64,000 nucleotides of DNA, from positions 1 to 64,000 of the forward strand of contig JAJDUH010000029.1 of the NCBI GenBank assembly GCA_022826805.1, given 5' to 3'. This DNA comes from Candidatus Poribacteria bacterium. GTDB taxonomy: Bacteria; Poribacteria; WGA-4E; WGA-3G. Under the pieces are notes generated by a model. It was not told the DNA's origin. It did not search any database and worked only from the letters and a program-made list of their open reading frames with translations. Below, piece after piece: positions 1 to 64,000 of the stretch. Made by a program: the position numbers and the translations under genes. The stretch's first letter is position 1, and each line of letters starts with the position of its first letter.

Positions 1-1746
<1,746 letters not shown>

Positions 1747-1822
1747 AGGTGATATTATTCTACCGATTTACCCTCTATATACAATTGTCAAAGAACAACG
1801 CCTATTTTTTATTTATAGGCGA

Positions 1823-1895
1823 TGGAGATGAGCGGAGTTGAACCGCTGACCTACTGCGTGCAAAGCAGTCGCTCTCCCAACTGAGCTACACCCCC
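1823..1895 (-). tRNA. tRNA-Ala (anticodon TGC)
   Basis: The minus strand folds into a full cloverleaf. The acceptor GGGGGTG pairs with CATCTCC with two G-U pairs, the D-arm is GCTC/GAGC, the anticodon loop is TTTGCAC (anticodon TGC), and the T-arm carries GGTTCAACTCC. The 3' CCA is not encoded. It lies between its own sigma70-type promoter (1912-1941) and the 23S gene, the usual place for tRNA-Ala in a ribosomal spacer. Confidence 0.96.
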
Positions 1896-1911
1896 ACGTG
1901 GCATGTTTTTA

Positions 1912-1941
1912 AGTATACCACAATCATGATGCTAATGTCAA
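1912..1941 (-). promoter_or_regulatory. sigma70-type promoter upstream of tRNA-Ala
   Basis: On the minus strand TTGACA (1936-1941) and TATACT (1912-1917) are separated by 18 bases. A predicted start near 1905 is about 10 bases before tRNA-Ala. An A/T-rich stretch precedes the -35 box. Confidence 0.75.
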
Positions 1942-1959
1942 ATTTATTTTCAAAAAAAT

Positions 1960-2030
1960 CGACCAAGGGAGGATTTGCACCTCGCCTTCGGTTTTTTAAA
2001 CCGATGCTCCTATTTTTTGAGCGGTTGGTC
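1960..2030 (-). other. degenerate tRNA-like sequence, possible tRNA pseudogene
   Basis: The minus strand has ends GACCAA/TTGGTC that pair, a D-arm CTC/GAG with an A-rich loop, an anticodon stem TCGGT/ACCGA and a T-arm with loop TGCAAAT. The anticodon read this way would be AAA, which is not normal for bacteria. U8 is missing and T55 is replaced by G. It occupies the place where tRNA-Ile stands in a canonical ribosomal spacer and has a strong promoter (2048-2076) directly upstream. It is either a decayed tRNA or a divergent one. The plus-strand fold gives a Lys-like anticodon but no T-arm. Confidence 0.4.
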
Positions 2031-2047
2031 TATAAGAGCGAATTTTA

Positions 2048-2076
2048 AGTATACTCTAAAAATCTGTAAATGTCAA
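2048..2076 (-). promoter_or_regulatory. sigma70-type promoter upstream of the tRNA-like sequence
   Basis: On the minus strand TTGACA (2071-2076) and TATACT (2048-2053) have an ideal 17-base spacer. The predicted start near 2041 is about 10 bases before the tRNA-like sequence. The flanks resemble the other two promoters here, including AAATTTGACATT around the -35 box. Confidence 0.75.
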
Positions 2077-2143
2077 ATTTATTTTGCAGAAATTTGCCAA
2101 AAAAGTAAATTTTGCTGAATTGCCACTCACACGATAGAGTTTA

Positions 2144-2172
2144 AGTATATCATAAAACCCTAGAAATGTCAA
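2144..2172 (-). promoter_or_regulatory. third tandem sigma70-type promoter of the RNA cluster
   Basis: On the minus strand TTGACA (2167-2172) and TATACT (2144-2149) have a 17-base spacer. It reads toward the tRNA-like sequence, tRNA-Ala and 23S. No RNA gene is recognisable between its start (about 2137) and the next promoter. Confidence 0.72.
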
Positions 2173-2356
2173 ATTTATTTTGCAGCGGGATATAGAATAC
2201 CAGAGAAGCGGTCAGCGGCCAGTCCCTTGAATGGTGTTTCTTCACGGTTTGTAACCGCGACTGAATGGCTACCGAATAGGTTGATTTTTCAATGTTAAAT
2301 AGGATACCATAAAAATTAGGGACGTTGAATCTATTTTTTCAGGAGAGATGCTGTTA

Positions 2357-3310
2357 ATGAAACGAAAATTTTCTTATTTGGTATTGTTGGTATTAAGTCC
2401 ATTCGCGATGAATGCATGGAGCATTGGGACTATTTCTTTTACCTCTGATCGAGCGGGGAACCTTGACATCTATATCATAGATACAAATGGCGAAAACCTC
2501 ACTAACTTAACTAACCATGCAGCTGACGACTATTCGCCGACCTGGTCACCGGATGGACGCCTTATTGCGTATGTCTCTGAACGGGATGGGAATCCAGAGA
2601 TATATGTAATGGAATTGAACACAAAAGAACAACGACGACTGACAGACCATAAGGCGACCGATATCGATCCGGCTTGGTCACCAGATGGTCGTTCAATTGC
2701 CTTCGCATCCAATCTTGCACGCGATCACGCTGCAGATACAGATATCTATACAATGGATGTGAACGGGAAGAAGGTTCAGAAGCTCACAAACAAAGGTGGT
2801 CACAACTCAAATCCAACATGGTCCCCGGACGGAGAATGGATTGCGTTCCGTTCGACACTGGACGGTATTGGTGGTATACATGTGATGACTGCGGATGGTG
2901 AAAAACAGCGCGCACTGACGCAGGTATCTGCTACATATCCGGCTTGGTCGCCCAGCGGGAAACATATCTGTTTTTCAAGTGAGAAACTTGCGGGTGTAGC
3001 GACACCGACGCTGTTTACTGTGGATATTAACGGGAAAAATGTTAAAAAATTGACGGATGGTACATTGGCGAGTGAAGATCCGTCGTGGTCCCCCGATGGA
3101 CGATCAATTGTTTATGTATCTGTGGAAAATGGTAGCCAAACGCTTTATGTTATTAAAGTCGCGGGGGGTGAACCGCGTCAATTGACGGAGACTGTAGGTC
3201 TGGATTTTTCGCCTGCATGGGGGCCGACGGCGTTCTCTGTTGCGCCGGGATCAAATACACGTCTGATGCGATGGGGTGTGCTTAAGTGGACAGAACGCGT
3301 CAACAAGTGA
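2357..3310 (+). CDS. TolB-like beta-propeller (PD40 repeat) exported protein
   Basis: An exported six-bladed-propeller-type protein of about 317 residues. A signal peptide (KRKFSYLVLLVLSPFAMNA) is followed by repeated WSPDG motifs typical of PD40/TolB blades, for example SPTWSPDGRLIAY. Such folds act as protein-protein scaffolds in the periplasm, and TolB itself belongs to the Tol-Pal system, but no Tol genes are nearby. The ATG at 2357 is preferred over the in-frame one at 2348, because AGGAG at 2341-2345 is correctly spaced only for the former. The C-terminus (RLMRWGVLK) matches a motif that ends two other exported proteins here. Confidence 0.85.
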   Translation: MKRKFSYLVLLVLSPFAMNAWSIGTISFTSDRAGNLDIYIIDTNGENLTNLTNHAADDYSPTWSPDGRLIAYVSERDGNPEIYVMELNTKEQRRLTDHKATDIDPAWSPDGRSIAFASNLARDHAADTDIYTMDVNGKKVQKLTNKGGHNSNPTWSPDGEWIAFRSTLDGIGGIHVMTADGEKQRALTQVSATYPAWSPSGKHICFSSEKLAGVATPTLFTVDINGKNVKKLTDGTLASEDPSWSPDGRSIVYVSVENGSQTLYVIKVAGGEPRQLTETVGLDFSPAWGPTAFSVAPGSNTRLMRWGVLKWTERVNK

Positions 3311-3591
3311 AGGATGAATATTCACGGCTATTTATGGTAGATTTTAGAATTATTTGGACACTCTGAAATAATGCCTAACCCCCTAACCCCCCTTATCAGG
3401 GGGGAATTGGAAACTTTATTCATCAAGAAGTGTCTATTTATTTTTAGAATCCACCATAGTTTCAAGGTTTTGATATTGGTTTTCGTTTACAGACGTTAAC
3501 GTTTTTTCGCAGTGTCGCGAGCATGAAGAAACCTCGCCTACTTATTTTATGAAAAAACCAAGGGGGCGGAAATCTTCGGGATTTGCTGCGT
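3311..3591. other. intergenic stretch with a GC hairpin and flanking inverted copies
   Basis: Between convergent genes. A short perfect hairpin CCCCCC-TTATCA-GGGGGG lies at 3387-3404. A TGGTAGATTTTAGAATTA-type sequence near 3340 recurs inverted near 3445 (TTTTAGAATCCACCATA), which suggests a small repeat element of about 120 bases. No gene is supported. Confidence 0.5.
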
Positions 3592-6500
3592 CTAATTTCC
3601 ACCGAGTGGTGCCTCCTGATTGGTATCATCGGAGCTTCCAAGCCAGAGTTTAATGGCGGGGCTGCTGGCGACGCGACGCCGACCAACAGACGCATTGATA
3701 ATAAGGGTATACGGGAGTGCTTGTCGTGTACCGACGAACGGATTGCGTCGCAATTGATTGCCGCCTCTACCAGCGGTGATGATGTTTGGCATAAGGGTCA
3801 AAGTAGCCTCAGTCTGATTTTTTCGGAGAACAGTTGTTCGTCGTTGAAGCTGGACGCCTAAGGGTAGACCAACGGCAGTAAGGTTCAGGTTCCGGCGATT
3901 ACCTCGCTGTCGGGCAACCTTGACGATAATCTCAACTGGTTTATCGGGTGTGACCACAACTTCTAAGGGTTGCACAGGAATCTCAGATTTTTCGCCTGTG
4001 CCAAGCATTGTAGATAGGATAACAGGTGCCCTTTCTGTAACGCTAACGACGACGTTTTTCCGCTGAACGGTCTGATCGTTGTTCTGAATGCGATAGACCT
4101 CAACCGGTGTGGCGGCGCGACGGTATTCGTTACCCGCAGCAGTTGTGACAGCACCGACGACTTGAACGATTCGGTGTGTAAGTTCGGCATCGGGTGCAGC
4201 AGTCAGCGTTATGTACCCCTCTGTAACACCCGTGCTGGAGAGAATGGCACCCTCACTTGCGGTGATACCGGGCGGCAGATTTTCAACAGAGAGTTGTATC
4301 GGTTCTGTAAATCCGACACGACGCAGGAGTGTTACTTCCAATAGGACAGTTCCGCCGCGTCCGATATTCGGATTATCCGGTGTGACAGAGATGGCAAAAT
4401 CGGGAGTTGTTGGGCGGACATCTAAGTGGTAGACGTATCCCGCGCCTCCATTGCCAGCGATGTCCTCAATACGGACGGCATATACCCCGGGCTGGTTGAA
4501 ACTATAGTCAATGATAGCGTCGCGTCTGCCGCCGATGCCGGCATTATTCGCTAAGACTTGACCGCTTGCATCGAGCAAGGTAAGAGATGGACTCAAGGGT
4601 GATTTCAGAAGTTCCGCGGAAGCAGTAAGCGAATAACCCCCTATATCTGCAAAAAATCCCCACGGTCCATATCCATTTGTAACCTTCACCAGAATCTTGT
4701 TCCTGCCCTTAGAAACGGGTAACTGGATGACATCATCGGCACGGCGGAGTGGACGGTGAACGTATTTACTAAAAACAAGCCGGTCATTCACCCATATCTT
4801 GATGGTATCGTCAGAACCGAGGGACAAGAGATAGTTCTGGTCTCGCTCAGATTCAAGGTAGGTTAATGCGTAGCCTGTGACATCGTCCTCAGGAACGTTT
4901 GAGAAGACGTTCTCACCTCTGCGACCGGTTTTATACCATCCTATTTTTCGTCCGCCCTTGCCGATGTATTCTTTATCAAGATCTATCTCAGCTTCAGGCG
5001 GATAGACGGTATCAAATCCGGTTTCGCCGATGTTGTCAAACGGGAAAATTACCCACCATGGACCGAGGCTTGTGCCTTCTGAAATAGTGAAGCGATAGTA
5101 GTCTATCTCACCGGGTTCTGAGATACGCCCACTGATTGCACCGGGGATTGTGATGTGTTGTGCGTGTTCAAGTTGGCGGGCGATGCGTTCACCCAACCGT
5201 TGCGCTTCTTGGGAAATGAAATTGATGATACGGTCGCGGTCGGTCGGTGTAATATCTGCGTTTTCTTTATTTGCCATGCGCGTAATTGTCCGCTCCCATT
5301 CCTCAGCAGAGAGTGCGCGGTTGCTCGGCGACCGGAGTTCATGACAGGTACTACACTTGGTTTCAAAAAGGATTCCAGACTCTCTAACTTTCCTTGCGGT
5401 TCGGTCAGGTAGGTTTGAATCTTGATGCGCTTCTCCGTAGAGCCGCCTTCCACTTCGTTTCAGGCTGCGCGCTTCGGACTTCGTTTCCTCAACGACTTCC
5501 GAGTGTGTGCTAACAATGAACGGAAAAATGCCGTAGGGCGTGCGAATTTGCCTGAGTCCGGATTGATCATTCGCCGTTAATTCGACCTGCCAGTTGGTTT
5601 CGGGAAGATTTTCGCCACCAATAACACACTGAATAAGGTTAGGTTCAAGAGGCGTAGGCGGTCCATGGAAAGTTTCAGATTTTTCTTCGGGTCTATGTTC
5701 TTTATTGGGGACTGTGCCGCTTGCAGGGAAAAGGTAGGTATTGTAGGGCAGCACGCCGCCTGTTAAACGATAGACGGAATCAGGATTGCCGCGATGTAAG
5801 AGATCCCGAATACGGAGCAGATACCGACCATCAGTAGGAATCGTCACATCAATGAGCGGATCAAGACTATAGAATCCATTGCTGCGAGCAATCTCAACGC
5901 CCTTCGCATCAAAAACGGAGATTGTCGGATTGAAGAATTGTTGACTGACGTTGTTAAGGCGATATGCCTTGGCACTAAATACACACCGTTGCCCTTCGGT
6001 TGCCTCAAAGATGTAATAGTCTTCGTCACCACCGGGATTAACGACGCCGTTAATGAGGCTCGGCAAATCTATAGTGGTCGCGGATTCGGGGGTGTTGTTT
6101 GATTCAGTTTCAACTATATCGGCGGTGTGGCTCACCTCAAAGGGCCAAGCAGTGGAAGTGCCATGTTTGCCGACGACCCGAACTTCGCGGAGACCGATGG
6201 GTGCGTCGGGGGCGATAGACAACTCGGCGATTAGCCCTGCATTAGCCCGCGCCGCTGATGTGAGGTAGACGACAATTTGGGTCTGTGCCTCAGGTGTGAT
6301 CTCTGCGTTTTTTTCTGCAATCATCCGCCGAACAGTGGCTTGCCACTGCGCTGGCGTCATTGACCGGTTATTCGGTGATCGGAGTTCGTGACACTGTCCA
6401 CAATTCGCTTCAAAGATGGGCTTATAGGTATCATCAACTTCGCCACCACCTGGATGAAGCTGCGCAGTAATTCCGGGATCGCCTTCGACAATGAGGGTGT

Positions 6501-6675
6501 GCGCGCCCTCTAAATCGGAACCTTGGATGGCAATTTCAACGGTCGTTCCGATTTGCCCACCGGCTGGAAAAAGCGAGTTGAGCCGCGGCGTGCCTTGCGC
6601 GAATATGGATATGCCGGTTGAAAGGAAAAATAGTGTGGAAATCAGAATGAAATAAAAAAGGGTCTTGGTACGCAT
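3592..6675 (-). CDS. large exported PPC-domain protein with two CXXCH heme-binding-type motifs
   Basis: A 1027-residue exported protein with a signal peptide at residues 1-27. An IPT/TIG-like start is followed by a CGQCH motif at 92-96, a PPC-type beta domain (ESNNTPESAT... GDEDYYIF, about 188-310) and a second motif CSTCH at 441-445. Both motifs are followed by nearly the same HELRSP(N/S)NR sequence. Further regions resemble a second PPC module and C-terminal Ig-like domains. Proteins of this type occur with DUF1501 and WD40 proteins in Planctomycetes-like genomes; its function is unknown, perhaps surface or periplasmic polymer binding with c-type heme. Residues about 401-430 are encoded by a dispersed repeat shared with the prcA leader. 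Confidence 0.8.
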   Translation of the reverse strand: MRTKTLFYFILISTLFFLSTGISIFAQGTPRLNSLFPAGGQIGTTVEIAIQGSDLEGAHTLIVEGDPGITAQLHPGGGEVDDTYKPIFEANCGQCHELRSPNNRSMTPAQWQATVRRMIAEKNAEITPEAQTQIVVYLTSAARANAGLIAELSIAPDAPIGLREVRVVGKHGTSTAWPFEVSHTADIVETESNNTPESATTIDLPSLINGVVNPGGDEDYYIFEATEGQRCVFSAKAYRLNNVSQQFFNPTISVFDAKGVEIARSNGFYSLDPLIDVTIPTDGRYLLRIRDLLHRGNPDSVYRLTGGVLPYNTYLFPASGTVPNKEHRPEEKSETFHGPPTPLEPNLIQCVIGGENLPETNWQVELTANDQSGLRQIRTPYGIFPFIVSTHSEVVEETKSEARSLKRSGRRLYGEAHQDSNLPDRTARKVRESGILFETKCSTCHELRSPSNRALSAEEWERTITRMANKENADITPTDRDRIINFISQEAQRLGERIARQLEHAQHITIPGAISGRISEPGEIDYYRFTISEGTSLGPWWVIFPFDNIGETGFDTVYPPEAEIDLDKEYIGKGGRKIGWYKTGRRGENVFSNVPEDDVTGYALTYLESERDQNYLLSLGSDDTIKIWVNDRLVFSKYVHRPLRRADDVIQLPVSKGRNKILVKVTNGYGPWGFFADIGGYSLTASAELLKSPLSPSLTLLDASGQVLANNAGIGGRRDAIIDYSFNQPGVYAVRIEDIAGNGGAGYVYHLDVRPTTPDFAISVTPDNPNIGRGGTVLLEVTLLRRVGFTEPIQLSVENLPPGITASEGAILSSTGVTEGYITLTAAPDAELTHRIVQVVGAVTTAAGNEYRRAATPVEVYRIQNNDQTVQRKNVVVSVTERAPVILSTMLGTGEKSEIPVQPLEVVVTPDKPVEIIVKVARQRGNRRNLNLTAVGLPLGVQLQRRTTVLRKNQTEATLTLMPNIITAGRGGNQLRRNPFVGTRQALPYTLIINASVGRRRVASSPAIKLWLGSSDDTNQEAPLGGN
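5386..5474. repeat. copy 1 of a dispersed ~90-bp repeat, inside the PPC gene
   Basis: The plus strand begins AACTTTCCTTGCGGTTCGGT and continues in alignable form (CTTCTCCGTAGAGCCGCC... CGTTTCAGGCTGCGCG). The same order of blocks occurs at 11704-11796 in front of prcA. Here the copy keeps the reading frame open and encodes a basic linker just before the second CXXCH motif. Confidence 0.7.
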
Positions 6676-6814
6676 GGCAATATTAGTTGTCAGTTACCAG
6701 TAATCAGTTGTCAGTTACAAGATGTTTTTGACGAGGCGAGAAGTCCCTTTCACCAACGACCGGCACTAAATACCGATAATCCGTTGAGGGTCAAGGTTCA
6801 GAACCCCTCCTACA

Positions 6815-7903
6815 TTAGAATTCGTGGGTTAAGGTGCGCTTGCGGAGATTCCAGAGCCGTAATTTGCCGTCACGTCCACCAGCAGCAACGAATTCGCCGT
6901 TTGGGCTGAACTTCACGGCATAAATAGCATCAGTTGGTTCATCAAACGTCCTATAACGGTTGCCAGATCGGAGATTCCAGATAATCACGGAAGTGTCTGC
7001 GCTCCCAGAGGCGATTACAGCCACGGGATTATTTCCACGTCTGGATACGATTCCACAATCAACGCTATAGACATCCGCCTGATGTCCGTTGTATTCCCGC
7101 ACAAGCCCTCCTGTCATTTTCAGTGTGTTTTGCCCCTCGCCGTCCCCCGCAGGTGCGACACGCCACGTACGGACAGTGTTATCGGCGGAACCGGAAACTA
7201 TTACGCCTTCTGCAGTTGAATACGCAAGGCTATAGACGGCATCGTCGTTGGCATCAAAACTTACCAAGACGTTGAAGGTGTCTGGGTGCCATACCTTTAT
7301 GGTTTTATCTTCACTACCGGTGACAAAGTAAGCACCTTCGGGGTGATACAGGGTACAGAGGACCCTCCCAACGTGTTGGGTCAGCCATGTCGCTTGCTTG
7401 TCTATCGGAACTGTGGCATCCCCAAGCACCATTAAATTGAGGACTGCGCTGTATTCGTCCATACTCGCCGTAAGCAACGTCGTGCTGCTTGGGCTGAGGG
7501 TAATGGACTCGATAGTATCGGCGTGTATCTCGAAACTGTTTATCAATTCCTCAGAATCGACATCCCAAATCCGTATTTCGCCGCTCTGTGAAGGAATACC
7601 ACCGCTGGCATAGAGCCTTAAAGGCGTTGCTTGCTGATGCTCAGGATCAGAAACACTTTGGGATGAAAACTTGAGACTCCGTATTTCACCAGCATGTGGT
7701 TCATACGTCCGAATGATACGCTGTGTCTCCAAGTCCCAGAGTTCCACCCACTGATACCTCCCGACAGCAAGCGTTTTGCCGTCGGGACTAAATTCAATGG
7801 ACCAGATTGGGGACAAGGATTGGGCGGCAAAGACGAGGGGCGTTGCAAAGATAATGTAGAACGCAGCGAATAGCTTGGCTACATTGCGGCGTCTTTTCCC
7901 CAT
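6815..7903 (-). CDS. exported WD40-repeat protein
   Basis: A 362-residue protein with a basic N-terminus and hydrophobic signal (to about residue 27), followed by about six to seven WD40 blades. Examples are WSIEFSPDGKTLAVG, TGSEDKTIKVWHPD, SGSADNTVRTWR and AAGGRDGKLRLWNLR. WD40 propellers are interaction scaffolds without a fixed enzymatic role. The gene lies between DUF1501 (upstream) and the PPC/CXXCH protein (downstream) on the same strand, with spacers of about 140-190 bases. The three are probably functionally linked, as similar sets recur in Planctomycetes-like genomes. Confidence 0.85.
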   Translation of the reverse strand: MGKRRRNVAKLFAAFYIIFATPLVFAAQSLSPIWSIEFSPDGKTLAVGRYQWVELWDLETQRIIRTYEPHAGEIRSLKFSSQSVSDPEHQQATPLRLYASGGIPSQSGEIRIWDVDSEELINSFEIHADTIESITLSPSSTTLLTASMDEYSAVLNLMVLGDATVPIDKQATWLTQHVGRVLCTLYHPEGAYFVTGSEDKTIKVWHPDTFNVLVSFDANDDAVYSLAYSTAEGVIVSGSADNTVRTWRVAPAGDGEGQNTLKMTGGLVREYNGHQADVYSVDCGIVSRRGNNPVAVIASGSADTSVIIWNLRSGNRYRTFDEPTDAIYAVKFSPNGEFVAAGGRDGKLRLWNLRKRTLTHEF

Positions 7904-7952
7904 GCTTAGCCTCCGTGAATAGCTATCGGTTGTCGGCGTATCGCAGTTGAAG

Positions 7953-8055
7953 CGTTGGGTTTCGCTGGTACTTCAGAAGGTGCCAGTATTTTGAAAGCAC
8001 AAAACTTTTTGCGTCATAAGGATTGATTTTACTTGTCTCGCTCAACCCAACCTAC
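7953..8055. repeat. interrupted GTAG-type palindrome (GTTGGGTT ... AACCCAAC CTAC)
   Basis: The left arm GTTGGGTTTCGCT and the right arm CTCGCTCAACCCAACCTAC would form a compact palindrome but are separated by about 70 bases of unrelated sequence. An uninterrupted copy of the same family lies at 32206-32236. Confidence 0.6.
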
Positions 8056-8090
8056 GCGCCAAAGCGATGTTAATTCGCCGTAATTGCTGA

Positions 8091-9407
8091 TTACGCGAGG
8101 ACCCCACGAATCGGTTTACCGCCGCGTGAGAGGACAATGCGAACGCCATCTGGCGACTCAAGGTGTTGATTGTAATCAATACCGAGTGCTTGATAGAGCG
8201 TTGCCGACAAGTCTTCTGGCCGTACTGGGGTTTCAGCGGGTTCCATGCCGAGTGGATCCGAAGCACCGATGACCTGTCCGCCTTGTACCCCACCTCCGGC
8301 TAACATAATCGAAAAGACGCGGGAGTGATGGTCGCGACCGCCATTTCGGTTAATGACAGGGGTTCTGCCAAATTCACCCATGACCAGAACGAGCGTTGTC
8401 TCCAACAATCCACGTTCGCTGAGATCGGCGATTAAGGTAGCCATGGTCTGATCAAAACCGTTGAGTTTCCCCGGCAGCGCTGAGAAGATGTTATTGTGAT
8501 TGTCCCATCCGCCGTTCGTGACGGTGACGAAGTTAACACCCGCTTCAACGAGCCTTCTTGCAAGGAGACAGCTTTGTCCGAAGGTGTTACGCTGATACGC
8601 GGTACGGGTTTTGTTATCTTCGTTGCTGAGATCAAACGCGGCGCGGGCATCAGTGGAACTCATGAGGTTATAAGCGGAGGTATAGAATTTATCTACCGCC
8701 TCTGCAGCCGGGTTGCCTGTTTCATATTTTTTGAAGGCAGCATCAACGGCTTGTCTCAAAGAGCGCCTGCGTTCGACGCGTTCAAAAGAGACCGCTTTGG
8801 GTGGTTGTAGGTCGCGAACCTTAAAGTTTTTGCTTGCTGGATTTCCGCCGGGTGAGAAAGGCGCGAGTGATGCGCCTAAGAACCCACCACCGCCATAAGC
8901 GACGGGGGCAGGAATAGCGATATATGGTGGCAAGGCAGTCCGCTGTTCTTTGAGCTTGGAGACAACGGCACCGTATCCTGGCACAGCGAAACCGGGTAGC
9001 GGTTGATAACCTGTCATCATATAGTGTGTACCGCGTTCATGGGCGGCTTCTGGGGAGGTCATCGATCGGATGATGCAGAGTTTATCCGTCTGCTGTGCGA
9101 GTTTTGGGAGATGCTCGCTTATCTGTATACCGTTGACGTTTGTTGGTATCGGCTTGAAAAGCCCTCGAATTTCTTCAGGTGCATTGGGCTTGAGATCCCA
9201 CATATCGAGGTGGCTGGGACCGCCCCCTAACCATACAAGGATAACAGATGTAGCGGTTTCTTTTATCTGAAGCGGTGCTGTGGCATGTGCCTTGAGCCGG
9301 AAGAGGTCAGTGAGACTCAAACCGAATAGCCCGAGTGCTCCTGCCTTTAGAAAGTCGCGTCGGTAAAATCCTTCACAATCGGTGTGCACGCATCTGTTTT
9401 CTGCCAT
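8091..9407 (-). CDS. DUF1501 family protein with Tat signal
   Basis: A 438-residue protein of the DUF1501 family, which has an alkaline-phosphatase/sulfatase-like fold; its biochemical function is unproven. The N-terminus carries a twin-arginine signal (RRDFLKAGALGLFGL, residues 16-30), so it is exported folded. Family motifs visible are VWLGGGPSHLDMWDLKP, FGRTPVINRNGGRDHH and the LVMGEFGRTP block. It is usually found with DUF1549/DUF1553 cytochrome-type proteins; here the partners are a WD40 and a PPC/CXXCH protein instead. The start has no strong ribosome-binding site other than AAGGAGAAAAACC just upstream, which fits. Confidence 0.93.
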   Translation of the reverse strand: MAENRCVHTDCEGFYRRDFLKAGALGLFGLSLTDLFRLKAHATAPLQIKETATSVILVWLGGGPSHLDMWDLKPNAPEEIRGLFKPIPTNVNGIQISEHLPKLAQQTDKLCIIRSMTSPEAAHERGTHYMMTGYQPLPGFAVPGYGAVVSKLKEQRTALPPYIAIPAPVAYGGGGFLGASLAPFSPGGNPASKNFKVRDLQPPKAVSFERVERRRSLRQAVDAAFKKYETGNPAAEAVDKFYTSAYNLMSSTDARAAFDLSNEDNKTRTAYQRNTFGQSCLLARRLVEAGVNFVTVTNGGWDNHNNIFSALPGKLNGFDQTMATLIADLSERGLLETTLVLVMGEFGRTPVINRNGGRDHHSRVFSIMLAGGGVQGGQVIGASDPLGMEPAETPVRPEDLSATLYQALGIDYNQHLESPDGVRIVLSRGGKPIRGVLA

Positions 9408-9443
9408 GGTTTTTCTCCTTGTGTGATGCGTCGAAGTAGTGAT

Positions 9444-10886
9444 TTAACCTCGGGCGGGTCGCCTTTGAACTCTTTTGATCCATCTCTGTGCTTTCGCGAT
9501 ATTGGTATCAAAAGGCTCTTTCATTTCAAAATACTCTGTATGTCCGGCATAGATTTGATGCCAGTCAACGATACAAGGCATCCGATTTTGGGTGAGTGTA
9601 CGCATCAGGAACGACCGGACTTTTGCGCGTGTGTTTTGAGGCGCATTATCAATAGCGTATTCTATCTGTTGGTCTGTGATAACCCGTTCTACTTGTCCCT
9701 GCTCTTGGAGTGCGTAGTAGAGCCCACTTTGTGTATCGATGTTATGGTATTCGAGATCCTGACTTTTAATCCAAGGGTCATCCCAATCAAGATTTTCTTC
9801 CTCAATGAAGGCTTCAAGTAGCCATTTCTTGGCGGCCCAATCGACGCGCGGGATAACGTTCTGCCAATCGTCCTCAAGATCGTCAAGGATGGACTCCCAT
9901 GCAGAGAGCACCCACTGCGTTTCTTCATCACGTTCAGTGATAAAGGATTGAACGAAATAGAGGTACTCTCGCTGTAAATCAATAGCGGAAATTGTTTTTC
10001 CGGATTTTAATTCGATTCGCCATGTGAAGGTATTATCACGCGAGATGTGCCGAATTGCGTATACCGGGTCGGCGAGTTCAAAAGCGGGGAGTGGTAACTT
10101 TTCGCCATGTCTCTCATAAAACATTTCGATTGCAGAAAGGAGGAGCGCAGTCGTGCCGACCTTGAGAGCACTTGCGTATTCGGACATATTGGAGTCGCCG
10201 ACGAGTAGATGGAGCCGTCGATATTTGGTATAATCGCTGAGCGGTTCGTCTCTGGTATTGATGATGGCTCGACTGAACTGGATCCATTCATAAATTTCGG
10301 TGACGATATGGTCTGCGCGTTGTGAAATTTGATAAAACTGTTGGTCGCCGAATTCATCTTGAAAGTCTGCGAACTCAATCATTTCATCGTAAGCACCAAC
10401 CCTGCCAGCACCGGCATAAATTTGCCGAGTGACAAAAAAAGGCATAAGCGTCGGAATGACGACCCGATAAAATGGCACTTCTCGACTGACCTGAAAGTTC
10501 TCATGACAACCGAAAGTCGCGCCTGTAAAATGATCGATATTGTTTTTGAAGAAGGCTGTCGGCAATCCTGTATCGGAAAGGATGTTATTGATAATCCATT
10601 CAATGGCTTTATCATAGGCAATAAGATCAAACAGACCTGCACACTCAGGTGTTGCGTATTCGAGATGCCCCATATCAATATAGAGACGACCGCCATTGAA
10701 GAGGAACCCACCATTACCGGGCGGTTCTCCCCAGTCGCGGTAGTGGATATCCCGGAGTCCGAGTTCCAAAGCGTCAAAGACATAGTCTCGGACTCGCGCT
10801 GCAACGCCTTCAGAGGTGCCTCGGACCTGCTCAGCACGGGTCATGCATCCAAATTCAGTTTCGATGCCAAAAATGCGCTTGTTCAT
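9444..10886 (-). CDS. pafA: proteasome accessory factor PafA, Pup/UBact ligase
   Basis: A 480-residue carboxylate-amine ligase that activates the C-terminal Glu of the Pup-like modifier with ATP and joins it to substrate lysines. It starts with the family motif FGIETEFG (Mg/ATP-binding glutamates). The conserved stretch FNGGRLYIDMGHLEYATPEC contains the catalytic-type Asp71. Other blocks are FKNNID, GCHENF, TRQIYAGAGRVG, INTRDEPLSD and VGDSNMSEYASALKVGT. It lacks the N-terminal Dop loop, which separates it from the paralog at 13057-14571. It is the last gene of the operon, as in actinobacteria. The 40-base gap after prcA holds a TTGTC-type repeat and no clear ribosome-binding site. Confidence 0.95.
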   Translation of the reverse strand: MNKRIFGIETEFGCMTRAEQVRGTSEGVAARVRDYVFDALELGLRDIHYRDWGEPPGNGGFLFNGGRLYIDMGHLEYATPECAGLFDLIAYDKAIEWIINNILSDTGLPTAFFKNNIDHFTGATFGCHENFQVSREVPFYRVVIPTLMPFFVTRQIYAGAGRVGAYDEMIEFADFQDEFGDQQFYQISQRADHIVTEIYEWIQFSRAIINTRDEPLSDYTKYRRLHLLVGDSNMSEYASALKVGTTALLLSAIEMFYERHGEKLPLPAFELADPVYAIRHISRDNTFTWRIELKSGKTISAIDLQREYLYFVQSFITERDEETQWVLSAWESILDDLEDDWQNVIPRVDWAAKKWLLEAFIEEENLDWDDPWIKSQDLEYHNIDTQSGLYYALQEQGQVERVITDQQIEYAIDNAPQNTRAKVRSFLMRTLTQNRMPCIVDWHQIYAGHTEYFEMKEPFDTNIAKAQRWIKRVQRRPARG

Positions 10887-10926
10887 AATTGGTTGCCAGT
10901 TTCCGGTTATCGGTTGTCAGAAAAAG

Positions 10927-11697
10927 CTATGAAAGGGCGGTTTCAATTTCTTGAACGCTCAGGAGCCGGAATTTACTTGTTCCATGCTGTGTTGTTTCTA
11001 AAACGCCTGCCTCAATTTCGCCGTCTTCTCTTGCGACAGCAATGATTTCGTGCATCTGCTCGGTATCTATTTGGACATCTTCCGACTCTGTATCCTCAGG
11101 TTCCCGCGAACTTAATTCTCTGCCGATTGCCCATGCCTCCAAGCCCAATCGAATCGCAGCAGTTAAATCTCTATCCGCATCTACAGGAGCGGCGGTGAGA
11201 TAGTTTTGCATTCCTGTCTCGATAGATTCGGTTCCACCAATAACAGAGAATCCTGCATCGGTTCGGACATTGCCATCGTAGTTGATACCGGTAAATCGGT
11301 TATGTTCCGAAGCTCTACCGAGTTCGGCGAGCAACATTTTGATGATATAGGCTTCACCAACGATGGATTCAAAGGCTTGTTTGAAGGTATGTGCCAAGAC
11401 AAAGTTGGTTAATCGGTGTAAATTTACATCTTCAGTGGCGTTTTGAAAACCTTGGACGCTGGCAGTGTCGGTGACAAGCATCCGGAGACGTTCGATATCG
11501 GCGGGATGCCCAATTGCGGAGAGGGCAATTCGGTCATGCACCTCAAAGATTTTGCGCTGTCCTCTGCCGATCGTAAGCAGTACCATTCCTTCGTTATAGG
11601 TGAGTCCTACGACGGGACTACCGACTCGGAGCTGGTCTTCAATGTAATCTCGGCGGTCTTGAATCGCCTCTATCCAGCGATACGGTTCATCTCGCAT
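10927..11697 (-). CDS. prcA: proteasome subunit alpha PrcA
   Basis: A 256-residue alpha-type 20S subunit, which forms the outer rings and gate of the core particle. After a short N-terminal helix (RRDYIEDQL) the first strand reads SPVVGLTYNEGMVLLTIG, in register with actinobacterial PrcA. It lacks a catalytic Thr1, as expected. The frame is open further upstream, but those extra 58 codons lie in a dispersed repeat. The ATG at 11697 has AAGGAAAG (also from the repeat) about 11 bases upstream and begins the family-like sequence. The C-terminal third is acidic (EPEDTESEDVQ) and diverges from the actinobacterial form. It follows prcB after a 134-base repeat-filled spacer. Confidence 0.9.
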   Translation of the reverse strand: MRDEPYRWIEAIQDRRDYIEDQLRVGSPVVGLTYNEGMVLLTIGRGQRKIFEVHDRIALSAIGHPADIERLRMLVTDTASVQGFQNATEDVNLHRLTNFVLAHTFKQAFESIVGEAYIIKMLLAELGRASEHNRFTGINYDGNVRTDAGFSVIGGTESIETGMQNYLTAAPVDADRDLTAAIRLGLEAWAIGRELSSREPEDTESEDVQIDTEQMHEIIAVAREDGEIEAGVLETTQHGTSKFRLLSVQEIETALS

Positions 11698-11831
11698 TCT
11701 TTTAACTTTCCTTGCGGTTCGGTTAGGTATGTTTAGACGATGACGGGACCCTTCCGTATATCCGTCCTCCACTACGTTACAGACTACGCGGTTTCTATAA
11801 TATACCTTAGAAACTCGGTATAGACATGAGT
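11698..11831. repeat. copy 2 of the dispersed ~90-bp repeat, in the prcB-prcA spacer
   Basis: The plus strand carries AACTTTCCTTGCGGTTCGGT at 11704-11723 and blocks matching the copy at 5386-5474. On the transcribed strand its end provides the AAGGAAAG that serves as the prcA ribosome-binding site. The remaining part up to the prcB stop also contains an imperfect palindrome around GGTTTCTATAATATACC. Confidence 0.7.
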
Positions 11832-12653
11832 CTAAACCGTCTCTCCGTCCGGTTGTGCAGCGGCGTAACAATCGGTTAAATTCTCATCGGAGAGAGTTTC
11901 GACGCCACTACGCGTTACGGTCTTGATGGTTGGAAAGATTTGCGCCCGTGCGTTGTAACCGCTCGTTGCGGCATCATATTCACTGGCGGTATCCAAGAGT
12001 CGTAAGATAGTGATGGTTGCTTGCCGCTGATCCATCTCCTCTAAGGATGTCTCTCCGAACCGAGAGAGGTAGCGTAAGACCCCACGAATCCAGATAGAAC
12101 CGGAGCCCGTTGTGGCGAAATTGACGTTTTCAAAGTGTGCCCCGAGTGCATCATAGAAGTAGATTTTGCCGCCGTTTTTTTCTTCAGGTGCGTCTTGGTC
12201 GTAGAGGGCAAAGATCGGGATGACCCCCCCGATACCTTGGAGCGCCATTGCCAAGTTATCGCGAATGAGCCGTGATAGCATCCTGAGTTTGCCTTCAAGG
12301 CTCAACTCTTGGAGCTGGCTGCGGCGAAAGTATTGAAACGAATGTTCGAGTATCCTGGCGATCTCGTAAGCAATCGCGGGTGAACCCGAAATGGCAAGTA
12401 CAGAATGTTTATCAATCTGTAAGACCTTCTCTGCGCGGTCGTAGATGACAGAAGTGCCAGCAGTTGCGCGCCGGTCACCAGCAATCATAACGCCATCTCG
12501 GTAACGGACAGCGACAACGGTGGTGCTATGTGCAATCTCCACATCCGCATGATGTGCCGTCTCAGAGGGCAAACCTATTTGTAGGGGATAGTTTGCATGT
12601 TGTAAGAGACTGAGAAAGTCGCCTTTGTGGTTTATTACGTTTTTAATTGACAT
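11832..12653 (-). CDS. prcB: proteasome subunit beta PrcB (catalytic)
   Basis: A 273-residue precursor of the catalytic beta-type subunit. A propeptide of 43 residues ends in AHS; the mature chain would start TTVVAVRYRDGVMIAGDRR with catalytic Thr44 as Thr1. Counting from it, Asp17 (AGDRR) and Lys33 (RAEK) are in place, so the active site is complete. The residue before Thr1 is Ser rather than the usual Gly. Late motifs ATTGSGSIW and TASEYDAATSGYNARAQIFP match the family. It sits between ubact and prcA, the standard order. The ribosome-binding site is weak. Confidence 0.95.
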   Translation of the reverse strand: MSIKNVINHKGDFLSLLQHANYPLQIGLPSETAHHADVEIAHSTTVVAVRYRDGVMIAGDRRATAGTSVIYDRAEKVLQIDKHSVLAISGSPAIAYEIARILEHSFQYFRRSQLQELSLEGKLRMLSRLIRDNLAMALQGIGGVIPIFALYDQDAPEEKNGGKIYFYDALGAHFENVNFATTGSGSIWIRGVLRYLSRFGETSLEEMDQRQATITILRLLDTASEYDAATSGYNARAQIFPTIKTVTRSGVETLSDENLTDCYAAAQPDGETV

Positions 12654-12725
12654 TTTCGTATTAACTGTGTTCCAAAAACTGGAAAACTGGAAGGGGAGAT
12701 AGATATGCCTTCCAATTTTCCAATT

Positions 12726-12923
12726 TTATTCACCGGTTCTCTGGCGGTAGCGCCGAGATTGATCCTTGTCAACCCTACGCATCCGTTTGAGAAGTTCTTG
12801 CGTATCGGGTCTACTAACCTTCTGGCGTTTGGGTCCGTCATTATCACCATCACCATCGCCAGGCCCGATTGGTTTTGTATCTCTCTGTTTGCGTTCAAGC
12901 TGCGCAATGAGTTTGGTTGCCAT
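12726..12923 (-). CDS. ubact: prokaryotic ubiquitin-like modifier UBact (Pup counterpart)
   Basis: A 65-residue, probably disordered protein tag. The C-terminal half (RPDTQELLKRMRRVDKDQ, ending YRQRTGE) matches my recollection of UBact, the Pup-like protein of Gram-negative proteasome operons. It does not resemble actinobacterial Pup, which is acidic and ends GGQ/GGE. The middle is Gly/Asp-rich (GPGDGDGDNDGP). The terminal residue is already Glu, so no deamidation step would be needed before ligation. The start has a good AAGGAG site 8 bases upstream. It lies between dop and prcB, the canonical place. Several longer frames over this interval are chance frames. Confidence 0.93.
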   Translation of the reverse strand: MATKLIAQLERKQRDTKPIGPGDGDGDNDGPKRQKVSRPDTQELLKRMRRVDKDQSRRYRQRTGE

Positions 12924-12944
12924 TTTTCTTCTCCTTTTTGTTAG

Positions 12945-13045
12945 TAGTTAGGACGTTCACTCCGTTCACTCTTAGCCATTAGGTGTCAGTGACTGACCGC
13001 TGACAGTGGAGCGCAGCGGAACGCCCTGACAACTATCCGCTATTT
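12945..13045. repeat. repeat-filled ubact-dop spacer
   Basis: Contains GGACGTTCACTCCGTTCACT, followed by TTAGCCATTAG and GTCAGTGACTGACCGCTGACAG-type words. The same word series recurs near 63168-63245 in front of an ABC transporter gene. Confidence 0.6.
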
Positions 13046-13056
13046 ATAAACGCAAT

Positions 13057-14571
13057 TTATAAACGCAATTTTTTAATAAGGGTTCCAACATCTGGCGATT
13101 CATCGAGTGCTTTGTTATACTGACTTGCGATCTCTGCATCGGCGAGTGCATTAAGATTGACCTCGCGGGTGCGTCCATTGATAGTGAAAGTGATGCTATC
13201 CCATTGTATGGCTTTTATAGCATCGTTGAATCGATCAACCGCCCGACCTCGGAAGTATGCCCGTGTGCCGGTGGGTGGATTATGGAGTGCTGCCTCAATC
13301 TGCTCGTCTGTGACAATACGCCGCATCGGAATCCCGTAATATAATCCTTCGTCTGGATCGATGTTATGGTATTCCAAATCCAGACTTCGGAGCCATGCGT
13401 CATCCCAAGCGACGCCTTCTTCCTCCGCAAAGGTTTGCAGTAACCATTTCTTCGCCACCCAATCAAGTCTGTCAAGGAGCGCCATAGGCTCTCTCTCAAG
13501 TTCGTTGAGGGTATCTTCCCATTCAGCAAGTATCCAGTCGGTTTCAAGACTTACACTGTCTCCGAGATGCTTCTGTGCGAGTGCGAGATACTCGCGCTGA
13601 TGGTCGATAGCGGATAGTGTTTTACCATCCGACGTCATTACTATCCAACGATAGGTCTGATCGTGAGATACGGTTTTGATGGCATCAATCGGATTCGCGA
13701 GTATGAGACTTTCAGGAATCCTGTCCTGCTCAATCAAGGCAATGACGAGTGCGGTTGTGCCGACCTTGAGTGCCGTTGCGTACTCGGACATATTTGCGTC
13801 GCCAGCGATGCCGTGGAGTCTGCGATATTTCGAAGGGTCGGCATGCGGTTCGTCCCGTGTGTTGACGATAGGACGGTTGTGCATGGTATCGACGCTGGCT
13901 TCGACGTGAAAGAAATCGGCGCGCTGCGATAATTGATAATGTCCTGGCGTTGCGAGTCCTGCTTCTGTTTCAATGCCGATCTTTCCTGCGCCTGCGAAGA
14001 TTTGGCGAGTGATAAAAAAAGGCATAATGCCCTGTTTGAGTTTCTCAAACGGCACTGCCCGTGCCATGAGATAGTTATCGTGGCAGCCGTAACTATGCCC
14101 GTGCAAATCGGTATTATTTTTGTACAAAAGCACGCGTTTTCCGAGCCGTTGGCTGCGCGTTTCAGCACAGCGGTGCAGGATTCGTTCACCGGCTTTATCG
14201 TGTGCGACGAGCTCAAATAGACTGCTGCATTCGGGCGTAGAATACTCCGGATGTGCGTGGTCGTTGTAGAGGCGTGCGCCGTTCACGAGGATATGATCGC
14301 TTTTGATTTCAGCAAAAGAGAGTCGATTTTTTGCGAGACGTTCTCGGTCGCGTGCCTCTTCTTCCTTTTCATCAGGATGGTTAGAGAGCGAGTCTGCCCG
14401 AAAACCGCGTTCATCTCGAAACGGGTCTTCCCCGCGGTAATCCCAAACGGGTCGAAAATCTTCTTGGCGGTAGCTTTTGATTAATTCTATTGACTGCTTA
14501 ACAGCATCAATATTCGCCTCATTTTCGAGTGTTATACCGTATTCAGTTTCAATTCCAAAAAGTCTTTCCAT
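13057..14571 (-). CDS. dop: Dop, Pup/UBact deamidase-depupylase homolog
   Basis: A 504-residue PafA paralog. It begins RLFGIETEYGITLENEA and contains the Dop-type insertion after residue 35 (VWDYRGEDPFRDERGF), which PafA lacks. Catalytic-type Asp104 lies in NGARLYNDHAHPEYS. Further shared blocks are LLYKNNTD, GCHDNY, ITRQIFAGAGKIG, INTRDEPHADP and AGDANMSEYATALKVGT. Dop hydrolyses the isopeptide bond to recycle the modifier; deamidation should be unnecessary here because UBact ends in Glu. It is the second gene of the operon. The spacer to arc contains nested hairpin repeats (14595-14745). Confidence 0.95.
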   Translation of the reverse strand: MERLFGIETEYGITLENEANIDAVKQSIELIKSYRQEDFRPVWDYRGEDPFRDERGFRADSLSNHPDEKEEEARDRERLAKNRLSFAEIKSDHILVNGARLYNDHAHPEYSTPECSSLFELVAHDKAGERILHRCAETRSQRLGKRVLLYKNNTDLHGHSYGCHDNYLMARAVPFEKLKQGIMPFFITRQIFAGAGKIGIETEAGLATPGHYQLSQRADFFHVEASVDTMHNRPIVNTRDEPHADPSKYRRLHGIAGDANMSEYATALKVGTTALVIALIEQDRIPESLILANPIDAIKTVSHDQTYRWIVMTSDGKTLSAIDHQREYLALAQKHLGDSVSLETDWILAEWEDTLNELEREPMALLDRLDWVAKKWLLQTFAEEEGVAWDDAWLRSLDLEYHNIDPDEGLYYGIPMRRIVTDEQIEAALHNPPTGTRAYFRGRAVDRFNDAIKAIQWDSITFTINGRTREVNLNALADAEIASQYNKALDESPDVGTLIKKLRL

Positions 14572-14594
14572 TTAACGTTTTCGGTTATCGGCTG

Positions 14595-14745
14595 GCATCA
14601 ACGCTGAATGCGCGTAAATCATTTTCACTGCGAAGCAAGAATGCGCGTGTGGCATTCAAAATCAGAATCAACGGTATGAATGCCTTATAGGCATTCACCG
14701 GGGTATGAAGTCTGTATGGACTTCACCGAGCATTCAGCGGGTTGT
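14595..14745. repeat. nested hairpin repeat cluster in the arc-dop spacer
   Basis: The outer arms GCTGAATGC (14603-14611) and GCATTCAGC (14730-14738) enclose three further hairpins. These are GAATGC/GCATTC at 14639-14657, GAATGCC/GGCATTC at 14678-14696 and GAAGTC/GACTTC at 14707-14724. The inner units are flanked by ATCAACGGTAT on the left and ACCGGGG or ACCG on the right. The same architecture recurs at 29775, 41626, 47220 and 63302. Confidence 0.85.
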
Positions 14746-14788
14746 CAATAAGAAGAGCGTTTTGTTTTCTGAAGGCTGCTAACTTCTC

Positions 14789-16612
14789 TTAGATGACCCG
14801 CGATCCAGACGCTTTGCGCCGCTCCTGTTTTTCAGCTTTGATAGGCGTAACCTTGACGACATTCGCGGGATCGTAGTCAAGGAGTTTGAGCCAATCTTCC
14901 GTGGCTTCTGTTGGCGGGAAGATTTCGCTTTCGCGATACTCTGCGGTAAGTGCGTCTAAGAGGTCCGCGCGTGAGATACCACTTTCCTTTTCTGGGTTCT
15001 GAATTGCACGCTTGAGTGCTGTTTCCTTGGCTCGCTGCACAATTGATTCAATAATTGCCCCACTACAAAGATGACCGCGATAGAGGATATCACGTCTGCC
15101 GCTTCGGAGTGCAACTTCAAGGAACCGGTTTTCCTCGCTCTCACGGAACATTTCATCAACCACCTGTGCGATTAGGTCTTCAACAGCCTTCTCAGCAGGA
15201 ATGAGTTCTGGAGGCGCTGTCTTACCATCTACATCCACGCTCTCACTACCGAGGAGCGCTTCTTCGGCGATTGGTAGTTCCGGTGTAAGGTAGATACGGA
15301 AAATGTCCTTTGCAGCGTCGGCGTCTGGACGGGTTACCTTAATTTTTCTATCAATACGTCCCGGGCGTAAGATGGCAGGATCAATTAGATCTGGACGGTT
15401 TGTGGCAAGGATAATAACAACATCCTGTAAGGATTCAATGCCGTCCATCTCTGCGCAGAACATCGGGACGAGTGTGTTAGAGATGCTATGGGATCTGAGG
15501 GCGCGCCGCGTGCCTAAAATGGATTCCGCTTCGTCTATAAACACAAAGGCGAGTTTTCCTTCTTCTCGTTTTTCACGTGCAATCTGAAAAATTTCCCTGA
15601 CCTTCCGTTCGGACTCGCCGAGCCACATGTTGAGGATTTCAGGACCCTTGATATGGAGGAAACAGCCTTCAATATCCTCGCCACTCTCCTTTCGGAGTCG
15701 CTGCGTCAAGTTATAGGCAGTTGCCTTACCGATGAGCGTTTTGCCGCATCCGGGAGGACCGTGGAGTAGAAATCCCTTTGGTGCGCTGTATTGGAACCGT
15801 TCAAAGAGTTGAGGATGCAGGATCGGAAGTTCAATTGTGTCTTTAATCCTTTGGATGGTTTCATCAAGTCCGCCGACCTTCGACCACGGGATATTGGGAA
15901 CTGCTTCGAGTGCATAAGCATCTGTTTCTTTGGCAGCGAGATGTTCAAGGGCCACCCGGAAGTTGGAGTCAATCCGCACCTCATCACCGGGTTTGAGTTT
16001 TGTATCAGCAAGATCGGTGGAGCGTTCAAGGATAACCGATTGGGCGTTGGGTTCTTGACCGATGCGAAGCCGTCCATCGGGCATGACATCGGCTATTTTA
16101 GCGATGGGACCGGCATCGTTGTATCCGAGTTCCCCAACGACGACATACGCCTCGTTTAGAAGAACACTGAACCCCTTTTTGAGGGATTTGGCATCCAGTT
16201 TTGTATCAAGGTTGGCGTAGTATTCAGATCCGCCAATGATGACGCGTGCGATATCTTCTTTGGGCAAGCCGAGCAATGTTCCGATACGATTCGCAGGTGA
16301 CGTGAGTTTTTCGATCTGCGCTTCCATTTCAGCGTGGATACGGAGGGCTTCCTGCTGAATTGCTTGGATTCTTTCCCGGAATTCACCTTCATCGCTGAGG
16401 ATAGAACGTCGCAGTTCGAGGAGCCACCGGTGGCGACGATCGTCGACAGGCGTCTCGGCGATAATGTGATGAATCAGCTGCAACGTGTAACCGGAACTCG
16501 CGTCCTCCCCTTCGAGGGCAAGCTCATCTTCGATTTCGTCTTCATGTTCATTAAATAGGTCATGCGGTTCGGGGCTTGCGCCAGGATTTCTACGGTTCTT
16601 CTTATCGTACAT
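14789..16612 (-). CDS. arc: proteasome-associated AAA+ unfoldase ARC/Mpa
   Basis: A 607-residue hexameric ATPase that recognises the modifier by its coiled coil and threads substrates into the 20S core. An acidic N-terminus is followed by a coiled coil (about 75-105), two OB-type subdomains (about 106-225) and one AAA+ module. The module has Walker A GPPGCGKT (285-292), Walker B FVFIDEAE and the ATNRPDLIDPAILRPGR region. The C-terminus is KASGSRVI and lacks the Tyr-Leu ending by which actinobacterial Mpa docks on the core. The ATG has GGAG 9 bases upstream. It is the first gene of the operon and is divergent from the acyl-CoA synthetase. Confidence 0.95.
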   Translation of the reverse strand: MYDKKNRRNPGASPEPHDLFNEHEDEIEDELALEGEDASSGYTLQLIHHIIAETPVDDRRHRWLLELRRSILSDEGEFRERIQAIQQEALRIHAEMEAQIEKLTSPANRIGTLLGLPKEDIARVIIGGSEYYANLDTKLDAKSLKKGFSVLLNEAYVVVGELGYNDAGPIAKIADVMPDGRLRIGQEPNAQSVILERSTDLADTKLKPGDEVRIDSNFRVALEHLAAKETDAYALEAVPNIPWSKVGGLDETIQRIKDTIELPILHPQLFERFQYSAPKGFLLHGPPGCGKTLIGKATAYNLTQRLRKESGEDIEGCFLHIKGPEILNMWLGESERKVREIFQIAREKREEGKLAFVFIDEAESILGTRRALRSHSISNTLVPMFCAEMDGIESLQDVVIILATNRPDLIDPAILRPGRIDRKIKVTRPDADAAKDIFRIYLTPELPIAEEALLGSESVDVDGKTAPPELIPAEKAVEDLIAQVVDEMFRESEENRFLEVALRSGRRDILYRGHLCSGAIIESIVQRAKETALKRAIQNPEKESGISRADLLDALTAEYRESEIFPPTEATEDWLKLLDYDPANVVKVTPIKAEKQERRKASGSRVI

Positions 16613-16915
16613 TTTGAACGTCTCCTCAGACAGAAACGGATGACTTTACGACAGAGTTTACCACACTTCCCACAATTTTGCGAGTATTTATTTAGACGCC
16701 GCCTAAATTCGGGAATTCGGTGATGATTTGCTATAGTTTAGCACAATTTGTAACACGAATGCAAGGAAAAAACAAATTTATTGGATATTTGGCGGTTGGT
16801 CGTAGGCTGTCAGCGGTTAGGAGTCGGAAACGAAACCACTAAGAGATTACGATTAATTTGACTTCCAATAGGTGCTATGTTAAGATAAAAACAAAATAAT
16901 AGGAGGAGGTGCAAC
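16613..16915. other. divergent intergenic region between arc and the acyl-CoA synthetase
   Basis: Holds the promoter of the plus-strand gene (16858-16886) and presumably the proteasome operon promoter on the minus strand. For the latter I see only weak candidates such as TAAACT boxes near 16660 and 16740. A/T-rich, with no gene and a short TTGGTC...GTCAGCGGTTAGGAGTCGG repeat-like word near 16795-16830. Confidence 0.5.
16858..16886 (+). promoter_or_regulatory. promoter of the acyl-CoA synthetase gene
   Basis: TTGACT (16858-16863) and TAAGAT (16881-16886) are separated by 17 bases. They lie 30 bases before the start codon, which has AGGAGGAGG at 16901-16909. Confidence 0.6.
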
Positions 16916-18703
16916 ATGACACTGATATCTATGTTTGAAGAGTCAATCCAACAACACGGTAGTAAACCGGCACTGGCACATAAACCGAAAGGTGGCACTT
17001 ATCAGGATATTTCTTATACCCAACTCGGTGAATCGGTGGACGCTTTCAGTAAAGGACTAAGTACCTTAGGGGTGCAAAAGGACGATAGGGTCGCACTCCT
17101 ATCCGAGAACCGTCCGGAGTGGGCAATTACGGATTTTGGAAGCCTTAAAGCGGGTGCGGTAACTGTCCCAATGTTCTCAACGCTGACTGCGGCACAGGTC
17201 AGTTATATTTTAAAAGATTCTGGGGCAAAAATTATCTGCGTCTCTACGGAATCGCAATTGAAGAAAGTCCTTTCTATCCAAGATGATGTGCCAACACTTG
17301 AAAATATAATCCTCTTCGATTCAACTGAAGATGAGACACCGGAAGGCGTTATCCAATTTGAGGATGTGTGTAATCGCGGCAAAGCCGTAGATTCCACCCA
17401 AGAGGGCGACGCGAGTGAAGATGACATCGCTACGATCATCTATACGTCCGGTACAACAGGTAATCCTAAGGGGGTTATGCTAACGCATGCGAATTTCATT
17501 TTCAATCTGCAGGCGTGTAAATCGCTTATTGATGTTGGTGATACAGATGTTCTGTTATCGTTCCTTCCGTTATCGCATGTCTTTGAACGCCTCGGCGGAC
17601 ACTATGTCCCCTTATTTTCCGGGGCAAAGATCGCGTATGCAGAAAGCACCTTCACAGTTGCCCGAAACATGCAGGAGGTTTCTCCGACAGTGATGCTGAG
17701 TGTGCCGCGTTTGTATGAAACGATGCACGATAGGGTTCTTAGTGCCGTGCAGGCAGGTTCTCCATTGAAACAAAAGATTTTCCACTGGGGTGTTTCAGTC
17801 GGTTCAGCAGTAAGTTCAGCAATCCAACAGGGTAAAAATCCGTCTGCGATTTTGCAATTGCAACAGGGGATTGCGGACAAACTTGTTTTCGCGAAGTTGA
17901 AGGCAGCGACAGGTGGCAGGCTGCGGTTTTTCGTTTCAGGGGGCGCGGCGTTACCACAAGCTATTGCTGAATTTTTCCATGCGGCGGGTATTCTGATTTT
18001 GGAAGGTTACGGCTTAACGGAGACCTCACCGGTTATCAGCATGAACCACCCGGCGAAATGGAAGTTTGGGACCGTTGGCGTGCCTGTTCCGGGTGTGGAG
18101 GTGCAGATCGCTGAAGATGGCGAGATTTTAACCCGTGGTCCGCACGTTATGAAAGGCTATTTTAACAACGAAGCCGAGACAGCAGAGGTTATCGACGCAG
18201 AAAGATGGTTCCACACAGGAGACATTGGTATAATTGACGCGGACGGGTTCGTTAAGATTACCGACAGAAAGAAGAATATCATTGTGCTTTCAAACGGTAA
18301 GAATGTTGCACCGCAACCGATAGAGAGTGAATTGGTGCAAAGCCCCTTTATCAGTCAGATTATGCTGATAGGCAACGAACGTAAAAATCTTGCTGCGTTA
18401 ATTGCTCCCAATTTTGACGCGCTCAAGGCGTGGGCATCTGAGAACAACGTTGCGGAGGGAGGGACGGACGGGGATACCCCGCCCCTACATGAGACGAGTG
18501 AAGTACAACAACTTATCCAACGCGAGATTCGGAGCCGGTTGACAGATTTCGCCGACTTTGAACAGGTGCGACGGTTCGCCCTTCTTGAACAGGAATTCTC
18601 ACAGGAAGCCGATGAAATGACACCAACCCTGAAGTTGAAGCGGAACGTTATCATCGAAAAATATGCGGATGTGATAGAAGGAATGTATCCTGAGGATGCC
18701 TAA
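16916..18703 (+). CDS. long-chain acyl-CoA synthetase (AMP-forming)
   Basis: A 595-residue member of the ANL superfamily that activates fatty acids to acyl-AMP and then acyl-CoA. The P-loop YTSGTTGNPKGVMLTH is at 176-191, the motif GYGLTETSPVIS follows, and WFHTGDIGIIDADGFVKITDRKKNIIVLSNGKN gives the adenylation and C-terminal hinge region (split here only by description). The length matches the FadD15/FAA type. The start is supported by AGGAGG 6 bases upstream. Residues about 515-525 (EGGTDGDTPPL) are encoded by a GTAG-type palindrome that keeps the frame. Its substrate chain length cannot be told from sequence. Confidence 0.93.
   Translation: MTLISMFEESIQQHGSKPALAHKPKGGTYQDISYTQLGESVDAFSKGLSTLGVQKDDRVALLSENRPEWAITDFGSLKAGAVTVPMFSTLTAAQVSYILKDSGAKIICVSTESQLKKVLSIQDDVPTLENIILFDSTEDETPEGVIQFEDVCNRGKAVDSTQEGDASEDDIATIIYTSGTTGNPKGVMLTHANFIFNLQACKSLIDVGDTDVLLSFLPLSHVFERLGGHYVPLFSGAKIAYAESTFTVARNMQEVSPTVMLSVPRLYETMHDRVLSAVQAGSPLKQKIFHWGVSVGSAVSSAIQQGKNPSAILQLQQGIADKLVFAKLKAATGGRLRFFVSGGAALPQAIAEFFHAAGILILEGYGLTETSPVISMNHPAKWKFGTVGVPVPGVEVQIAEDGEILTRGPHVMKGYFNNEAETAEVIDAERWFHTGDIGIIDADGFVKITDRKKNIIVLSNGKNVAPQPIESELVQSPFISQIMLIGNERKNLAALIAPNFDALKAWASENNVAEGGTDGDTPPLHETSEVQQLIQREIRSRLTDFADFEQVRRFALLEQEFSQEADEMTPTLKLKRNVIIEKYADVIEGMYPEDA
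18459..18488. repeat. GTAG-type palindrome inside the acyl-CoA synthetase gene
   Basis: GGACGGGG-ATA-CCCCGCCC followed by CTAC reads on the other strand as GTAG plus a hairpin. It sits in a surface-type, poorly conserved part of the C-terminal domain and adds about ten codons without shifting the frame. Confidence 0.6.
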
Positions 18704-18794
18704 ATATCTGTTTATAGCAGATTTTAGAACTACTGATACGTTCATTGATGGACGGATGCGCAAGGAAAATATCGTATCCTGAGAATCAAGAATA

Positions 18795-18819
18795 GGCGAG
18801 GTTACAAACCTCGCCTACC
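18795..18819. repeat. GTAG-type palindrome (GGCGAGGTT/AACCTCGCC, CTACC tail)
   Basis: A perfect 9-base palindrome with a 3-base loop followed by CTACC, in the spacer between two convergent genes. It could also act as a bidirectional transcription barrier. Confidence 0.75.
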
Positions 18820-18879
18820 TATTTTAACAGGAGCCAGCGAGGTGAGGAAATTTCGTCTACCGCGGGTGGAGAATGAGGA

Positions 18880-19836
18880 TCAACGCGGGGACATCACTAC
18901 GAGTCCACCTTTGATTATCTCAATCGTCACTGGCGTTTCACACATAGGTTCGCCATCGGCGTAAAGGAGTAATGGTGTCTCCGTTTCAATTGTCAAAGTG
19001 TGGGTTTGGTGTATAGATACGGCTGGATGCGAAACATGCCCACCCCAGAAAAGCGTCACCATAAGCCGAAGGACTGTCAACTCAGAAACCGGACGGATGA
19101 TGCAGACATCGAAAAGTCCGTCATCAATACGTGCGTTGGGTACAATCTTAAATCCACCGCCGTACCGATTTGTGATGCCGGTAGCGGCGAGGAGTAGCGG
19201 TCCCTCGTAAGCGCCAAACTCGCCTTCAAGGTGTACGGAGGGTGGTTCATAGTAGAAGAGGGTCTCTACGGCAGCATAAGCGTAGGATGCTGTGCCCGTA
19301 AATAGGGGTGTTCCTTTTGCGGCACGGCGACTCACTTCGGTATCGTAACCGCAGGTAGCAATCGTGATAAAATAGTTGTCAGTTATTGGTTGTCGGTTAT
19401 CAGTTAAAGAGGGCTCTGGTTCAACAGCCTCACCTTTTAATTGACGGTTAATCTGATAGCAACGTCCTAAATCCACGTGGATAGGGGTGCCAGACAAAAG
19501 GGTCGCGATTGCCAGTTCCGGCTTCAGTGGCATACCGATAGCGGCAGCAAAATCGTTGCCGCGACCACATGGAAGCACACCGAGAACCACATCTGGAATG
19601 CTTGCTATGCCGTTTACGACCTCGTGGAGTGTTCCATCACCACCGCAAGCTATTACGAATCGGATCCCATCAGAAACGGCTTCGTGTGCTAAACGCTTTG
19701 CGTCACCAGCTGCTGAAGTGAATACCAGCTGCCCTTGGCGCCCAGATTCAGTCAACGCAGCATGCGCCTGCTCAGCGATGCTTTTCGCCTTGCCTTTACC
19801 AGAGATTGGATTTGCGATGAGAATGAAATCGTTCAT
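18880..19836 (-). CDS. diacylglycerol/sphingosine-type lipid kinase (DagK/YegS family)
   Basis: A 318-residue lipid kinase catalytic-domain protein that transfers phosphate from ATP to a lipid hydroxyl. The nucleotide-binding motif CGGDGTLHEVVNGI is at 64-77, and PCGRGNDFAAAIGMP and the late FKIVPNARIDDGLFDVCII block match the family. Residues about 136-154 (ending DNRQPITDNY) are encoded by a TTGTCAGTTATTGG-type dispersed repeat inserted between conserved strands with the frame kept. No substrate can be assigned. It ends close to the convergent acyl-CoA synthetase gene. Confidence 0.9.
   Translation of the reverse strand: MNDFILIANPISGKGKAKSIAEQAHAALTESGRQGQLVFTSAAGDAKRLAHEAVSDGIRFVIACGGDGTLHEVVNGIASIPDVVLGVLPCGRGNDFAAAIGMPLKPELAIATLLSGTPIHVDLGRCYQINRQLKGEAVEPEPSLTDNRQPITDNYFITIATCGYDTEVSRRAAKGTPLFTGTASYAYAAVETLFYYEPPSVHLEGEFGAYEGPLLLAATGITNRYGGGFKIVPNARIDDGLFDVCIIRPVSELTVLRLMVTLFWGGHVSHPAVSIHQTHTLTIETETPLLLYADGEPMCETPVTIEIIKGGLVVMSPR
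19379..19420. repeat. TTGTCAGTTATTGG-type repeat inside the lipid kinase gene
   Basis: The words GTTGTCAGTTATTGG and GTTGTCGGTTATCAG, followed by AGAGGGCTCTGGTTCAAC, are the same as in the intergenic copy near 55591-55632. Here they are translated as part of the kinase. Confidence 0.75.
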
Positions 19837-19867
19837 AGTTAATGGTTGTTGGTTGTCGGCTTATTGT

Positions 19868-19934
19868 GGCACAGACTAACAGTCTATGCTACACAACGCT
19901 GTGAATTCCGTCCGCAAACTAACAGTTTACGGTA
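19868..19934. repeat. two palindromes of the ACTGTTAGT family
   Basis: CACAGACTAACAGTCTATGCTAC (19870-19892, described in two halves: CACAGACTAACAG and TCTATGCTAC) and CCGCAAACTAACAG-TTTACGGTAC (19912-19934) are palindromes with a GTA(G/C) head on the other strand. A third copy is at 44979-45004. Confidence 0.6.
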
Positions 19935-19961
19935 CAAAGATTCAAGAATAATGAACGCCCA

Positions 19962-22900
19962 TCATTTAATTACCGCGATTTTTCCTATTTTCTTTAGTGT
20001 ATCAAATTCAAGGACATAGATGTAGATACCGCTTGAAACATCTGCGGTGTTATTGCTTGTGAGCCACCACTCCTTGCGGTTGTGATCTTGCTCGGTTACA
20101 TCCAAAGTTTCAAGCAATTCGCCTCTGGCGTCAAAGAGTTGGATGCGCGTGCCGACAGGCAATCTGTCGAAAGTAACCGTCCCTTTGTCAGCACTATGCG
20201 GTCGCACTGGATTTGGATAGACGCGTACTTGTGTCAGATCTGATACGGCTGCATCGGCGGCACTGAGTGGTATCTCAAGGGGACGCGTGGAGGCACGAAT
20301 CGGATTTTCATCGATATCAGTTACGTTAGAAACGGTAATCTCATAGGGGTCTGCTTTGGCAGTCAGAGGTTGTCCGAAGTGTGAGAGAAGACTGTCGGCA
20401 TCAAACACTAAGAGTGCCCGCCTACCCATCCGATCCCGGATAGCAGACACGGGCGTTACACCATCAATTCGCTTTTCTATTCGTAGGACATACCGATTTT
20501 CGTCACCAACGCCGAGGTCCATCCGTCGATCAAACGTAACAATCACCCAGACTTTTTTTGCCAAGGATTCACCCGGCATATCAATTTGAGATTCAGTTTG
20601 TAGGTTGGGTATCCCTTCTTCAGGGCGATGATAGATAGCACGCACTAATTGAGGCGGCTCTCGCGGTGTTGCAGCAACAGCATCGGTGCGGGGCGTTTCA
20701 GTCTCATTGACCTCTGCTGCGACAGCATACCAGTAGGTGTTATCTTTTGTTACACGTCGATCAATGTATCTTGGAACGGTGAGGTTTTCAGCAACTTTCT
20801 GAAATGTGTTGTCTGGTGGTGCTTTCTCCTTCTTGCCTTGTGCGCGGTAGACAGCAAAATGGAGGGTTTGCTCAATTGCGTCATCGTCCTGTGTGTCCCA
20901 TGTAACATGCACTGCCTTTTCTGTCAACGGTCTGGCTTCAACGTTCCACGGCTTAAACGCATCAACGGAATCTGGATCTATTGCGAAGATGGATTCAAAA
21001 CGATAGATTCCGTCCTCAAGGTTGACATAAAATTCGTTAAAGTCGTTTTGATTGAGTTCTGCGGTTAAGAGCGCGGGAGTCTCCTCCATCTTCCTATGCC
21101 ACAAGGGTAGCAACGTTGTGCCGTCCCATTTCATGACATAGAGGTTCGGATACGTCGCGACGATAAGTTCATTGTAGCCATCTCGATCCAGATCTGCGAT
21201 TGCGAGACTGTTTCCATTCAGTCGGTGTGGTGCGATTGCGACAGCGGCATCACGTGTTTCGCTCGATAACAGGGTATAACCGTTCAGGGTGTGCGTAAAA
21301 ACGAAGAACCTCCAGATAAGCGGACCTGATGTGGGAAGATGCGGTAGCGCAAGGAGCCCACCGACCACAAATTCAGGCTTGCCATCTCCAGTGAGATCGC
21401 CCGAAACAAATTGGGTGATGTCCTCAAGTGGCAGCTGCATTTGCCATTCCAAGCGTAAGGTATTTCCTTCGTAAAGGAAAAGATCGCCTTCGCTATCACC
21501 TGCCACGAATTCTGTGTTGCCATCCGCATCGAAATCCGCAATAGCAAAGGTTTGAGCGAAGACATTAGAACCTGCAGACTCGTTGACCAATATCGCTTTT
21601 TCGACGTGGGTGTTTACAGTGGGGTCATATTCAAAAACCATGAGCCGATCGTTATTGTTATCTGCCCCGATAATTTCCTTTTGTCCATCGCCATCTAAAT
21701 CAGCGATGGTGCCACCGGATAGAAAAGTGGACTCCCAGATAATCTGGTGCGGGTATCCACGCTCCTGGGCAGTGTTCTCAATGAGGAAGGTCCGTTCATC
21801 ATCGGTAACGAGAACTTCAAGGAGTGTATCCCCATCCGTGTCGTCTACTGTCCATGGGATGAACTTTTCCAGATTTGAAAGTCCATCCAAACTCTCAAGC
21901 GTGTGTGTTAGCTCATACCTACCCGTTGGAAGGCGTTCATAGATTGCAAGGATAGCACCCTGCAGTTCAGGATCGGTTTTTGTATCCGAGGCGAATGGAC
22001 TCCCAACGATTTCCAAGAGACCGTCCCCATCGAAGTCGGCTGTAACACTGGCAATATGGAGTGGTGGAATGTCGAGAAATTTTTCAATGTACCCACTTGG
22101 GGAGATATATCCACCGACGACATCAATGCTATAAAAAGCACCACCGTTGTCCTCCCTCGTTTTGAGGAAGGTGGCATTCTCCGCCTCAACAAAAAATTGA
22201 TAAATTCCAGCATCCAAGCCTAAGGAGAGGAAATGCTCTACACCGAGAGCCGTCGTGGTAATCGGTGCAAAAGGTGCGAGACTGCCTTTACGACGGTAAT
22301 AGAGTGTGTTTTGGGTGACATCATCCGTTGCCCATGTGAATGCCGTAAGTCCGCGTTCACCGTAAAGCGTTTCCGTCGCGGTGACGGAGATAATATCGGG
22401 AGGCGTGCGATCTACACTCAAGACAACCTGATCGTGTGTCTCTTGTCCATTTGTAGCTATTGTCGTTAGGCGGACGGTGTAGATGCCTTCAGGTACGGTT
22501 GTGGTATCCCACACAGCCAAGGTTTCATCAATTTTCTGTGCGACGGAAGGTTCGGTGAAAGGCGTAAATTCTGTAGGAACAGTAGATTCACCATAACTGA
22601 GATGCCATGAGTGGAATTTATAGCCGCCCGCGGTACCGACGAAGGTAATTGTATCTGCGCCTCCGCTATTGGTTTCGGGTGCGAGAATGCGCGCCTGTAA
22701 AGCACCGCTGGCGAGGAGTGCGCGTTCGGCATTGACAGTGCCTGCCCCTACAAACCTTTCATCTAACGCATCACTATCCTCTTGATAGACCGGGTCGGCG
22801 GTGTTGATGAGTATGTGGCGTACTTCCTCATGCGTCAGTGCTGGTCGTTTCGCGAGTATCAGTGCGGCGACACCCGCGACGTGTGGGGAAGCCATCGAAG

Positions 22901-24074
22901 TCCCTGTAAGGAGTCGATATTGGTTATTAATCTGTGTGCTGAGAATTACATTGCCTGGTGCTCCGATGTCTATAGAGGCACCGAAATTGGATTGGTAGAA
23001 TCGCAGTTGATTCTGCTCGGTAGATGCGACAGCGATGACCTTTCGATAGGCAGCGGGAAAAATTGCCGCCGGTTTTTGGGAGTTACCCGCAGCAGCGACT
23101 AACACCACACCGCGTGCATAGGCATAATCAATTGCGTCTTGGATAACGAAAGAACGGCGTTCGCTGCCCCAACTCATATTGATGACGCTTGCGCCGTTGT
23201 CGGTGGCATAGACGATTGCAGCAGCGGAGTCGTCATCTTGCATTCGCGAACTTCCGCCGAGCGAAAGCCCTGCACGTATTGCCATAAGCGGGGATTCCCA
23301 AGCGACCCCGGCAATACCGATGCCGTTATCGGGTAGCGCGCCAGCAATTCCAGCGACGTGTGTGCCGTGTCCGCTCTCATCAATCGGTTCGTTATCGCCC
23401 TCAATATAATCGCCTTCTGCCTGTAAGTTAGGTGCGTCGGTAAAGTCCCAACCGTAGATGTCGTCAACATAGCCGTTGCCGTCGTCGTCAAGTCCATTCT
23501 CTGGAACCTCACTGGGGTTTATCCACATTTTGGGTGCCAAATCGTCGTGCGTGTAATCGATACCCGAGTCGATGATAGCAATCACCACATCCCGATCACC
23601 TTTTTCAATTGCCCATGCCTGCGGTAATTTCATCAGGGGCAAACTCCACTGCTCTGGATATTTTGGATCGTTTGGGAGAATTGGGTCAGCCAGCGTTGGA
23701 CGGAGGTAGTTATATTCGACAACTTCAACGAAAGGGCTCTGTTCATAAGCGGTTTTAAGCACTTCAAGATCGGCATCAAGGGCGAAACGCAACAGATAGA
23801 TACGTTTCAAGTTTGGATTGCGTGATGGACGAGCGAGGTAAGGAAACAATGGATGCAGCGATTCTACATTATGCTTTGTGTGTAGTGCAACGATCGGCGC
23901 GGCGGCGTGCAATCGCTCAATATCTGTTGCTGCTGCGGGTGTCAAACGGATGAGGAGTTCACCGGGGGTGATATACGGTTCAATCTCCGCGAAGGGTAAG
24001 CTCTCTGGAGGGGCTTCGGTGCAGATTGTACTTAAAATCAAGATGCCTATGAACAGAATTCTTAAGTATTTCAT
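19962..24074 (-). CDS. giant secreted subtilisin-like protease with propeller repeats and T9SS-like tail
   Basis: A 1370-residue exported S8 family serine protease. The catalytic triad is complete: Asp169 (AIIDSGIDYTH), His236 (ESGHGTHVAG) and Ser393 (GTSMASPHVAG); the oxyanion Asn331 is in AAAGNS. An N-terminal prodomain occupies about 25-130. After the protease come Ig-like segments, a run of FG-GAP/VCBS-type repeats (DFDGDGLLEIVG, DLDGDGQKEIIG, DFDADGNTEFVAG, DLDRDGYNELIV) and a fibronectin-like part. The C-terminal 90 residues (VRVYPNPV... SSGIYIYVL... KIGKIAVIK) resemble a type IX secretion sorting domain. No T9SS genes are in the window. It probably degrades external protein. Confidence 0.93.
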   Translation of the reverse strand: MKYLRILFIGILILSTICTEAPPESLPFAEIEPYITPGELLIRLTPAAATDIERLHAAAPIVALHTKHNVESLHPLFPYLARPSRNPNLKRIYLLRFALDADLEVLKTAYEQSPFVEVVEYNYLRPTLADPILPNDPKYPEQWSLPLMKLPQAWAIEKGDRDVVIAIIDSGIDYTHDDLAPKMWINPSEVPENGLDDDGNGYVDDIYGWDFTDAPNLQAEGDYIEGDNEPIDESGHGTHVAGIAGALPDNGIGIAGVAWESPLMAIRAGLSLGGSSRMQDDDSAAAIVYATDNGASVINMSWGSERRSFVIQDAIDYAYARGVVLVAAAGNSQKPAAIFPAAYRKVIAVASTEQNQLRFYQSNFGASIDIGAPGNVILSTQINNQYRLLTGTSMASPHVAGVAALILAKRPALTHEEVRHILINTADPVYQEDSDALDERFVGAGTVNAERALLASGALQARILAPETNSGGADTITFVGTAGGYKFHSWHLSYGESTVPTEFTPFTEPSVAQKIDETLAVWDTTTVPEGIYTVRLTTIATNGQETHDQVVLSVDRTPPDIISVTATETLYGERGLTAFTWATDDVTQNTLYYRRKGSLAPFAPITTTALGVEHFLSLGLDAGIYQFFVEAENATFLKTREDNGGAFYSIDVVGGYISPSGYIEKFLDIPPLHIASVTADFDGDGLLEIVGSPFASDTKTDPELQGAILAIYERLPTGRYELTHTLESLDGLSNLEKFIPWTVDDTDGDTLLEVLVTDDERTFLIENTAQERGYPHQIIWESTFLSGGTIADLDGDGQKEIIGADNNNDRLMVFEYDPTVNTHVEKAILVNESAGSNVFAQTFAIADFDADGNTEFVAGDSEGDLFLYEGNTLRLEWQMQLPLEDITQFVSGDLTGDGKPEFVVGGLLALPHLPTSGPLIWRFFVFTHTLNGYTLLSSETRDAAVAIAPHRLNGNSLAIADLDRDGYNELIVATYPNLYVMKWDGTTLLPLWHRKMEETPALLTAELNQNDFNEFYVNLEDGIYRFESIFAIDPDSVDAFKPWNVEARPLTEKAVHVTWDTQDDDAIEQTLHFAVYRAQGKKEKAPPDNTFQKVAENLTVPRYIDRRVTKDNTYWYAVAAEVNETETPRTDAVAATPREPPQLVRAIYHRPEEGIPNLQTESQIDMPGESLAKKVWVIVTFDRRMDLGVGDENRYVLRIEKRIDGVTPVSAIRDRMGRRALLVFDADSLLSHFGQPLTAKADPYEITVSNVTDIDENPIRASTRPLEIPLSAADAAVSDLTQVRVYPNPVRPHSADKGTVTFDRLPVGTRIQLFDARGELLETLDVTEQDHNRKEWWLTSNNTADVSSGIYIYVLEFDTLKKIGKIAVIK

Positions 24075-24229
24075 AATGGCTATCGGCGCGTTAGCGATCA
24101 GTTGTCTCGGCGTGAAGAACTCACCTTCTGTTTATTATTTCATAGTTGGATGCTATTGTCAAGCCGAAAAAAAAATTTTATAATAAAACTATTCAGTTTT
24201 CAGATTTCTGTGGGTTCTGTGGGATAAAT

Positions 24230-24254
24230 CGCGACCGGGAGGTCGCTCCTACAG
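24230..24254. repeat. GTAG-type palindrome (GCGACC/GGTCGC, CTAC tail)
   Basis: GCGACC-GGGA-GGTCGC followed by TCCTACA. A related copy with a different stem (GCGAGC/GCTCGC, same TCCTAC tail) is at 53135-53159. Confidence 0.65.
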
Positions 24255-24264
24255 CGAGGTAAAT

Positions 24265-24302
24265 AAAAAAGCCTGTCACCAGCATGGCACCGATGACAGG
24301 CT
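24265..24302 (-). terminator. rho-independent terminator of the tandem binding-protein gene
   Basis: On the minus strand the stem GCCTGTCA/TGACAGGC with a loop of about 15 bases is followed by TTTTTT and more T-rich sequence. It starts 27 bases after the stop codon at 24329. Confidence 0.88.
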
Positions 24303-24328
24303 CTGGTTATATTCGTTCAATGATGGGA

Positions 24329-26560
24329 CTATTCAAAGAGTTGAAGTTTCCCGTTTTTGACCGTAAGTATAGAGGGATCATGCACTGCCTCTCCACCCGG
24401 GTCAAAAGAAAAATTACCCAAAATCGTGGGGATATCCATCGTCTGCGCCAGTGCGTCGCGAATATCAGCAGCATCTGTCGACTGTGCGTTCGCAATCGCG
24501 TTGGCGAGAATATAGAAGGTTGCATACGACTGTGCCGCCCAGGGTTCAGGCTCAATACCGTATTTCGCCCGATAATTCTGGACGAAGGCATGGTTCCCAG
24601 GTGTGTCAGATTCATGGAACCATGCAAGAAAGGTTATTGCCCCTTCGGCGGCAGCACCAACATCTCCGATTTCTTTCTCGGTCAAATCAAGTACAATAAA
24701 CGGAACAGTGTCGGGGATACCGACTTCGGGGTCTCGCGCTTGCTTGATAACCACAGTCATCTCCTGTGAAAGAGCAGAAACAAAGAGTGCATCAGGCTCC
24801 AAGTTCTTTATCTTGGTGAGTTGCGTAGAAACATCGGTATCACCGGTTTCTATGGCTTCCACGGTCAGAATCTCAACACCGTGCGCCATAAGTGCTTTCT
24901 CGAACTCTTCCCTGCCACTGGTAGAGTACTCATCCGTCGCATCATATATGATCGCCACTTTTTCGTAGCCGATCTTCTGATGCGTTGCTGCCACGCCAGG
25001 GGGAATCAGTTTGTCCACGGCGAGTGCTGCGCGGAAGATATAATCCCCAATTTCGGTGCTCAAACCGGCAGCGGAGGAGACCCCGCTAAAACCTACAACT
25101 CCATTCTCTTGTGCAATGGGAAAAGAAGGTTTAAGCATCGATGAGATTGCAAGTCCGACCATAGCAGGCACGCTTTGATCCACCAATTGTTGTACGGCGG
25201 CTTTCGCCCCTTCTACGGTGCTTTGATCATCCACAGTGATGAACGTGAAGTTCGCATGGCTGTGCATATTAATCTCTTCCCGTGCCAACTCAAAGCCACG
25301 TTGCATTGGAAGCCCATACGCTTCGGTGTGTATCCCGGTCAGAGATGTGAGAAGGCCGATAGGAACCTCTTTAGGCATCATCTGAGGTGCTGCCGTTTCA
25401 AAGATCTGAAGTTCCCCACCCTTGACCCTAAGCACAATCGGGTCATACATCGCCTCTCCATTGGGATCAAAAGAGAAGTCGCCTAAAATTGTGGGAAGAC
25501 TCATCGTTTGTACGAGTGCGTCCCGAATAGCAGCTGAATCTATCGATTGTGCGTTATTAATTGCATTGGCAAGAATGTAGAGCGTCGCATACGCCTGTGC
25601 CGCCCACGGTCCAGGTTCAATACCGTGTTTCGCCTGATAATTCGCAACAAAGGCTTGGTTCCCCGGTGTAGCAGACATGCTGGACCACCCTGCAAAAGTT
25701 ATCGTCCCTTCGGCAGCACTACCCGCTGCTTGGATTTCTCTGCTAGTCAAATCAGGAACAATAAGTTGAACAGAATCGGTGATACCGAGCTCACCCGATT
25801 GAATGATAATCTGTGTCATCTCTACTGATAGCGCAGAGACAAAGAGGACATCAGGCTCCATGTCCATTATATTTGTTAGCTGCGCAGTAAAATCGGTGTC
25901 GCCGGTTTGGAAGGTTTCCTCGGTCAGAATCTCGACGCCGCTGGCTTCAAGTCCTTTCCGGTTCTCCTGGTTGCTACTTGTGGAGTAAGTATCCGCAGCA
26001 TCGTATATCAGTGCAGCTTTTGTATAGCCGAGTTTCTCATGCGTCACCATTACACCATTCGGATTGAGGACACTTGTCGTGAGACCAGTGCGGAAGACAT
26101 AATCTCCAATACTGCCTAAACCCGCAGCGGAGGAGATCGGGCTATAAGCGATTACCTCATTCTCTTGTGCGATTGGAAAAGCCTGTTCGAGATGCGTTGA
26201 GATACCAATACCGATGATGGCAGGTACGCCCTGATCTACCAATTGCTGGACGGCTGCAACCCCGCCCTCTACAGTGCTCTGAGGGTCCACAGTGACGAAC
26301 GTAATGTTCGCACCGGTGAGCATGTTAATCTCTTCTCTTGCCAACTCAAGGCCACGTTGCATTGGGATGCCATACGGTTCGGCGAATTCCCCTGTCAGCG
26401 CTACGGCGACACCGATGGAAATTTCTGCATCCATCATCGAAGGCCTTTCGGTTTCGATATCATGCACCATTGGTGCCATCTCGTCACAACTGGAAAAGCC
26501 GATAGCCAAAGCAATAATTGTGAACACAAATGCAGAGGCTATAATTCCTCTTACTTTCAT
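24329..26560 (-). CDS. tandem-duplicated LIV-type periplasmic binding lipoprotein
   Basis: A 743-residue lipoprotein made of two Peripla_BP_6 (branched-chain amino-acid-type) binding domains in one chain. The start at 26560 is preferred over 26614: it has AAGGAG upstream and opens a lipoprotein signal ending GFSSC (Cys25). Domain 1 (about 45-385) and domain 2 (about 390-743) repeat the same blocks, for example (I/L)PMQRG(L/F)ELAREEINM, STVEG and AAVQQLVDQ(G/S)VPA. No permease or ATPase genes are adjacent, so it may act as a sensor or use a distant transporter. A terminator follows. Confidence 0.92.
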   Translation of the reverse strand: MKVRGIIASAFVFTIIALAIGFSSCDEMAPMVHDIETERPSMMDAEISIGVAVALTGEFAEPYGIPMQRGLELAREEINMLTGANITFVTVDPQSTVEGGVAAVQQLVDQGVPAIIGIGISTHLEQAFPIAQENEVIAYSPISSAAGLGSIGDYVFRTGLTTSVLNPNGVMVTHEKLGYTKAALIYDAADTYSTSSNQENRKGLEASGVEILTEETFQTGDTDFTAQLTNIMDMEPDVLFVSALSVEMTQIIIQSGELGITDSVQLIVPDLTSREIQAAGSAAEGTITFAGWSSMSATPGNQAFVANYQAKHGIEPGPWAAQAYATLYILANAINNAQSIDSAAIRDALVQTMSLPTILGDFSFDPNGEAMYDPIVLRVKGGELQIFETAAPQMMPKEVPIGLLTSLTGIHTEAYGLPMQRGFELAREEINMHSHANFTFITVDDQSTVEGAKAAVQQLVDQSVPAMVGLAISSMLKPSFPIAQENGVVGFSGVSSAAGLSTEIGDYIFRAALAVDKLIPPGVAATHQKIGYEKVAIIYDATDEYSTSGREEFEKALMAHGVEILTVEAIETGDTDVSTQLTKIKNLEPDALFVSALSQEMTVVIKQARDPEVGIPDTVPFIVLDLTEKEIGDVGAAAEGAITFLAWFHESDTPGNHAFVQNYRAKYGIEPEPWAAQSYATFYILANAIANAQSTDAADIRDALAQTMDIPTILGNFSFDPGGEAVHDPSILTVKNGKLQLFE

Positions 26561-26902
26561 TTTGAATCTCCTTTGTTTGTATAGTAAATTGTAAAAATTA
26601 TCAAAATTAGTCATACACCATCAATTGGCGAGGTTGGGATACCTCCCGAATAACCAGCGTGCCCTCTCGCTAGGGTGTCGGAACGTTTTAGCACCTATTG
26701 TCTATCTACTGATTTTGATAATTCACTATACATGAAAACTTAGACAAGTGCTACTTAAGAAAAACGCTACTGCCATCAATTAGATTCATTATACATGAAA
26801 CATGAAAAATTTCCCTTGTTTTTTAATGAAATTATTTGAAATTCTTTTTATAGCAAAGTCCGAAGTCGGAGGAAGCCGGAAATAGTTAGGTAGCAATTTG
26901 GG
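26561..26902. other. upstream region with an inverted-repeat-bounded element
   Basis: A/T-rich. GTATAGTAAATTG...TTATCAAAATTAG near 26578-26608 recurs inverted as TTTTGATAATTCACTATAC near 26712-26731, enclosing a half-palindrome (GGCGAGGTTGGGATACCTCCC read as GGCGAGGTT-GGGAT-ACCTCC). This looks like a miniature element of about 155 bases. The promoter of the binding-protein gene should lie in or next to it. ACATGAAA words repeat near 26731 and 26792. No gene is seen. Confidence 0.45.
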
Positions 26903-27859
26903 TTAAAATACGCCCAACACTTCAGATGTTTTTTCATCGACGATTGCGGTCGCGATATTTCCTTGACTGTGGTTAGAAAAATTGACTATCCACGCGAAGC
27001 CTTGAAAGGTGGGATAGGCGTGAACTGCGCGCTGACCTGCTAAAGCGGCTTTGACCCGGGCATCTGACTTTGCGATCTGAAGGACTGCGTCGGCTTTTTG
27101 TTGACACGGAACAGTCTGAGTTGTAAGTGAATCCGATATGCGTCTGCCTTTGTCTACATCTGGCGGTAATGTGTTCGGATTCTGCTGTGCAAGTTTTCGG
27201 AGGTATGCTGCGTATTGGCGATATGCGTCTCGGTGTTTTTTGTAATTCCTGAGTCCGTAAGCGATCGGAATTTGCTCATACTGTGCGGCGCACATTGCCG
27301 CCGCGTCGGCTTCGAGGTGCAATACTTTTACATAGTCTCCGTTCTGCTCGGCTAACTCCCGTTGTTTTCTGAAAAAGGTGGGATAGATACCAAACTCATA
27401 AAACCGATCAGGATAGTGCGGCAGCCATGTTGTGATGAATTTGTCGATATTTTCGGATTCGGTATCCAACACCGAAAGGAGAATTAACGCCAAATGCGCG
27501 TATGGCATTTGGTGGAGATTACAAACCTCTTCCACAAATTGCTGCCAAGCGATTTTGGCACGGGCGCGGTGAGACTGATACTGTTCCTCAATCTCTTGTG
27601 CCTCCTTTTTCGCCCGTGCCGTCCACGTTTTGTATCCGTGCTGGACGTAGTAATCGTAGGCAATTTGGTTCATCGGGACGGAGATACGTTTAAGGCATTC
27701 GGCGGCGGCTTCGTGCCAGCGTGCGAGCTTTGCGAAGTCCCCGGACTGCGTATAACGTTTGATAAAAAGGTCGGCGGTGGCTGCCCCTTGACGAACAGCA
27801 AGGCACGGTTCCGCAAACATGAGTAACATTGGGAGAAGTGATAGGATAACAATTCTCAT
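26903..27859 (-). CDS. exported protein of unknown function
   Basis: A 318-residue protein with a signal peptide (MRIVILSLLPMLLMFAEPCLA). I do not recognise the family. The mature part is rich in Ala, Tyr and charged residues, looks alpha-helical (for example YQSHRARAKIAWQQFVEEV) and could contain TPR-like helices. The C-terminal 55 residues are more beta-like (GFAWIVNFSNHSQGN). Its start codon overlaps the stop of the mutarotase-like gene (TAATG), so the two are probably translationally coupled. A hairpin resembling the dispersed repeat family lies within it at 27490-27512. Confidence 0.7.
   Translation of the reverse strand: MRIVILSLLPMLLMFAEPCLAVRQGAATADLFIKRYTQSGDFAKLARWHEAAAECLKRISVPMNQIAYDYYVQHGYKTWTARAKKEAQEIEEQYQSHRARAKIAWQQFVEEVCNLHQMPYAHLALILLSVLDTESENIDKFITTWLPHYPDRFYEFGIYPTFFRKQRELAEQNGDYVKVLHLEADAAAMCAAQYEQIPIAYGLRNYKKHRDAYRQYAAYLRKLAQQNPNTLPPDVDKGRRISDSLTTQTVPCQQKADAVLQIAKSDARVKAALAGQRAVHAYPTFQGFAWIVNFSNHSQGNIATAIVDEKTSEVLGVF
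27490..27512. repeat. hairpin inside the unknown exported-protein gene
   Basis: CCAAATGC-GCGTAT-GGCATTTGG, preceded by ATTAACG. It resembles the nested-hairpin family, whose units are preceded by ATCAACG and often contain GCGTA, and may be an old copy. Confidence 0.4.
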
Positions 27860-28986
27860 TACTGTAGCATAAAGCGAACGGTTCCAGAGAAGGTTTCATC
27901 AGGGGCAAGCACAATCACACCTGCGGGGATATTCCTCGCTTCTAAATTAATGGCATCGGTCGGGCAGGTATAAGGTTCAAAGCAGATAGAATCCCTGTCA
28001 GGTGGTGTATAGACGACGAGTTCTCTGAATATCGCATCCGATTCCATCACCAAGGTGTGTCCAGTGTCCCGATTCTCAATGAGGCACCGACTCATCCCAT
28101 CAACCAGTTGTACATCCGTAAAGACGTGGTCGAGTTTTAGTTTTCCGAATGGTTGTCCGTTGCGTAGGTCAAGTGTACCGGTGACATCGTTTTGCTTACC
28201 GGTTGGTACGAGAACATCGTCTAATTCCCAGTATTTAGCAGCCGGAACGGTAATCAGTGCTTGTGAAGCATCCGCCGCGCCGGTCAAGTTCGTGCTAAAA
28301 TAGGGGTGGATACCGAATCCCATCGGCATATTCCGGTCCCCCGTATTTTTGATGGAAACCTCCATCGTCAACACTGCCTCTTTGACAGTATAGGCAATCT
28401 CAATTTTAAAAGGGAAGGGATACTGACGGATGACATCGGGAAAATGTTCCGAATCAAGTGAACATACGAGTGTCGCGCTGTTTTCATCGGCAACATGGTC
28501 CTCGACCTGATAGGGCAGATTTAACAGTAAGCCGTGGATGGTTGTTGGGGATTCGGGTGCTTTGTCAAACTGATAGGTTCCCCCTTCAAATTGCCACGTG
28601 CCGTTTCGTATTCGGTTAGGGAAGGGGAACAAAATTGGATTGCCATAAGCAGTTGGGCGTTCTTCCAATGTGGCGAGGTCAGGGGGTGGGTCTATCAGGT
28701 TAATCCACGTCTCTCCATCTGCCACCTTGAAGAGGTAACAGTTATTTCCGAGTGCGGGGACGATTTTGGCGACGGCTTTCCCCTCCTGTTCTATGCTGTA
28801 AACTTGGTGTTTTACCTCAAGGGAATCAAACGTTTTACCCACTGAATACGTTGTATCTGTCATCATTTCCCCTTTATCTGCGTTTGTGAATATCGCTGAA
28901 AGTAAGAAAAAAGCACAAGGCATTCCAAGCCGAAGTGCGCGGTGCCATCTCCTCCCTCCAGATCGACGAAAAGAAAAAATGTCCAT
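27859..28986 (-). CDS. galactose mutarotase-like (aldose 1-epimerase family) protein
   Basis: A protein of up to 375 residues with the galactose-mutarotase fold, which interconverts sugar anomers or binds carbohydrate. Typical blocks are the PFPNRIRNGTW region, TTIHGLLLNLPY, IEIAYTV and GFGIHPYF, where the conserved His residues lie. A hydrophobic segment at 21-37 after a basic stretch could be a signal peptide. Alternatively translation starts at the ATG at 28866 (residue 41), which has AAGGGG close upstream, giving a cytoplasmic enzyme. The sequence cannot settle which is used. It overlaps the next gene by one base. Confidence 0.82.
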   Translation of the reverse strand: MDIFSFRRSGGRRWHRALRLGMPCAFFLLSAIFTNADKGEMMTDTTYSVGKTFDSLEVKHQVYSIEQEGKAVAKIVPALGNNCYLFKVADGETWINLIDPPPDLATLEERPTAYGNPILFPFPNRIRNGTWQFEGGTYQFDKAPESPTTIHGLLLNLPYQVEDHVADENSATLVCSLDSEHFPDVIRQYPFPFKIEIAYTVKEAVLTMEVSIKNTGDRNMPMGFGIHPYFSTNLTGAADASQALITVPAAKYWELDDVLVPTGKQNDVTGTLDLRNGQPFGKLKLDHVFTDVQLVDGMSRCLIENRDTGHTLVMESDAIFRELVVYTPPDRDSICFEPYTCPTDAINLEARNIPAGVIVLAPDETFSGTVRFMLQ

Positions 28987-29035
28987 TATTGATTAGCACC
29001 TCTCTTATGCTTCACGGCACAGCGGAGCGTGCCGA

Positions 29036-29647
29036 CTACTTTTGAGCGCACCAGCGAATGCCGCGCGCCAGGACCTCTCGGAAGTTTGGATTAGAAAAGG
29101 TGACATCGTCGTGCCCACTCTGGAAGCAGAAAATACGAGAATTGTCGTATTCACGTGCCCAACCGAGAACTTTCATACTGTTTGGATGATCGACTGTTAG
29201 TAGAATCGAACTATCATCACCAGCGGATGCCATGGTATAGGTCTCGTCGCCCATCTCCCAGTCGGTAAGCCCCTCGGTAATCGGGTGGTTTGCGTCAGCG
29301 ATTTGTACCTGGAGTGTTTGCCGCGGATAGTATCCGAAATCTCGATCCTGAATGCCGCACATCTCGGAATAGGTGTCCCATTCTGGAAAGGCGAGGATGG
29401 CGTGATGTAAGATGATCACTCCTTGTCCGCGCTCGGTTAGATCGAGGATAGCACCTGCTTGCGCATCCGTAGGGTAGGGACGGTGGAAGTTGTAGAAAAC
29501 GACGGTGTCGTAGTCCTTCTGGTTTGGGTCCTTAACAAAATCGTCGAGATCTTCTCTGACGAACTGAATACCTTCCATACTTTCAAAGACTGCGTCAAAC
29601 TGTTTTTCTTGAAACCCGTGCTCTCCGGTTACGACTGCGATTTTCAT
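29036..29647 (-). CDS. ThuA-domain protein (class I glutamine-amidotransferase-like fold)
   Basis: A 203-residue protein matching the ThuA family, first described in trehalose utilisation and common in Planctomycetes-like genomes. The reaction is not defined. Visible blocks are MKIAVVTGEHGF at the start, TVVFYNFHRPYPTD, GQGVIILHHAI and the end SGHDDVTFSNPNFREVLARGIRW. The start has AAAGGAG 8 bases upstream. It lies upstream of the mutarotase-like gene on the same strand, which suggests a small sugar-related set. Confidence 0.85.
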   Translation of the reverse strand: MKIAVVTGEHGFQEKQFDAVFESMEGIQFVREDLDDFVKDPNQKDYDTVVFYNFHRPYPTDAQAGAILDLTERGQGVIILHHAILAFPEWDTYSEMCGIQDRDFGYYPRQTLQVQIADANHPITEGLTDWEMGDETYTMASAGDDSSILLTVDHPNSMKVLGWAREYDNSRIFCFQSGHDDVTFSNPNFREVLARGIRWCAQK

Positions 29648-29753
29648 TTTTTTCTCCTTTCAAAGTTTTTAGGGTAAAGCCGACAATTGATCGTACATGA
29701 GTGAGGTTAGATGAAGACTAATAAAATATTTCGGTAATTCCACAACCGTATCC

Positions 29754-29911
29754 GGTGCGGTTAGAATGCACATCGCATAAATCAGAATCAACGGTATTCA
29801 TGCCTTATAGGCATGAACCGGGTATGAATGCCTTAATGGCATTCCAAATCAACGGTATTCATGCCGTGTGGCATGAACCGGGAGCGTGTACGCTGCAAAA
29901 CCGCACCTACC
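29754..29911. repeat. GTAG-type palindrome invaded by nested hairpin units
   Basis: The outer arms GGTGCGGTTAGAATGC (29754-29769) and GCAAAACCGCACCTACC (about 29895-29911) form a GTAG-type palindrome. Between them lie hairpin units at 29792-29820, 29826-29844 and 29853-29880, with different stems (CATGCC/GGCATG, GAATGCC/GGCATTC, CATGCC/GGCATG) but the same ATCAACGGTAT and AACCGGG flanks. Confidence 0.85.
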
Positions 29912-29933
29912 GAGTCGGAGTAAAAAGAAATCT

Positions 29934-31265
29934 TTAATATCGCGCCCACTGCCATAATTGCCCCAAAGTGGGGCGTTTGCCGTACATGAGAATCCCAACC
30001 CTATAAATTTTCCCACTGATAAGCGTCACAAGCAGGACAGTTGCACACATTACTAAAATATTCAGTAGAATCTCCCATAAAGGCGGCATTAGCACGTTGA
30101 TACGCATGAACATAAGTATTGGCGAGAAAAAGGGAATATGTGAGAGCAGTACACTGATGGTCGAATCGGGGAGTCTAAACAATTGGAACATCAGTATGAA
30201 GGGAACAACGATGAGCATCGTGAGCGGTCCTCCTGTCTGCTGCGCCTCCTCTTCACTGCTGCAAATTGCGCCAACAACAGCATAAAGCGTCGAATACATG
30301 AAGAAACCAATAATGAAATAGACGAAGAAATAGGCAAGTATCTCGGTACTACTCGCTTTGATAGTCTCAATTACTTGGATAAACTGTATTGGCAGGCTAT
30401 CAATACCAAAGATGCCGAGTAGCGTCTTTATGTTCATAACCAATAACACGCCAAATATCACCCAGATAGCAAACATTGTCAAGCAGACAGAGCAAACCCC
30501 AACGAGTTTGCCAAGTAGCAGTTGATGCGGTTTTACCGATGAAACGATTACCTCAACAATTCGAGTTGTTTTTTCTTCAAGCACACTCCGCATGACCGAG
30601 TTAGCGTAGATGATGACAAACAGGTAAAGCACAAAAACAAGAAGGTAGCCGAGTCCGAGCCGCGCACCTGTCTCTATAGGACTTTCAACTTCTGCTCCCC
30701 CATCTTTTCCTCCACTGCTCTTAACAGCGTAGGCGTTGAATCTAACAGATCGCATAAGTTGACTGACTTCATGCCGAGAATAACCACTTTCAGCGAACCG
30801 TCTGTCGCGGACGATATTTGAAATGATACGACGGAGCGCGCCTTGCATTTCAAAATTAGTCGCTGTTCTGGCATAGAAGCGGACCTCCCCGTTTGCAAAA
30901 ACATCTTTTGGGATTTCAAGATAGGCGTAGAGATCCTTTGTGTTGACGCGTTCTCGGAGTGCGGTTCTTTCCTCTTCTGTCGTAGCAGACACCTCATGGA
31001 GTTGATAAACGAGTTCCCCTTTATGTTGAAAGGTCGAATGCCCCGATATAGCTGTCTGCATCTCTGTAAAGATTTCACCTGTCTCATCAATAACTGCAAG
31101 TTTTCTCATCTCTTTGGTTTTGTCCTCCATGATGGCGAGAAAACTGGACAGGAATACCAACCCACACATCAATACGGGCATAAGAAACAGGGAAGCAACA
31201 AATCCCTTAGATTTAACGCGCGTTGTGTATTCACGTTTAATGACGGTAACGATTTTATTCGGCAT
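29934..31265 (-). CDS. ABC-2 type exporter permease (NatB-like)
   Basis: A 443-residue membrane protein of the ABC-2 family. One N-terminal membrane segment (GFVASLFLMPVLMCGLVFL) is followed by a large external domain (about 50-200) and a C-terminal bundle of about five helices. The start at 31265 is preferred over 31337: it begins MPNKIVTVIKREYTTRV, the usual NatB-like opening, and has GGAGGGG upstream. It overlaps the ATPase gene by 11 bases, so the two form one operon. NatAB-type pumps export sodium or drugs; the substrate here is unknown. Confidence 0.88.
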   Translation of the reverse strand: MPNKIVTVIKREYTTRVKSKGFVASLFLMPVLMCGLVFLSSFLAIMEDKTKEMRKLAVIDETGEIFTEMQTAISGHSTFQHKGELVYQLHEVSATTEEERTALRERVNTKDLYAYLEIPKDVFANGEVRFYARTATNFEMQGALRRIISNIVRDRRFAESGYSRHEVSQLMRSVRFNAYAVKSSGGKDGGAEVESPIETGARLGLGYLLVFVLYLFVIIYANSVMRSVLEEKTTRIVEVIVSSVKPHQLLLGKLVGVCSVCLTMFAIWVIFGVLLVMNIKTLLGIFGIDSLPIQFIQVIETIKASSTEILAYFFVYFIIGFFMYSTLYAVVGAICSSEEEAQQTGGPLTMLIVVPFILMFQLFRLPDSTISVLLSHIPFFSPILMFMRINVLMPPLWEILLNILVMCATVLLVTLISGKIYRVGILMYGKRPTLGQLWQWARY

Positions 31266-32178
31266 CTTGCCCGACCCCTCCGTGTGCTTCAACGCTCTGG
31301 ACGAAAATTTCGTGCAAGGTCGGTTCAACCAATTCAAATCGTGTCACATCAATGCCTTTTTCAACCAATTCGCGAAGAAATGGACGGTAGCCCTCCGGTG
31401 TCTTCAACTTAACTTCAGCGTATTGTCCAAAATCGTTGATTCCTTGAATCCAAGCGGAATTGCGAATTGGTTCAAGGCTACCGAGGTATTCAATCTCAAC
31501 AGAATTCTTGCCAAAAGTACGCTTCACAGCACGGAGTTCACCTTCAAGCAATACTTTGCCTTGATGAATGAGGCAGATGCGATCACATAGTTTCTCCACC
31601 TGTTCCATCACGTGGGTCGAGAAAATAATTGTGCTGCCGTTATCACGCAATTCAAGTATTAAATCTTTAAGGAGTGTCATGTTAATGGGGTCCAGCCCGG
31701 AAAAGGGTTCATCAAGGATAATCAACTCTGGTTTGTGAATCACTGTCGTGATGAATTGAATTTTCTGTGCCATCCCTTTCGAGAGTTCATCAACCCGTTT
31801 ATTTTCCCACTCCGACAGTTGCATTTTCTCCAACCATCGCTCAATCTTACTCAGTGCTTGTTGCTTGTATAAGCCTTTTAACTCGGCAATAAAAAGGATG
31901 ACATCCCGTACCTTCATTTTGCGATATAAGCCACGTTCCTCCGGTAGATATCCAATCTGGTTCAAAAAATCTCGGATATGTCGATTGCCGTTAAACGTAA
32001 TGCTGCCTGCATCCGGCGCAATAATGTCCATTATCATTCGGAGTGTCGTCGTTTTTCCGGCACCGTTGGGACCCAGCAGTCCGTATATGCTCCCCTTTTC
32101 AATGCTGAAGGAGATATCCGATACCGCTGTGAAATCGCCGAATTTCTTATGGACATTTTCGAGTTGGAGGAAACTCAT
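31255..32178 (-). CDS. ABC transporter ATPase (NatA-like)
   Basis: A 307-residue ABC ATPase that powers the permease encoded next. Walker A is GPNGAGKTT, the signature is LSKGMAQKIQF, Walker B plus D-loop is LIILDEPFSGLDP, and the switch His is in STHVMEQ. A C-terminal extension of about 80 residues is usual for the NatA-type group. The start at 32178 (MSFLQLENVHKKFG) is preferred because the 16 upstream codons lie in a spacer palindrome region; the ribosome-binding site is weak either way. Confidence 0.92.
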   Translation of the reverse strand: MSFLQLENVHKKFGDFTAVSDISFSIEKGSIYGLLGPNGAGKTTTLRMIMDIIAPDAGSITFNGNRHIRDFLNQIGYLPEERGLYRKMKVRDVILFIAELKGLYKQQALSKIERWLEKMQLSEWENKRVDELSKGMAQKIQFITTVIHKPELIILDEPFSGLDPINMTLLKDLILELRDNGSTIIFSTHVMEQVEKLCDRICLIHQGKVLLEGELRAVKRTFGKNSVEIEYLGSLEPIRNSAWIQGINDFGQYAEVKLKTPEGYRPFLRELVEKGIDVTRFELVEPTLHEIFVQSVEAHGGVGQDAE

Positions 32179-32205
32179 TGTTTTTTTCCCAAGTCTCGTA
32201 GAAGT

Positions 32206-32236
32206 GTTGGGTTCACTCACGTTCAACCCAACCTAC
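32206..32236. repeat. GTAG-type palindrome (GTTGGGTT/AACCCAAC, CTAC tail)
   Basis: GTTGGGTT, a short CACTCACGTTC loop, AACCCAAC and CTAC. It is the intact form of the family whose split copy is at 7953-8055. Confidence 0.7.
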
Positions 32237-32280
32237 AAAACTGTATGAATTAATGCCCTTTCCCAGTAACGGAAGGAAAC

Positions 32281-32369
32281 CTGGTTAGAAACCTCGTCTA
32301 CCGAGAATTGGAGAGAGACCGGCGAGGTTAGAAACCTCGTCTACCAAGAATAGGTGACAAACCTCGCCA
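32281..32369. repeat. three tandem copies of the AACCTCG-CTACC palindrome family
   Basis: Copies at 32281-32302, 32321-32345 and 32352-32369 share GGTTAGAAACCTCGTCTACC or parts of it. Two stems have lost a base pair (CTCGTC against GGCGAG). They sit between two same-strand genes. Confidence 0.7.
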
Positions 32370-32389
32370 GCGGAAAATCCACGGTAGAT

Positions 32390-33568
32390 TTAATCGGTAA
32401 TTGCTTGATAGGTTAGTACGCGGAACTGGGCGTGGAATGGGGAATCGCCGATCAATTGTGTCATCAAAATGCCGATCAACTCTTCCACAGGATCAATCCA
32501 AAACGTGGTGCTTGCGAGACCGCCCCAACTGTACGTGCCTAAGGAGCCGGGACCTTGCGTCTCGGCGACATCAGTGACGACAGCAAATCCAAGTCCGAAA
32601 CCGCACCCTGTTCTCTCAAGGGGTTGCCAATCATCAGAGATATGATTCATCCTGATGAGTTCAACAGTTTTTCTTCCGAGGAGCCGTACACCATCGAGTT
32701 CTCCATCGTTGAGCAACATCTGACAGAAACGGAGATAATCTGCAGCGGTTGATTGTAGTCCTGCGCCACCGGAGTGAAAAAAACTGAGCGGTCCGCTTGA
32801 AACAGGAGCGTTCTCAATTACCTGAATACTCCCGTCTTCTGCGGGTTCATATAAGGTCGCATATCGATCAGCTTTCTCTTCTGGTACCGAGAAAGCGGTA
32901 TCATTCATACCTAAGGGATTAAAGATATGCGTTTTTAAATACTCCTCGAATGGCATACCAGACACAACCTCTACGAGGTAGCCGAGTACATCGGTAGACA
33001 TACCGTAATTCCATGCGGCACCCGGATGGTGGAGAAGTGGAATCTTTCCGAGTTCCTGTGCCATGTATGCGAGGTCTTCACGGTAGTAATTCGCCTCTCT
33101 ATACCGTTGATGAATCGGGTGTTCTCCCTCACCACCATAGATAAGACCGGAGGTGTGTGTAAGCAGATGTTTGACCGTCATCTCATTTTCTACGTCAACA
33201 ATATCGGCACCACCCTCCGTGTAAGCTTGCATGTCTTTGAAAGCGGGGATCAATTCGGAGACGGGTGTGCCGAGTTGAAAATGCCCTTGCTCATAGAGCA
33301 TCATCACAGCGATGCTGGTAATTGGCTTCGTCATCGAGTAAATTCGGAAAATGGTGTCAAAGTCCACCGGTTTGGCGGAGGCAATATCCTGTGTTCCAAA
33401 CTTCTCAAAATGGACGAGCTTGCCCTCACGGGCTATCATCGTCAATGCACACGGGATTTTTCCATTGTCAACCCAGCGTTGCATGACGGGTGCGATGCGC
33501 CCTAAACGCGAGGTAGACATGCCGACATCTTCGGGCACTGCTCGCGGTAATCCTTCATATATTGCCAT
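32390..33568 (-). CDS. serine hydrolase, class C beta-lactamase fold (paralog 1)
   Basis: A 392-residue cytoplasmic beta-lactamase-family (PBP4*/EstB-like) hydrolase. The nucleophile motif SMTK (Ser78-Lys81) lies in FRIYSMTKPITS, and the Tyr motif is in WNYGMSTDVLG. GGAGLQSTAADYLRFCQMLLN is a family block. No signal peptide is present. AGGAG lies 6 bases before the ATG. It is the last of three tandem paralogs (downstream of 33661-34845). It probably acts on esters or peptides; a true beta-lactamase role is unlikely. Confidence 0.9.
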   Translation of the reverse strand: MAIYEGLPRAVPEDVGMSTSRLGRIAPVMQRWVDNGKIPCALTMIAREGKLVHFEKFGTQDIASAKPVDFDTIFRIYSMTKPITSIAVMMLYEQGHFQLGTPVSELIPAFKDMQAYTEGGADIVDVENEMTVKHLLTHTSGLIYGGEGEHPIHQRYREANYYREDLAYMAQELGKIPLLHHPGAAWNYGMSTDVLGYLVEVVSGMPFEEYLKTHIFNPLGMNDTAFSVPEEKADRYATLYEPAEDGSIQVIENAPVSSGPLSFFHSGGAGLQSTAADYLRFCQMLLNDGELDGVRLLGRKTVELIRMNHISDDWQPLERTGCGFGLGFAVVTDVAETQGPGSLGTYSWGGLASTTFWIDPVEELIGILMTQLIGDSPFHAQFRVLTYQAITD

Positions 33569-33660
33569 TAAAATCTCCTATAGGGTAGTTGTCAGTCATC
33601 AGTAGTCGGTTGTCAGTTAAAGAGGTCTTAATGCCCATTACAACCCACTTGTGACAAGTA

Positions 33661-34845
33661 CTAGTCGGTTAGTGCCTGATAAGCCAAAACTCGGAATTGG
33701 GTGTGGAATGGAGAATCGGCACCGACGAGTTGTGTCATGAAAATGCCGATTAAGTCTTCCGCAGGATCAATCCAAAATGTAGTGCTTGCCATCCCCCCCC
33801 AACTGCAAGTACCTACAGAACCGAGGCTGCTCGTGTCAGCAACATTTGTGATAACAGAGAACCCGAGTCCAAAACCTGTCCCTATTCTCTCAGGAGCCAA
33901 CCAATCAGGTGGAACATGGCTCATTCTAATAAGTTCGGTGGTTTTTCTTCCAAGAAGCCGTACGCCATCAAGTTCGCCATCGTTGAGCACCATTTGGCAG
34001 AAACGGAGATAATCTGCAGCGGTTGATTGTAACCCTCCGCCACCAGAGTGGAAAAAACTCAACGGTCCAGTTGCAGCATGGATCTTCTTAATTGCTTGAA
34101 GTTCACCGTTTTCCCCGAACTCATATACCTTTGAATATCGGTCAGCGTTTTCAACGCGCACTGAAAAACCGGTGTCATCCATACCTAAAGGCTCAAAAAT
34201 ACGATTTTTCAAAAACGTCTCAAACGGCATACCCGATACGACTCCTACAAGGTAGCCGAGTATATCGGTAGACATACCGTACTTCCACGCGCTCCCGGGC
34301 TGGTGGATGAGCGGGATACTTCCGAGCTTTTGTATCATGTTTGTGAGGTCACCGCCGTAGAGATCTGCTTCTTCATAACGCTGATCGATTGGATGGCAAT
34401 CCCTATTGCTGTCATAGATAAGCCCAGCGGTATGTGTGAGCAAATGCTTTATTGTTATATCGCGCTCCGCATCAACAATGGCACTGCCATCTTCAGTGTA
34501 GACCTTCATGTCCTTAAAAAATGGAACAAATTCGGAGACAGGTGTACTGAGTTGAAAATGTCCTTCCTCATAGAGCATCATTACAGCGACACTGGTAATC
34601 GGCTTCGTCATTGAGTAGAGGCGGAAGATGGTATCAAATTCTACGGGTTTGGCGGCGACGATATCCTGCATACCAAATTTTTCAAAATGAACGAGTTTGC
34701 CTTCCCGCGCTATCATTGTCAAGGCACACGGGATTTTTCCCGTGTCAATATAGCCCTGCATGACCGGAGCAATACGTCTTAACCGCGAGGTAGACATGCC
34801 GACATCTTCGGGGATCGCTCGCGGTAATCCATGATATGTTGTCAT
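33661..34845 (-). CDS. serine hydrolase, class C beta-lactamase fold (paralog 2)
   Basis: A 394-residue close paralog of the preceding hydrolase, aligned along its whole length (for example LPRA(V/I)PEDVGMSTSRL at the start). The nucleophile motif is SMTK in FRLYSMTKPITS, with WKYGMSTDILG as the Tyr block. The ATG at 34845 has AGGAG 6 bases upstream, in the same CCTATAGGAGA leader as paralog 1, so the duplication included the leader. It has no signal peptide. Paralogs 1 and 2 are more alike than either is to paralog 3. Confidence 0.9.
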   Translation of the reverse strand: MTTYHGLPRAIPEDVGMSTSRLRRIAPVMQGYIDTGKIPCALTMIAREGKLVHFEKFGMQDIVAAKPVEFDTIFRLYSMTKPITSVAVMMLYEEGHFQLSTPVSEFVPFFKDMKVYTEDGSAIVDAERDITIKHLLTHTAGLIYDSNRDCHPIDQRYEEADLYGGDLTNMIQKLGSIPLIHQPGSAWKYGMSTDILGYLVGVVSGMPFETFLKNRIFEPLGMDDTGFSVRVENADRYSKVYEFGENGELQAIKKIHAATGPLSFFHSGGGGLQSTAADYLRFCQMVLNDGELDGVRLLGRKTTELIRMSHVPPDWLAPERIGTGFGLGFSVITNVADTSSLGSVGTCSWGGMASTTFWIDPAEDLIGIFMTQLVGADSPFHTQFRVLAYQALTD

Positions 34846-34857
34846 CAAGGTCTCCTA

Positions 34858-34995
34858 TAGATAGTTGTCAGTAGCCAGTAGTCGGCTGTCAGTAACAAGA
34901 GGTTCTGATAACAATGCACCTCCTGCTGGAATATTCCCAGGTGGGGAAGATTGTTACGGATCGCCTCTTAACTGATAACCGATAACCGACAACTA
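34858..34995. repeat. miniature element with TTGTC... terminal inverted repeats
   Basis: GTTGTCAGTAGCCAGTAGTC at the left and ACTGATAACCGATAACCGAC at the right form imperfect inverted ends with inner TAACAAT/ATTGTTA arms. A similar element is at 62106-62225. Confidence 0.65.
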
Positions 34996-36237
34996 CTATT
35001 CAGTTAGTGCCTGATAGGTTAGTGCTTTAAATTGGTCATGGAAAGGATAAGGGTTATTGTGAATCTGCGTCATGAGCAAGCCGACCACCTCTTCAACAGG
35101 GTCTATCCAGAAGATGGTAGCGGCGGCACCACCCCAACTGAAGCTACCAACGGATTCCGGACTGTCTTTCGATTCTTTATCCTTATCTTCCGATTCTTTA
35201 TCCGTAACAACAGCGAAACCGAGCCCAAACCAATCGTCGTGATGCGGATACCGCATTAATTCAACCGTCTCTTTGCTCAAAATACGAACACCGTCAAGTT
35301 CACCACCGTTGAGCAGCATTTGAGAAAAGCGTATGTAATCTGCAGCGGTTGAGACGAGTCCTCCACCGCCGGAAGGGAAAAAAGTGAATTCGCCGTTTGC
35401 GGTTGCTTTTTTTCCAACGCGTTCGATTCCCTCTTTTTTCGTAAAACTATATAGTGCTGCAAACCTGTCGCGCTTCTTTGGTGGGACCGAAAATGCAGTA
35501 TCTACCATACCGAGGGGACTAAAGAGGCGGGTCTGAAGGAATTCCTCAAATGGCATTCCCGAGATCGCCTGTACGAGATAACCAAGCACATCCGTAGACA
35601 CTCCATAAGTCCATTTTTCTCCTGGCTCATGAACGAGCGGAATGTTGGCGAGTTTTTCGATCATATTGGCGAGTTTTGCACTGGCGGTTAAATCTATTAC
35701 GTTCTCAAAAATTTTCAATTCCTTATAGCGTTCATCGACGGGTTTATCGCCCCAACCGTAAGTGAATCCAGCGGTATGGGTGAGGAGATGCTTGACCGTT
35801 ATCTTTCCCTTGGCATCTGAGATTTCTGTCTGGTCTTCGTTGTAGACTTTCATGTTTTCAAACTCAGGGATGAACTTGGACACGGGTGTATCAAGTTGAA
35901 AATGACCCTCTTCATAAAGCATCATGATGGCGACACTGGTAATCGGTTTTGACATGGAGTAGATACGGAATATTGTATATGGCTCGATCAGTTTCTTATT
36001 TTCGATATCTTGCATCCCGAGGGTTTCAAAGTGGACGATTTTCCCGCGTCTCGCTACAACTGTAAGGAATCCTGGCAGGTTCTCCTGATCAACGTAATTT
36101 TGCATGACAAGACGGATGCGTTCGAGGCGTTCGGCAGAAACACCGACCGCCTCCGGCACCGCCATAGGAAGACCTCGCCCGAATGCGAATGTAGTGGCAC
36201 AGAAAAGCAATAAGCAAACGCAGACCAATTTTTTCAA
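34996..36237 (-). CDS. exported serine hydrolase, class C beta-lactamase fold (paralog 3)
   Basis: A 413-residue third paralog, the first of the three in transcription order. Unlike the others it has a signal peptide (MKKLVCVCLLLFCATTFAFG), so it acts in the periplasm or outside. The nucleophile motif is SMSK (Ser94-Lys97) in FRIYSMSKPITS, with WTYGVSTDVLG as the Tyr block and FPSGGGGLVSTAADYIRFSQ near the C-terminal half. A charged low-complexity insert (KESEDKDKESKDSPES) near 360 is absent from the other two. Confidence 0.9.
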   Translation of the reverse strand: MKKLVCVCLLLFCATTFAFGRGLPMAVPEAVGVSAERLERIRLVMQNYVDQENLPGFLTVVARRGKIVHFETLGMQDIENKKLIEPYTIFRIYSMSKPITSVAIMMLYEEGHFQLDTPVSKFIPEFENMKVYNEDQTEISDAKGKITVKHLLTHTAGFTYGWGDKPVDERYKELKIFENVIDLTASAKLANMIEKLANIPLVHEPGEKWTYGVSTDVLGYLVQAISGMPFEEFLQTRLFSPLGMVDTAFSVPPKKRDRFAALYSFTKKEGIERVGKKATANGEFTFFPSGGGGLVSTAADYIRFSQMLLNGGELDGVRILSKETVELMRYPHHDDWFGLGFAVVTDKESEDKDKESKDSPESVGSFSWGGAAATIFWIDPVEEVVGLLMTQIHNNPYPFHDQFKALTYQALTE

Positions 36238-36365
36238 TTTATTTTCCTTCTTTAATGTGAGTTCGATAGTACGAAAAATGTAAATGCTAGGATGGCTTCG
36301 GAAACCCTCATAGCGAGCATCGTAGTTAGGGGGCGTCCAACCGCACCTACCGGTTTAGAAAAGGT

Positions 36366-37178
36366 TTATGGGACCCGTTTGAGGTATCCCCAGCGTGTGG
36401 CGAGTTTGCCGTCGGGTTCAACGCTGAGAATTGCAGCCAAACCGACTTCCATGGCCTCCTGAATTTCATCTTCGGTTCGTGCGACGTTGGAGATGCGGAT
36501 CTCTTCAATGATACCCTTCAACCCGTTCGCATTGTTGAGATTTGGCACGCCGATTGTAATAGGATCGGCACTCTGAAACGTAGTACCATTGGGTGCTTCG
36601 ATTTCCAATTCACCATCAACGTAAGCTCGTCCCATCTTGCCATCATAAGTAAAGGCGAGATGGTGCCACTTATCGTCGGTGATCTGGGTTGTGGCATCTA
36701 TACTAAACCCACACGCTCCATTCGCCCCGATTTCCGAATGTAGAACGCCCTGATCTACATGAACCCATATACCATAATTCCGATTGCCGCATCCTGCCTT
36801 CTGTTTGCAGACAATGCCCTGCCACTTACCTGTGGCTTCTTCCACTTTGACCCATGCTTCAATACTGAGTGTTTCTAACTCCAGTTTCTTGGTAGACTCC
36901 ACGACAACGTAACCACCATCATTGCCGGGGAATTCTAATCCTGTTCCGAATTTTCCTTTGACCCATTTAGGGCTTCCTTCAAATTTGCCGTCATGACCGT
37001 TACCGGAAGCGTCTTTTACGACCTCCCCCGCCCCTTCCTCAAAGAGCCAGACAGCGACCGTATTTTCATCAACTGCTGCATCTACTTGTGTCCCACCCAT
37101 CAGGGTCGCAATCGCCAGCAGAATAAAGAGATACGGAACGTTATAGGAAGATTTCATATCGATGGTATGCATAGCCAT
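36366..37178 (-). CDS. exported LamG (concanavalin-type) domain protein with KLATRW tail
   Basis: A 270-residue exported protein. The start at 37178 has AAGGAGGG upstream and opens a signal peptide (MKSSYNVPYLFILLAIATLM region); the frame is open for 153 more codons upstream but without coding character. A LamG/concanavalin-like domain covers most of the mature part (VWLFEEGAGEVVKDASGNG, LETLSIEAWVKVE, HHLAFTYDGKMGRAYVDGE, EEIRISNVART). Such domains bind sugars or surface polymers. The C-terminus GKLATRWGYLKRVP matches that of 39711-41555. Confidence 0.9.
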   Translation of the reverse strand: MAMHTIDMKSSYNVPYLFILLAIATLMGGTQVDAAVDENTVAVWLFEEGAGEVVKDASGNGHDGKFEGSPKWVKGKFGTGLEFPGNDGGYVVVESTKKLELETLSIEAWVKVEEATGKWQGIVCKQKAGCGNRNYGIWVHVDQGVLHSEIGANGACGFSIDATTQITDDKWHHLAFTYDGKMGRAYVDGELEIEAPNGTTFQSADPITIGVPNLNNANGLKGIIEEIRISNVARTEDEIQEAMEVGLAAILSVEPDGKLATRWGYLKRVP

Positions 37179-37262
37179 TTTCCCTCCTTTGTTTCGGTAT
37201 TCTATCAGAAATGGGATTTTAAAGTCAAACGTTTTGGGGTGGTTGTCAGCTGAGGGAAGATG

Positions 37263-37287
37263 GGTGCGGTTATAAACTGCGCCTACC
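37263..37287. repeat. GTAG-type palindrome (GGTGCGGTT/AACTGCGCC, CTACC tail)
   Basis: GGTGCGGTT-ATA-AACTGCGCC followed by CTACC, with one imperfect pair. It lies just upstream of the strong promoter at 37313. Confidence 0.65.
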
Positions 37288-37312
37288 CCTTTGGTGGTTG
37301 GAGATAAAAATA

Positions 37313-37341
37313 TTGACATGAGACCACGGCACCTATATAAT
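37313..37341 (+). promoter_or_regulatory. consensus sigma70-type promoter of the oxidoreductase gene
   Basis: TTGACA (37313-37318) and TATAAT (37336-37341) with an ideal 17-base spacer, 69 bases before the start codon. Confidence 0.85.
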
Positions 37342-37409
37342 TTCGCGTATCCTACTGTAGGCGCACGTTGACAGTGCGCATCACAAGTAGGATATATAAG
37401 GAGGCTGAT

Positions 37410-38582
37410 ATGGCAGAACGAATTAAAATGGGGTTGGTCGGATGCGGTGGGATGTCCGGAGCACATATGAGAGCGTACGAGGAACTTTGGTCTAAAGGAC
37501 TCCGAGATTATGAAATCGTAGCGGCGTGCGATATTGTATCGGAAAGTGCCGAAGAACGCGCAAATCAGGCACATGCATTCCAAGGTGGCACGAAACCGGC
37601 AGTCTATACAGTACTTGATGAGATGCTGGCAAAACATCCAGATTTAGAGTGTGTCGATATCTGTGCGCTCCACAGTGCGCATCACACACTTGCTGTGCCT
37701 GCACTGGATGCTGGAAAGCATGTTATCATTGAGAAACCGTTCGGCATTACAATGCGGGCATGCAAACTGATGATGGATGCAGCGGATCGAAACGATAAAA
37801 TTATCTCCGTGGCAGAAAACTATCGTCTGGCACGCATCCAACGCACACGGAGTTGGGCAGTTGCGCAAGGACGTATCGGCGATCCACGTATGTTCTTCTG
37901 GATCGAGGTTGGCGAAGGCTTAGGGAAATGGAGCTGGCGTAACTTCAAGATGGATGCAGGTGGCGGTTGGGCATTAGACGGGGGTGTGCATTTCACCGAT
38001 CTGATGCGTTTTATCCTCGGCATGGAAGCTGAGGAAGTCTACGCCATTAACAAGGCTTATGAACCTTTCCGCTACGACAACCCAGCAGAAAGAGAAGGCG
38101 GTTATGAAGTCGATGTTGAGGACGCGATGATTGCTACTATCAAGTTTGAGCAAGGCGTTACCGCACAGTGGACCTGGGTCGGCTCGGCACCGGGACACAA
38201 CTTCCGTCAACACACTGTTTATGGCAGTGAGGGTTCGCTTGACTGGAACGTCGGGTTAGTGCCGCGTGGCGGTGAACCGATTTCCAACGACGACCTTGAG
38301 AAAGAATTCATGGATAGCCTCAGCGATTCCGAAAAGGAATACTATTTCCCGGGCGGCGTTGAAGATACTGTAGCAATTGAACTGAAATACTTCGCCGATG
38401 CGATTCGGAGTGGTGGTAAACCTGAAGTTGATGCTGTCGAAGGCATGCGGTCTGAAGCCATCTGCATGGCAGTTTATGAATCGGGATGGTTCGGTCGTCC
38501 CGTGACGATTGCGGAGATCGAAAACTGTGAATTGGAAGGCTATCAGAAGGAAATTAACGATAAGTTGGAGATTGGTGATTAG
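37410..38582 (+). CDS. Gfo/Idh/MocA family NAD(P)-dependent oxidoreductase
   Basis: A 390-residue dehydrogenase of the Gfo/Idh/MocA family, acting on sugars, inositols or similar compounds. The Rossmann motif is MGLVGCGGMSGAH at the N-terminus; the EKPFGITM block (lysine of the active site) and the GGGWALDGGVHFTDLMRFI block (active-site Asp/His region) follow. The ATG at 37410 has AAGGAGG at 37398-37404; the frame is open 14 codons upstream but without a site. A consensus promoter precedes it and an SDR gene follows 194 bases downstream, so the pair may act on one substrate. Confidence 0.93.
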   Translation: MAERIKMGLVGCGGMSGAHMRAYEELWSKGLRDYEIVAACDIVSESAEERANQAHAFQGGTKPAVYTVLDEMLAKHPDLECVDICALHSAHHTLAVPALDAGKHVIIEKPFGITMRACKLMMDAADRNDKIISVAENYRLARIQRTRSWAVAQGRIGDPRMFFWIEVGEGLGKWSWRNFKMDAGGGWALDGGVHFTDLMRFILGMEAEEVYAINKAYEPFRYDNPAEREGGYEVDVEDAMIATIKFEQGVTAQWTWVGSAPGHNFRQHTVYGSEGSLDWNVGLVPRGGEPISNDDLEKEFMDSLSDSEKEYYFPGGVEDTVAIELKYFADAIRSGGKPEVDAVEGMRSEAICMAVYESGWFGRPVTIAEIENCELEGYQKEINDKLEIGD

Positions 38583-38584
38583 CG

Positions 38585-38758
38585 GTTAGCAGTTGGCTGT
38601 CAGCGGTCAGCCGTCGGCAGTCGGCAATCCGTTGTGGGTTCTTGGTTATGGGTTATAGGAAAGAGTGTTGATTGTTACCTTATACCTCTTAATCTACTAC
38701 CCAAAACCTATAACTCATAACCCATTGCCAATAGCCATAAGCCAATAGCCAATTACCA
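38585..38758. repeat. repeat-rich spacer with a long inverted repeat
   Basis: AGCGGTTAGCAGTTGGCTGTCAG-type words (AGCGGTTAGCAG, GGCTGTCAGC) are followed by an inverted repeat GGTTATGGGTTATAGG ... CCTATAACTCATAACC with inner TTGTTACC. It is related in style to the TTGTC miniature elements. Confidence 0.6.
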
Positions 38759-38776
38759 TTGACGATGGAGCAGACA

Positions 38777-39577
38777 ATGGATCGATTGAAAGGGAAGGTT
38801 GCGATTGTTACTGGTGGCGGTAAAAAGGGTGAAGTCGATGGGACCGGGTATGCGACATCAATGCTCTTCGCAAAAGAAGGAGCGAAAGTGTTGTTGGCGG
38901 ATATCTCTCTTGAGAATGCCAATGCAACATTAGCAGAAATCGAAGCAGCAGGCGGTGAAGGTGCGGTGTTTATCGGGGATTTGGCCACAGAGGAAGCCTG
39001 CGCTGGGATGGTAGAAGCCGCGGTCGAACATTTTGGTAAAGTGAACGTTCTGTTCAACAACGTTGGACTCGGCGGTTCTGGGATGGTCACGCAGGTTGAC
39101 GAAGAAAAGTGGGACAGAGTGATGGACCTCAACCTCAAGAGCATGATTATGGCGTGTAAACACGCTATCCCTCGAATGGCAGAGGCGGGAGGTGGCTCGA
39201 TTATCAACGTCTCATCAATTGACGCTTTACGGGCGGGTTCATCTCGAAACGTGCCGTATGCCGCTGCGAAGGGTGGAATGATTTCTGCCACAAAGGTGAT
39301 GGCAGTTCATCACGGACGAGATAAGGTCAGGGTAAATTGCATCGCGCCTGGACATCTCTATGCTTCGTTTCCTGCGCCGTATCTGAGTGAAGCGGAACGA
39401 GAGCGGCGGCGACGCATTGGCCCCTTGGGAACTGAGGGAACGGCATGGGACGTGGCTTGGGCGACTGTCTTTCTCGCCAGCGACGAATCGAAATGGATTT
39501 CCGGGGTTATTATCCCGATTGATGCAGGTTTACTCGCTGCGACCCCGCTCGCTGTTGTGCATCAGTTGGAGGAATAA
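38777..39577 (+). CDS. short-chain dehydrogenase/reductase (SDR)
   Basis: A 266-residue classical SDR. The cofactor motif is VTGGGKKGEVDGTGYA, a variant TGxxxGxG with an insert; NNVG follows, the active-site Ser is in NVSSIDALRAGSS, and Tyr/Lys is YAAAKGGM. The ATG at 38777 is preferred (GGAG 6 bases upstream) over in-frame ATGs at 38759 and 38765. The end (LAATPLAVVHQLEE) diverges from family members. It probably oxidises or reduces a sugar or polyol together with the Gfo-type enzyme upstream. Confidence 0.92.
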   Translation: MDRLKGKVAIVTGGGKKGEVDGTGYATSMLFAKEGAKVLLADISLENANATLAEIEAAGGEGAVFIGDLATEEACAGMVEAAVEHFGKVNVLFNNVGLGGSGMVTQVDEEKWDRVMDLNLKSMIMACKHAIPRMAEAGGGSIINVSSIDALRAGSSRNVPYAAAKGGMISATKVMAVHHGRDKVRVNCIAPGHLYASFPAPYLSEAERERRRRIGPLGTEGTAWDVAWATVFLASDESKWISGVIIPIDAGLLAATPLAVVHQLEE

Positions 39578-39624
39578 GGGACGTAGGCATAAGATATACC
39601 TATATTAATTTTCCAACAACATTC

Positions 39625-39687
39625 GGTGCGGAATGTAAAGCTAAGACAAATTATGCTTTTGTAGCATAATTTGAAACCGCACCTACC
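39625..39687. repeat. interrupted GTAG-type palindrome with an inner hairpin
   Basis: GGTGCGG (39625-39631) and AACCGCACCTACC (about 39675-39687) are the arms. Between them lies an inner perfect palindrome AATTATGC-TTTTGTA-GCATAATT. It parallels the invaded palindrome at 29754-29911. Confidence 0.65.
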
Positions 39688-39710
39688 AATCTTTTAGTGC
39701 GTAACACCTA

Positions 39711-41555
39711 TTAATTTTGAGATTTCAATCCTGCCCACCGAGTGGCGAGTTTGCCGTTGGCGGAGATTGTTCCCTTCAGACGACTGGTAGCTAAGGTTTG
39801 TCGTTCCCCAGCGAAAGACACGTCCTCAATCTGGTAATAGTAGACAACATTGGGCTTGGCAGTAGCGTCTGTCCACGTATAAATATTGCGCTCCGCTGTT
39901 GTACCCGCGCCGGGGATCAGCTGTGTATTGATGACTTGAAATACACTCGTTCTTGTTTCAGCACGTAGGATATTGAATCCGGCGTTGTCCAGCTCGGATT
40001 CGGTGGTCCACTTGATGATAACTGTGCCAGCCTCTGTGCGTTCGGGCCGGAAGTGAGAGAGTTGTACAGGTAGTGCTCCGCCGGCGTGGATACCGGGGGT
40101 CCCGTAGTCGGAACTGATGCCATACCAAGTTTCAATTTTCTTTTTCGATAAATACGAGAAGTTGGTCTCTGCTGCCGGGATCCATCCTTCTCGTTGGGTG
40201 CCGTTGCGTCCTATACCTTTGGCAGAATACCTTCGGATGATTGAAGTGCGGTCGCCATCTTTCGTCCGGCCATTAGGCAGTTGCCATGTAGGTTTATCAG
40301 AAGTCCGGGTTCTCCCGTCAAGGTTCCCGACTTCGTCGGCGAGTTCATTTTCTCCATCAACGAGCTGGATGTGGAATCCTTTGGTCGGATGCAAGAATGG
40401 ATCTCGCCGACTGTTCATACCAAATTCACCCGCCAGCTCCGTGTAGACACTGAAAACACGGGTAGATGCGAAATGCTTCGTGTCAGAGTTCCTACCGCGT
40501 GCCGAAACGATTAGCACCGTCTGATTTGGTGGAATGGTTTTAACGTCGCCTTTATTCTTAAAATTAATCGTTCCGAATCGTGACATCGTGGTCCACTCTG
40601 AATCGTCATAGTTTTCAATAATCAACTCCCAACCGTCATCAGCATCAAGGACAACGGTTTCGGTATCAGAACTGTTGAAAATTTCAATCCACTGGATTTC
40701 ATTAACGCCCTCATCGGTAGCGAACATGATTTCGCTGATAGTTACTTTCCCTTTAAGGGCTCTAACACTTCCCTGCCGAATTGTTAGGGGCCCCACGGTG
40801 TATGTGCCTTTCCGGAAAATATAGTCGCCAGCAGATGACGGATCAATTACCACCTCTTGCACACCTACCCCGGGGACAATTGTCACCGTCCAGACCTTTC
40901 TTGTGGTGTCAGCCGAGAGTCCATTCGTTGGGATAGATCCACCCTTGACATCAATATCTGCGCGCGTGAGCGTAATTGCCTTGGTTGAGGTTAAGGTCAC
41001 GGTAAAGGGCGCCTTACCGCTAATAGACATATCCTCTGATAAGGTAAGGGGTGGTGCCGCGCTCCGAACTATATTGACCACTATTGGATCAGCCGCGTCA
41101 GTAGGGTCCGCACCCTGGACGTTAACCCCTACTAACTTACCAGGGGTCGTAGCAGCAGCCTGTTTTACACCTATACGTACCCTATCGATATCGCCTTTGG
41201 TAGTGATTGTCACTGTGTACACACTACCATCAGCATTAGAAGCAACAGACGCGGCTGTTGCCCCGCGCCTCACAATGTCCCCATTGTTATCTGCGGCAAC
41301 CAATTCGATATCATCAGCACCAAAACCGGTTACCTTAGCATTAATACTGTTAGCATCCTGAAACGTGACAGTCAACTCGAAGGGAACGGTCTCAGCCCTA
41401 ATACCGTATACCTGTATACCTGCTGTGTCTTCATCCGCATCTGTTACTGATAGGACCGGTGTCACAGCGGCGGTTGCGGGTATTGCGAGGAAAGCGAGGC
41501 TGGCGACGAATAACATGGCAAAAACCAAAGAGGGCAGCGATTTATTAAAGAACAC
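39711..41555 (-). CDS. exported lamin-tail-domain protein with KLATRW tail
   Basis: A 614-residue exported protein. A GTG start at 41555 is chosen, since GGAGGAGG lies 9 bases upstream and a signal peptide (LVFAMLFVASLAFLAIPATA) follows; the ATG-initiated frame from 41627 reaches into a repeat. Residues about 35-270 look like beta-sandwich repeats, then comes a lamin-tail domain (KVTISEIMFATDEGVNEIQW start) and a segment LSHFRPERTEAGTVIIKWTT typical of Ig-like C-terminal parts of surface proteins. It ends GKLATRWAGLKSQN. The function is unknown, presumably cell-surface. Confidence 0.85.
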   Translation of the reverse strand: MFFNKSLPSLVFAMLFVASLAFLAIPATAAVTPVLSVTDADEDTAGIQVYGIRAETVPFELTVTFQDANSINAKVTGFGADDIELVAADNNGDIVRRGATAASVASNADGSVYTVTITTKGDIDRVRIGVKQAAATTPGKLVGVNVQGADPTDAADPIVVNIVRSAAPPLTLSEDMSISGKAPFTVTLTSTKAITLTRADIDVKGGSIPTNGLSADTTRKVWTVTIVPGVGVQEVVIDPSSAGDYIFRKGTYTVGPLTIRQGSVRALKGKVTISEIMFATDEGVNEIQWIEIFNSSDTETVVLDADDGWELIIENYDDSEWTTMSRFGTINFKNKGDVKTIPPNQTVLIVSARGRNSDTKHFASTRVFSVYTELAGEFGMNSRRDPFLHPTKGFHIQLVDGENELADEVGNLDGRTRTSDKPTWQLPNGRTKDGDRTSIIRRYSAKGIGRNGTQREGWIPAAETNFSYLSKKKIETWYGISSDYGTPGIHAGGALPVQLSHFRPERTEAGTVIIKWTTESELDNAGFNILRAETRTSVFQVINTQLIPGAGTTAERNIYTWTDATAKPNVVYYYQIEDVSFAGERQTLATSRLKGTISANGKLATRWAGLKSQN

Positions 41556-41625
41556 GATAATTTTCCTCCTCCAAACAAAATCGACGCAGAAATATGTTTC
41601 GGGCTTTGATAATGTAAAGCAAAAC

Positions 41626-41780
41626 AAATTTTGCCGCGTAAATCAGAATCAACGGTATGAATGCTATAAAGCATTCACTGGGTATCTATGCCTAAATCAA
41701 CGGTATGAATGCTATAAAGCATTCACCGGGGCATAGACCGGGGTATGAAGTGCTTATGCACTTCACCGGGGGCAAAATTT
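41626..41780. repeat. four-level nested hairpin repeat cluster
   Basis: The outermost arms AAATTTTGCC (41626-41635) and GGCAAAATTT (41771-41780) are perfect complements. Inside lie GAATGC/GCATTC (41659-41676), an interrupted pair CTATGCC (41686-41692) and GGCATAG (41730-41736) which itself encloses GAATGC/GCATTC (41707-41724), and GAAGTGC/GCACTTC (41747-41764). Each unit is preceded by ATCAACGGTAT or GGGTAT and followed by ACCGGGG or ACTGGG. Confidence 0.92.
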
Positions 41781-42261
41781 GGTAGTCTTTCTTCTTAAGT
41801 GCTATTCCAAGTGAGTACGAATTTGCAAAGTCCTTTTCCTTAAGGAATAACGTCATTTCCTTTAAGGGTGTTACAAAAAATATGTCAATGGGCGCGCCAA
41901 TATTTTGTTAAAAATTAACACAAGTTGCCATCTTCGTAGCATACGGCATTCACACCGTTGATTTGTCAGTCCGTGCATAAATAGGCGCAACCTAACAAAA
42001 TACGCTATAAAACCCTGCGGAGCATCAACGTTTTAAATGAAAAAGGGGACCCGGTATGCCTAAAATCTTGTCCGTAGCAACTTGGGGTAAAAGTTAGGAA
42101 GGAGAGGCGTTAGGAAAATTGATATGATGGTGTGGTGTTTTTGCTTACAAGAAACACCCAAGAGGTGACACTCCTCGCTTACAATGGGTGAGTGGGATAT
42201 TTTCTGTCAAAGTGTCCACATATATGAAGCCAATTTCAAACGGTCCAAAACAGAAGGGTTA
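41781..42261. other. intergenic region without a clear gene
   Basis: A/T-rich. Contains a remnant of the hairpin family near 41945-41972 (GCATTCACACCGTTGAT) and a palindrome-like AAGAAACACCCAAGAGG stretch near 42149. A 13-codon frame at 42056-42097 reads MPKILSVATWGKS, reminiscent of the KLATRW tails of neighbouring exported proteins. Nothing else is recognisable. Confidence 0.4.
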
Positions 42262-43197
42262 TTATCGTGATTTCCACAAGTAGTTTATGTTGAACTTTAC
42301 GTTCTCATCATCAGAAACAACACCCTCAACTCGCACCTGTAGTTCTAAGAATTCCGGGGAGCTCGTTGGATAGAAAAACTGAATGCCCTGTTCGTCATTG
42401 GCACCAGTGAATTGTGCGAAACCGGCTATATCGTCATCTGTTAACTGCTTTCCATTGAGCGTAACCGTTACACCACTCCCACCAAGTGTTGGTGAATCTC
42501 CAAGGTCTGCGCCCTCTGGATAGTATACCCAGATAAGCCATCCGTGTCCGACCCCTGAATTATCGTCTCCATTATTATTGTTATTCCCATTATTATTCCC
42601 ATTATTATTCCCATTGTTATTCCCATTATTATTTCCGTTGCTTCCATTCCCGTTATTATCGCCAGCTCCTGCATTAGCCGTTGACAAATCATCCCCTGAA
42701 TTATCGTCTCCATTATTATTGTTATTCCCGCTATTATTGTTATTTCCGTTATTATTGTTATTCCCATTATTATTCCCGTTATTATTTCCGTTGCTTCCAT
42801 TCCCGTTATTATCGCCAGCTCCTGCATTAGCCGTTGACAAATCACCATCTGATGGGGCTCCGACTACCTGGATCGTGGTTCTTTCTGCCCGCAAAATAGG
42901 GCTGCCTTCATGATAGAACACATAAATCCGTTCCTCCGGATAGAGGTGAACTTCATGCCCGTTGACGACATATTTGCCGTACCCTTCTCCGGGGATAATA
43001 CTTACACAGGTTGAGTCAGACTCGTCCTGAAAGCAGAGAACCTGCCCATCCGTTGAGACGAGATACCGGTCTACCTCAAGCGTCCTGACTGAACCGATAT
43101 AAGGCATGTCGGTGCAACCGGTGATGCTAAAAAGGATACATAGGAGTCCGGCACTAAATCTCATCATATTTTTTTTCAAGTCCGAAACTTTCCTCAT
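42262..43197 (-). CDS. lipoprotein with Asn/Gly low-complexity repeats
   Basis: A 311-residue lipoprotein with a lipobox ending SITGC (Cys about 27). The N-terminal part (DMPYIGS... VDRYLVSTDGQVLCFQDESDSTCV) is related to the neighbouring lipoprotein. The centre holds two copies of a module, LSTANAGAGDNNGNGSNG followed by NNNG tracts. The last about 90 residues form an ordered beta-type domain (HGWLIWVYYPEGADLG... ISLWVRVEGV-like). It is the downstream member of a pair with 43236-44009, with a spacer of 38 bases. The function is unknown; the tract is probably a flexible linker outside the cell. Confidence 0.8.
   Translation of the reverse strand: MRKVSDLKKNMMRFSAGLLCILFSITGCTDMPYIGSVRTLEVDRYLVSTDGQVLCFQDESDSTCVSIIPGEGYGKYVVNGHEVHLYPEERIYVFYHEGSPILRAERTTIQVVGAPSDGDLSTANAGAGDNNGNGSNGNNNGNNNGNNNNNGNNNNSGNNNNNGDDNSGDDLSTANAGAGDNNGNGSNGNNNGNNNGNNNGNNNGNNNNNGDDNSGVGHGWLIWVYYPEGADLGDSPTLGGSGVTVTLNGKQLTDDDIAGFAQFTGANDEQGIQFFYPTSSPEFLELQVRVEGVVSDDENVKFNINYLWKSR
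42555..42845. repeat. internal tandem duplication within the Asn/Gly-rich gene
   Basis: Two units (about 42555-42692 and 42693-42843) each run from CTGAATTATCGTCTCC through ATT-rich triplet arrays to GCCAGCTCCTGCATTAGC. The arrays differ in length, a sign of slippage. Confidence 0.85.
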
Positions 43198-43235
43198 CTA
43201 TTTTTCCCATGACACGTCTCCTATTTAGGAATCGC

Positions 43236-44009
43236 CTATATCCTGTGTAACTGGAGGATATTGGTGCTACCGTCAGATTCTACACTCTCTGCATCGATAG
43301 AGAACGTTGCAGTACTACCTGGGATCAACCCATTCACCTGAATTGTTATCCGCAACGCCGTTGCTTTAACAGAAAATTGCACACCACGTCTTCCATCATA
43401 TTTGTCAATTTGCGTAAAGTCTCGAATCGCCAAATCTCTTCGCTGATTCGGCCCAATTGTTGTTCCTTCGACGACCCTGATGTCGAGTCCACTGGTTTCA
43501 AGTGTCTGTCCACGATTCGCTTCACGGAATGCGTTTGGATAGTAAATCTCAATAACCCAGCCCTCGGGAACCTGCCCTGTATCCCTACCGTTCAGGTTAT
43601 TCACATTTGCAGGCAGTTTTGCTCTCCCTATTGCGACCAATTCCTGTACAATCTGGGTGGTGTCGGTAAGTCGTTTCGCCTCTAAAACAGGACGTCCTTG
43701 ATAATTGAATACATAAACGATATTTGTCGGATGAACGTGGACAGTCGGTTTATAATTTATACCTGACGCGTCAATTTCGGTTGTATCCAACAAAAGTTTT
43801 ACGCAAACTGTATCAAATCCATCTTGAAGACAGACAGTATCTTGATCGATCGTGTTAAGATACTGGTCGACATGGCCGACAGTCAGCGTTGGGGCGGTAT
43901 AAGGTACATCGGAACAGCCTGTTATACCGAGAAGCACAAGCAGGATACCACCGATTAGATTTAGCACTAAAAGTTTATTTTTTTTCTGCATTTTAAAATC
44001 TACTTTCAC
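43236..44009 (-). CDS. lipoprotein, paralog of the Asn/Gly-rich protein
   Basis: A 257-residue lipoprotein with a lipobox ending LGITGC. The sequence after it (SDVPYTAPTLTVGHVDQYL, VCLQDGFDTVCV, VYVFNYQGRPVLEAKR) aligns with the downstream gene, including paired Cys residues. It lacks the Asn/Gly tract. A GTG start at 44009 is preferred, since GGAGG lies 5 bases before it; a GTG four codons earlier overlaps that site. The C-terminal part (VIEIYYPNAF, GRRGVQF) also matches its neighbour. Function unknown. Confidence 0.78.
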   Translation of the reverse strand: MKVDFKMQKKNKLLVLNLIGGILLVLLGITGCSDVPYTAPTLTVGHVDQYLNTIDQDTVCLQDGFDTVCVKLLLDTTEIDASGINYKPTVHVHPTNIVYVFNYQGRPVLEAKRLTDTTQIVQELVAIGRAKLPANVNNLNGRDTGQVPEGWVIEIYYPNAFREANRGQTLETSGLDIRVVEGTTIGPNQRRDLAIRDFTQIDKYDGRRGVQFSVKATALRITIQVNGLIPGSTATFSIDAESVESDGSTNILQLHRI

Positions 44010-44428
44010 TATTGCCTCCACAAGTTTGACTGGATACTATGACAATAAACGGATATCCCTTATAATAGGTTTCATTATATTCAATGCGATTCTTACGAAA
44101 AGACCACAGGGGTTATGCAGAAAACAGGCGAGCCCCCCCCCGCCCCTACGATTTACCACAAGTTATCATGGAAATTGATGAACGCGCTGTGTAAGCCCTA
44201 AGAACGGTTATTAATCGTGAATCATCAGTAATCGGTAAGTATTTGGTGGATTGGATGTTTGATTACAGCGGAATCGGCGTAGATAGGAAATAGCGTCTAC
44301 TGAAAACGAAGGATGTTTTTGTGGGGTTAGGGAATCTGCCAATAGAAAAAAGTTAGGCGAGGCACAGAGACCTCGCCTAACAACGGATTTATCTTTCAAT
44401 AAGGCCGGGAACGTCAGCAGTAGAAGAC
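44010..44428. other. intergenic region with a GTAG-related palindrome
   Basis: Contains GGCGAGCC-CCCCC-GCCCCTACG near 44130, a GTAG-type half palindrome, and at 44352-44381 the perfect 11-base palindrome GTTAGGCGAGG/CCTCGCCTAAC, which could also terminate the zinc-ribbon gene. Short frames in between have no coding character. Confidence 0.5.
44352..44381. repeat. perfect palindrome GTTAGGCGAGG/CCTCGCCTAAC
   Basis: An 11-base stem with an 8-base loop, 48 bases after the stop of the zinc-ribbon gene. It belongs to the GGCGAGG palindrome family and lacks a T-run. Confidence 0.7.
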
Positions 44429-44959
44429 TTAGAACTGTGCAGGAAAGTTGCCACGGGCGGCATCCATGATTTCGCCTGTAATTTCATTATGTCCATTTTC
44501 TTTGGCAAAACTCTCAATCCCCATCTTCGCCATGGGACGGACAAAACTGGGGATTCGCTCTAAGCGTTCCAACGCTTCCGGTGTCCAGATAGGTCCCGTC
44601 GGTTCGGTAGGTACGGCTTCTTCCTGAAAGGCATCGGAGATAACCGAGGTAAACGGACATTTACCACCTTCAGCAGTCTCATCGGGAACCGTTCCTGAGG
44701 AAATTTCGTTAGGCATCGCGTCGCTTTTTGCGGTTTCTAACTGTGAGCGGACCATCTGCATCGGCTGTGCTGTTTCATTGGTGCCACCGAGTTGGAGGTC
44801 CAAGGATTTTAGCATTTGCGTCTCCCATGGATTGAGGAACATGGCGATTTCTGTAAAGCAGTCAGGACATTCAAAGAGTGCTGTCACGGAGCCTTGTTCG
44901 GGGCGGGTCACGTCTTTAAACTTCATTGCCGTGTCGCAGTCTGTACATAAGAATTTCAT
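44429..44959 (-). CDS. zinc-ribbon protein with C-terminal PCP_red domain
   Basis: A 176-residue protein. An N-terminal zinc-ribbon-type site has Cys5, Cys8, Cys31 and Cys34. The C-terminal part (about 125-172: WTPEALERLERIPSFVRPM ... ENGHNEITGEIMD) matches the PCP_red family, a small helical domain first named from protochlorophyllide reductase subunit B. Nothing photosynthetic is near. It lies 27 bases downstream of mrp in the same direction and is probably cotranscribed, which suggests a link to Fe-S or redox metabolism. A related domain occurs three times in the protein at 50370-52280. Confidence 0.85.
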   Translation of the reverse strand: MKFLCTDCDTAMKFKDVTRPEQGSVTALFECPDCFTEIAMFLNPWETQMLKSLDLQLGGTNETAQPMQMVRSQLETAKSDAMPNEISSGTVPDETAEGGKCPFTSVISDAFQEEAVPTEPTGPIWTPEALERLERIPSFVRPMAKMGIESFAKENGHNEITGEIMDAARGNFPAQF

Positions 44960-44978
44960 TTTTTGCTTCCTCTAAAAA

Positions 44979-45004
44979 GGCACAAACTAACAGTTTGTAC
45001 TATG
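44979..45004. repeat. ACTGTTAGT-family palindrome at the 3' end of mrp
   Basis: GCACAAACTAACAG followed by TTTGTACTATG. It overlaps the last codons of mrp (HSTNC) and the spacer before the zinc-ribbon gene. Confidence 0.5.
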
Positions 45005-45919
45005 TTTAAAAAAATCCTGGATTTTTTTAGCGGCTTGCACGACGACTTTACTTGCCGGGGCATCCGGATACGCATCAACATAAGAGGTGCCACAGTCATT
45101 GGAATGTGCAAGGCGCGGATCAAATGGAACACTACCGAGGATGTCCTGTTGAAATACCCTGTCAAGGGATTCCTCAGTGGAAAATAGAGGTTCCTCTTCG
45201 CCACAGTGTTGACACACATAGAAAGCCATATTTTCAACAACACCGATAATTGGAACCTTAAGAATATCTCTCGCCATCGTCACCGACTTCTTGACAATTA
45301 ATTGCGAAACTTCAGATGGAATGGTTACGACGACTACACCGCCGAGGTTAGGGATAAGTTCTACCACATTTGGAAGCCGGTCGGTTCCGGGTGGCAGATC
45401 AAGGAGTAGATAATCCAAGTTGCCCCATTCCGTGTCAGCGATGAACTCTCGCAAGGCACCGACCTCCATTGTGCTACGCCATGTAAATGCATCCTTCTGA
45501 GTATGGGCATTCCAGAGCACCGGCGTATCGTCTTCTGCCAGGAGTAGATCCATAGAGATAAGTTTGGTCCCCAGGGCAGTAATCGCAGGTTTGACACCTG
45601 TAGGTGTGTATTCCAGTGTAGCGTTGCGTACACCCATCATCTTGGCAAGCGTCGGTCCATTGATGTCAGCATCGACGATCCCAACAGCATTACCCCTTAA
45701 CGTAAGAGCAGTGGCAAGGTTAGCGGTGAGTGAACTCTTTCCAACACCACCCTTTCCACTCATGATGGCGACTGTATGTTTGACGGAAGCAAGGCGTTTC
45801 TGGAGGCGGTTTACCTGCGCCGTCACCTGCCCAATAATATTAGACCCGGCATCATTCGGCAGCTCCTTGTAACTTTTGACACTCCCGCACCTAAAGTCGT
45901 GGGATTCTCGTTTCGTCAT
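44987..45919 (-). CDS. mrp: Mrp/ApbC-type P-loop ATPase, Fe-S cluster carrier
   Basis: A 310-residue member of the Mrp/NBP35 family, which carries [4Fe-4S] clusters to apo-proteins. Walker A MSGKGGVGKSSLTANLA starts at residue 53, DADINGPT and DLPPGTD are switch-like motifs, and the bridging cysteines are Cys236 and Cys239 (VCQHCG). The usual N-terminal MIP18-like domain is absent. The first 15 codons or so (MTKRESHDFRCGSVK) lie within the right end of the TnpB element, which also gives the AAGGAGG site. The native start was probably replaced on insertion. The C-terminus overlaps a dispersed palindrome. Confidence 0.92.
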   Translation of the reverse strand: MTKRESHDFRCGSVKSYKELPNDAGSNIIGQVTAQVNRLQKRLASVKHTVAIMSGKGGVGKSSLTANLATALTLRGNAVGIVDADINGPTLAKMMGVRNATLEYTPTGVKPAITALGTKLISMDLLLAEDDTPVLWNAHTQKDAFTWRSTMEVGALREFIADTEWGNLDYLLLDLPPGTDRLPNVVELIPNLGGVVVVTIPSEVSQLIVKKSVTMARDILKVPIIGVVENMAFYVCQHCGEEEPLFSTEESLDRVFQQDILGSVPFDPRLAHSNDCGTSYVDAYPDAPASKVVVQAAKKIQDFFKHSTNC

Positions 45920-46010
45920 TCATTGCCTCCTTGTGGAGGTCTTACACAAACTCCACAAGCGTTTTAACTCTCCGTCTGCCCGACGGCGAGGTGTTTTAAG
46001 TTGATAGCAG
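45876..46010 (-). ncRNA. putative TnpB guide-RNA (omega RNA) region
   Basis: In TnpB elements the guide scaffold comes from the 3' end of tnpB through the right end, and the guide is the sequence just outside. The candidate here contains a hairpin ACTTGTGGAG/CTCCACAAG right after the tnpB stop and the terminal hairpin CCCACGAC/GTGCGGG. The guide would be the mrp coding sequence beginning at about 45875. The 5' end is not determined by sequence. Confidence 0.45.
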
Positions 46011-47067
46011 CGTTTACGTCTCTGTCTGCAATAAAGCCGCAATCACACTGATACTGCCGATCTGATAGTGATAAATCTTCTTTCTTATGACCACACTGAC
46101 TACACGTCTTACTCGATGCGAAAAACTGTGGTGCCTCAATAATCGGTATACCAAGTTTTTCTGCTTTAGACTTGAGTTTCTCAAGAAATCCGCCTAACGC
46201 AGAATCGGATAGGGCTTTGGCTAAATTTCGGTTCTTGAGCATATTTGTAATCTTAAGCGTCTCAAGACCGATAACACTTGCGTTATTGAGTATCTCTGTC
46301 GTTGCTTTGTGTTGTGCATCTGATCGGATACAAGCAATTTTATAGTGTAAGCGTTCTACTATCCGTTTCTGCTTATACCAGTTATTAGACAGAAACACTT
46401 TTTTACTCAGCCTACGTTGCTCACGCTTGAGTTTCCACTCATAGTGTTTCAGAGGTCTTGGATTTGGATACTGTAAGCCATTATCAAGTGTTGCCAACGA
46501 GTTTATACCTACATCTATGCCGATAACAGGGAGTCCACGAGTATCACGTGGAACATTCGGTGTGCCTGTTTCTACTGTGATAGATACAAACCATCTATAT
46601 GCTGTTCTTGAGATTGTTACGCACTTAATTTTACCCTTAAACCGCAACTCTTGAAACATGCGTATCCAGCCAATTTTCGGCAACTTGATACGTTTGCCTT
46701 CTACCTTTACGGATTGCTCGTCTGTTGTATATGACTGACGACTTCTGCGTTTCTTAAACTTCGGAAAGCGGTTTAACTTATCTTTCCAGCGTTGGACACC
46801 TTCGGATAAGTGGCGGATCGCATATAACGCTGCACGCTGGTCTTGTGCTTTTATCCACGCATATTCTTTTTTCGTTTTGTTGAAACGATTATTCAGCGTG
46901 ATAAATGAACGAAACTCGTCTGATTTTAAACCAGACTTGAAGTCCGCCAATGCGTTGTTATACGCAAACCTCGCATATCCGCATTGGCTTTGAAACCAGC
47001 GCACTTGCACAGCATTTGGACGCAAGGCTATTTTATGTGTTTTTAATAACATGTTGCTATCACGCAT
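45964..47067 (-). CDS. tnpB: TnpB/OrfB RNA-guided endonuclease
   Basis: A 367-residue TnpB, the RNA-guided nuclease of IS605-type elements and ancestor of Cas12. The RuvC-like residues are present: Asp in VIGIDVGINSLATL, Glu in GLETLKITNM and Asp in DRDVNAAINL. The zinc finger is CSQCGHKKEDL ... YQCDCGF. An N-terminal helix-turn-helix (KIALRPNAVQVRWF ... ARFAYNNAL) is intact. Length and motifs suggest an active protein. ATG 47067 has AAAGG close upstream; 47052 (MLLKTHKIALRP) is an alternative. A sigma70-type promoter lies at 47150-47178. Confidence 0.93.
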   Translation of the reverse strand: MRDSNMLLKTHKIALRPNAVQVRWFQSQCGYARFAYNNALADFKSGLKSDEFRSFITLNNRFNKTKKEYAWIKAQDQRAALYAIRHLSEGVQRWKDKLNRFPKFKKRRSRQSYTTDEQSVKVEGKRIKLPKIGWIRMFQELRFKGKIKCVTISRTAYRWFVSITVETGTPNVPRDTRGLPVIGIDVGINSLATLDNGLQYPNPRPLKHYEWKLKREQRRLSKKVFLSNNWYKQKRIVERLHYKIACIRSDAQHKATTEILNNASVIGLETLKITNMLKNRNLAKALSDSALGGFLEKLKSKAEKLGIPIIEAPQFFASSKTCSQCGHKKEDLSLSDRQYQCDCGFIADRDVNAAINLKHLAVGQTES

Positions 47068-47149
47068 CACGCCTTTAACCCCTTACGAGTGGGTGGCAGA
47101 CACGTAGCCTTGCGACTACGCTCGTAATGTCTGCCAACGTGATACATAT

Positions 47150-47178
47150 AGTGTAGCATTCTTGTCACCTTTTGTCAA
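47150..47178 (-). promoter_or_regulatory. sigma70-type promoter of tnpB
   Basis: On the minus strand TTGACA (47173-47178) and TACACT (47150-47155) are separated by 17 bases. It reads through the left-end hairpin (47083-47138) into tnpB. It may lie at or just outside the element boundary. Confidence 0.7.
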
Positions 47179-47712
47179 GGAAAAATCGTTTCTTATCGCA
47201 CGAAATACGCCGGACTGACCCCGAGGAATGCCAACAGGCATTCATACTGTTGATTTACCTAAAGGATCGGGATTGTTAAGAAAGTCCCTTCATTTAACTT
47301 GCTTTAGAAGATAACCTCTAAATAAAAGGACTTCAGGGCATCCGAGACAAGCGTTTAAGTTCACAGTAGGGAAACCTTTCACCGTCCATCGCAAAGTGGA
47401 GACACGCAATGAATTGCACTACTACAAACAAAAAAATTATGTATCACCCCCATTATGGTGAATTATAAAAACAAGTAGATATTTCAGTAACCTGTGGTTG
47501 GCGTTTCTAACCCCGATTTTCTTAACAACCTTACCGTCTCCGCTGGCGAGGTTTTTAGCCTTGCCTACTATGGTGAATTATAGAAATATGTTGACGTTTT
47601 AACGAAACATACCTTAAAAACGCAATACCCCGATAGGTGAGGTTTCTAACGTCACCGGTGCAGCATGTAAAAGTAATGCTAAAATCCACCATAAATAGTA
47701 AATTGCTGACAT
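47179..47712. other. repeat-rich intergenic region
   Basis: Contains a hairpin-family unit at 47220-47257 (GAATGCC-AACA-GGCATTC at 47226-47243), a GTAGTAG-type palindrome GCAATGAATTGC at 47404-47425, the GGCGAGGTTTTTAGCCTTGCCTAC unit near 47545-47568 (two halves GGCGAGGTT and AGCCTTGCC) and two copies of TATGGTGAATTATA (about 47455 and 47568). No gene is supported. Confidence 0.55.
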
Positions 47713-48468
47713 TTAAGTCCTCTCCTCTTCGCCTTTAGATTTAAACACCTCGAGAATAAAATTTTTGGCCTCTCTGATATTTGCAGTTGGGTGTTGACCT
47801 ATAAATAGCGCATATAACTGTCTTGTGGCAACACTTGCTTTGACCCAGACATATTTTATGCCTTCATAAAGGGGATCATCATTAGAACATATTGAAAGAA
47901 ATTCCTCATCCCTTTCATTCCAAAATGGATCCAATGTCTCTCTATTGGCAAAGAATGTTGAGTAAATAATATTCGTCAATCCTCCTTCCAAAGCACACTG
48001 GCTGCAAAGGTAGCGATGACTGGCAATACCCATGTAGTGAACATCACCATAGTCCGTATAATCTTCACCAACATCTATAAGCTTATTTTTTTCATATTCT
48101 TCAAACTGACCATTACAACCCGTACAATAGTAGTGAGGATCTTCATAATTTTCATAATAACGAGACACTTTTGGTTCACGGGGTGGGGGCGGAGGATCTT
48201 CACCATCGTAATCTTCAATCGAATCTATTCTTTTAAGCACCTCAGGGACCGGGTGGTACCATTCCCGATAACTACTCACACTATGAGATTCAAACTCAGC
48301 TTTAATAGATTTTTCCAGATGGAAAGTGCCTAAAATTGTTTTTATCACTTTACAGGGAAGTTTCAAAGATTTTATGACTTCCTCAGGTGTCCGCGATGAT
48401 TTTTTGACTGTAATGTAATCTAGATCCGCTAATTGGATAAAAATGATATTCCACGTTTTAAGTGACAT
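47713..48468 (-). CDS. unknown protein, possible degenerate GIY-YIG (T5orf172-like) N-terminus plus zinc ribbon
   Basis: A 251-residue protein I do not confidently recognise. Residues 1-85 (IFIQLADLDYITVKKSS ... LGTFHLEKSIKAEFESH ... YREWYHP) have the rhythm of T5orf172/GIY-YIG-like domains, with an LE..I...F and EWY motif, but the GIY-YIG start itself is not clear. A proline run follows (about 93-98), then a zinc-ribbon-type pair CTGC ... CSQC (about 121-160) and a helical C-terminus. It stands alone between repeat-filled spacers. Phage or mobile origin is possible. Confidence 0.6.
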   Translation of the reverse strand: MSLKTWNIIFIQLADLDYITVKKSSRTPEEVIKSLKLPCKVIKTILGTFHLEKSIKAEFESHSVSSYREWYHPVPEVLKRIDSIEDYDGEDPPPPPREPKVSRYYENYEDPHYYCTGCNGQFEEYEKNKLIDVGEDYTDYGDVHYMGIASHRYLCSQCALEGGLTNIIYSTFFANRETLDPFWNERDEEFLSICSNDDPLYEGIKYVWVKASVATRQLYALFIGQHPTANIREAKNFILEVFKSKGEEERT

Positions 48469-48522
48469 AGAAATATTTCCTCATAGTGTTCAAGTAATTC
48501 TAAAGTCTACTATAATAAATAA

Positions 48523-49797
48523 TCACTTTCCGCCCCCGATTGCATAGAGTGCTTCGTAACTACGTAGATAGAGTGCCTTGTTGGTGATAACAGGAGATGC
48601 GGCAATGGTCTCGCCCATGGAATTGCTGGCGACGATTTCAAATTCACGTCCTGCTTTCACAACGGTGATAACGCCATCCCGAGATGTAAGGTAGATATAT
48701 CCGTTTGCATAGACAGGCGAGGCGCGATGCCGATGTCGATGCGTTCGCTCGCGGTAGAGCTGCTGTCCGGTTTCGGCATCAAGACATATTAGGTCCCCGT
48801 TTTCCCGACAGAGATAAACCAAACTATCATGGATAAGAGGGGAAGGAACATCTGGTGTACCTTGACGGAGCTTCCAGCGTTGCCATTTGCTGTTAGTGAC
48901 ATCGCCTTGCGCGGCGGGATCGATGCCGACAACGGGTCCGTTTTTCGCTGAGGGGACGACAATTAGCCCTTCTGTTGCAACAGGAGAGGCTACAAATCGG
49001 AGCGTGTAGTTATAATTCCGCTTGGGATTTAAGTCGCCGCATCGCCAAATTTCGCTGCCATCTTCAAGGCTGTGTGCGGTAACATAATCGGCGCCGTGTA
49101 CGACGAGATATTCACGTTCTGCATCACGGTAGAGAATAGGGGAAGTGTAGGCGTGTTCACACTCCTCGGTTGCATCGCTTTTGCGCTTATGTTTCCAGAT
49201 TTCCTCGCCGGTCATTTTGTCAAGCGCGAGCACAAGCCACGCTCCGCTGTGGATGAGTTGCATGTAAAGTCGATCTTTGTCAAGGAGCGGGGTTGTTGCC
49301 ATGACAAAGTAGAGGTTAAATCTGCCGTAACGCTTGGCGAGATTGGTATGCCAAACCTCATTTCCTTGAAAATCATAACAGACGAGGTCCCCTGTTCCAA
49401 AGAATGCCCAGACATGCTCGCCGTTCGTTACTGGGGATGGCGCGGCAAAATTACCTTCACCCCTACGAACGACTCGGTTCCCATGTGCTATAGTCCGCTT
49501 CCAGAGTTCTTCACCCTCAGTGCTGATACACATCAAAACCAGTGCGTCGCCTTCAGTGGAGGTGAGGAAAATGTTATCCTTCCAAACAACAGGCGTAGAG
49601 GCGGCTTCACCAGGGAGTGGGAAACGCCATTGGACATTTTCGGTTTGACCCCATTGAATAGGGGCATTGGTCGCTTGGCTGATACCGTCGTTGTTTGGCC
49701 CGCGCCACTGGTCCCAATTACCGGCGAAACTGTTGTTTATAAGGATGAAAGCTGTGAGTAGAAGGGTTAGCGTGTTCCTCAACATAAGTTTTTGCAT
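48523..49797 (-). CDS. exported PQQ-type beta-propeller protein
   Basis: A 424-residue exported propeller of the PQQ_2/BamB-like type. It begins with a signal peptide (LTLLLTAFILINNSFA) and the block NWDQWRGPNNDGIS, typical of Planctomycetes-like outer-membrane quinoprotein-type proteins. Blades carry motifs such as SPVTNGEHVWAFFGTGDLVCYD, DLICLDAETGQQLYRE and YIYLTSRDGVITVV. No catalytic or PQQ-binding set is evident, so a scaffold role is as likely as a dehydrogenase. The ATG at 49797 has GGAG 6 bases upstream; 49809 is less likely. Confidence 0.88.
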   Translation of the reverse strand: MQKLMLRNTLTLLLTAFILINNSFAGNWDQWRGPNNDGISQATNAPIQWGQTENVQWRFPLPGEAASTPVVWKDNIFLTSTEGDALVLMCISTEGEELWKRTIAHGNRVVRRGEGNFAAPSPVTNGEHVWAFFGTGDLVCYDFQGNEVWHTNLAKRYGRFNLYFVMATTPLLDKDRLYMQLIHSGAWLVLALDKMTGEEIWKHKRKSDATEECEHAYTSPILYRDAEREYLVVHGADYVTAHSLEDGSEIWRCGDLNPKRNYNYTLRFVASPVATEGLIVVPSAKNGPVVGIDPAAQGDVTNSKWQRWKLRQGTPDVPSPLIHDSLVYLCRENGDLICLDAETGQQLYRERTHRHRHRASPVYANGYIYLTSRDGVITVVKAGREFEIVASNSMGETIAASPVITNKALYLRSYEALYAIGGGK

Positions 49798-49839
49798 AAT
49801 ACACTCCATCTTCCAGCGGACCTTGTTGTGACACTGCGT

Positions 49840-50268
49840 TTAGTGCTTTTGATCCGTCCACAAACCACGATCCGGCCCGTTCCACTGATAGGGGATTATT
49901 TTTGATAAGGTTCCTAATCTGTACTCTAAAAAAGCAGACTCTGTTTCTATCACATAGCCTTCGTTCGTGAAAATAGGAAACTCTAATTTGGAGAGCACAT
50001 CAAAAGGTTCTATTTCCAGCCATACGTCAAGCTTACCGTCCACTGTCTTATAGAAAAAATCGGCGGAATGGCTTTCATGTTTCAGAATCATGATGACGCC
50101 GGACTGTATAATTTCTCCGTTAGACGAGCGGACTTTTAAGCCGACGACAAGATTGTTTGGTGGTGGGGGATCCGACTGCACCTTAAACCACAAACCGTGA
50201 TGTGTTCCCTCCGCAACACCTTCATTTGGACCGATGATTTGGAATGTGACAGTTGGAGTATTGCTCAT
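49840..50268 (-). CDS. hypothetical protein
   Basis: A 142-residue protein without signal peptide or membrane segment. It looks like an all-beta sandwich: VTFQIIGPNEGVAEGTHHG at the start, GLKVRSSNGEIIQSGVI and WLEIEPFDVLSKLEFP later. A Calx-beta-like or Ig-like fold is possible, but I cannot assign it. It ends 30 bases before the PQQ-type propeller gene (on the same strand) and may be cotranscribed with it. Confidence 0.6.
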   Translation of the reverse strand: MSNTPTVTFQIIGPNEGVAEGTHHGLWFKVQSDPPPPNNLVVGLKVRSSNGEIIQSGVIMILKHESHSADFFYKTVDGKLDVWLEIEPFDVLSKLEFPIFTNEGYVIETESAFLEYRLGTLSKIIPYQWNGPDRGLWTDQKH

Positions 50269-50285
50269 TATCTACGCCTCTATTT

Positions 50286-50349
50286 TACAGTGGATTTTAC
50301 GATTAACAATACACTGTGTACTGGCGACGAGATTGGAAACCTCGGCTAC
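50286..50349. repeat. composite ~65-bp repeat (GGATTTTACGATTA plus palindrome)
   Basis: ACAGTGGATTTTACGATTAAC, given here as ACAGTGGATTTTACG and ATTAAC, then ACACTGTGTAC and GGCGACGAGATTGG-AAACCTCGGCTAC. The same order of blocks occurs at 55156-55218 in the oxidase locus. Confidence 0.65.
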
Positions 50350-50369
50350 AGTCAACCCACAATTGCCGT

Positions 50370-52280
50370 CTATTCTTGATTTGGCTTCTGATAGTACTGC
50401 CCAAGCACCTCATTGGCGAGACTTCTGCCGTCCTCAATGACGCGTGCGGCGAAATCGAGGGTAACTTCGGTAATGTTGTTCTCTTGTGCGCGTTGCTCAA
50501 TTCGCGTTTGTGTGATATTGCGCATGAACCCAGCAGGCACGAGGTTCAAGCGTTCAATCGCTTCTTCAGTCCACTGCAATAGACTTTCAAAACTTTGACC
50601 GATTTCAGCAGCGTTTTGGGGGTCGGTAGCCTGTGATTGTAGAGTTCTGAGTTCGGGTGCATCTTCACGGACTGCCGCGGCTTCTCCCATGCTGTCGTTA
50701 ACAATCTCGGTTGCAAAAGCGTTGGTGATAGTTCCAATTTTTTGGGAGCGTGCGGATTTTTCGATCCGTGCTTTGACGTTGCGACGCATATAGCCGCGTG
50801 GCACGCGACGGATCGCTTTTTTCGCCTGTTCCGACCACTGGAGCCGCACCCCATCAAATGTTTCCTCCGCTGCAGCACCGCCTTCGTCCACGGCGATGTG
50901 TTCCAAGGAATCCTTATTAACCATCTGGAACCGTTCGGGTGCGGCACTACAGACGGGGCACTGTACGGGCTGCTGGTTGTGTGCAGCGTAGCCACATTCC
51001 CCACAGATGTAGGTTTGCACAGCATCTGACGCAAGGACCTGCTGTTCAGCAATCTCTTTAGCAACACGCGTCAGCCTTTCAGAAGCGCGCTCTGGCATAA
51101 TCGCCTCCATCGCTTTGTCGATGACGCTTTCGGTGATAACGGAATGGCCGCGTTCTATGGCGAACCGATGAACGGCTGTCTTGGCGATACCACGGACCAA
51201 AGGTGGCGCTTTCTCCATCCTATCTAACGCTTCCTGCGTCCAGACGAGGATTTCTTCAGCTTTTACATCAATCTGTGGAAAATAGCGTTGACTCACCAAA
51301 AGGACGTTGCAAGGTGCGAGGCGTAACAGATTCTCAGCGGTGCTACCGATGTCTGCATCTTGTTCATTGTGGACCCCGATTCTACCTAAAACAAGGAGCC
51401 ACGGATTTGTTTTTCGTGTGTATTGTAAAATCTTTTCGTAGGCTTTTCCATCAAGCAACGTAATTTTTAGGGCGTAGTTGTGCTCCTCTTTTGCGATAGA
51501 ACGTGCCACTTCGAGATGTGATTGATAGATCTTCGCCAATCCGGTATCAATTACTTCTTCGTGAAGTTGCTCCTGCTCTTTAAATCTGAAAGTTCGCGCG
51601 GCGCGTTCCGTAAGCACATTGACAACGGAATTAAAAACGATGTAGTGCAGATAGGGATCGTAGACGCCAACGGCTTCGACCTGTTTGTTGAACATTTGTC
51701 CGAGTTGTATGGCTGTTTTCAAGCCTGAGAACGATTCAGGACTTCCATCAATTCCGACGAGTATATTACCATCATGTTCTTCACTTGGATCAAGGTCTCG
51801 AACGACGAGTGTATCGGTATTAATACGACGGACGACGCGTTCACAGACACCACCGATAAGGCTATCTTTGACAGCTCCCATGCCAAGTGCACCCATAATT
51901 ACGAGATCATAGTCGCTTGCCTGAATGTCTTCAACAAGTTTTATGTAGTGTTTGCCTTCGGGCATTTTCGGCTCAAAGGGGATGTCAAGTTCAGCGCACT
52001 TCTGTTTCATAACCTCCAGATAGGAATCAGAGATAAGCTGTAACCCCATGGTAATGAGGGTATCGTGAATTCGGCGTTGTTTTTCGAGTTCGACCTCGTC
52101 TTGGTACTCCTCTGGCAGGGTATATTCCATCTGTTTAAAGCGGACATCGTGCATTTTTGCGGCGTAAACGTGCGAACCGACCAATTGGGAGCCGAACTTC
52201 TTAGCGAACGCAATTGCTAAAGCGATACTTGCATCTGAATAGTCCGAATTGTCAACAGGTACGTATATTTTTTTCATCAT
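50370..52280 (-). CDS. tandem universal stress protein fused to three PCP_red domains and a rubredoxin-like zinc site
   Basis: A 636-residue multidomain protein. Two USP domains lie at about 1-162 and 170-335. The first has the nucleotide-binding pattern MGALGMGAVKDSLIGGVCERVV, and the second LGRIGVHN ... STAENLLRLAPCNVLLVS. Three PCP_red-type domains follow: 345-395 (WTQEALDRMEKAPPLVRG), 480-530 (WSEQAKKAIRRVPRGYMRR) and 568-616 (WTEEAIERLNLVPAGFMRN). Between the first two is a rubredoxin-like site with Cys426, Cys429, Cys441 and Cys444. The combination suggests a stress sensor that binds ATP and metal, possibly acting with the Fe-S genes. The exact role is unknown. Confidence 0.9.
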   Translation of the reverse strand: MMKKIYVPVDNSDYSDASIALAIAFAKKFGSQLVGSHVYAAKMHDVRFKQMEYTLPEEYQDEVELEKQRRIHDTLITMGLQLISDSYLEVMKQKCAELDIPFEPKMPEGKHYIKLVEDIQASDYDLVIMGALGMGAVKDSLIGGVCERVVRRINTDTLVVRDLDPSEEHDGNILVGIDGSPESFSGLKTAIQLGQMFNKQVEAVGVYDPYLHYIVFNSVVNVLTERAARTFRFKEQEQLHEEVIDTGLAKIYQSHLEVARSIAKEEHNYALKITLLDGKAYEKILQYTRKTNPWLLVLGRIGVHNEQDADIGSTAENLLRLAPCNVLLVSQRYFPQIDVKAEEILVWTQEALDRMEKAPPLVRGIAKTAVHRFAIERGHSVITESVIDKAMEAIMPERASERLTRVAKEIAEQQVLASDAVQTYICGECGYAAHNQQPVQCPVCSAAPERFQMVNKDSLEHIAVDEGGAAAEETFDGVRLQWSEQAKKAIRRVPRGYMRRNVKARIEKSARSQKIGTITNAFATEIVNDSMGEAAAVREDAPELRTLQSQATDPQNAAEIGQSFESLLQWTEEAIERLNLVPAGFMRNITQTRIEQRAQENNITEVTLDFAARVIEDGRSLANEVLGQYYQKPNQE

Positions 52281-52293
52281 TTTTTTAATATTC

Positions 52294-52953
52294 CTACTTT
52301 TTTCTATAGACTTCCTGATCTTTATCCGTTAGAGTGAGGAGATCGTTTTCCAAATGCCACGTATAGGTTGTAAGTTCTAATCCAAATTCTTCTCTAAATT
52401 CCTGTTCCAACGCTCGTTCAGCCTCTTTGAAATCTTCGTTGAATTCCCTTTCAAGTTCCTATGCCTTTTCGTTCAACTCCTGCTCGAATTCCTCAAGTTC
52501 TGGAACACCAAGAGTCTCAACATCGACAGAAACAGTAATAGAAAAATCAGTGTTTATCTGATCGCCTGAGATGATTTCAAGCGTCGAGCCTGAAGCAACA
52601 TAACTTCCATTGACTGTAAACTTAAATTTAAGCTCAAATATTACATCAACCATAAGATCATATATTTCTGCTGGATCTATGGTTTCTGTAAATGAGGCTA
52701 AGAATGATGCCTCTCTATACAAGGAACCGTCGGGGGCAAACACAAGTTTCATTGATCCCTCGGACACTTCCGCATCAATTTCATTTTGGAAATACGCTTC
52801 TGGGGTTTTACCACCTATCTTTACCAGTTCATATGTCCCGACTAAATCCTCCAATGGATCCTTCTCTTCCTCTACTTCGTCCCCACCACAACCCAATAAA
52901 ACTACTAAAACTAAACAACAGAATATCAAGCAAGTATATACAATTTTTACCAT
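52294..52953 (-). pseudogene. lipoprotein gene interrupted by an amber (TAG) codon
   Basis: The start at 52953 (MVKIVYTCLIFCCLVLVVLLGCGGDE) gives a lipobox ending LLGCG; the 38 upstream codons are dispersed palindrome sequence. The frame reads DLVGTYELVKIGGK..., resembling a lipocalin- or YceI-like small beta-barrel, up to a TAG at 52459-52461. After it the same frame continues for 55 more codons with coding character (ELEREFNEDFKEAERALEQ ... WHLENDLLTL) and stops at 52294. The strong similarity of style across the TAG (ELEEFEQELNEKA before, EREFNEDFKEAE after) suggests a nonsense mutation. The 164-residue part may still be made. Confidence 0.7.
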
Positions 52954-52995
52954 TATCTTTTCCCAAACTTTGGACAGTTTTAAGCGCGATACACA

Positions 52996-53063
52996 TTTCG
53001 CCCCGCTGGGGCTTAGCCCTTGGGGATATGGCGTTTCTATAGACATTCCGCCCCGCTGGGGCT
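52996..53063. repeat. two direct copies of a GCCCC/GGGGC palindrome
   Basis: ACATTTCGCCCCGCTGGGGC near 52993-53012 and ACATTCCGCCCCGCTGGGGC near 53043-53062. They cover the region just upstream of the lipoprotein start. Confidence 0.75.
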
Positions 53064-53134
53064 GCACTTTGGCACATCCAAGTTTATTTTTTTGTCAGTT
53101 GCGGTTCTGCAAGGAACTTTGAGAAAAATCACGA

Positions 53135-53159
53135 TCGCGAGCACAGCTCGCTCCTACAG
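53135..53159. repeat. GTAG-type palindrome (GCGAGC/GCTCGC, CTAC tail)
   Basis: GCGAGC-ACA-GCTCGC followed by TCCTACAG. It pairs in family with 24230-24254, whose stem is GCGACC/GGTCGC. Confidence 0.65.
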
Positions 53160-53252
53160 AAACAGGAAAACGGCACAAATTGCCCAAATTATAGTTTTCT
53201 TTGACCGGGTAGAGTTTATTTATTCGGATATTTTTTCAGCATCCGTGCAGAG

Positions 53253-53492
53253 TTATTTGTAGCGCGGCCCGATCACCCCACCAAGTATGTGCGCGATGAG
53301 TGTTGGGGTCCATAAATAAATCATCGCTGTTTGCCACTCCCAATCGAGGATAAAACGTCGCGCAACGATGTTAATCACGATCGGAATGTAGAGACATCTA
53401 CTCCAAGGCCGGCTTAATTTTTTAAAGCGCCCCCGGAAGAACCCGAACGGGAAGTGAATCACAAAAGCGGCGACTGAGATTAGAAGGTTCAA
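53253..53492 (-). CDS. small membrane protein at the end of the oxidase cluster
   Basis: A 79-residue protein with two hydrophobic stretches (LLISVAAFVIHFPFGFF and IYLWTPTLIAHILGGVIG) separated by a basic loop. I do not recognise the family. It starts 5 bases after the stop of the sco gene, so it is probably part of the same transcript. A role in oxidase assembly is only a positional guess. Confidence 0.6.
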   Translation of the reverse strand: MNLLISVAAFVIHFPFGFFRGRFKKLSRPWSRCLYIPIVINIVARRFILDWEWQTAMIYLWTPTLIAHILGGVIGPRYK

Positions 53493-53497
53493 ATCCT

Positions 53498-54136
53498 TTA
53501 TTTTTCCAGTAGCGTACTAAGATCGCGCCGTAGACGTAACATCGCCGGCTTACTCCGACTGTCATAACGTCCATAGATACGCCCGTTCGATGTTACGAGA
53601 ACAAACCGTGTGCTATGCAGGAGCTCGGTTCCGTTGTGTCCGGCGGCTAAACTAAAGCCGTCTTTTGCTAATTCGTAAATATTTTCCTTTTCACCAGTGA
53701 GAAAGTGCCAGCGTCTGCCATCAGCCCCGTATTCCGCCGCATAGCGAGAGAGTACCTCTGAGGTATCGCGCTCGGGATCTACAGAGAAGGAGACGAAATA
53801 GACTGGATCGGCAACGAACTCGGATTGGAGACGTGCCATCTCCTGTGTCATCGCCGGACAAATTGTTGGGCAATTGGTAAAGATAAAATCTGCAACCCAG
53901 ACCTTGCCTGCCATATCCGATAACGCTAACGACTCCCCGCGCTGATCCGTCAGGCGAAAATCTGGCACACTAACAGCGATCTCCTGAGATGCTGTCACCT
54001 CCGGTTTGGTATTAAACGCTGACCATAAAGTGGCAACCGCAATACCAAGAATGATAATGCCGAGTACTACCCATATTAGGGTGCTTTTGTCAAGTCGTTG
54101 CTCAACTTTACTGGTATTACCGGTTTGTGTTTCCAT
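53498..54136 (-). CDS. sco: SCO1/SenC-family copper chaperone
   Basis: A 212-residue membrane-anchored thioredoxin-fold protein that delivers copper to the CuA centre of subunit II. It has one N-terminal membrane segment (LIWVVLGIIILGIAVATLW, about 20-38). The copper ligands are complete: Cys89 and Cys93 in TNCPTICP and His174 in LLHSTRF. It lies directly downstream of the subunit IV gene in the oxidase cluster, consistent with this role. Confidence 0.94.
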   Translation of the reverse strand: METQTGNTSKVEQRLDKSTLIWVVLGIIILGIAVATLWSAFNTKPEVTASQEIAVSVPDFRLTDQRGESLALSDMAGKVWVADFIFTNCPTICPAMTQEMARLQSEFVADPVYFVSFSVDPERDTSEVLSRYAAEYGADGRRWHFLTGEKENIYELAKDGFSLAAGHNGTELLHSTRFVLVTSNGRIYGRYDSRSKPAMLRLRRDLSTLLEK

Positions 54137-54156
54137 ATCCAGGACCTAACCGATAG

Positions 54157-54492
54157 TTAGTGCGCCGATGTATCAACGACTTCCGCCGGTTTCTCTATCC
54201 CTTCGTGCCGTGTATCTGATGTCAGATCGGGCATCAACGCAAAGACGAGAAGAACACAGATAAGGAAAGGCGTTATCACGATAATCGCCAACGTTTTCTT
54301 TTCAAACTTCAGATGCATAAAATAGTTAGCAACCAAGATTGCCTTAGCACATGCGAGCCCGATGAGTAGTATCGCCTTGAGTAGGGTAGCGTAATCAGGG
54401 ATTGCGACAGCAACCTCAATAATGGTGAGTGCGAGGAGCCACCAAAAAATATTCATGTATTTTGGATGCTCTTTGTGTCCGTCTTGTGCCAT
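54157..54492 (-). CDS. caa3-type cytochrome oxidase subunit IV (CtaF-like)
   Basis: A 111-residue protein with three membrane helices (YMNIFWWLLALTIIEVAVA, LLKAILLIGLACAKAIL and LAIIVITPFLICVLLVFAL), fitting the COX4_pro/caa3 subunit IV family (the AKAxLVAxYFMHLKFE block is visible). It stabilises the oxidase complex. It starts 12 bases after the stop of the subunit III gene, so it is cotranscribed. The tail has a few polar residues only. Confidence 0.9.
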   Translation of the reverse strand: MAQDGHKEHPKYMNIFWWLLALTIIEVAVAIPDYATLLKAILLIGLACAKAILVANYFMHLKFEKKTLAIIVITPFLICVLLVFALMPDLTSDTRHEGIEKPAEVVDTSAH

Positions 54493-54504
54493 TTTTCTCT
54501 CCTT

Positions 54505-55137
54505 CTACAGTAGATAGATGAAGGTGAAGACCATAATCCAAATAAGATCAACGAAGTGCCAATAGAGTCCGACGATTTCTACCTCATGGTTAAATTCAGC
54601 TGTATACCGACCAGACCATCCATTTCTCAATATAACAGTAAGATAAATGACCCCACCGGTTACGTGCAGTCCGTGGAAACCCGTGATAGCGTAGAAAGTC
54701 GGACCAAATAGTATTGAACCGCTGATCGCTGCACCTGATATTCCATGATCAGGAATAGTGGTGAGTGTCAATCCATGGTGAATCAAATGATACCATTCAT
54801 AAGCCTGTAACCCCAAGAAAATGACACCACCCAAAATCGTTAACCCGAGAAAGTCGCACATCCTCCCAACATTTCCATTTTGAATGGATTCCAGTGCCTT
54901 CACCATCGTTACACTACTGCATATCAGCAGAAATGTCATAAACGCAGTTAGTTCAATGCCGAGAACTTCATCCGGGGGTGCCCATCCGATCACCCCGGCA
55001 CCTGCCCGGACCGCCGCATAAGCCGCCAGCAACGCGCCAAACGACATGGTATCTCCGACGAGGAAAACCCACATACCGAGTTTACCAAGACTGTCCGGCG
55101 TAAGCGAAGGTTCATATACGTCTTCAGTGTGTTCCAC
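54505..55137 (-). CDS. ctaE: cytochrome c oxidase subunit III (paralog A)
   Basis: A 210-residue heme-copper oxidase subunit III with five or six membrane helices. Typical parts are KLGMWVFLVGDTMSFGALLAAY at the start, LGLQAYEWYHL and FHGLHVTGGVIYL with the conserved His residues, ending in YWHFVDLIWIMVFTFIYLL. The subunit supports proton uptake and stability and carries no metal. A second, shorter subunit III-like gene lies at 55672-56262. Its upstream spacer has a composite palindrome repeat (55156-55218) and no strong promoter that I can identify. Confidence 0.93.
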   Translation of the reverse strand: MEHTEDVYEPSLTPDSLGKLGMWVFLVGDTMSFGALLAAYAAVRAGAGVIGWAPPDEVLGIELTAFMTFLLICSSVTMVKALESIQNGNVGRMCDFLGLTILGGVIFLGLQAYEWYHLIHHGLTLTTIPDHGISGAAISGSILFGPTFYAITGFHGLHVTGGVIYLTVILRNGWSGRYTAEFNHEVEIVGLYWHFVDLIWIMVFTFIYLL

Positions 55138-55155
55138 TATAATTTAACTCCTTTA

Positions 55156-55218
55156 TTACATTAGATTTTACAATTACCTATACAGTGTAAACCGGCGAAG
55201 TTAGAAACATCGCCTACC
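55156..55218. repeat. composite ~65-bp repeat (AGATTTTACAATTA plus palindrome)
   Basis: TTAGATTTTACAATTACC, then TACAGTGTAAACC and GGCGAAGTT-AG-AAACATCGCC-TACC. It is the counterpart of 50286-50349. The palindrome stem carries one paired change (GAAG/CATC region). Confidence 0.65.
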
Positions 55219-55270
55219 AATTTTAAGGAAAAACTATAATTTAACCCCTTTATTAGTTGTCAGTGGTCAG

Positions 55271-55561
55271 TTAACGGTTGTCAGTTAAGAGTTTTTTAAC
55301 GCGCGTTAGTCGTTTCTTTAACTGATAACTGATAGTCGAAAACTGGAAACCATAAAAATGTAAGAAGATCGTGCCGCCAACGATGCCAAAAACCGTAAAC
55401 GGCATTGCCATCATAAAAAGGATACTCCAATTAAAACCCTTATTGATAGGATCATCAAGATCTTTACAGCCGGGACATGCCTCAACGGACATCGGGACGA
55501 TAAGCATGACGAGTATCAAAATGAAAGCCCATACGGTCTTTGTATAGAATGATATGTTCAC
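55271..55561 (-). CDS. small exported/membrane protein with CPGC motif
   Basis: A 96-residue protein. The N-terminal signal or membrane segment (AFILILVMLIVPMSVEA) is followed by CPGCKDLDDPINKGFNW and a second membrane helix (LFMMAMPFTVFGIVGGTIFLH). Such small CPxC proteins occur near oxidase genes in related phyla; a metal or thiol role is a guess. The last 25 residues or so (STISYQLKKRLTRVKKL) are encoded by a TTGTCAG-type repeat, so the native C-terminus was probably shorter. Confidence 0.65.
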   Translation of the reverse strand: MNISFYTKTVWAFILILVMLIVPMSVEACPGCKDLDDPINKGFNWSILFMMAMPFTVFGIVGGTIFLHFYGFQFSTISYQLKKRLTRVKKLLTDNR

Positions 55562-55590
55562 TTTAACACTTCCTTTTTATACTTGTCGGT

Positions 55591-55671
55591 GGTCAGTTGT
55601 CAGTTAAAGAGGACTCTGGTTCAACGGATCTGCCTCTTAACCGACCTCTGATAGCCGATAACCGACAACCA
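55591..55671. repeat. miniature element with TTGTC... inverted ends
   Basis: GGTGGTCAGTTGTCAGTTAAAG at the left, written as GGTCAGTTGTCAG, and AGCCGATAACCGACAACC at the right. The inner GAGGACTCTGGTTCAAC matches the copy inside the lipid kinase gene. Confidence 0.7.
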
Positions 55672-56262
55672 TTAAAAGAGATACACTAAAACATAAAGAA
55701 TCGGCCAGAGTGCGACAACATAAATCCAGTAAATCGTACAGGTATCAACGCCGACGTAACGATCAGTAGAGAAACGTCCTGCCATCGCCATGCCGAAAAC
55801 TATAAATAGCCATATAACAGCAGTCAGCACATGAACAGCATGGCATCCGATGAGCACATAAAAGATACCCCCATAGACCCCAGATTGGAGTGTGAGGCCG
55901 TTGCGAATGAGTTGTACCCATTCGCTGCCTTGTACACCGAGAAAGAGGAGTCCAAGCACTCCTGTGATTAATAGCCAACTGCGGAGCTGCCTCAGATGAT
56001 CCTTCTGAATTGCCCGGCGTGCTTGAAACATTGTGTATCCGCTCAGTAGGAGCAACGCCGTATTGATGCCGGTTACCACGCGTGGCAGTTCAATTCCAAT
56101 ATGTGACGGTGGGGGCCAGGTAACATTTCCGACCCGAAACACGAGAAATGCCCCGATAAGTCCTGAGAACAGCATCGTCTCCGCGCCGAGTAGGACTAAA
56201 ACGGCTAACCGTGCGTTGCTTAAAGGTGAACGTTCGTACACTTCAGTGTTATTCTGTGCCAT
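55672..56262 (-). CDS. cytochrome c oxidase subunit III-like protein (paralog B)
   Basis: A 196-residue heme-copper oxidase subunit III-family protein with about five membrane helices (LAVLVLLGAETMLFSGLIGAF, VTGINTALLLLSGYTMF, LLITGVLGLLFLGVQGSEWV and others). It matches paralog A in the LGxQGxEW block and the HAVHVL segment with the conserved His. Its start overlaps the end of the small two-helix gene by 14 bases. Two subunit III genes in one locus may give alternative or heterodimeric complexes. Confidence 0.9.
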   Translation of the reverse strand: MAQNNTEVYERSPLSNARLAVLVLLGAETMLFSGLIGAFLVFRVGNVTWPPPSHIGIELPRVVTGINTALLLLSGYTMFQARRAIQKDHLRQLRSWLLITGVLGLLFLGVQGSEWVQLIRNGLTLQSGVYGGIFYVLIGCHAVHVLTAVIWLFIVFGMAMAGRFSTDRYVGVDTCTIYWIYVVALWPILYVLVYLF

Positions 56263-56503
56263 CTTTACGTATCCGGCTTTTTAGAATCCGAAGGACAATC
56301 TCAATAGCCGCCACGAGAACAAGAAACAACCCGATGATTCCGAGGACCGGCGTTTTAATGTTCTCCATGGCACCTTCAACAGCAGGCGGTACTTTGCTAC
56401 CCGTAATCATTACCCTTGTCGCTAAGATAAACAGTCCAACAAACAGCAGGGACAAGATAATACCGAGGCGACGATTTCGCTTGCGATGCTCTAATGCGTC
56501 CAT
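56249..56503 (-). CDS. small two-helix membrane protein of the oxidase cluster
   Basis: An 84-residue protein with a basic N-terminus (HRKRNRRLG), helix IILSLLFVGLFILATRVMI and helix VLGIIGLFLVLVAAIEIVLRI. No family is recognised. It overlaps the downstream subunit III gene by 14 bases, which implies translational coupling and a role in the same complex. Confidence 0.65.
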   Translation of the reverse strand: MDALEHRKRNRRLGIILSLLFVGLFILATRVMITGSKVPPAVEGAMENIKTPVLGIIGLFLVLVAAIEIVLRILKSRIRKDGTE

Positions 56504-56562
56504 GCATGCTCCACTGGGTCTGGTAGTCCCAATCTGCCCTCATTAATTTTATTGTGAATAAC

Positions 56563-57486
56563 TTAAACTTTATCCAACGCCATCGTAACGAATACCACCG
56601 GCAAATAGAGCAGCGATGCGTATAAGACATAACGTGCAGCTTTCATTGTACGCGTACGCAACAAATAGATACCGAATGCAAGAAATATCACACCCGCCGC
56701 TAATGCTGTGAAGAAATAGACGCTACCGGCAATGTTACACAACGTCGGTAACAAACCTATTCCGAGAAGGGCGACGCAATTAACAACAATTTGGCGGCAT
56801 GTGCTTGCTCCATCTGGATGTATGACCGGCAACAGACGGAATCCGGCTTTTGCATAATCTTCACGGTAGATGTAGGCTATTGCGAGAGAGTGCGGAAGCT
56901 GCCACAAAAAAAGTATCGCAAACAGGACCCATGCTTCACCTGTCAGTGAACCTCGTGCTGCGACCCATCCGACGACAGGTGGGAGTGCCCCTGGCACTGC
57001 CCCGATAAGCGTACATAAGGAAGTCTTCCGCTTGAGGGGTGTATAGAGCAGCAGATAACTCACGACTATCAACGAGATAACGAAACCACTCAATACATTG
57101 ACGAGAAACGTCAGATAGAGCATTCCGCTACCTGTGAGAGCAGCACTAATAAATAATGCCATCAATGGACTCATCCGTCCATCCGGGAGTGGTCTTTCCT
57201 GTGTCCGTTCCATCTGTGCGTCAGCATCGCGTTCGAGGTATTGGTTAAGCCCCAATACACCTGCCGCTGTCAATCCTGCGCCGATAAGCGTATGCAGGCA
57301 TAGCAGCCACTTCACAGTCTGAGCGCTGAGATAAAAACCTGCTGCGGTCGTAATGAGTATCATCACCACCAAGCGTGGTTTAACGAGTTCAATCACATCG
57401 GCGACGCGATGCACAAAAGTCGTATGCTTCGACGGTGGATTTGTTGTGCTATCATTATCTGGTAATGTTGCCGTTGTTGAACGCAT
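56563..57486 (-). CDS. ctaB: protoheme IX farnesyltransferase (heme O synthase)
   Basis: A 307-residue UbiA-superfamily enzyme that transfers a farnesyl group to heme b to give heme O, the first step towards heme A. It has about eight membrane helices. The prenyl-diphosphate motif is NQYLERDADAQMERTQERPLP, and the second Asp-rich region is around YREDYAKAGFRLLPVI. Downstream genes encode small membrane subunits. Cluster context with ctaA confirms the role. Confidence 0.95.
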   Translation of the reverse strand: MRSTTATLPDNDSTTNPPSKHTTFVHRVADVIELVKPRLVVMILITTAAGFYLSAQTVKWLLCLHTLIGAGLTAAGVLGLNQYLERDADAQMERTQERPLPDGRMSPLMALFISAALTGSGMLYLTFLVNVLSGFVISLIVVSYLLLYTPLKRKTSLCTLIGAVPGALPPVVGWVAARGSLTGEAWVLFAILFLWQLPHSLAIAYIYREDYAKAGFRLLPVIHPDGASTCRQIVVNCVALLGIGLLPTLCNIAGSVYFFTALAAGVIFLAFGIYLLRTRTMKAARYVLYASLLYLPVVFVTMALDKV

Positions 57487-57552
57487 TTTTTTGGGTGCTC
57501 AGTTTTCAGTTATCGGTTCTCAGTTAAAAGGTTATTTGGTAACAATTTACTC

Positions 57553-57585
57553 AGACTTGGCATGCACCATTGTTATGCCAAGTCT
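57553..57585 (-). terminator. hairpin directly after ctaA, possible terminator or attenuator
   Basis: AGACTTGGCAT (57553-57563) and ATGCCAAGTCT (57575-57585) form an 11-base stem 3 bases after the stop of ctaA. No T-run follows on the minus strand, so it may only dampen transcription or protect mRNA ends. A TTGTC-type repeat half follows. Confidence 0.45.
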
Positions 57586-57587
57586 CT

Positions 57588-58538
57588 TTACCGACTGCCA
57601 ACAGGTACCTGCTGGCTGCCATTCGTAGGCATATCTATAGGGACCGAGGCGTCAGTAAATCTATAAATCTTCAAAGTCAAAACAAAACTACTAACTAACA
57701 TAAGCGCACCTACTGCGACGTGCGCGGTAGTGATTGTCACTGTAAGTGCGACTGCGAACGTTTCGCCGAGAGTCGTCAATTTCGCGAAAAACGCGCCCGT
57801 GCCGAGTATCAACTGGACAGCAAGCAGTCCGAGCAATAAAAGTACCGAGGACGGAGTGATCCGCTCTGCCGCATCATTTGTTGCAAGCATACGTCTTGCC
57901 AGTAAGAAAATATGCAGCGCGACCAAAAATGCAAAAAGCAGATGCATATCAAGTCTGCTTCCGGTATGCCGCAAGATTGCCCCAAAGATGAGCTGTACAT
58001 AAATGAGACATGTGGTAATCAGGCTTAACCGTCGCAGCTTCTGCGATGCTGTGATTGGAGTTGTAGATTTATCTTGCCACCAATCGCGAGAGGTGAACCA
58101 AGCGATCCCACAGAGGAGTGCGAAAAAGGCTTGTGCGAGACATGCGTGCACTATTGCGAAATTGCGATTAATCTGTGTGACCCGAAGCCCACCAAGAACG
58201 CCCTGTACAATAACAGCGATGAGTGCAGCGAGTCCGAGCCACTTTAGCCATTTGCGGGAATCTTTTGCCAATAAGAAGACAAACAACCCAACTGTTAATA
58301 GCCCGACGAGGGAACCCATGAGTCGATGGCTATGCTCATATAGGATACCGCCAACCATCTCGGATAACGGATAGAGAAACATGTTATATCCGAAGGTTGT
58401 TGGCCAATCGGGGACAGCCAATCCTGAGTCGGTGCTTGTAACAATCCCACCGATGACAATCAATAAGAAAGTCGCGCCTGCAGTGAGGCGTGCCAATCTG
58501 TGTAACCAGGGACTATAACTACTGGTATCGTTCTGCAT
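57588..58538 (-). CDS. ctaA: heme A synthase (CtaA/Cox15)
   Basis: A 316-residue membrane enzyme that oxidises heme O to heme A. About eight helices are visible. The paired His motifs of the family are present in outline (ILYEHSHRLMGSLVG; VHACLAQAFFALL; RLDMHLLFAFLVALHIF; TTAHVAVGALML). STDSGLAVPDWPTTFG near the start is a family signature. The start at 58538 (MQNDTSSYSPWLHRL) is preferred to 58589, because the upstream 17 codons are hydrophobic spacer sequence. Followed by ctaB. Confidence 0.92.
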   Translation of the reverse strand: MQNDTSSYSPWLHRLARLTAGATFLLIVIGGIVTSTDSGLAVPDWPTTFGYNMFLYPLSEMVGGILYEHSHRLMGSLVGLLTVGLFVFLLAKDSRKWLKWLGLAALIAVIVQGVLGGLRVTQINRNFAIVHACLAQAFFALLCGIAWFTSRDWWQDKSTTPITASQKLRRLSLITTCLIYVQLIFGAILRHTGSRLDMHLLFAFLVALHIFLLARRMLATNDAAERITPSSVLLLLGLLAVQLILGTGAFFAKLTTLGETFAVALTVTITTAHVAVGALMLVSSFVLTLKIYRFTDASVPIDMPTNGSQQVPVGSR

Positions 58539-58583
58539 GCTGTATTTACAGTGAAGTTGAAGAAAAACAATTGGGTAATAGAC

Positions 58584-58642
58584 GGGCAATGAATTGCCCT
58601 ACTACTAACGGGTCGGTTCGTAGTAGTGCGATTTATCGCACG
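58584..58642. repeat. inverted pair of GTAGTAG-headed palindromes
   Basis: GGGCAAT-GA-ATTGCCC followed by CTACTAC (58584-58606) and, 13 bases on, GTAGTAG followed by TGCGAT-TT-ATCGCA (58620-58642). The two palindromes face each other, like the paired REP units called BIMEs in enterobacteria. Their stems are unrelated. Confidence 0.8.
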
Positions 58643-58694
58643 TTTGGAAATTACCTGATTAAATACTAAATCTTCATCACAGATGTTCAGAGAA

Positions 58695-58715
58695 GCGCGG
58701 TTGAAACCGCGCCTA
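58695..58715. repeat. GTAG-type palindrome (GCGCGGTT/AACCGCGC)
   Basis: GCGCGGTT-GA-AACCGCGC followed by CTA. It lies just after the stop codon of coxA. Confidence 0.65.
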
Positions 58716-58722
58716 TGATCGC

Positions 58723-60546
58723 TTAGTCGCCGCCTGTCGCGGGTGCGTGTTCAGGTTGTGCCTGCGGAATCCAATCCTCTTCTTCGCCGGGGACGCTATA
58801 TTCATAGGGACCACGGTAGACGGTCGGGATTTGTCCGAAGTTGCCATGGGGCACGGGAGTAGGTGCTTCCCACTCGAGCGTATTTACATGCCACGGATTC
58901 TTTTCGGCGACTTTTCCACGGTACATGCTCCAGAAGAAGTTAAAGACGAGTATCAATTGTGCGAAACCGAGGGTGAATGCACTCATCGTGATAAAGATAT
59001 TCATGCCTTCAAACTGTTGCAAGAACTCATACTGCATCGGGTTGGAGATGCGCCGCATGTGTCCACCGACCCCGAGAATATGCATCGGGAAGAAGGTGCA
59101 GTTGAACGCGACAAAAGTCAACCAGAAGTGAATCTGGGACAGCGTATCGTTCATGTAGCGTCCGTACATTTTCGGGAACCAGAAGATGATGCCGCCGAAA
59201 ATAGCGAACAGGCTTCCACCGAACACAACGTAGTGAATATGTGCCACAATGTAGTAGGTATCGTGGATGAAAATGTCAACCGGCGTGTTTGCCATGTAGA
59301 TACCACTCAACCCACCAATCACAAACATAGAGACAAAAGCGATACCGTGGAGCATCGGCGTTGTGAATCGGATAGAGCCTTTGAACATCGTGCCGAGCCA
59401 GTTAAATGTCTTAATGGCTGATGGTACAGCGATAAGCATTGTAGTCGTCATGAACACAGAACCGAGCCCGGGTCGCATGCCGCTTTGGAACATGTGGTGT
59501 CCCCAGACGATCCATCCTAAAAATGCGATGGCGATCATAGCGTAGACCATCGAACGGTATCCGAAGATCGGTTTCCGTGAAAAGACAGCAATTAACTCCG
59601 AAGCGATACCCATACCGGGCAAGATGAGGATATAGACCTCTGGGTGCCCGAAGAACCAGAAGAGATGCTGCCATAAGAGCGGATCGCCGCCGCCTTCGGC
59701 TGTAGCCGTAAAGAAGGTTGTCCCCGCAAGCCTATCAAAGACGAGAAGCACGATTGCGGATGAGAGTACCGGGAAAGCGAGTAGTAACAAGATCGCAACG
59801 ATGAAGAGGGACCAAATGACCAAAGGTAAGCGGAAAAACGTCATGCCGGGTGCGCGCATATTGATAATTGTCGTGATATAGTTAATAGACCCGACGAGCG
59901 AAGAAAGTCCCTGAACAAACAGACTCAATCCCCAGAGGATTTGTCCCCATTCCACACCTGTCCACTGCGCATCAGAAGAGAGGGGTGCATAGCCTGTCCA
60001 TCCCGCGGCGGCGTGTCCGCCCGGTACAAAGAACCCAATTGTCATGAGGACTGCAGCGAGGACTGCGAACCAAAAGGAGAGCATGTTGAGGATCGGAAAC
60101 GCCATATCGCGCGTACCAATCATCAACGGAATTAGGAAATTCCCGAAAGCACCGACCAAAATTGGGACAACGACGAAAAAGACCATAATAGTGGCATGCA
60201 TGGTAAACAGCATGTTGTAAAATGCGGGTTCGACGACCCCGTTGGGCATATTTACTTCAAGCCATTCCTCTTTCTCGGATTCGTAGATGCGCTCCCACAT
60301 CCTGTCAGCACCTGTGACGACCTCGCCTTCATCCATATATTGTTGTGAGGCACCGATGATAGGTAGTGGTCTTTCGGGATAGGCGAGTTGCCATCTAAAG
60401 AGTAGTGCAAGCCCGCCACCGAGGAAGAACATAATCAGTCCGTAGATAAGGAACTGTTTGCCGATCGTCTTGTGGTCGAGCGAAAAGATATATTTGCGAA
60501 TAAAACTTTCTTCGTGATGATGTGAAGTATGTTCGTTATCGTGCAT
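58723..60546 (-). CDS. ctaD: cytochrome c oxidase subunit I
   Basis: A 607-residue heme-copper oxidase subunit I with 12 to 14 membrane helices, carrying heme a and the heme a3-CuB centre. Visible motifs are the low-spin heme His in LFTMHATIMVFFV, WFFGHPEVYILILPGMG with the CuB His, conserved Glu and cross-linked Tyr, GHHMF and HDTYYIVAHIHYVV. These fit an A-type enzyme. The start at 60546 has AAGGAG 11 bases upstream; the 11 codons before it overlap the coxB end. It ends with a Pro-rich hydrophilic tail. Confidence 0.97.
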   Translation of the reverse strand: MHDNEHTSHHHEESFIRKYIFSLDHKTIGKQFLIYGLIMFFLGGGLALLFRWQLAYPERPLPIIGASQQYMDEGEVVTGADRMWERIYESEKEEWLEVNMPNGVVEPAFYNMLFTMHATIMVFFVVVPILVGAFGNFLIPLMIGTRDMAFPILNMLSFWFAVLAAVLMTIGFFVPGGHAAAGWTGYAPLSSDAQWTGVEWGQILWGLSLFVQGLSSLVGSINYITTIINMRAPGMTFFRLPLVIWSLFIVAILLLLAFPVLSSAIVLLVFDRLAGTTFFTATAEGGGDPLLWQHLFWFFGHPEVYILILPGMGIASELIAVFSRKPIFGYRSMVYAMIAIAFLGWIVWGHHMFQSGMRPGLGSVFMTTTMLIAVPSAIKTFNWLGTMFKGSIRFTTPMLHGIAFVSMFVIGGLSGIYMANTPVDIFIHDTYYIVAHIHYVVFGGSLFAIFGGIIFWFPKMYGRYMNDTLSQIHFWLTFVAFNCTFFPMHILGVGGHMRRISNPMQYEFLQQFEGMNIFITMSAFTLGFAQLILVFNFFWSMYRGKVAEKNPWHVNTLEWEAPTPVPHGNFGQIPTVYRGPYEYSVPGEEEDWIPQAQPEHAPATGGD

Positions 60547-60566
60547 ATTTACTTTTCTCCTTGAGC

Positions 60567-61232
60567 CTATTGAGGCCATCTTTCTTGCAGCCAGGCATCG
60601 TAGTCCGCTTGCGTATGCACATTGAGATATCCAAGCATTCCAGAATGTCCGAATCCACAGAGTTCAGCACATGGAATTTCATAGCGTCCTGCCTTTGTCG
60701 CCTCAAACCAGACATCGATAAATCTATTGGGCAATGTGTCTTGTTTCAGTCTTAATTGCGGCACAAAGAAACTGTGAATAACATCTATGGCGGTTAACCG
60801 GATATGCACGACCGAGTTGACAGGTACATGGAGTTCATTTTCCAATGTCAGGTCATCATTCGTGCCGAATTCGTTATCGGGTCCAGGATACGTCATATCC
60901 CAGTTGAACTGTTTTCCGCTAACTTGGACGACAACATCTGGATTCTCAGGGAACTCTGTAGGAGATTTAATGTTATTCCACTGTGGGTAACTGAACATCG
61001 CGAGTCCAAAGACAATCACCGTAGTAGCGGCAGTCCAGACGATTTCCAACGTTGTGCTGCCTTCGATGTAGGTCGCCCGCTTGCCTTCCTGATGACGATA
61101 CTTAATCAGGAAAAAGATGAGGGTTCCTATTACAAGGATTAACGCAACGAGGGTAATGTAATAAATTGCGTAAAAGAGGTTATCAACGCCTTGCCCGAAC
61201 GTTGATACGTTCTCAGGGAGCCATTGAAGCAT
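60567..61232 (-). CDS. ctaC: cytochrome c oxidase subunit II
   Basis: A 221-residue CuA-bearing subunit II. Two membrane helices (YAIYYITLVALILVIGTLIFF and LEIVWTAATTVIVFGLAMF) are followed by an external cupredoxin domain. The CuA ligands are complete: His153, Cys188, Glu190, Cys192, His196 and Met199 (CAELCGFGHSGM). No C-terminal cytochrome c domain is fused, so an external cytochrome or other donor must supply electrons. It ends 20 bases before coxA. Confidence 0.97.
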   Translation of the reverse strand: MLQWLPENVSTFGQGVDNLFYAIYYITLVALILVIGTLIFFLIKYRHQEGKRATYIEGSTTLEIVWTAATTVIVFGLAMFSYPQWNNIKSPTEFPENPDVVVQVSGKQFNWDMTYPGPDNEFGTNDDLTLENELHVPVNSVVHIRLTAIDVIHSFFVPQLRLKQDTLPNRFIDVWFEATKAGRYEIPCAELCGFGHSGMLGYLNVHTQADYDAWLQERWPQ

Positions 61233-61303
61233 AGATCCTCCTTAGGAGCGCGTTTTACTTAGAAATAAAGAAAACGCGTATAAGATTTTCGTTTCTAACG
61301 AGT

Positions 61304-62089
61304 CTAATTCGTTTGTGCAGACGCGGTGAGCACTGCTCCCACGTAGGTTAAAACACAAAACAGACCGCTAATCAGCATAGAGAGTGCCCAAGGTGGTCCC
61401 TCTCCAAATGCTTTTGCGGTAGTGTCAAGGTAGAGGCTGTGGCGAAAAGCTGCGAGCCCATACGTTAAGGGGTTGAATTTCATTATCCATGCTAACCAAC
61501 CGGGTGCGCCCGTACTCGGAAAAAACGCGCCAGAAAGAAGCCAAATCGGAATTAGCAGGAGATTCATAATTGCATGAAACCCTTGCGTCGAATCCATCCG
61601 CCACGCGATGAGCAGCCCGAGGTTTGTCAAGCCAAACGCCAAAAGTGCCATCACACTGAACGTGAAAAGGAGCGATGCTGCACCCAACTGGATGCCAGCC
61701 ATAGGTGCAAGTATTAGGAGTAGCACCCCCTGTAAGAGTGCTAACGTCGTCCCGCCCAATGCTTGTGCGAGTACAATCCGCCACCTTGGCACGGGAGCGA
61801 CGAGGACACCTTGCAAGAAACCTTCACGTCGATCATTCACGACAGAAATTGTAGCGAAAATGGATGTAAAAAGCAAGACTAAAACGATGATACCGGGATA
61901 AAAGTATTCAATGTAGCTTTGTCCATTCACCGATCCTGCCGGCTGAAAAGAGGCACTCAAGCCGCTACCGATGAGAATCCAGAAAACCAAAGGTTGCGCG
62001 ATAGCACTGAAGAGCCGACTCCGTTGTCGATAAAACCTGATAATTTCGCGCCACCATATTGTTGTAATCGGTAGCAGGATTTTCTGCAC
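61304..62089 (-). CDS. ABC-2 type transporter permease
   Basis: A 261-residue membrane protein of the ABC-2 family with about six helices (for example LFSAIAQPLVFWILIGSG, YPGIIVLVLLFTSIFATI, VMALLAFGLTNLGLLIAW). The PFAM-type motif NDRREGFLQGVLVAPV is present. It forms a pair with the ATPase at 62223-63188. It lies directly upstream of the oxidase genes; similar transporters next to ctaB-type genes exist in other bacteria, so a link to oxidase maturation is possible but unproven. Confidence 0.9.
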   Translation of the reverse strand: MQKILLPITTIWWREIIRFYRQRSRLFSAIAQPLVFWILIGSGLSASFQPAGSVNGQSYIEYFYPGIIVLVLLFTSIFATISVVNDRREGFLQGVLVAPVPRWRIVLAQALGGTTLALLQGVLLLILAPMAGIQLGAASLLFTFSVMALLAFGLTNLGLLIAWRMDSTQGFHAIMNLLLIPIWLLSGAFFPSTGAPGWLAWIMKFNPLTYGLAAFRHSLYLDTTAKAFGEGPPWALSMLISGLFCVLTYVGAVLTASAQTN

Positions 62090-62105
62090 GAGACTCTTCC
62101 TTTAG

Positions 62106-62225
62106 TGGTTGTCAGTTATCGGTTAAGAAGATTCACGTAACAATTCACCATGTCCTGGAGACCTCCAAGGTTGGAGATAATTGTTACAAACAGGCTCTTA
62201 ACTGAAAACCGATAACTGATAACTA
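62106..62225. repeat. miniature element with TTGTC... terminal inverted repeats
   Basis: GGTTGTCAGTTATCGGTTAAG at the left end, given here as GGTTGTCAGTTATCG, and AACTGATAACTA-type right end (AACCGATAACTGATAACT). The inner arms are GTAACAATT and AATTGTTAC, and inside lies a CCTCCAAGGTTGGAG palindrome. It fills the spacer between ATPase and permease genes. Confidence 0.75.
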
Positions 62226-63188
62226 TTGAACGAATGGATTTCCCGTCAATTTTATAAACACATCCTCCAATGTAGGTCTTCCGAACCGAACCGTCTGAAT
62301 CTCACTTGGAAACGCGGCGACAACATCTCGAACAAATTCATGCCCGCGCTCACACTCAACACGGAGTTGACCATCCCTCAGCACGGGTGAAACACCGAAC
62401 CTTTCAGCAATTGCGGTGGCGAGTGTTTCGTTAGCTTCACCTTTTATGAGCACAACATCACCGCCGACTTGTGCTTTGAGTTCATTGGGTGCTCCGAGTG
62501 CGACTAACGTACCGTTATCCAAGATACCGATCCGATTGCAAGCCTCGGCATCATCCAGCAGATGCGTTGTGAGCAGCACAAGGATGTTTTCTGTGTCGGC
62601 AAGCACACAGAGATAATCGTTGAGTTGCCTGCGTGCGGTTACATCCAATCCGCTGGTCGGTTCATCAAGGAGCAGAACACGGGGAGAATGGAGCATCGCT
62701 TTTGCAACTTCAACCCGTCTTTGCAAACCACCCGATAAGACTTCAACGCGATCTGATGCTCTGTCCGAGACACCGACGTATTCAAGGAGTTCTGCCATCC
62801 GACGGTGTAAGGTTTTGCCGGAGAGTCCATAGAGATGCCCGTGATGCCGTAAATTCTCGGTAACGGTCAGCTTGACATCCAGCCCTGGATGCTGAAAAAC
62901 AACCCCCAAAAGGTTGCGAATTGCCTTCACCTCAGCGGTTAGGTCATATCCAAGGATACGAACAGTGCCCGACGTTATCGGGATTAGCGTAGAGAGGATC
63001 CTAAAAAGGGTTGTTTTCCCACTTCCGTTCGGTCCGAGGAATCCAAAAATCTCGCCGCACGACGCCTCAAAACTGACATTATTAAGTGCGCGCCGTTCTT
63101 GATAACTATGCGAAAGATTTTCTACCTCAATTAGGCAGTCGGTTGTCAGTTGTCGGTTATCAGCAGTTAGGACGTTCACTTCGTTCAC
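62223..63188 (-). CDS. ABC transporter ATPase (drug/heme-type exporter)
   Basis: An ABC ATPase of about 300-320 residues with Walker A GPNGSGKTT, signature LSGGLQRRVEVAK, Walker B plus D-loop LLLDEPTSGLD and switch His in TTHLLDD. A C-terminal extension (VVLIKGEANETLA...) is typical of DrrA/CcmA-like groups. The only in-frame start upstream is a GTG at 63188, but the first 20 codons (to ADNRQLTTD) lie in a dispersed repeat. The real start may be a non-ATG codon just before IEVENLSHSY, or the repeat now serves as the N-terminus. Confidence 0.9.
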   Translation of the reverse strand: MNEVNVLTADNRQLTTDCLIEVENLSHSYQERRALNNVSFEASCGEIFGFLGPNGSGKTTLFRILSTLIPITSGTVRILGYDLTAEVKAIRNLLGVVFQHPGLDVKLTVTENLRHHGHLYGLSGKTLHRRMAELLEYVGVSDRASDRVEVLSGGLQRRVEVAKAMLHSPRVLLLDEPTSGLDVTARRQLNDYLCVLADTENILVLLTTHLLDDAEACNRIGILDNGTLVALGAPNELKAQVGGDVVLIKGEANETLATAIAERFGVSPVLRDGQLRVECERGHEFVRDVVAAFPSEIQTVRFGRPTLEDVFIKLTGNPFVQ

Positions 63189-63380
63189 TGTTAGCGGTTA
63201 GGGCGTTCGCTACGCTCACTTTTAGCCATTAGCAGTTAGGGCATTCACAGTTAACACAGTGGCTTCGCCACCTTTCAGCGGTCGGTAACTCATAGGTCAG
63301 GGAATGCCACACGGCATTCATACCCCGGTTCATACCCTAAGGCATGAATACCGTTGATTCTGACTCTGATTTTGATTTGC
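63130..63380. repeat. repeat-filled region: TTGTC words, GTTCACT words and a hairpin unit
   Basis: GTTGTCAGTTGTCGGTTATC near 63142-63161, GGACGTTCACTTCGTTCACT near 63170, and a hairpin unit at 63302-63319 (GAATGCC-ACAC-GGCATTC, minus one base) with CATACCCCGGTTCATACC and ATACCGTTGAT flanks up to 63358. The last part is the nested-hairpin family in minus-strand orientation. Confidence 0.75.
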
Positions 63381-63457
63381 GCCCAACTATGAACTGCTAA
63401 CTGCTGACCACTGAAAGCGGAGCAAAGCGGAGCGTGCTGACGGCTAATCGCTAATGA

Positions 63458-64000
63458 CTACTTAAGTTTCAGCGTAAAATCTTGCATAGCGGTCCCGCCA
63501 GCCTCAACAGCAACGGAGGCAGGGGCTGCGCTATTGCTGCCACAGGCTTCATGCCAATAACCGAGTTTATAGGTACCTGCGGGGACATCTTCAAGCGTGA
63601 ATTCACCCTTCTCGTTCGTTACGGCGAAATAGGGATGCGGTACATAAGCAATCCAAGCAGACATCCAACCGTGAATGTCGCATTTCACGGCTACAGGACC
63701 TTCAGCTTTCTTTACACCAGCAAGCGGCATTTTCCTACGGTTTTTTGTCTGCTGTTTGTTAACTGGCTTGTTGATGCTACTGAAGATATGGACGTTGTGA
63801 TTAACCTTATCGGTATTGAGCATCGTCAGTCGAGCACCCACTGGAACAATCTGGACATGTGGACTGAATTGGCAGCCCTTCTGGTCGACTTCCAATTTGG
63901 TAGCTTTATCAAAATCTTTGCCCTGCGAAATATCGATAAGATAGACAATCGTATTTTTTAAACCGTTGCCTTCACCGACGACGACAGATTCATCGTATTT
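63458..64000 (-). CDS. exported cupredoxin-like protein, partial (start outside the window)
   Basis: At least 180 residues; the frame is open to the window edge, so the start lies outside. The visible part resembles plastocyanin/methylamine-utilisation-type proteins: CQFSPHVQIVPVGARLTMLNTDKVNHNVHIF, here cited as motif PHVQIVPVG plus DKVNHNVH, then VKCDIHGWMSAWI with Cys, His and Met in copper-ligand spacing. The C-terminal about 70 residues form a carboxypeptidase-regulatory-like beta domain (GEFTLEDVPAGTYKLGYWHE). A copper electron carrier or structural protein, upstream of the oxidase locus, is a plausible role. Confidence 0.8.
   Translation of the reverse strand, partial: KYDESVVVGEGNGLKNTIVYLIDISQGKDFDKATKLEVDQKGCQFSPHVQIVPVGARLTMLNTDKVNHNVHIFSSINKPVNKQQTKNRRKMPLAGVKKAEGPVAVKCDIHGWMSAWIAYVPHPYFAVTNEKGEFTLEDVPAGTYKLGYWHEACGSNSAAPASVAVEAGGTAMQDFTLKLK

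Follow-up and report, generated by a model that had tools for sequence, protein, structure and literature searches.

The window, by which we mean the whole 64,000-nt stretch analysed, is contig C1 of a 5.09-Mb Candidatus Poribacteria genome in 80 contigs. It carries three tandem paralogous genes on the reverse strand (32390-36237), apparently beta-lactamase-family serine hydrolases with synteny conserved in the genus, and a gene at 42262-43197 that contains tandem ATTATTATTCCC-type repeats (42540-42850). Interspersed along it are AGTTGTCAGTTATCAGTTGTCAG-type repeats (6686, 10892, 19375, 33588, 34864, 55256, 57495 and 63142) and GTAG-type hairpins, GGCGAGGTTACAAACCTCGCCTAC, which form a second interspersed REP family (18794-18818, 32320-32344, 55193-55217 and others).

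The window also contains a composite of hairpins set inside one another (41626-41780; Table 1). This nested structure is confirmed: folded as single-stranded DNA, the 155-nt composite reached -41.5 kcal/mol, compared with a mean of -15.3 kcal/mol after shuffling (z = -9.9), and none of 200 shuffles did equally well. Every sequence that the first-pass annotation had named was present, exactly and in its place, as were related units elsewhere in the window, including those on the reverse strand at about 47220-47257 (diverged) and about 63300-63358. Its count of four levels of nesting holds only as a history in which tail insertions are counted; physically there are three stems, with the outer AAATTTTGCC enclosing CTATGCC and CTATGCC enclosing GAATGCT.

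Written as a formula of its parts, it is T1(AAATCA (unit A) GGTAT-CTATGCCT(unit B)GGGCATAG-ACCG GGGTAT-GAAGTGC..-ACCG), where T1 is a host hairpin and unit B takes the place of GT in CTATGCCT-GT-GGGCATAG, the loop of unit D. It is one tail short of the expectation of a simple model. T1 without an insert (AAATTTTGCCGCGTGTGGGCAAAATTT, at most two mismatches) occurs in 17 copies in the source genome and in 21 of the 37 genus genomes searched, the source included; in G012, the orthologous position (L136) lacks T1 and everything within it. The T1 family (AATGTAAAGCAAAGACAAATTTTGCCGCGTGTGGGCAAAATTT; L310-L339 and 41611-41780 of the window) adjoins ATTTGG or ATTTAG, which in reverse complement places it 3' of CAAAT. 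A further, MITE-like element with ends TGAAGATTAATTTATTAATTCGGTAAT inserts in the loops of units and of other hairpins.

Table 1. Hairpin units, host hairpins and associated elements, with positions in the window unless a locus is named.
Feature	Position	Strand	Basis or remark
Outer arms AAATTTTGCC / GGCAAAATTT	41626-41635 / 41771-41780		
GAATGCT hairpin	41659-41676		
Arms CTATGCCT / GGGCATAG	41686-41693 / 41729-41736		Parted by complete unit 41694-41728
GAAGTGC hairpin	41747-41764		
T1 host hairpin, 5' part (AATGTAAAGC..AAATTTTGCCGCGT)	41611..41639	+	
AAATCA, tail left over from an earlier-inserted unit	41640..41645	+	Tail-versus-hairpin counts
Unit A, GAATCAACGGTAT-GAATGCTATAAAGCATTC-ACTG	41646..41680	+	Within the tail of unit D
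Unit D, 5' half, GGTAT-CTATGCCT	41681..41693	+	
Unit B, AAATCAACGGTAT-GAATGCTATAAAGCATTC-ACCG, complete	41694..41728	+	In the loop of unit D
Unit D, 3' half, GGGCATAG-ACCG	41729..41740	+	
Unit C, GGGTAT-GAAGTGCTTATGCACTTC-ACCG	41741..41768	+	
T1 host hairpin, 3' part (GGGGCAAAATTT)	41769..41780	+	
Tandem pair of units, with GAATGCC and GAAGTC stems	14659..14728	+	Alignment to G052 (L281/L363)
Older outer arms GCTGAATGC / GCATTCAGC around the 14659 insertion	14603..14738	+	
Three units (TTCATGCC, GAATGCC and TTCATGCC stems) in hairpin T2	29779..29880	+	
T2 hairpin (GGTGCGGTT..AACCGCACC)	29754-29907		Empty T2 CATCGCAT-TT-GG at L214
Single diverged unit, AAATCAACAGTAT-GAATGCCTGTTGGCATTC-CTCG	~47215..47257 (approximate)	-	
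Two tandem units, GAATCAACGGTAT-TCATGCC..-ACCGGGGTAT-GAATGCC..-CCTG	~63300..63360 (approximate)	-	
MITE-like TGAAGATTAATTTATTAATTCGGTAAT element	L043:1802-1960; L053:5714; L070; L142; remnant near 29713-29740		

The unit and its stem repertoire

The repeated unit is about 35 nt long and has the form (A/G)AATCAACGGTAT-(7-bp stem, ~4-nt loop)-(A/C)CCG. We parsed units from approximately 0.7 Mb of source-genome stretches, counting overlaps, and from 0.9 Mb in relatives. The genome carries 219 copies of the tail ATCAACGGTAT, compared with none of a control pattern read backwards; extended by one base, the tail has 212 copies in the source genome, is present in 34 of 40 genomes searched and ranges from 1 to 127 copies in other members of the genus. 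At 33101, the ATCAACGGTAT motif falls within coding sequence, is not accompanied by a hairpin and appears to be fortuitous. The unit is found across Candidatus Poribacteria, and the relatives sharing an 18-mer are Candidatus Poribacteria MAGs; matches to the 18-mer in Methylococcales, 'bacterium U-2019' and Proteobacteria MAGs were discounted as being at chance level for 257 Gb. A viral-labelled contig (IMGVR_UViG_2744054414_000001, L250) has the 18-mer AATCAGAATCAACGGTAT. Among 324 tails, 274 lie outside open frames of at least 100 aa and 50 inside, which means either that the element is not confined to intergenic DNA or that the frames in question are spurious.

No single stem is fixed, and the first-pass annotation had likewise seen stems of different sequence. 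The 207 perfect 7-bp stems between GGTAT and MCYG comprise 12 arm sequences and no others: GAATGCC, GAAGCCC, AAAGCCT, GAAGTCC, TCATGCC, GAAGTGC, CTATGCC, GAATGCT, GAAGCCT, AATGCCC, CAAGTCC and GAACCCT. Stem positions show several Watson-Crick pair types, and the Watson-Crick fraction among distinct sequences is 0.598, compared with 0.358 in controls with shuffled 3' letters. The stems covary, yet they form a closed set of subfamilies common to species of the genus. Stem covariation, commonly taken as a sign of functional RNA, can mark mobile DNA.

Insertion sites and array growth

Host hairpins are often themselves repeated, so filled and empty forms coexist in the genome. Under the stricter array definition, 78 of the 103 arrays for which an empty form exists had lost exactly 2 nt, and in the other count 77 of 113 had done so; as many arrays are paralogous within one class (CCCCCTAAA^TC^CCCC), these represent some 20-30 independent insertion events rather than 78. 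Exact 2-nt loss is modal in 22 of 28 target classes, and larger near-identical paralogues with flanks 95-96% identical show the same two-base difference. About a quarter of the filled/empty pairs have a gap of 3-4 nt, in part because loop lengths vary. A permuted-flank control gave gap-2 matches in 12 of 44 cases, as flanks of the same class recombine with each other. For about 60 arrays, no empty counterpart was found in the DNA compared, and all-against-all synteny gaps were too noisy to yield general rules.

Across 30 distinct contexts, the first and second lost bases are pyrimidines in 23 and 27, respectively, and the two bases that follow the lost pair are G or C in 25 and 27. The rule that emerges from filled and empty sites is that the insert takes the place of a dinucleotide, usually YY with SS after it, in another hairpin or next to one. 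Target sites (bases lost upon insertion between hyphens) include T1 GCCGCGT-GT-GGGC, T2 CGCAT-TT-GGGCGAG, CTAAA-TC-CCCCTTATCAGGGGG and TAAC-CC-CCCTTATC; GTAG-type hairpins at GGAAA-TC-CCTCCTAC and AGCTCG-CT-CCTAC; the REPs that flank RAYT genes, at CCCCG-CT-GGGGC; and the unit's own copies, at GCCT-GT-GGGC, AATCA-AC-GGTAT and ATTCC-CC-GGAG. Hairpins of the CCCCC..GGGGG type are also targeted. Units sit in loops, and also at stem ends, at feet and in the element's own tail. The earlier suggestion that any short palindrome can serve was right in that palindromes are targeted, but too broad in view of the YY-SS tendency and these additional sites. Zero-loss insertion with shared bases was rejected for the units, because the lost dinucleotides vary and mismatch the ends of the insert. 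T1 seems to follow a separate rule in which no bases are lost, as expected for an IS200/IS605-like insertion.

The flanks of composites pair with each other at -8 kcal/mol or below in 51% of cases in the source genome and 56% in relatives, compared with 24% and 26% for permuted flanks. We used this duplex-energy test in place of a strict test of short-stem complementarity (15% versus 4% at 6 bp or more), which was weak, many host hairpins being imperfect or offset.

Orthologous sites that are empty or differently filled in sister species confirm insertion. Where the window has 70 nt of insert (14658-14728), G052, the closest relative found, has CG instead, with flanks 94% identical over 402 bp; the older outer arms around this insertion are mostly there in G052, without the insert. 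At approximately 30.9 kb of C10, G052 has a plain hairpin, GCGAGGTT-AGA-AACCTCGC, and the source genome (G000) has T2 in its loop and a unit inside T2. A hairpin GGCGAGG-CACGGAGA-CCTCGCC, found as such in G021, G015 and G014, holds two units in its loop in the source genome (C8, ~212.8 kb), T2 and a unit in G012, and a T1-like element in G052. The array at approximately 132 kb of C3 is common to G052, where more units are present. The proposal of the first-pass annotation that the unit inserts into other hairpins is thereby supported, empty counterparts having been found both as paralogues and as sister-species orthologues.

Tandem arrays, repeated GAATCA tails and nesting can all be traced to re-insertion of the element into its own tail, loop or foot. 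Insertion into the tail, AATCA^AC^GGTAT, leaves a spare GAATCA and creates the junction MCCG+GGTAT, which accounts for 88 of 140 tandem junctions, more than any other; most others carry one extra G. Insertion at the 3' foot gives hairpin-A-GAATCAACGG junctions, and insertion into the loop gives visible nesting. In 62% of 206 arrays there are as many tails as tandem hairpins, compared with a mean of 43% and a maximum of 55% after permutation. Adjacent tails within 150 bp have the same orientation in 119 cases and opposite orientations in none.

Mobilization and competing explanations

At the level of sequence, these comparisons show that the unit is mobile, with defined ends, a modal two-base replacement, a target preference, a constant orientation and stem subfamilies. 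As to how it moves, we infer as our best guess that the substrates are single-stranded and folded and that a HUH (RAYT-like) enzyme acts in trans. We lean, with slightly better than even confidence, towards a REP-like non-autonomous mobile hairpin that spreads into hairpin DNA with replacement of a dinucleotide, the HUH enzyme being supplied in trans. Transposition would occur on single-stranded DNA, such as the template of the lagging strand, with element and target both folded into hairpins, and a RAYT/TnpA-REP-like HUH transposase acting on single strands would cut the target on either side of the dinucleotide and join the hairpin there. Stem complementarity would be kept because the folded hairpin is the thing recognized, with the stem sequence drifting through compensating changes and founding new subfamilies, and nesting would be a by-product, since the element can equally target its own hairpin and flanks.

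Y1 transposase genes are present in 37 of 38 genus genomes, including all unit-rich ones. Scanning 5 loci of the source genome and 29 from relatives, we found no Y1 locus with units as its cognate repeat; among these 34, only L273 has units nearby, inside the loop of a RAYT-REP. RAYT genes of the genus (L271, L273, L275, L277, L278 and L101-L103) are flanked by multi-stem REPs, whose self-complementary stems are GCACTCC, TTGCTCC, TCACGCC, CACCCC, GCCCC and GCCCT and several of which have a TATGTNTATA-like tail, so a multi-stem repertoire is not unique to the unit. A flanking RAYT was dismissed as the obvious mobilizer, the repeats of the RAYT genes themselves being different hairpins. No transposase class stands out as recurrent beside units, where the largest neighbour clusters resemble common household families; one TnpB-like family appears in 4 frames near units, and in two of them the unit sits at the apparent end of that element.

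The same element and 2-nt replacement could instead be driven by another, unnamed non-HUH activity, either a double-strand cut whose 2-nt overhangs are trimmed before ligation or NHEJ, or a recombinase of the DDE/serine type. HUH transposition as known from IS200/IS605 leaves all target bases in place, so a HUH route needs an extra step for the 2-nt loss, whereas a 2-nt staggered cut with trimming would produce a constant loss more easily. The results of the Y1 scan, in which no gene was physically linked to units as its own repeat, and of the neighbour analysis, in which no transposase class stood out, fit this alternative as well. However, the preference for hairpin targets and the strand-constant orientation point to single-stranded substrates, and neither target duplication nor terminal inverted repeats outside the hairpin are present; we consider a non-HUH activity unlikely, albeit a serious contender. 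A broader proposal, which we put forward tentatively and with rather less than even confidence, is that folded DNA of about 35 nt replacing a hairpin dinucleotide constitutes a distinct class of bacterial hairpin transposition, the enzyme of which may be new. If so, other hairpins and the element itself would be natural targets, and the genome would hold a readable nested history.

Routes without a transposase fare worse. Forks stalled at hairpins could copy another hairpin, close by or far away, by polymerase template switching and return, with no dedicated enzyme, which would suit the hairpin targets, some junction loss and the local growth of arrays; constant insert ends, a mostly exact 2-nt loss over many unrelated targets, the lack of inverted neighbours and hundreds of dispersed genome-wide sites make this improbable. 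R2-like target-primed reverse transcription also loses about 2 bp of target, and the GAATCA repeats could be a variable tail like that of non-LTR elements. However, own-tail re-insertion accounts for the number of tails, and we found no RVT_1 (PF00078) match in five unit-rich genomes (G000, G012, G016, G022 and G023), with no candidate at all in G012 and with G022 being a single contig, 96% complete; an RNA-mediated route is thus made highly unlikely. Similarly little weight can be given to the idea that the unit is immobile and is a terminator or a structured regulatory RNA whose stem changes are compensatory. Strong folding and a location mostly outside long open frames would agree with it, but clean empty orthologous sites, insertions within other repeat families and tail copies ranging from 1 to 212 within one genus would not. 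No Rfam family matched the unit (in the window, only rRNA and tRNA families matched), and units were not seen in a consistent place and orientation upstream of a given gene in different species. Least credible of all is the model of the first-pass annotation, in which each insertion copies or extends the palindrome that the element enters. Different stems do occur in different hosts, nearly all of them self-complementary, but the repertoire of 12 recurs genus-wide, independently of target, and among 15 units lying in the loop of another unit, only 6 contain the outer stem, about as expected from the commonness of GAATGCC. Moreover, a single site can hold different stems in different species (L033/L356/L357). 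At the tRNA-adjacent site of C17, plain GTAG-type hairpins in G022 are empty, the source genome has a CTATGCC unit and G012 has GAAGTGC and GAATGCC units.

Comparison with known systems

By the criteria tested, the unit is not a REP/RAYT element, a REPIN or a MITE, and it works most like a REP. With REP/RAYT systems (PMC3733652, PMC8266576), it shares a 20-40 nt hairpin or palindrome in more than 100 copies, a varying stem with a fixed short flank, a mainly extragenic location outside long open frames and a presumed HUH mobilization. Unlike these, its ends, (A/G)AATCAACGGTAT and (A/C)CCG in nearly all parsed arrays, are neither GTAG nor CGTC, it has no linked RAYT gene flanked by it as cognate repeat, it replaces 2 nt of target and it nests in itself. 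The inverted pairs of REPINs and BIMEs were not found among adjacent tails. Rather than showing the target-site duplication of MITEs, empty sites are about 2 nt longer than the joined flanks, and in place of the fixed tetranucleotide, without loss, of IS200/IS605-derived (PATE-like) ends, its targets share only the YY-SS tendency. The reverse transcriptase expected of non-LTR (R2-like) elements is lacking in the five element-bearing genomes searched.

Insertion of one palindrome into another has precedents, and the earlier statement that no described family behaves in this way was partly wrong. REP stems vary by complementary changes, and some families lie within palindromes, namely A. variabilis GTAG-15, T. 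roseum GTAG-23 and H. neapolitanus CGTC-1; the available text of that source describes one target palindrome per family and gives no filled/empty rule (PMC3733652). The unit, by contrast, enters many unrelated hairpins, including itself, with a 2-nt loss. IS1397, IS621, ISPpu9/10 and ISRm22 insert in REP palindromes, some at the axis of palindromy, but they encode a transposase and several leave direct repeats of 2 or 6 bp (PMC1525189), whereas the unit is non-coding and bases are lost. The short palindromic repeats of Volvox carteri organelles are inserted within one another; they reside in organelle DNA and have mostly TAAA/TTTA loops, and the accessible part of the report describes no insertion rule (PMC2670323). 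Yeast mitochondrial GC clusters are likewise mobile hairpins that merge into larger ones, but their AG or ACT direct repeats indicate a putative target duplication of 2-3 nt, the opposite of a deletion (PMC4478555). In the open-access literature searched, we found neither a two-base replacement rule nor self-nesting bacterial REP-like units, and no publication dealing with REPs in Poribacteria.

TnpA-REP acts on single-stranded REPs, which it cuts at CT or CA, and the mechanisms of REP dissemination have been called poorly understood (PMC8266576). In the present system, filled, empty and half-built states coexist within one genome and between sister species, making the insertion chemistry directly testable, and defined ends, a defined target loss, a target preference and a constant orientation turn the arrays into a nested, time-ordered record of events.
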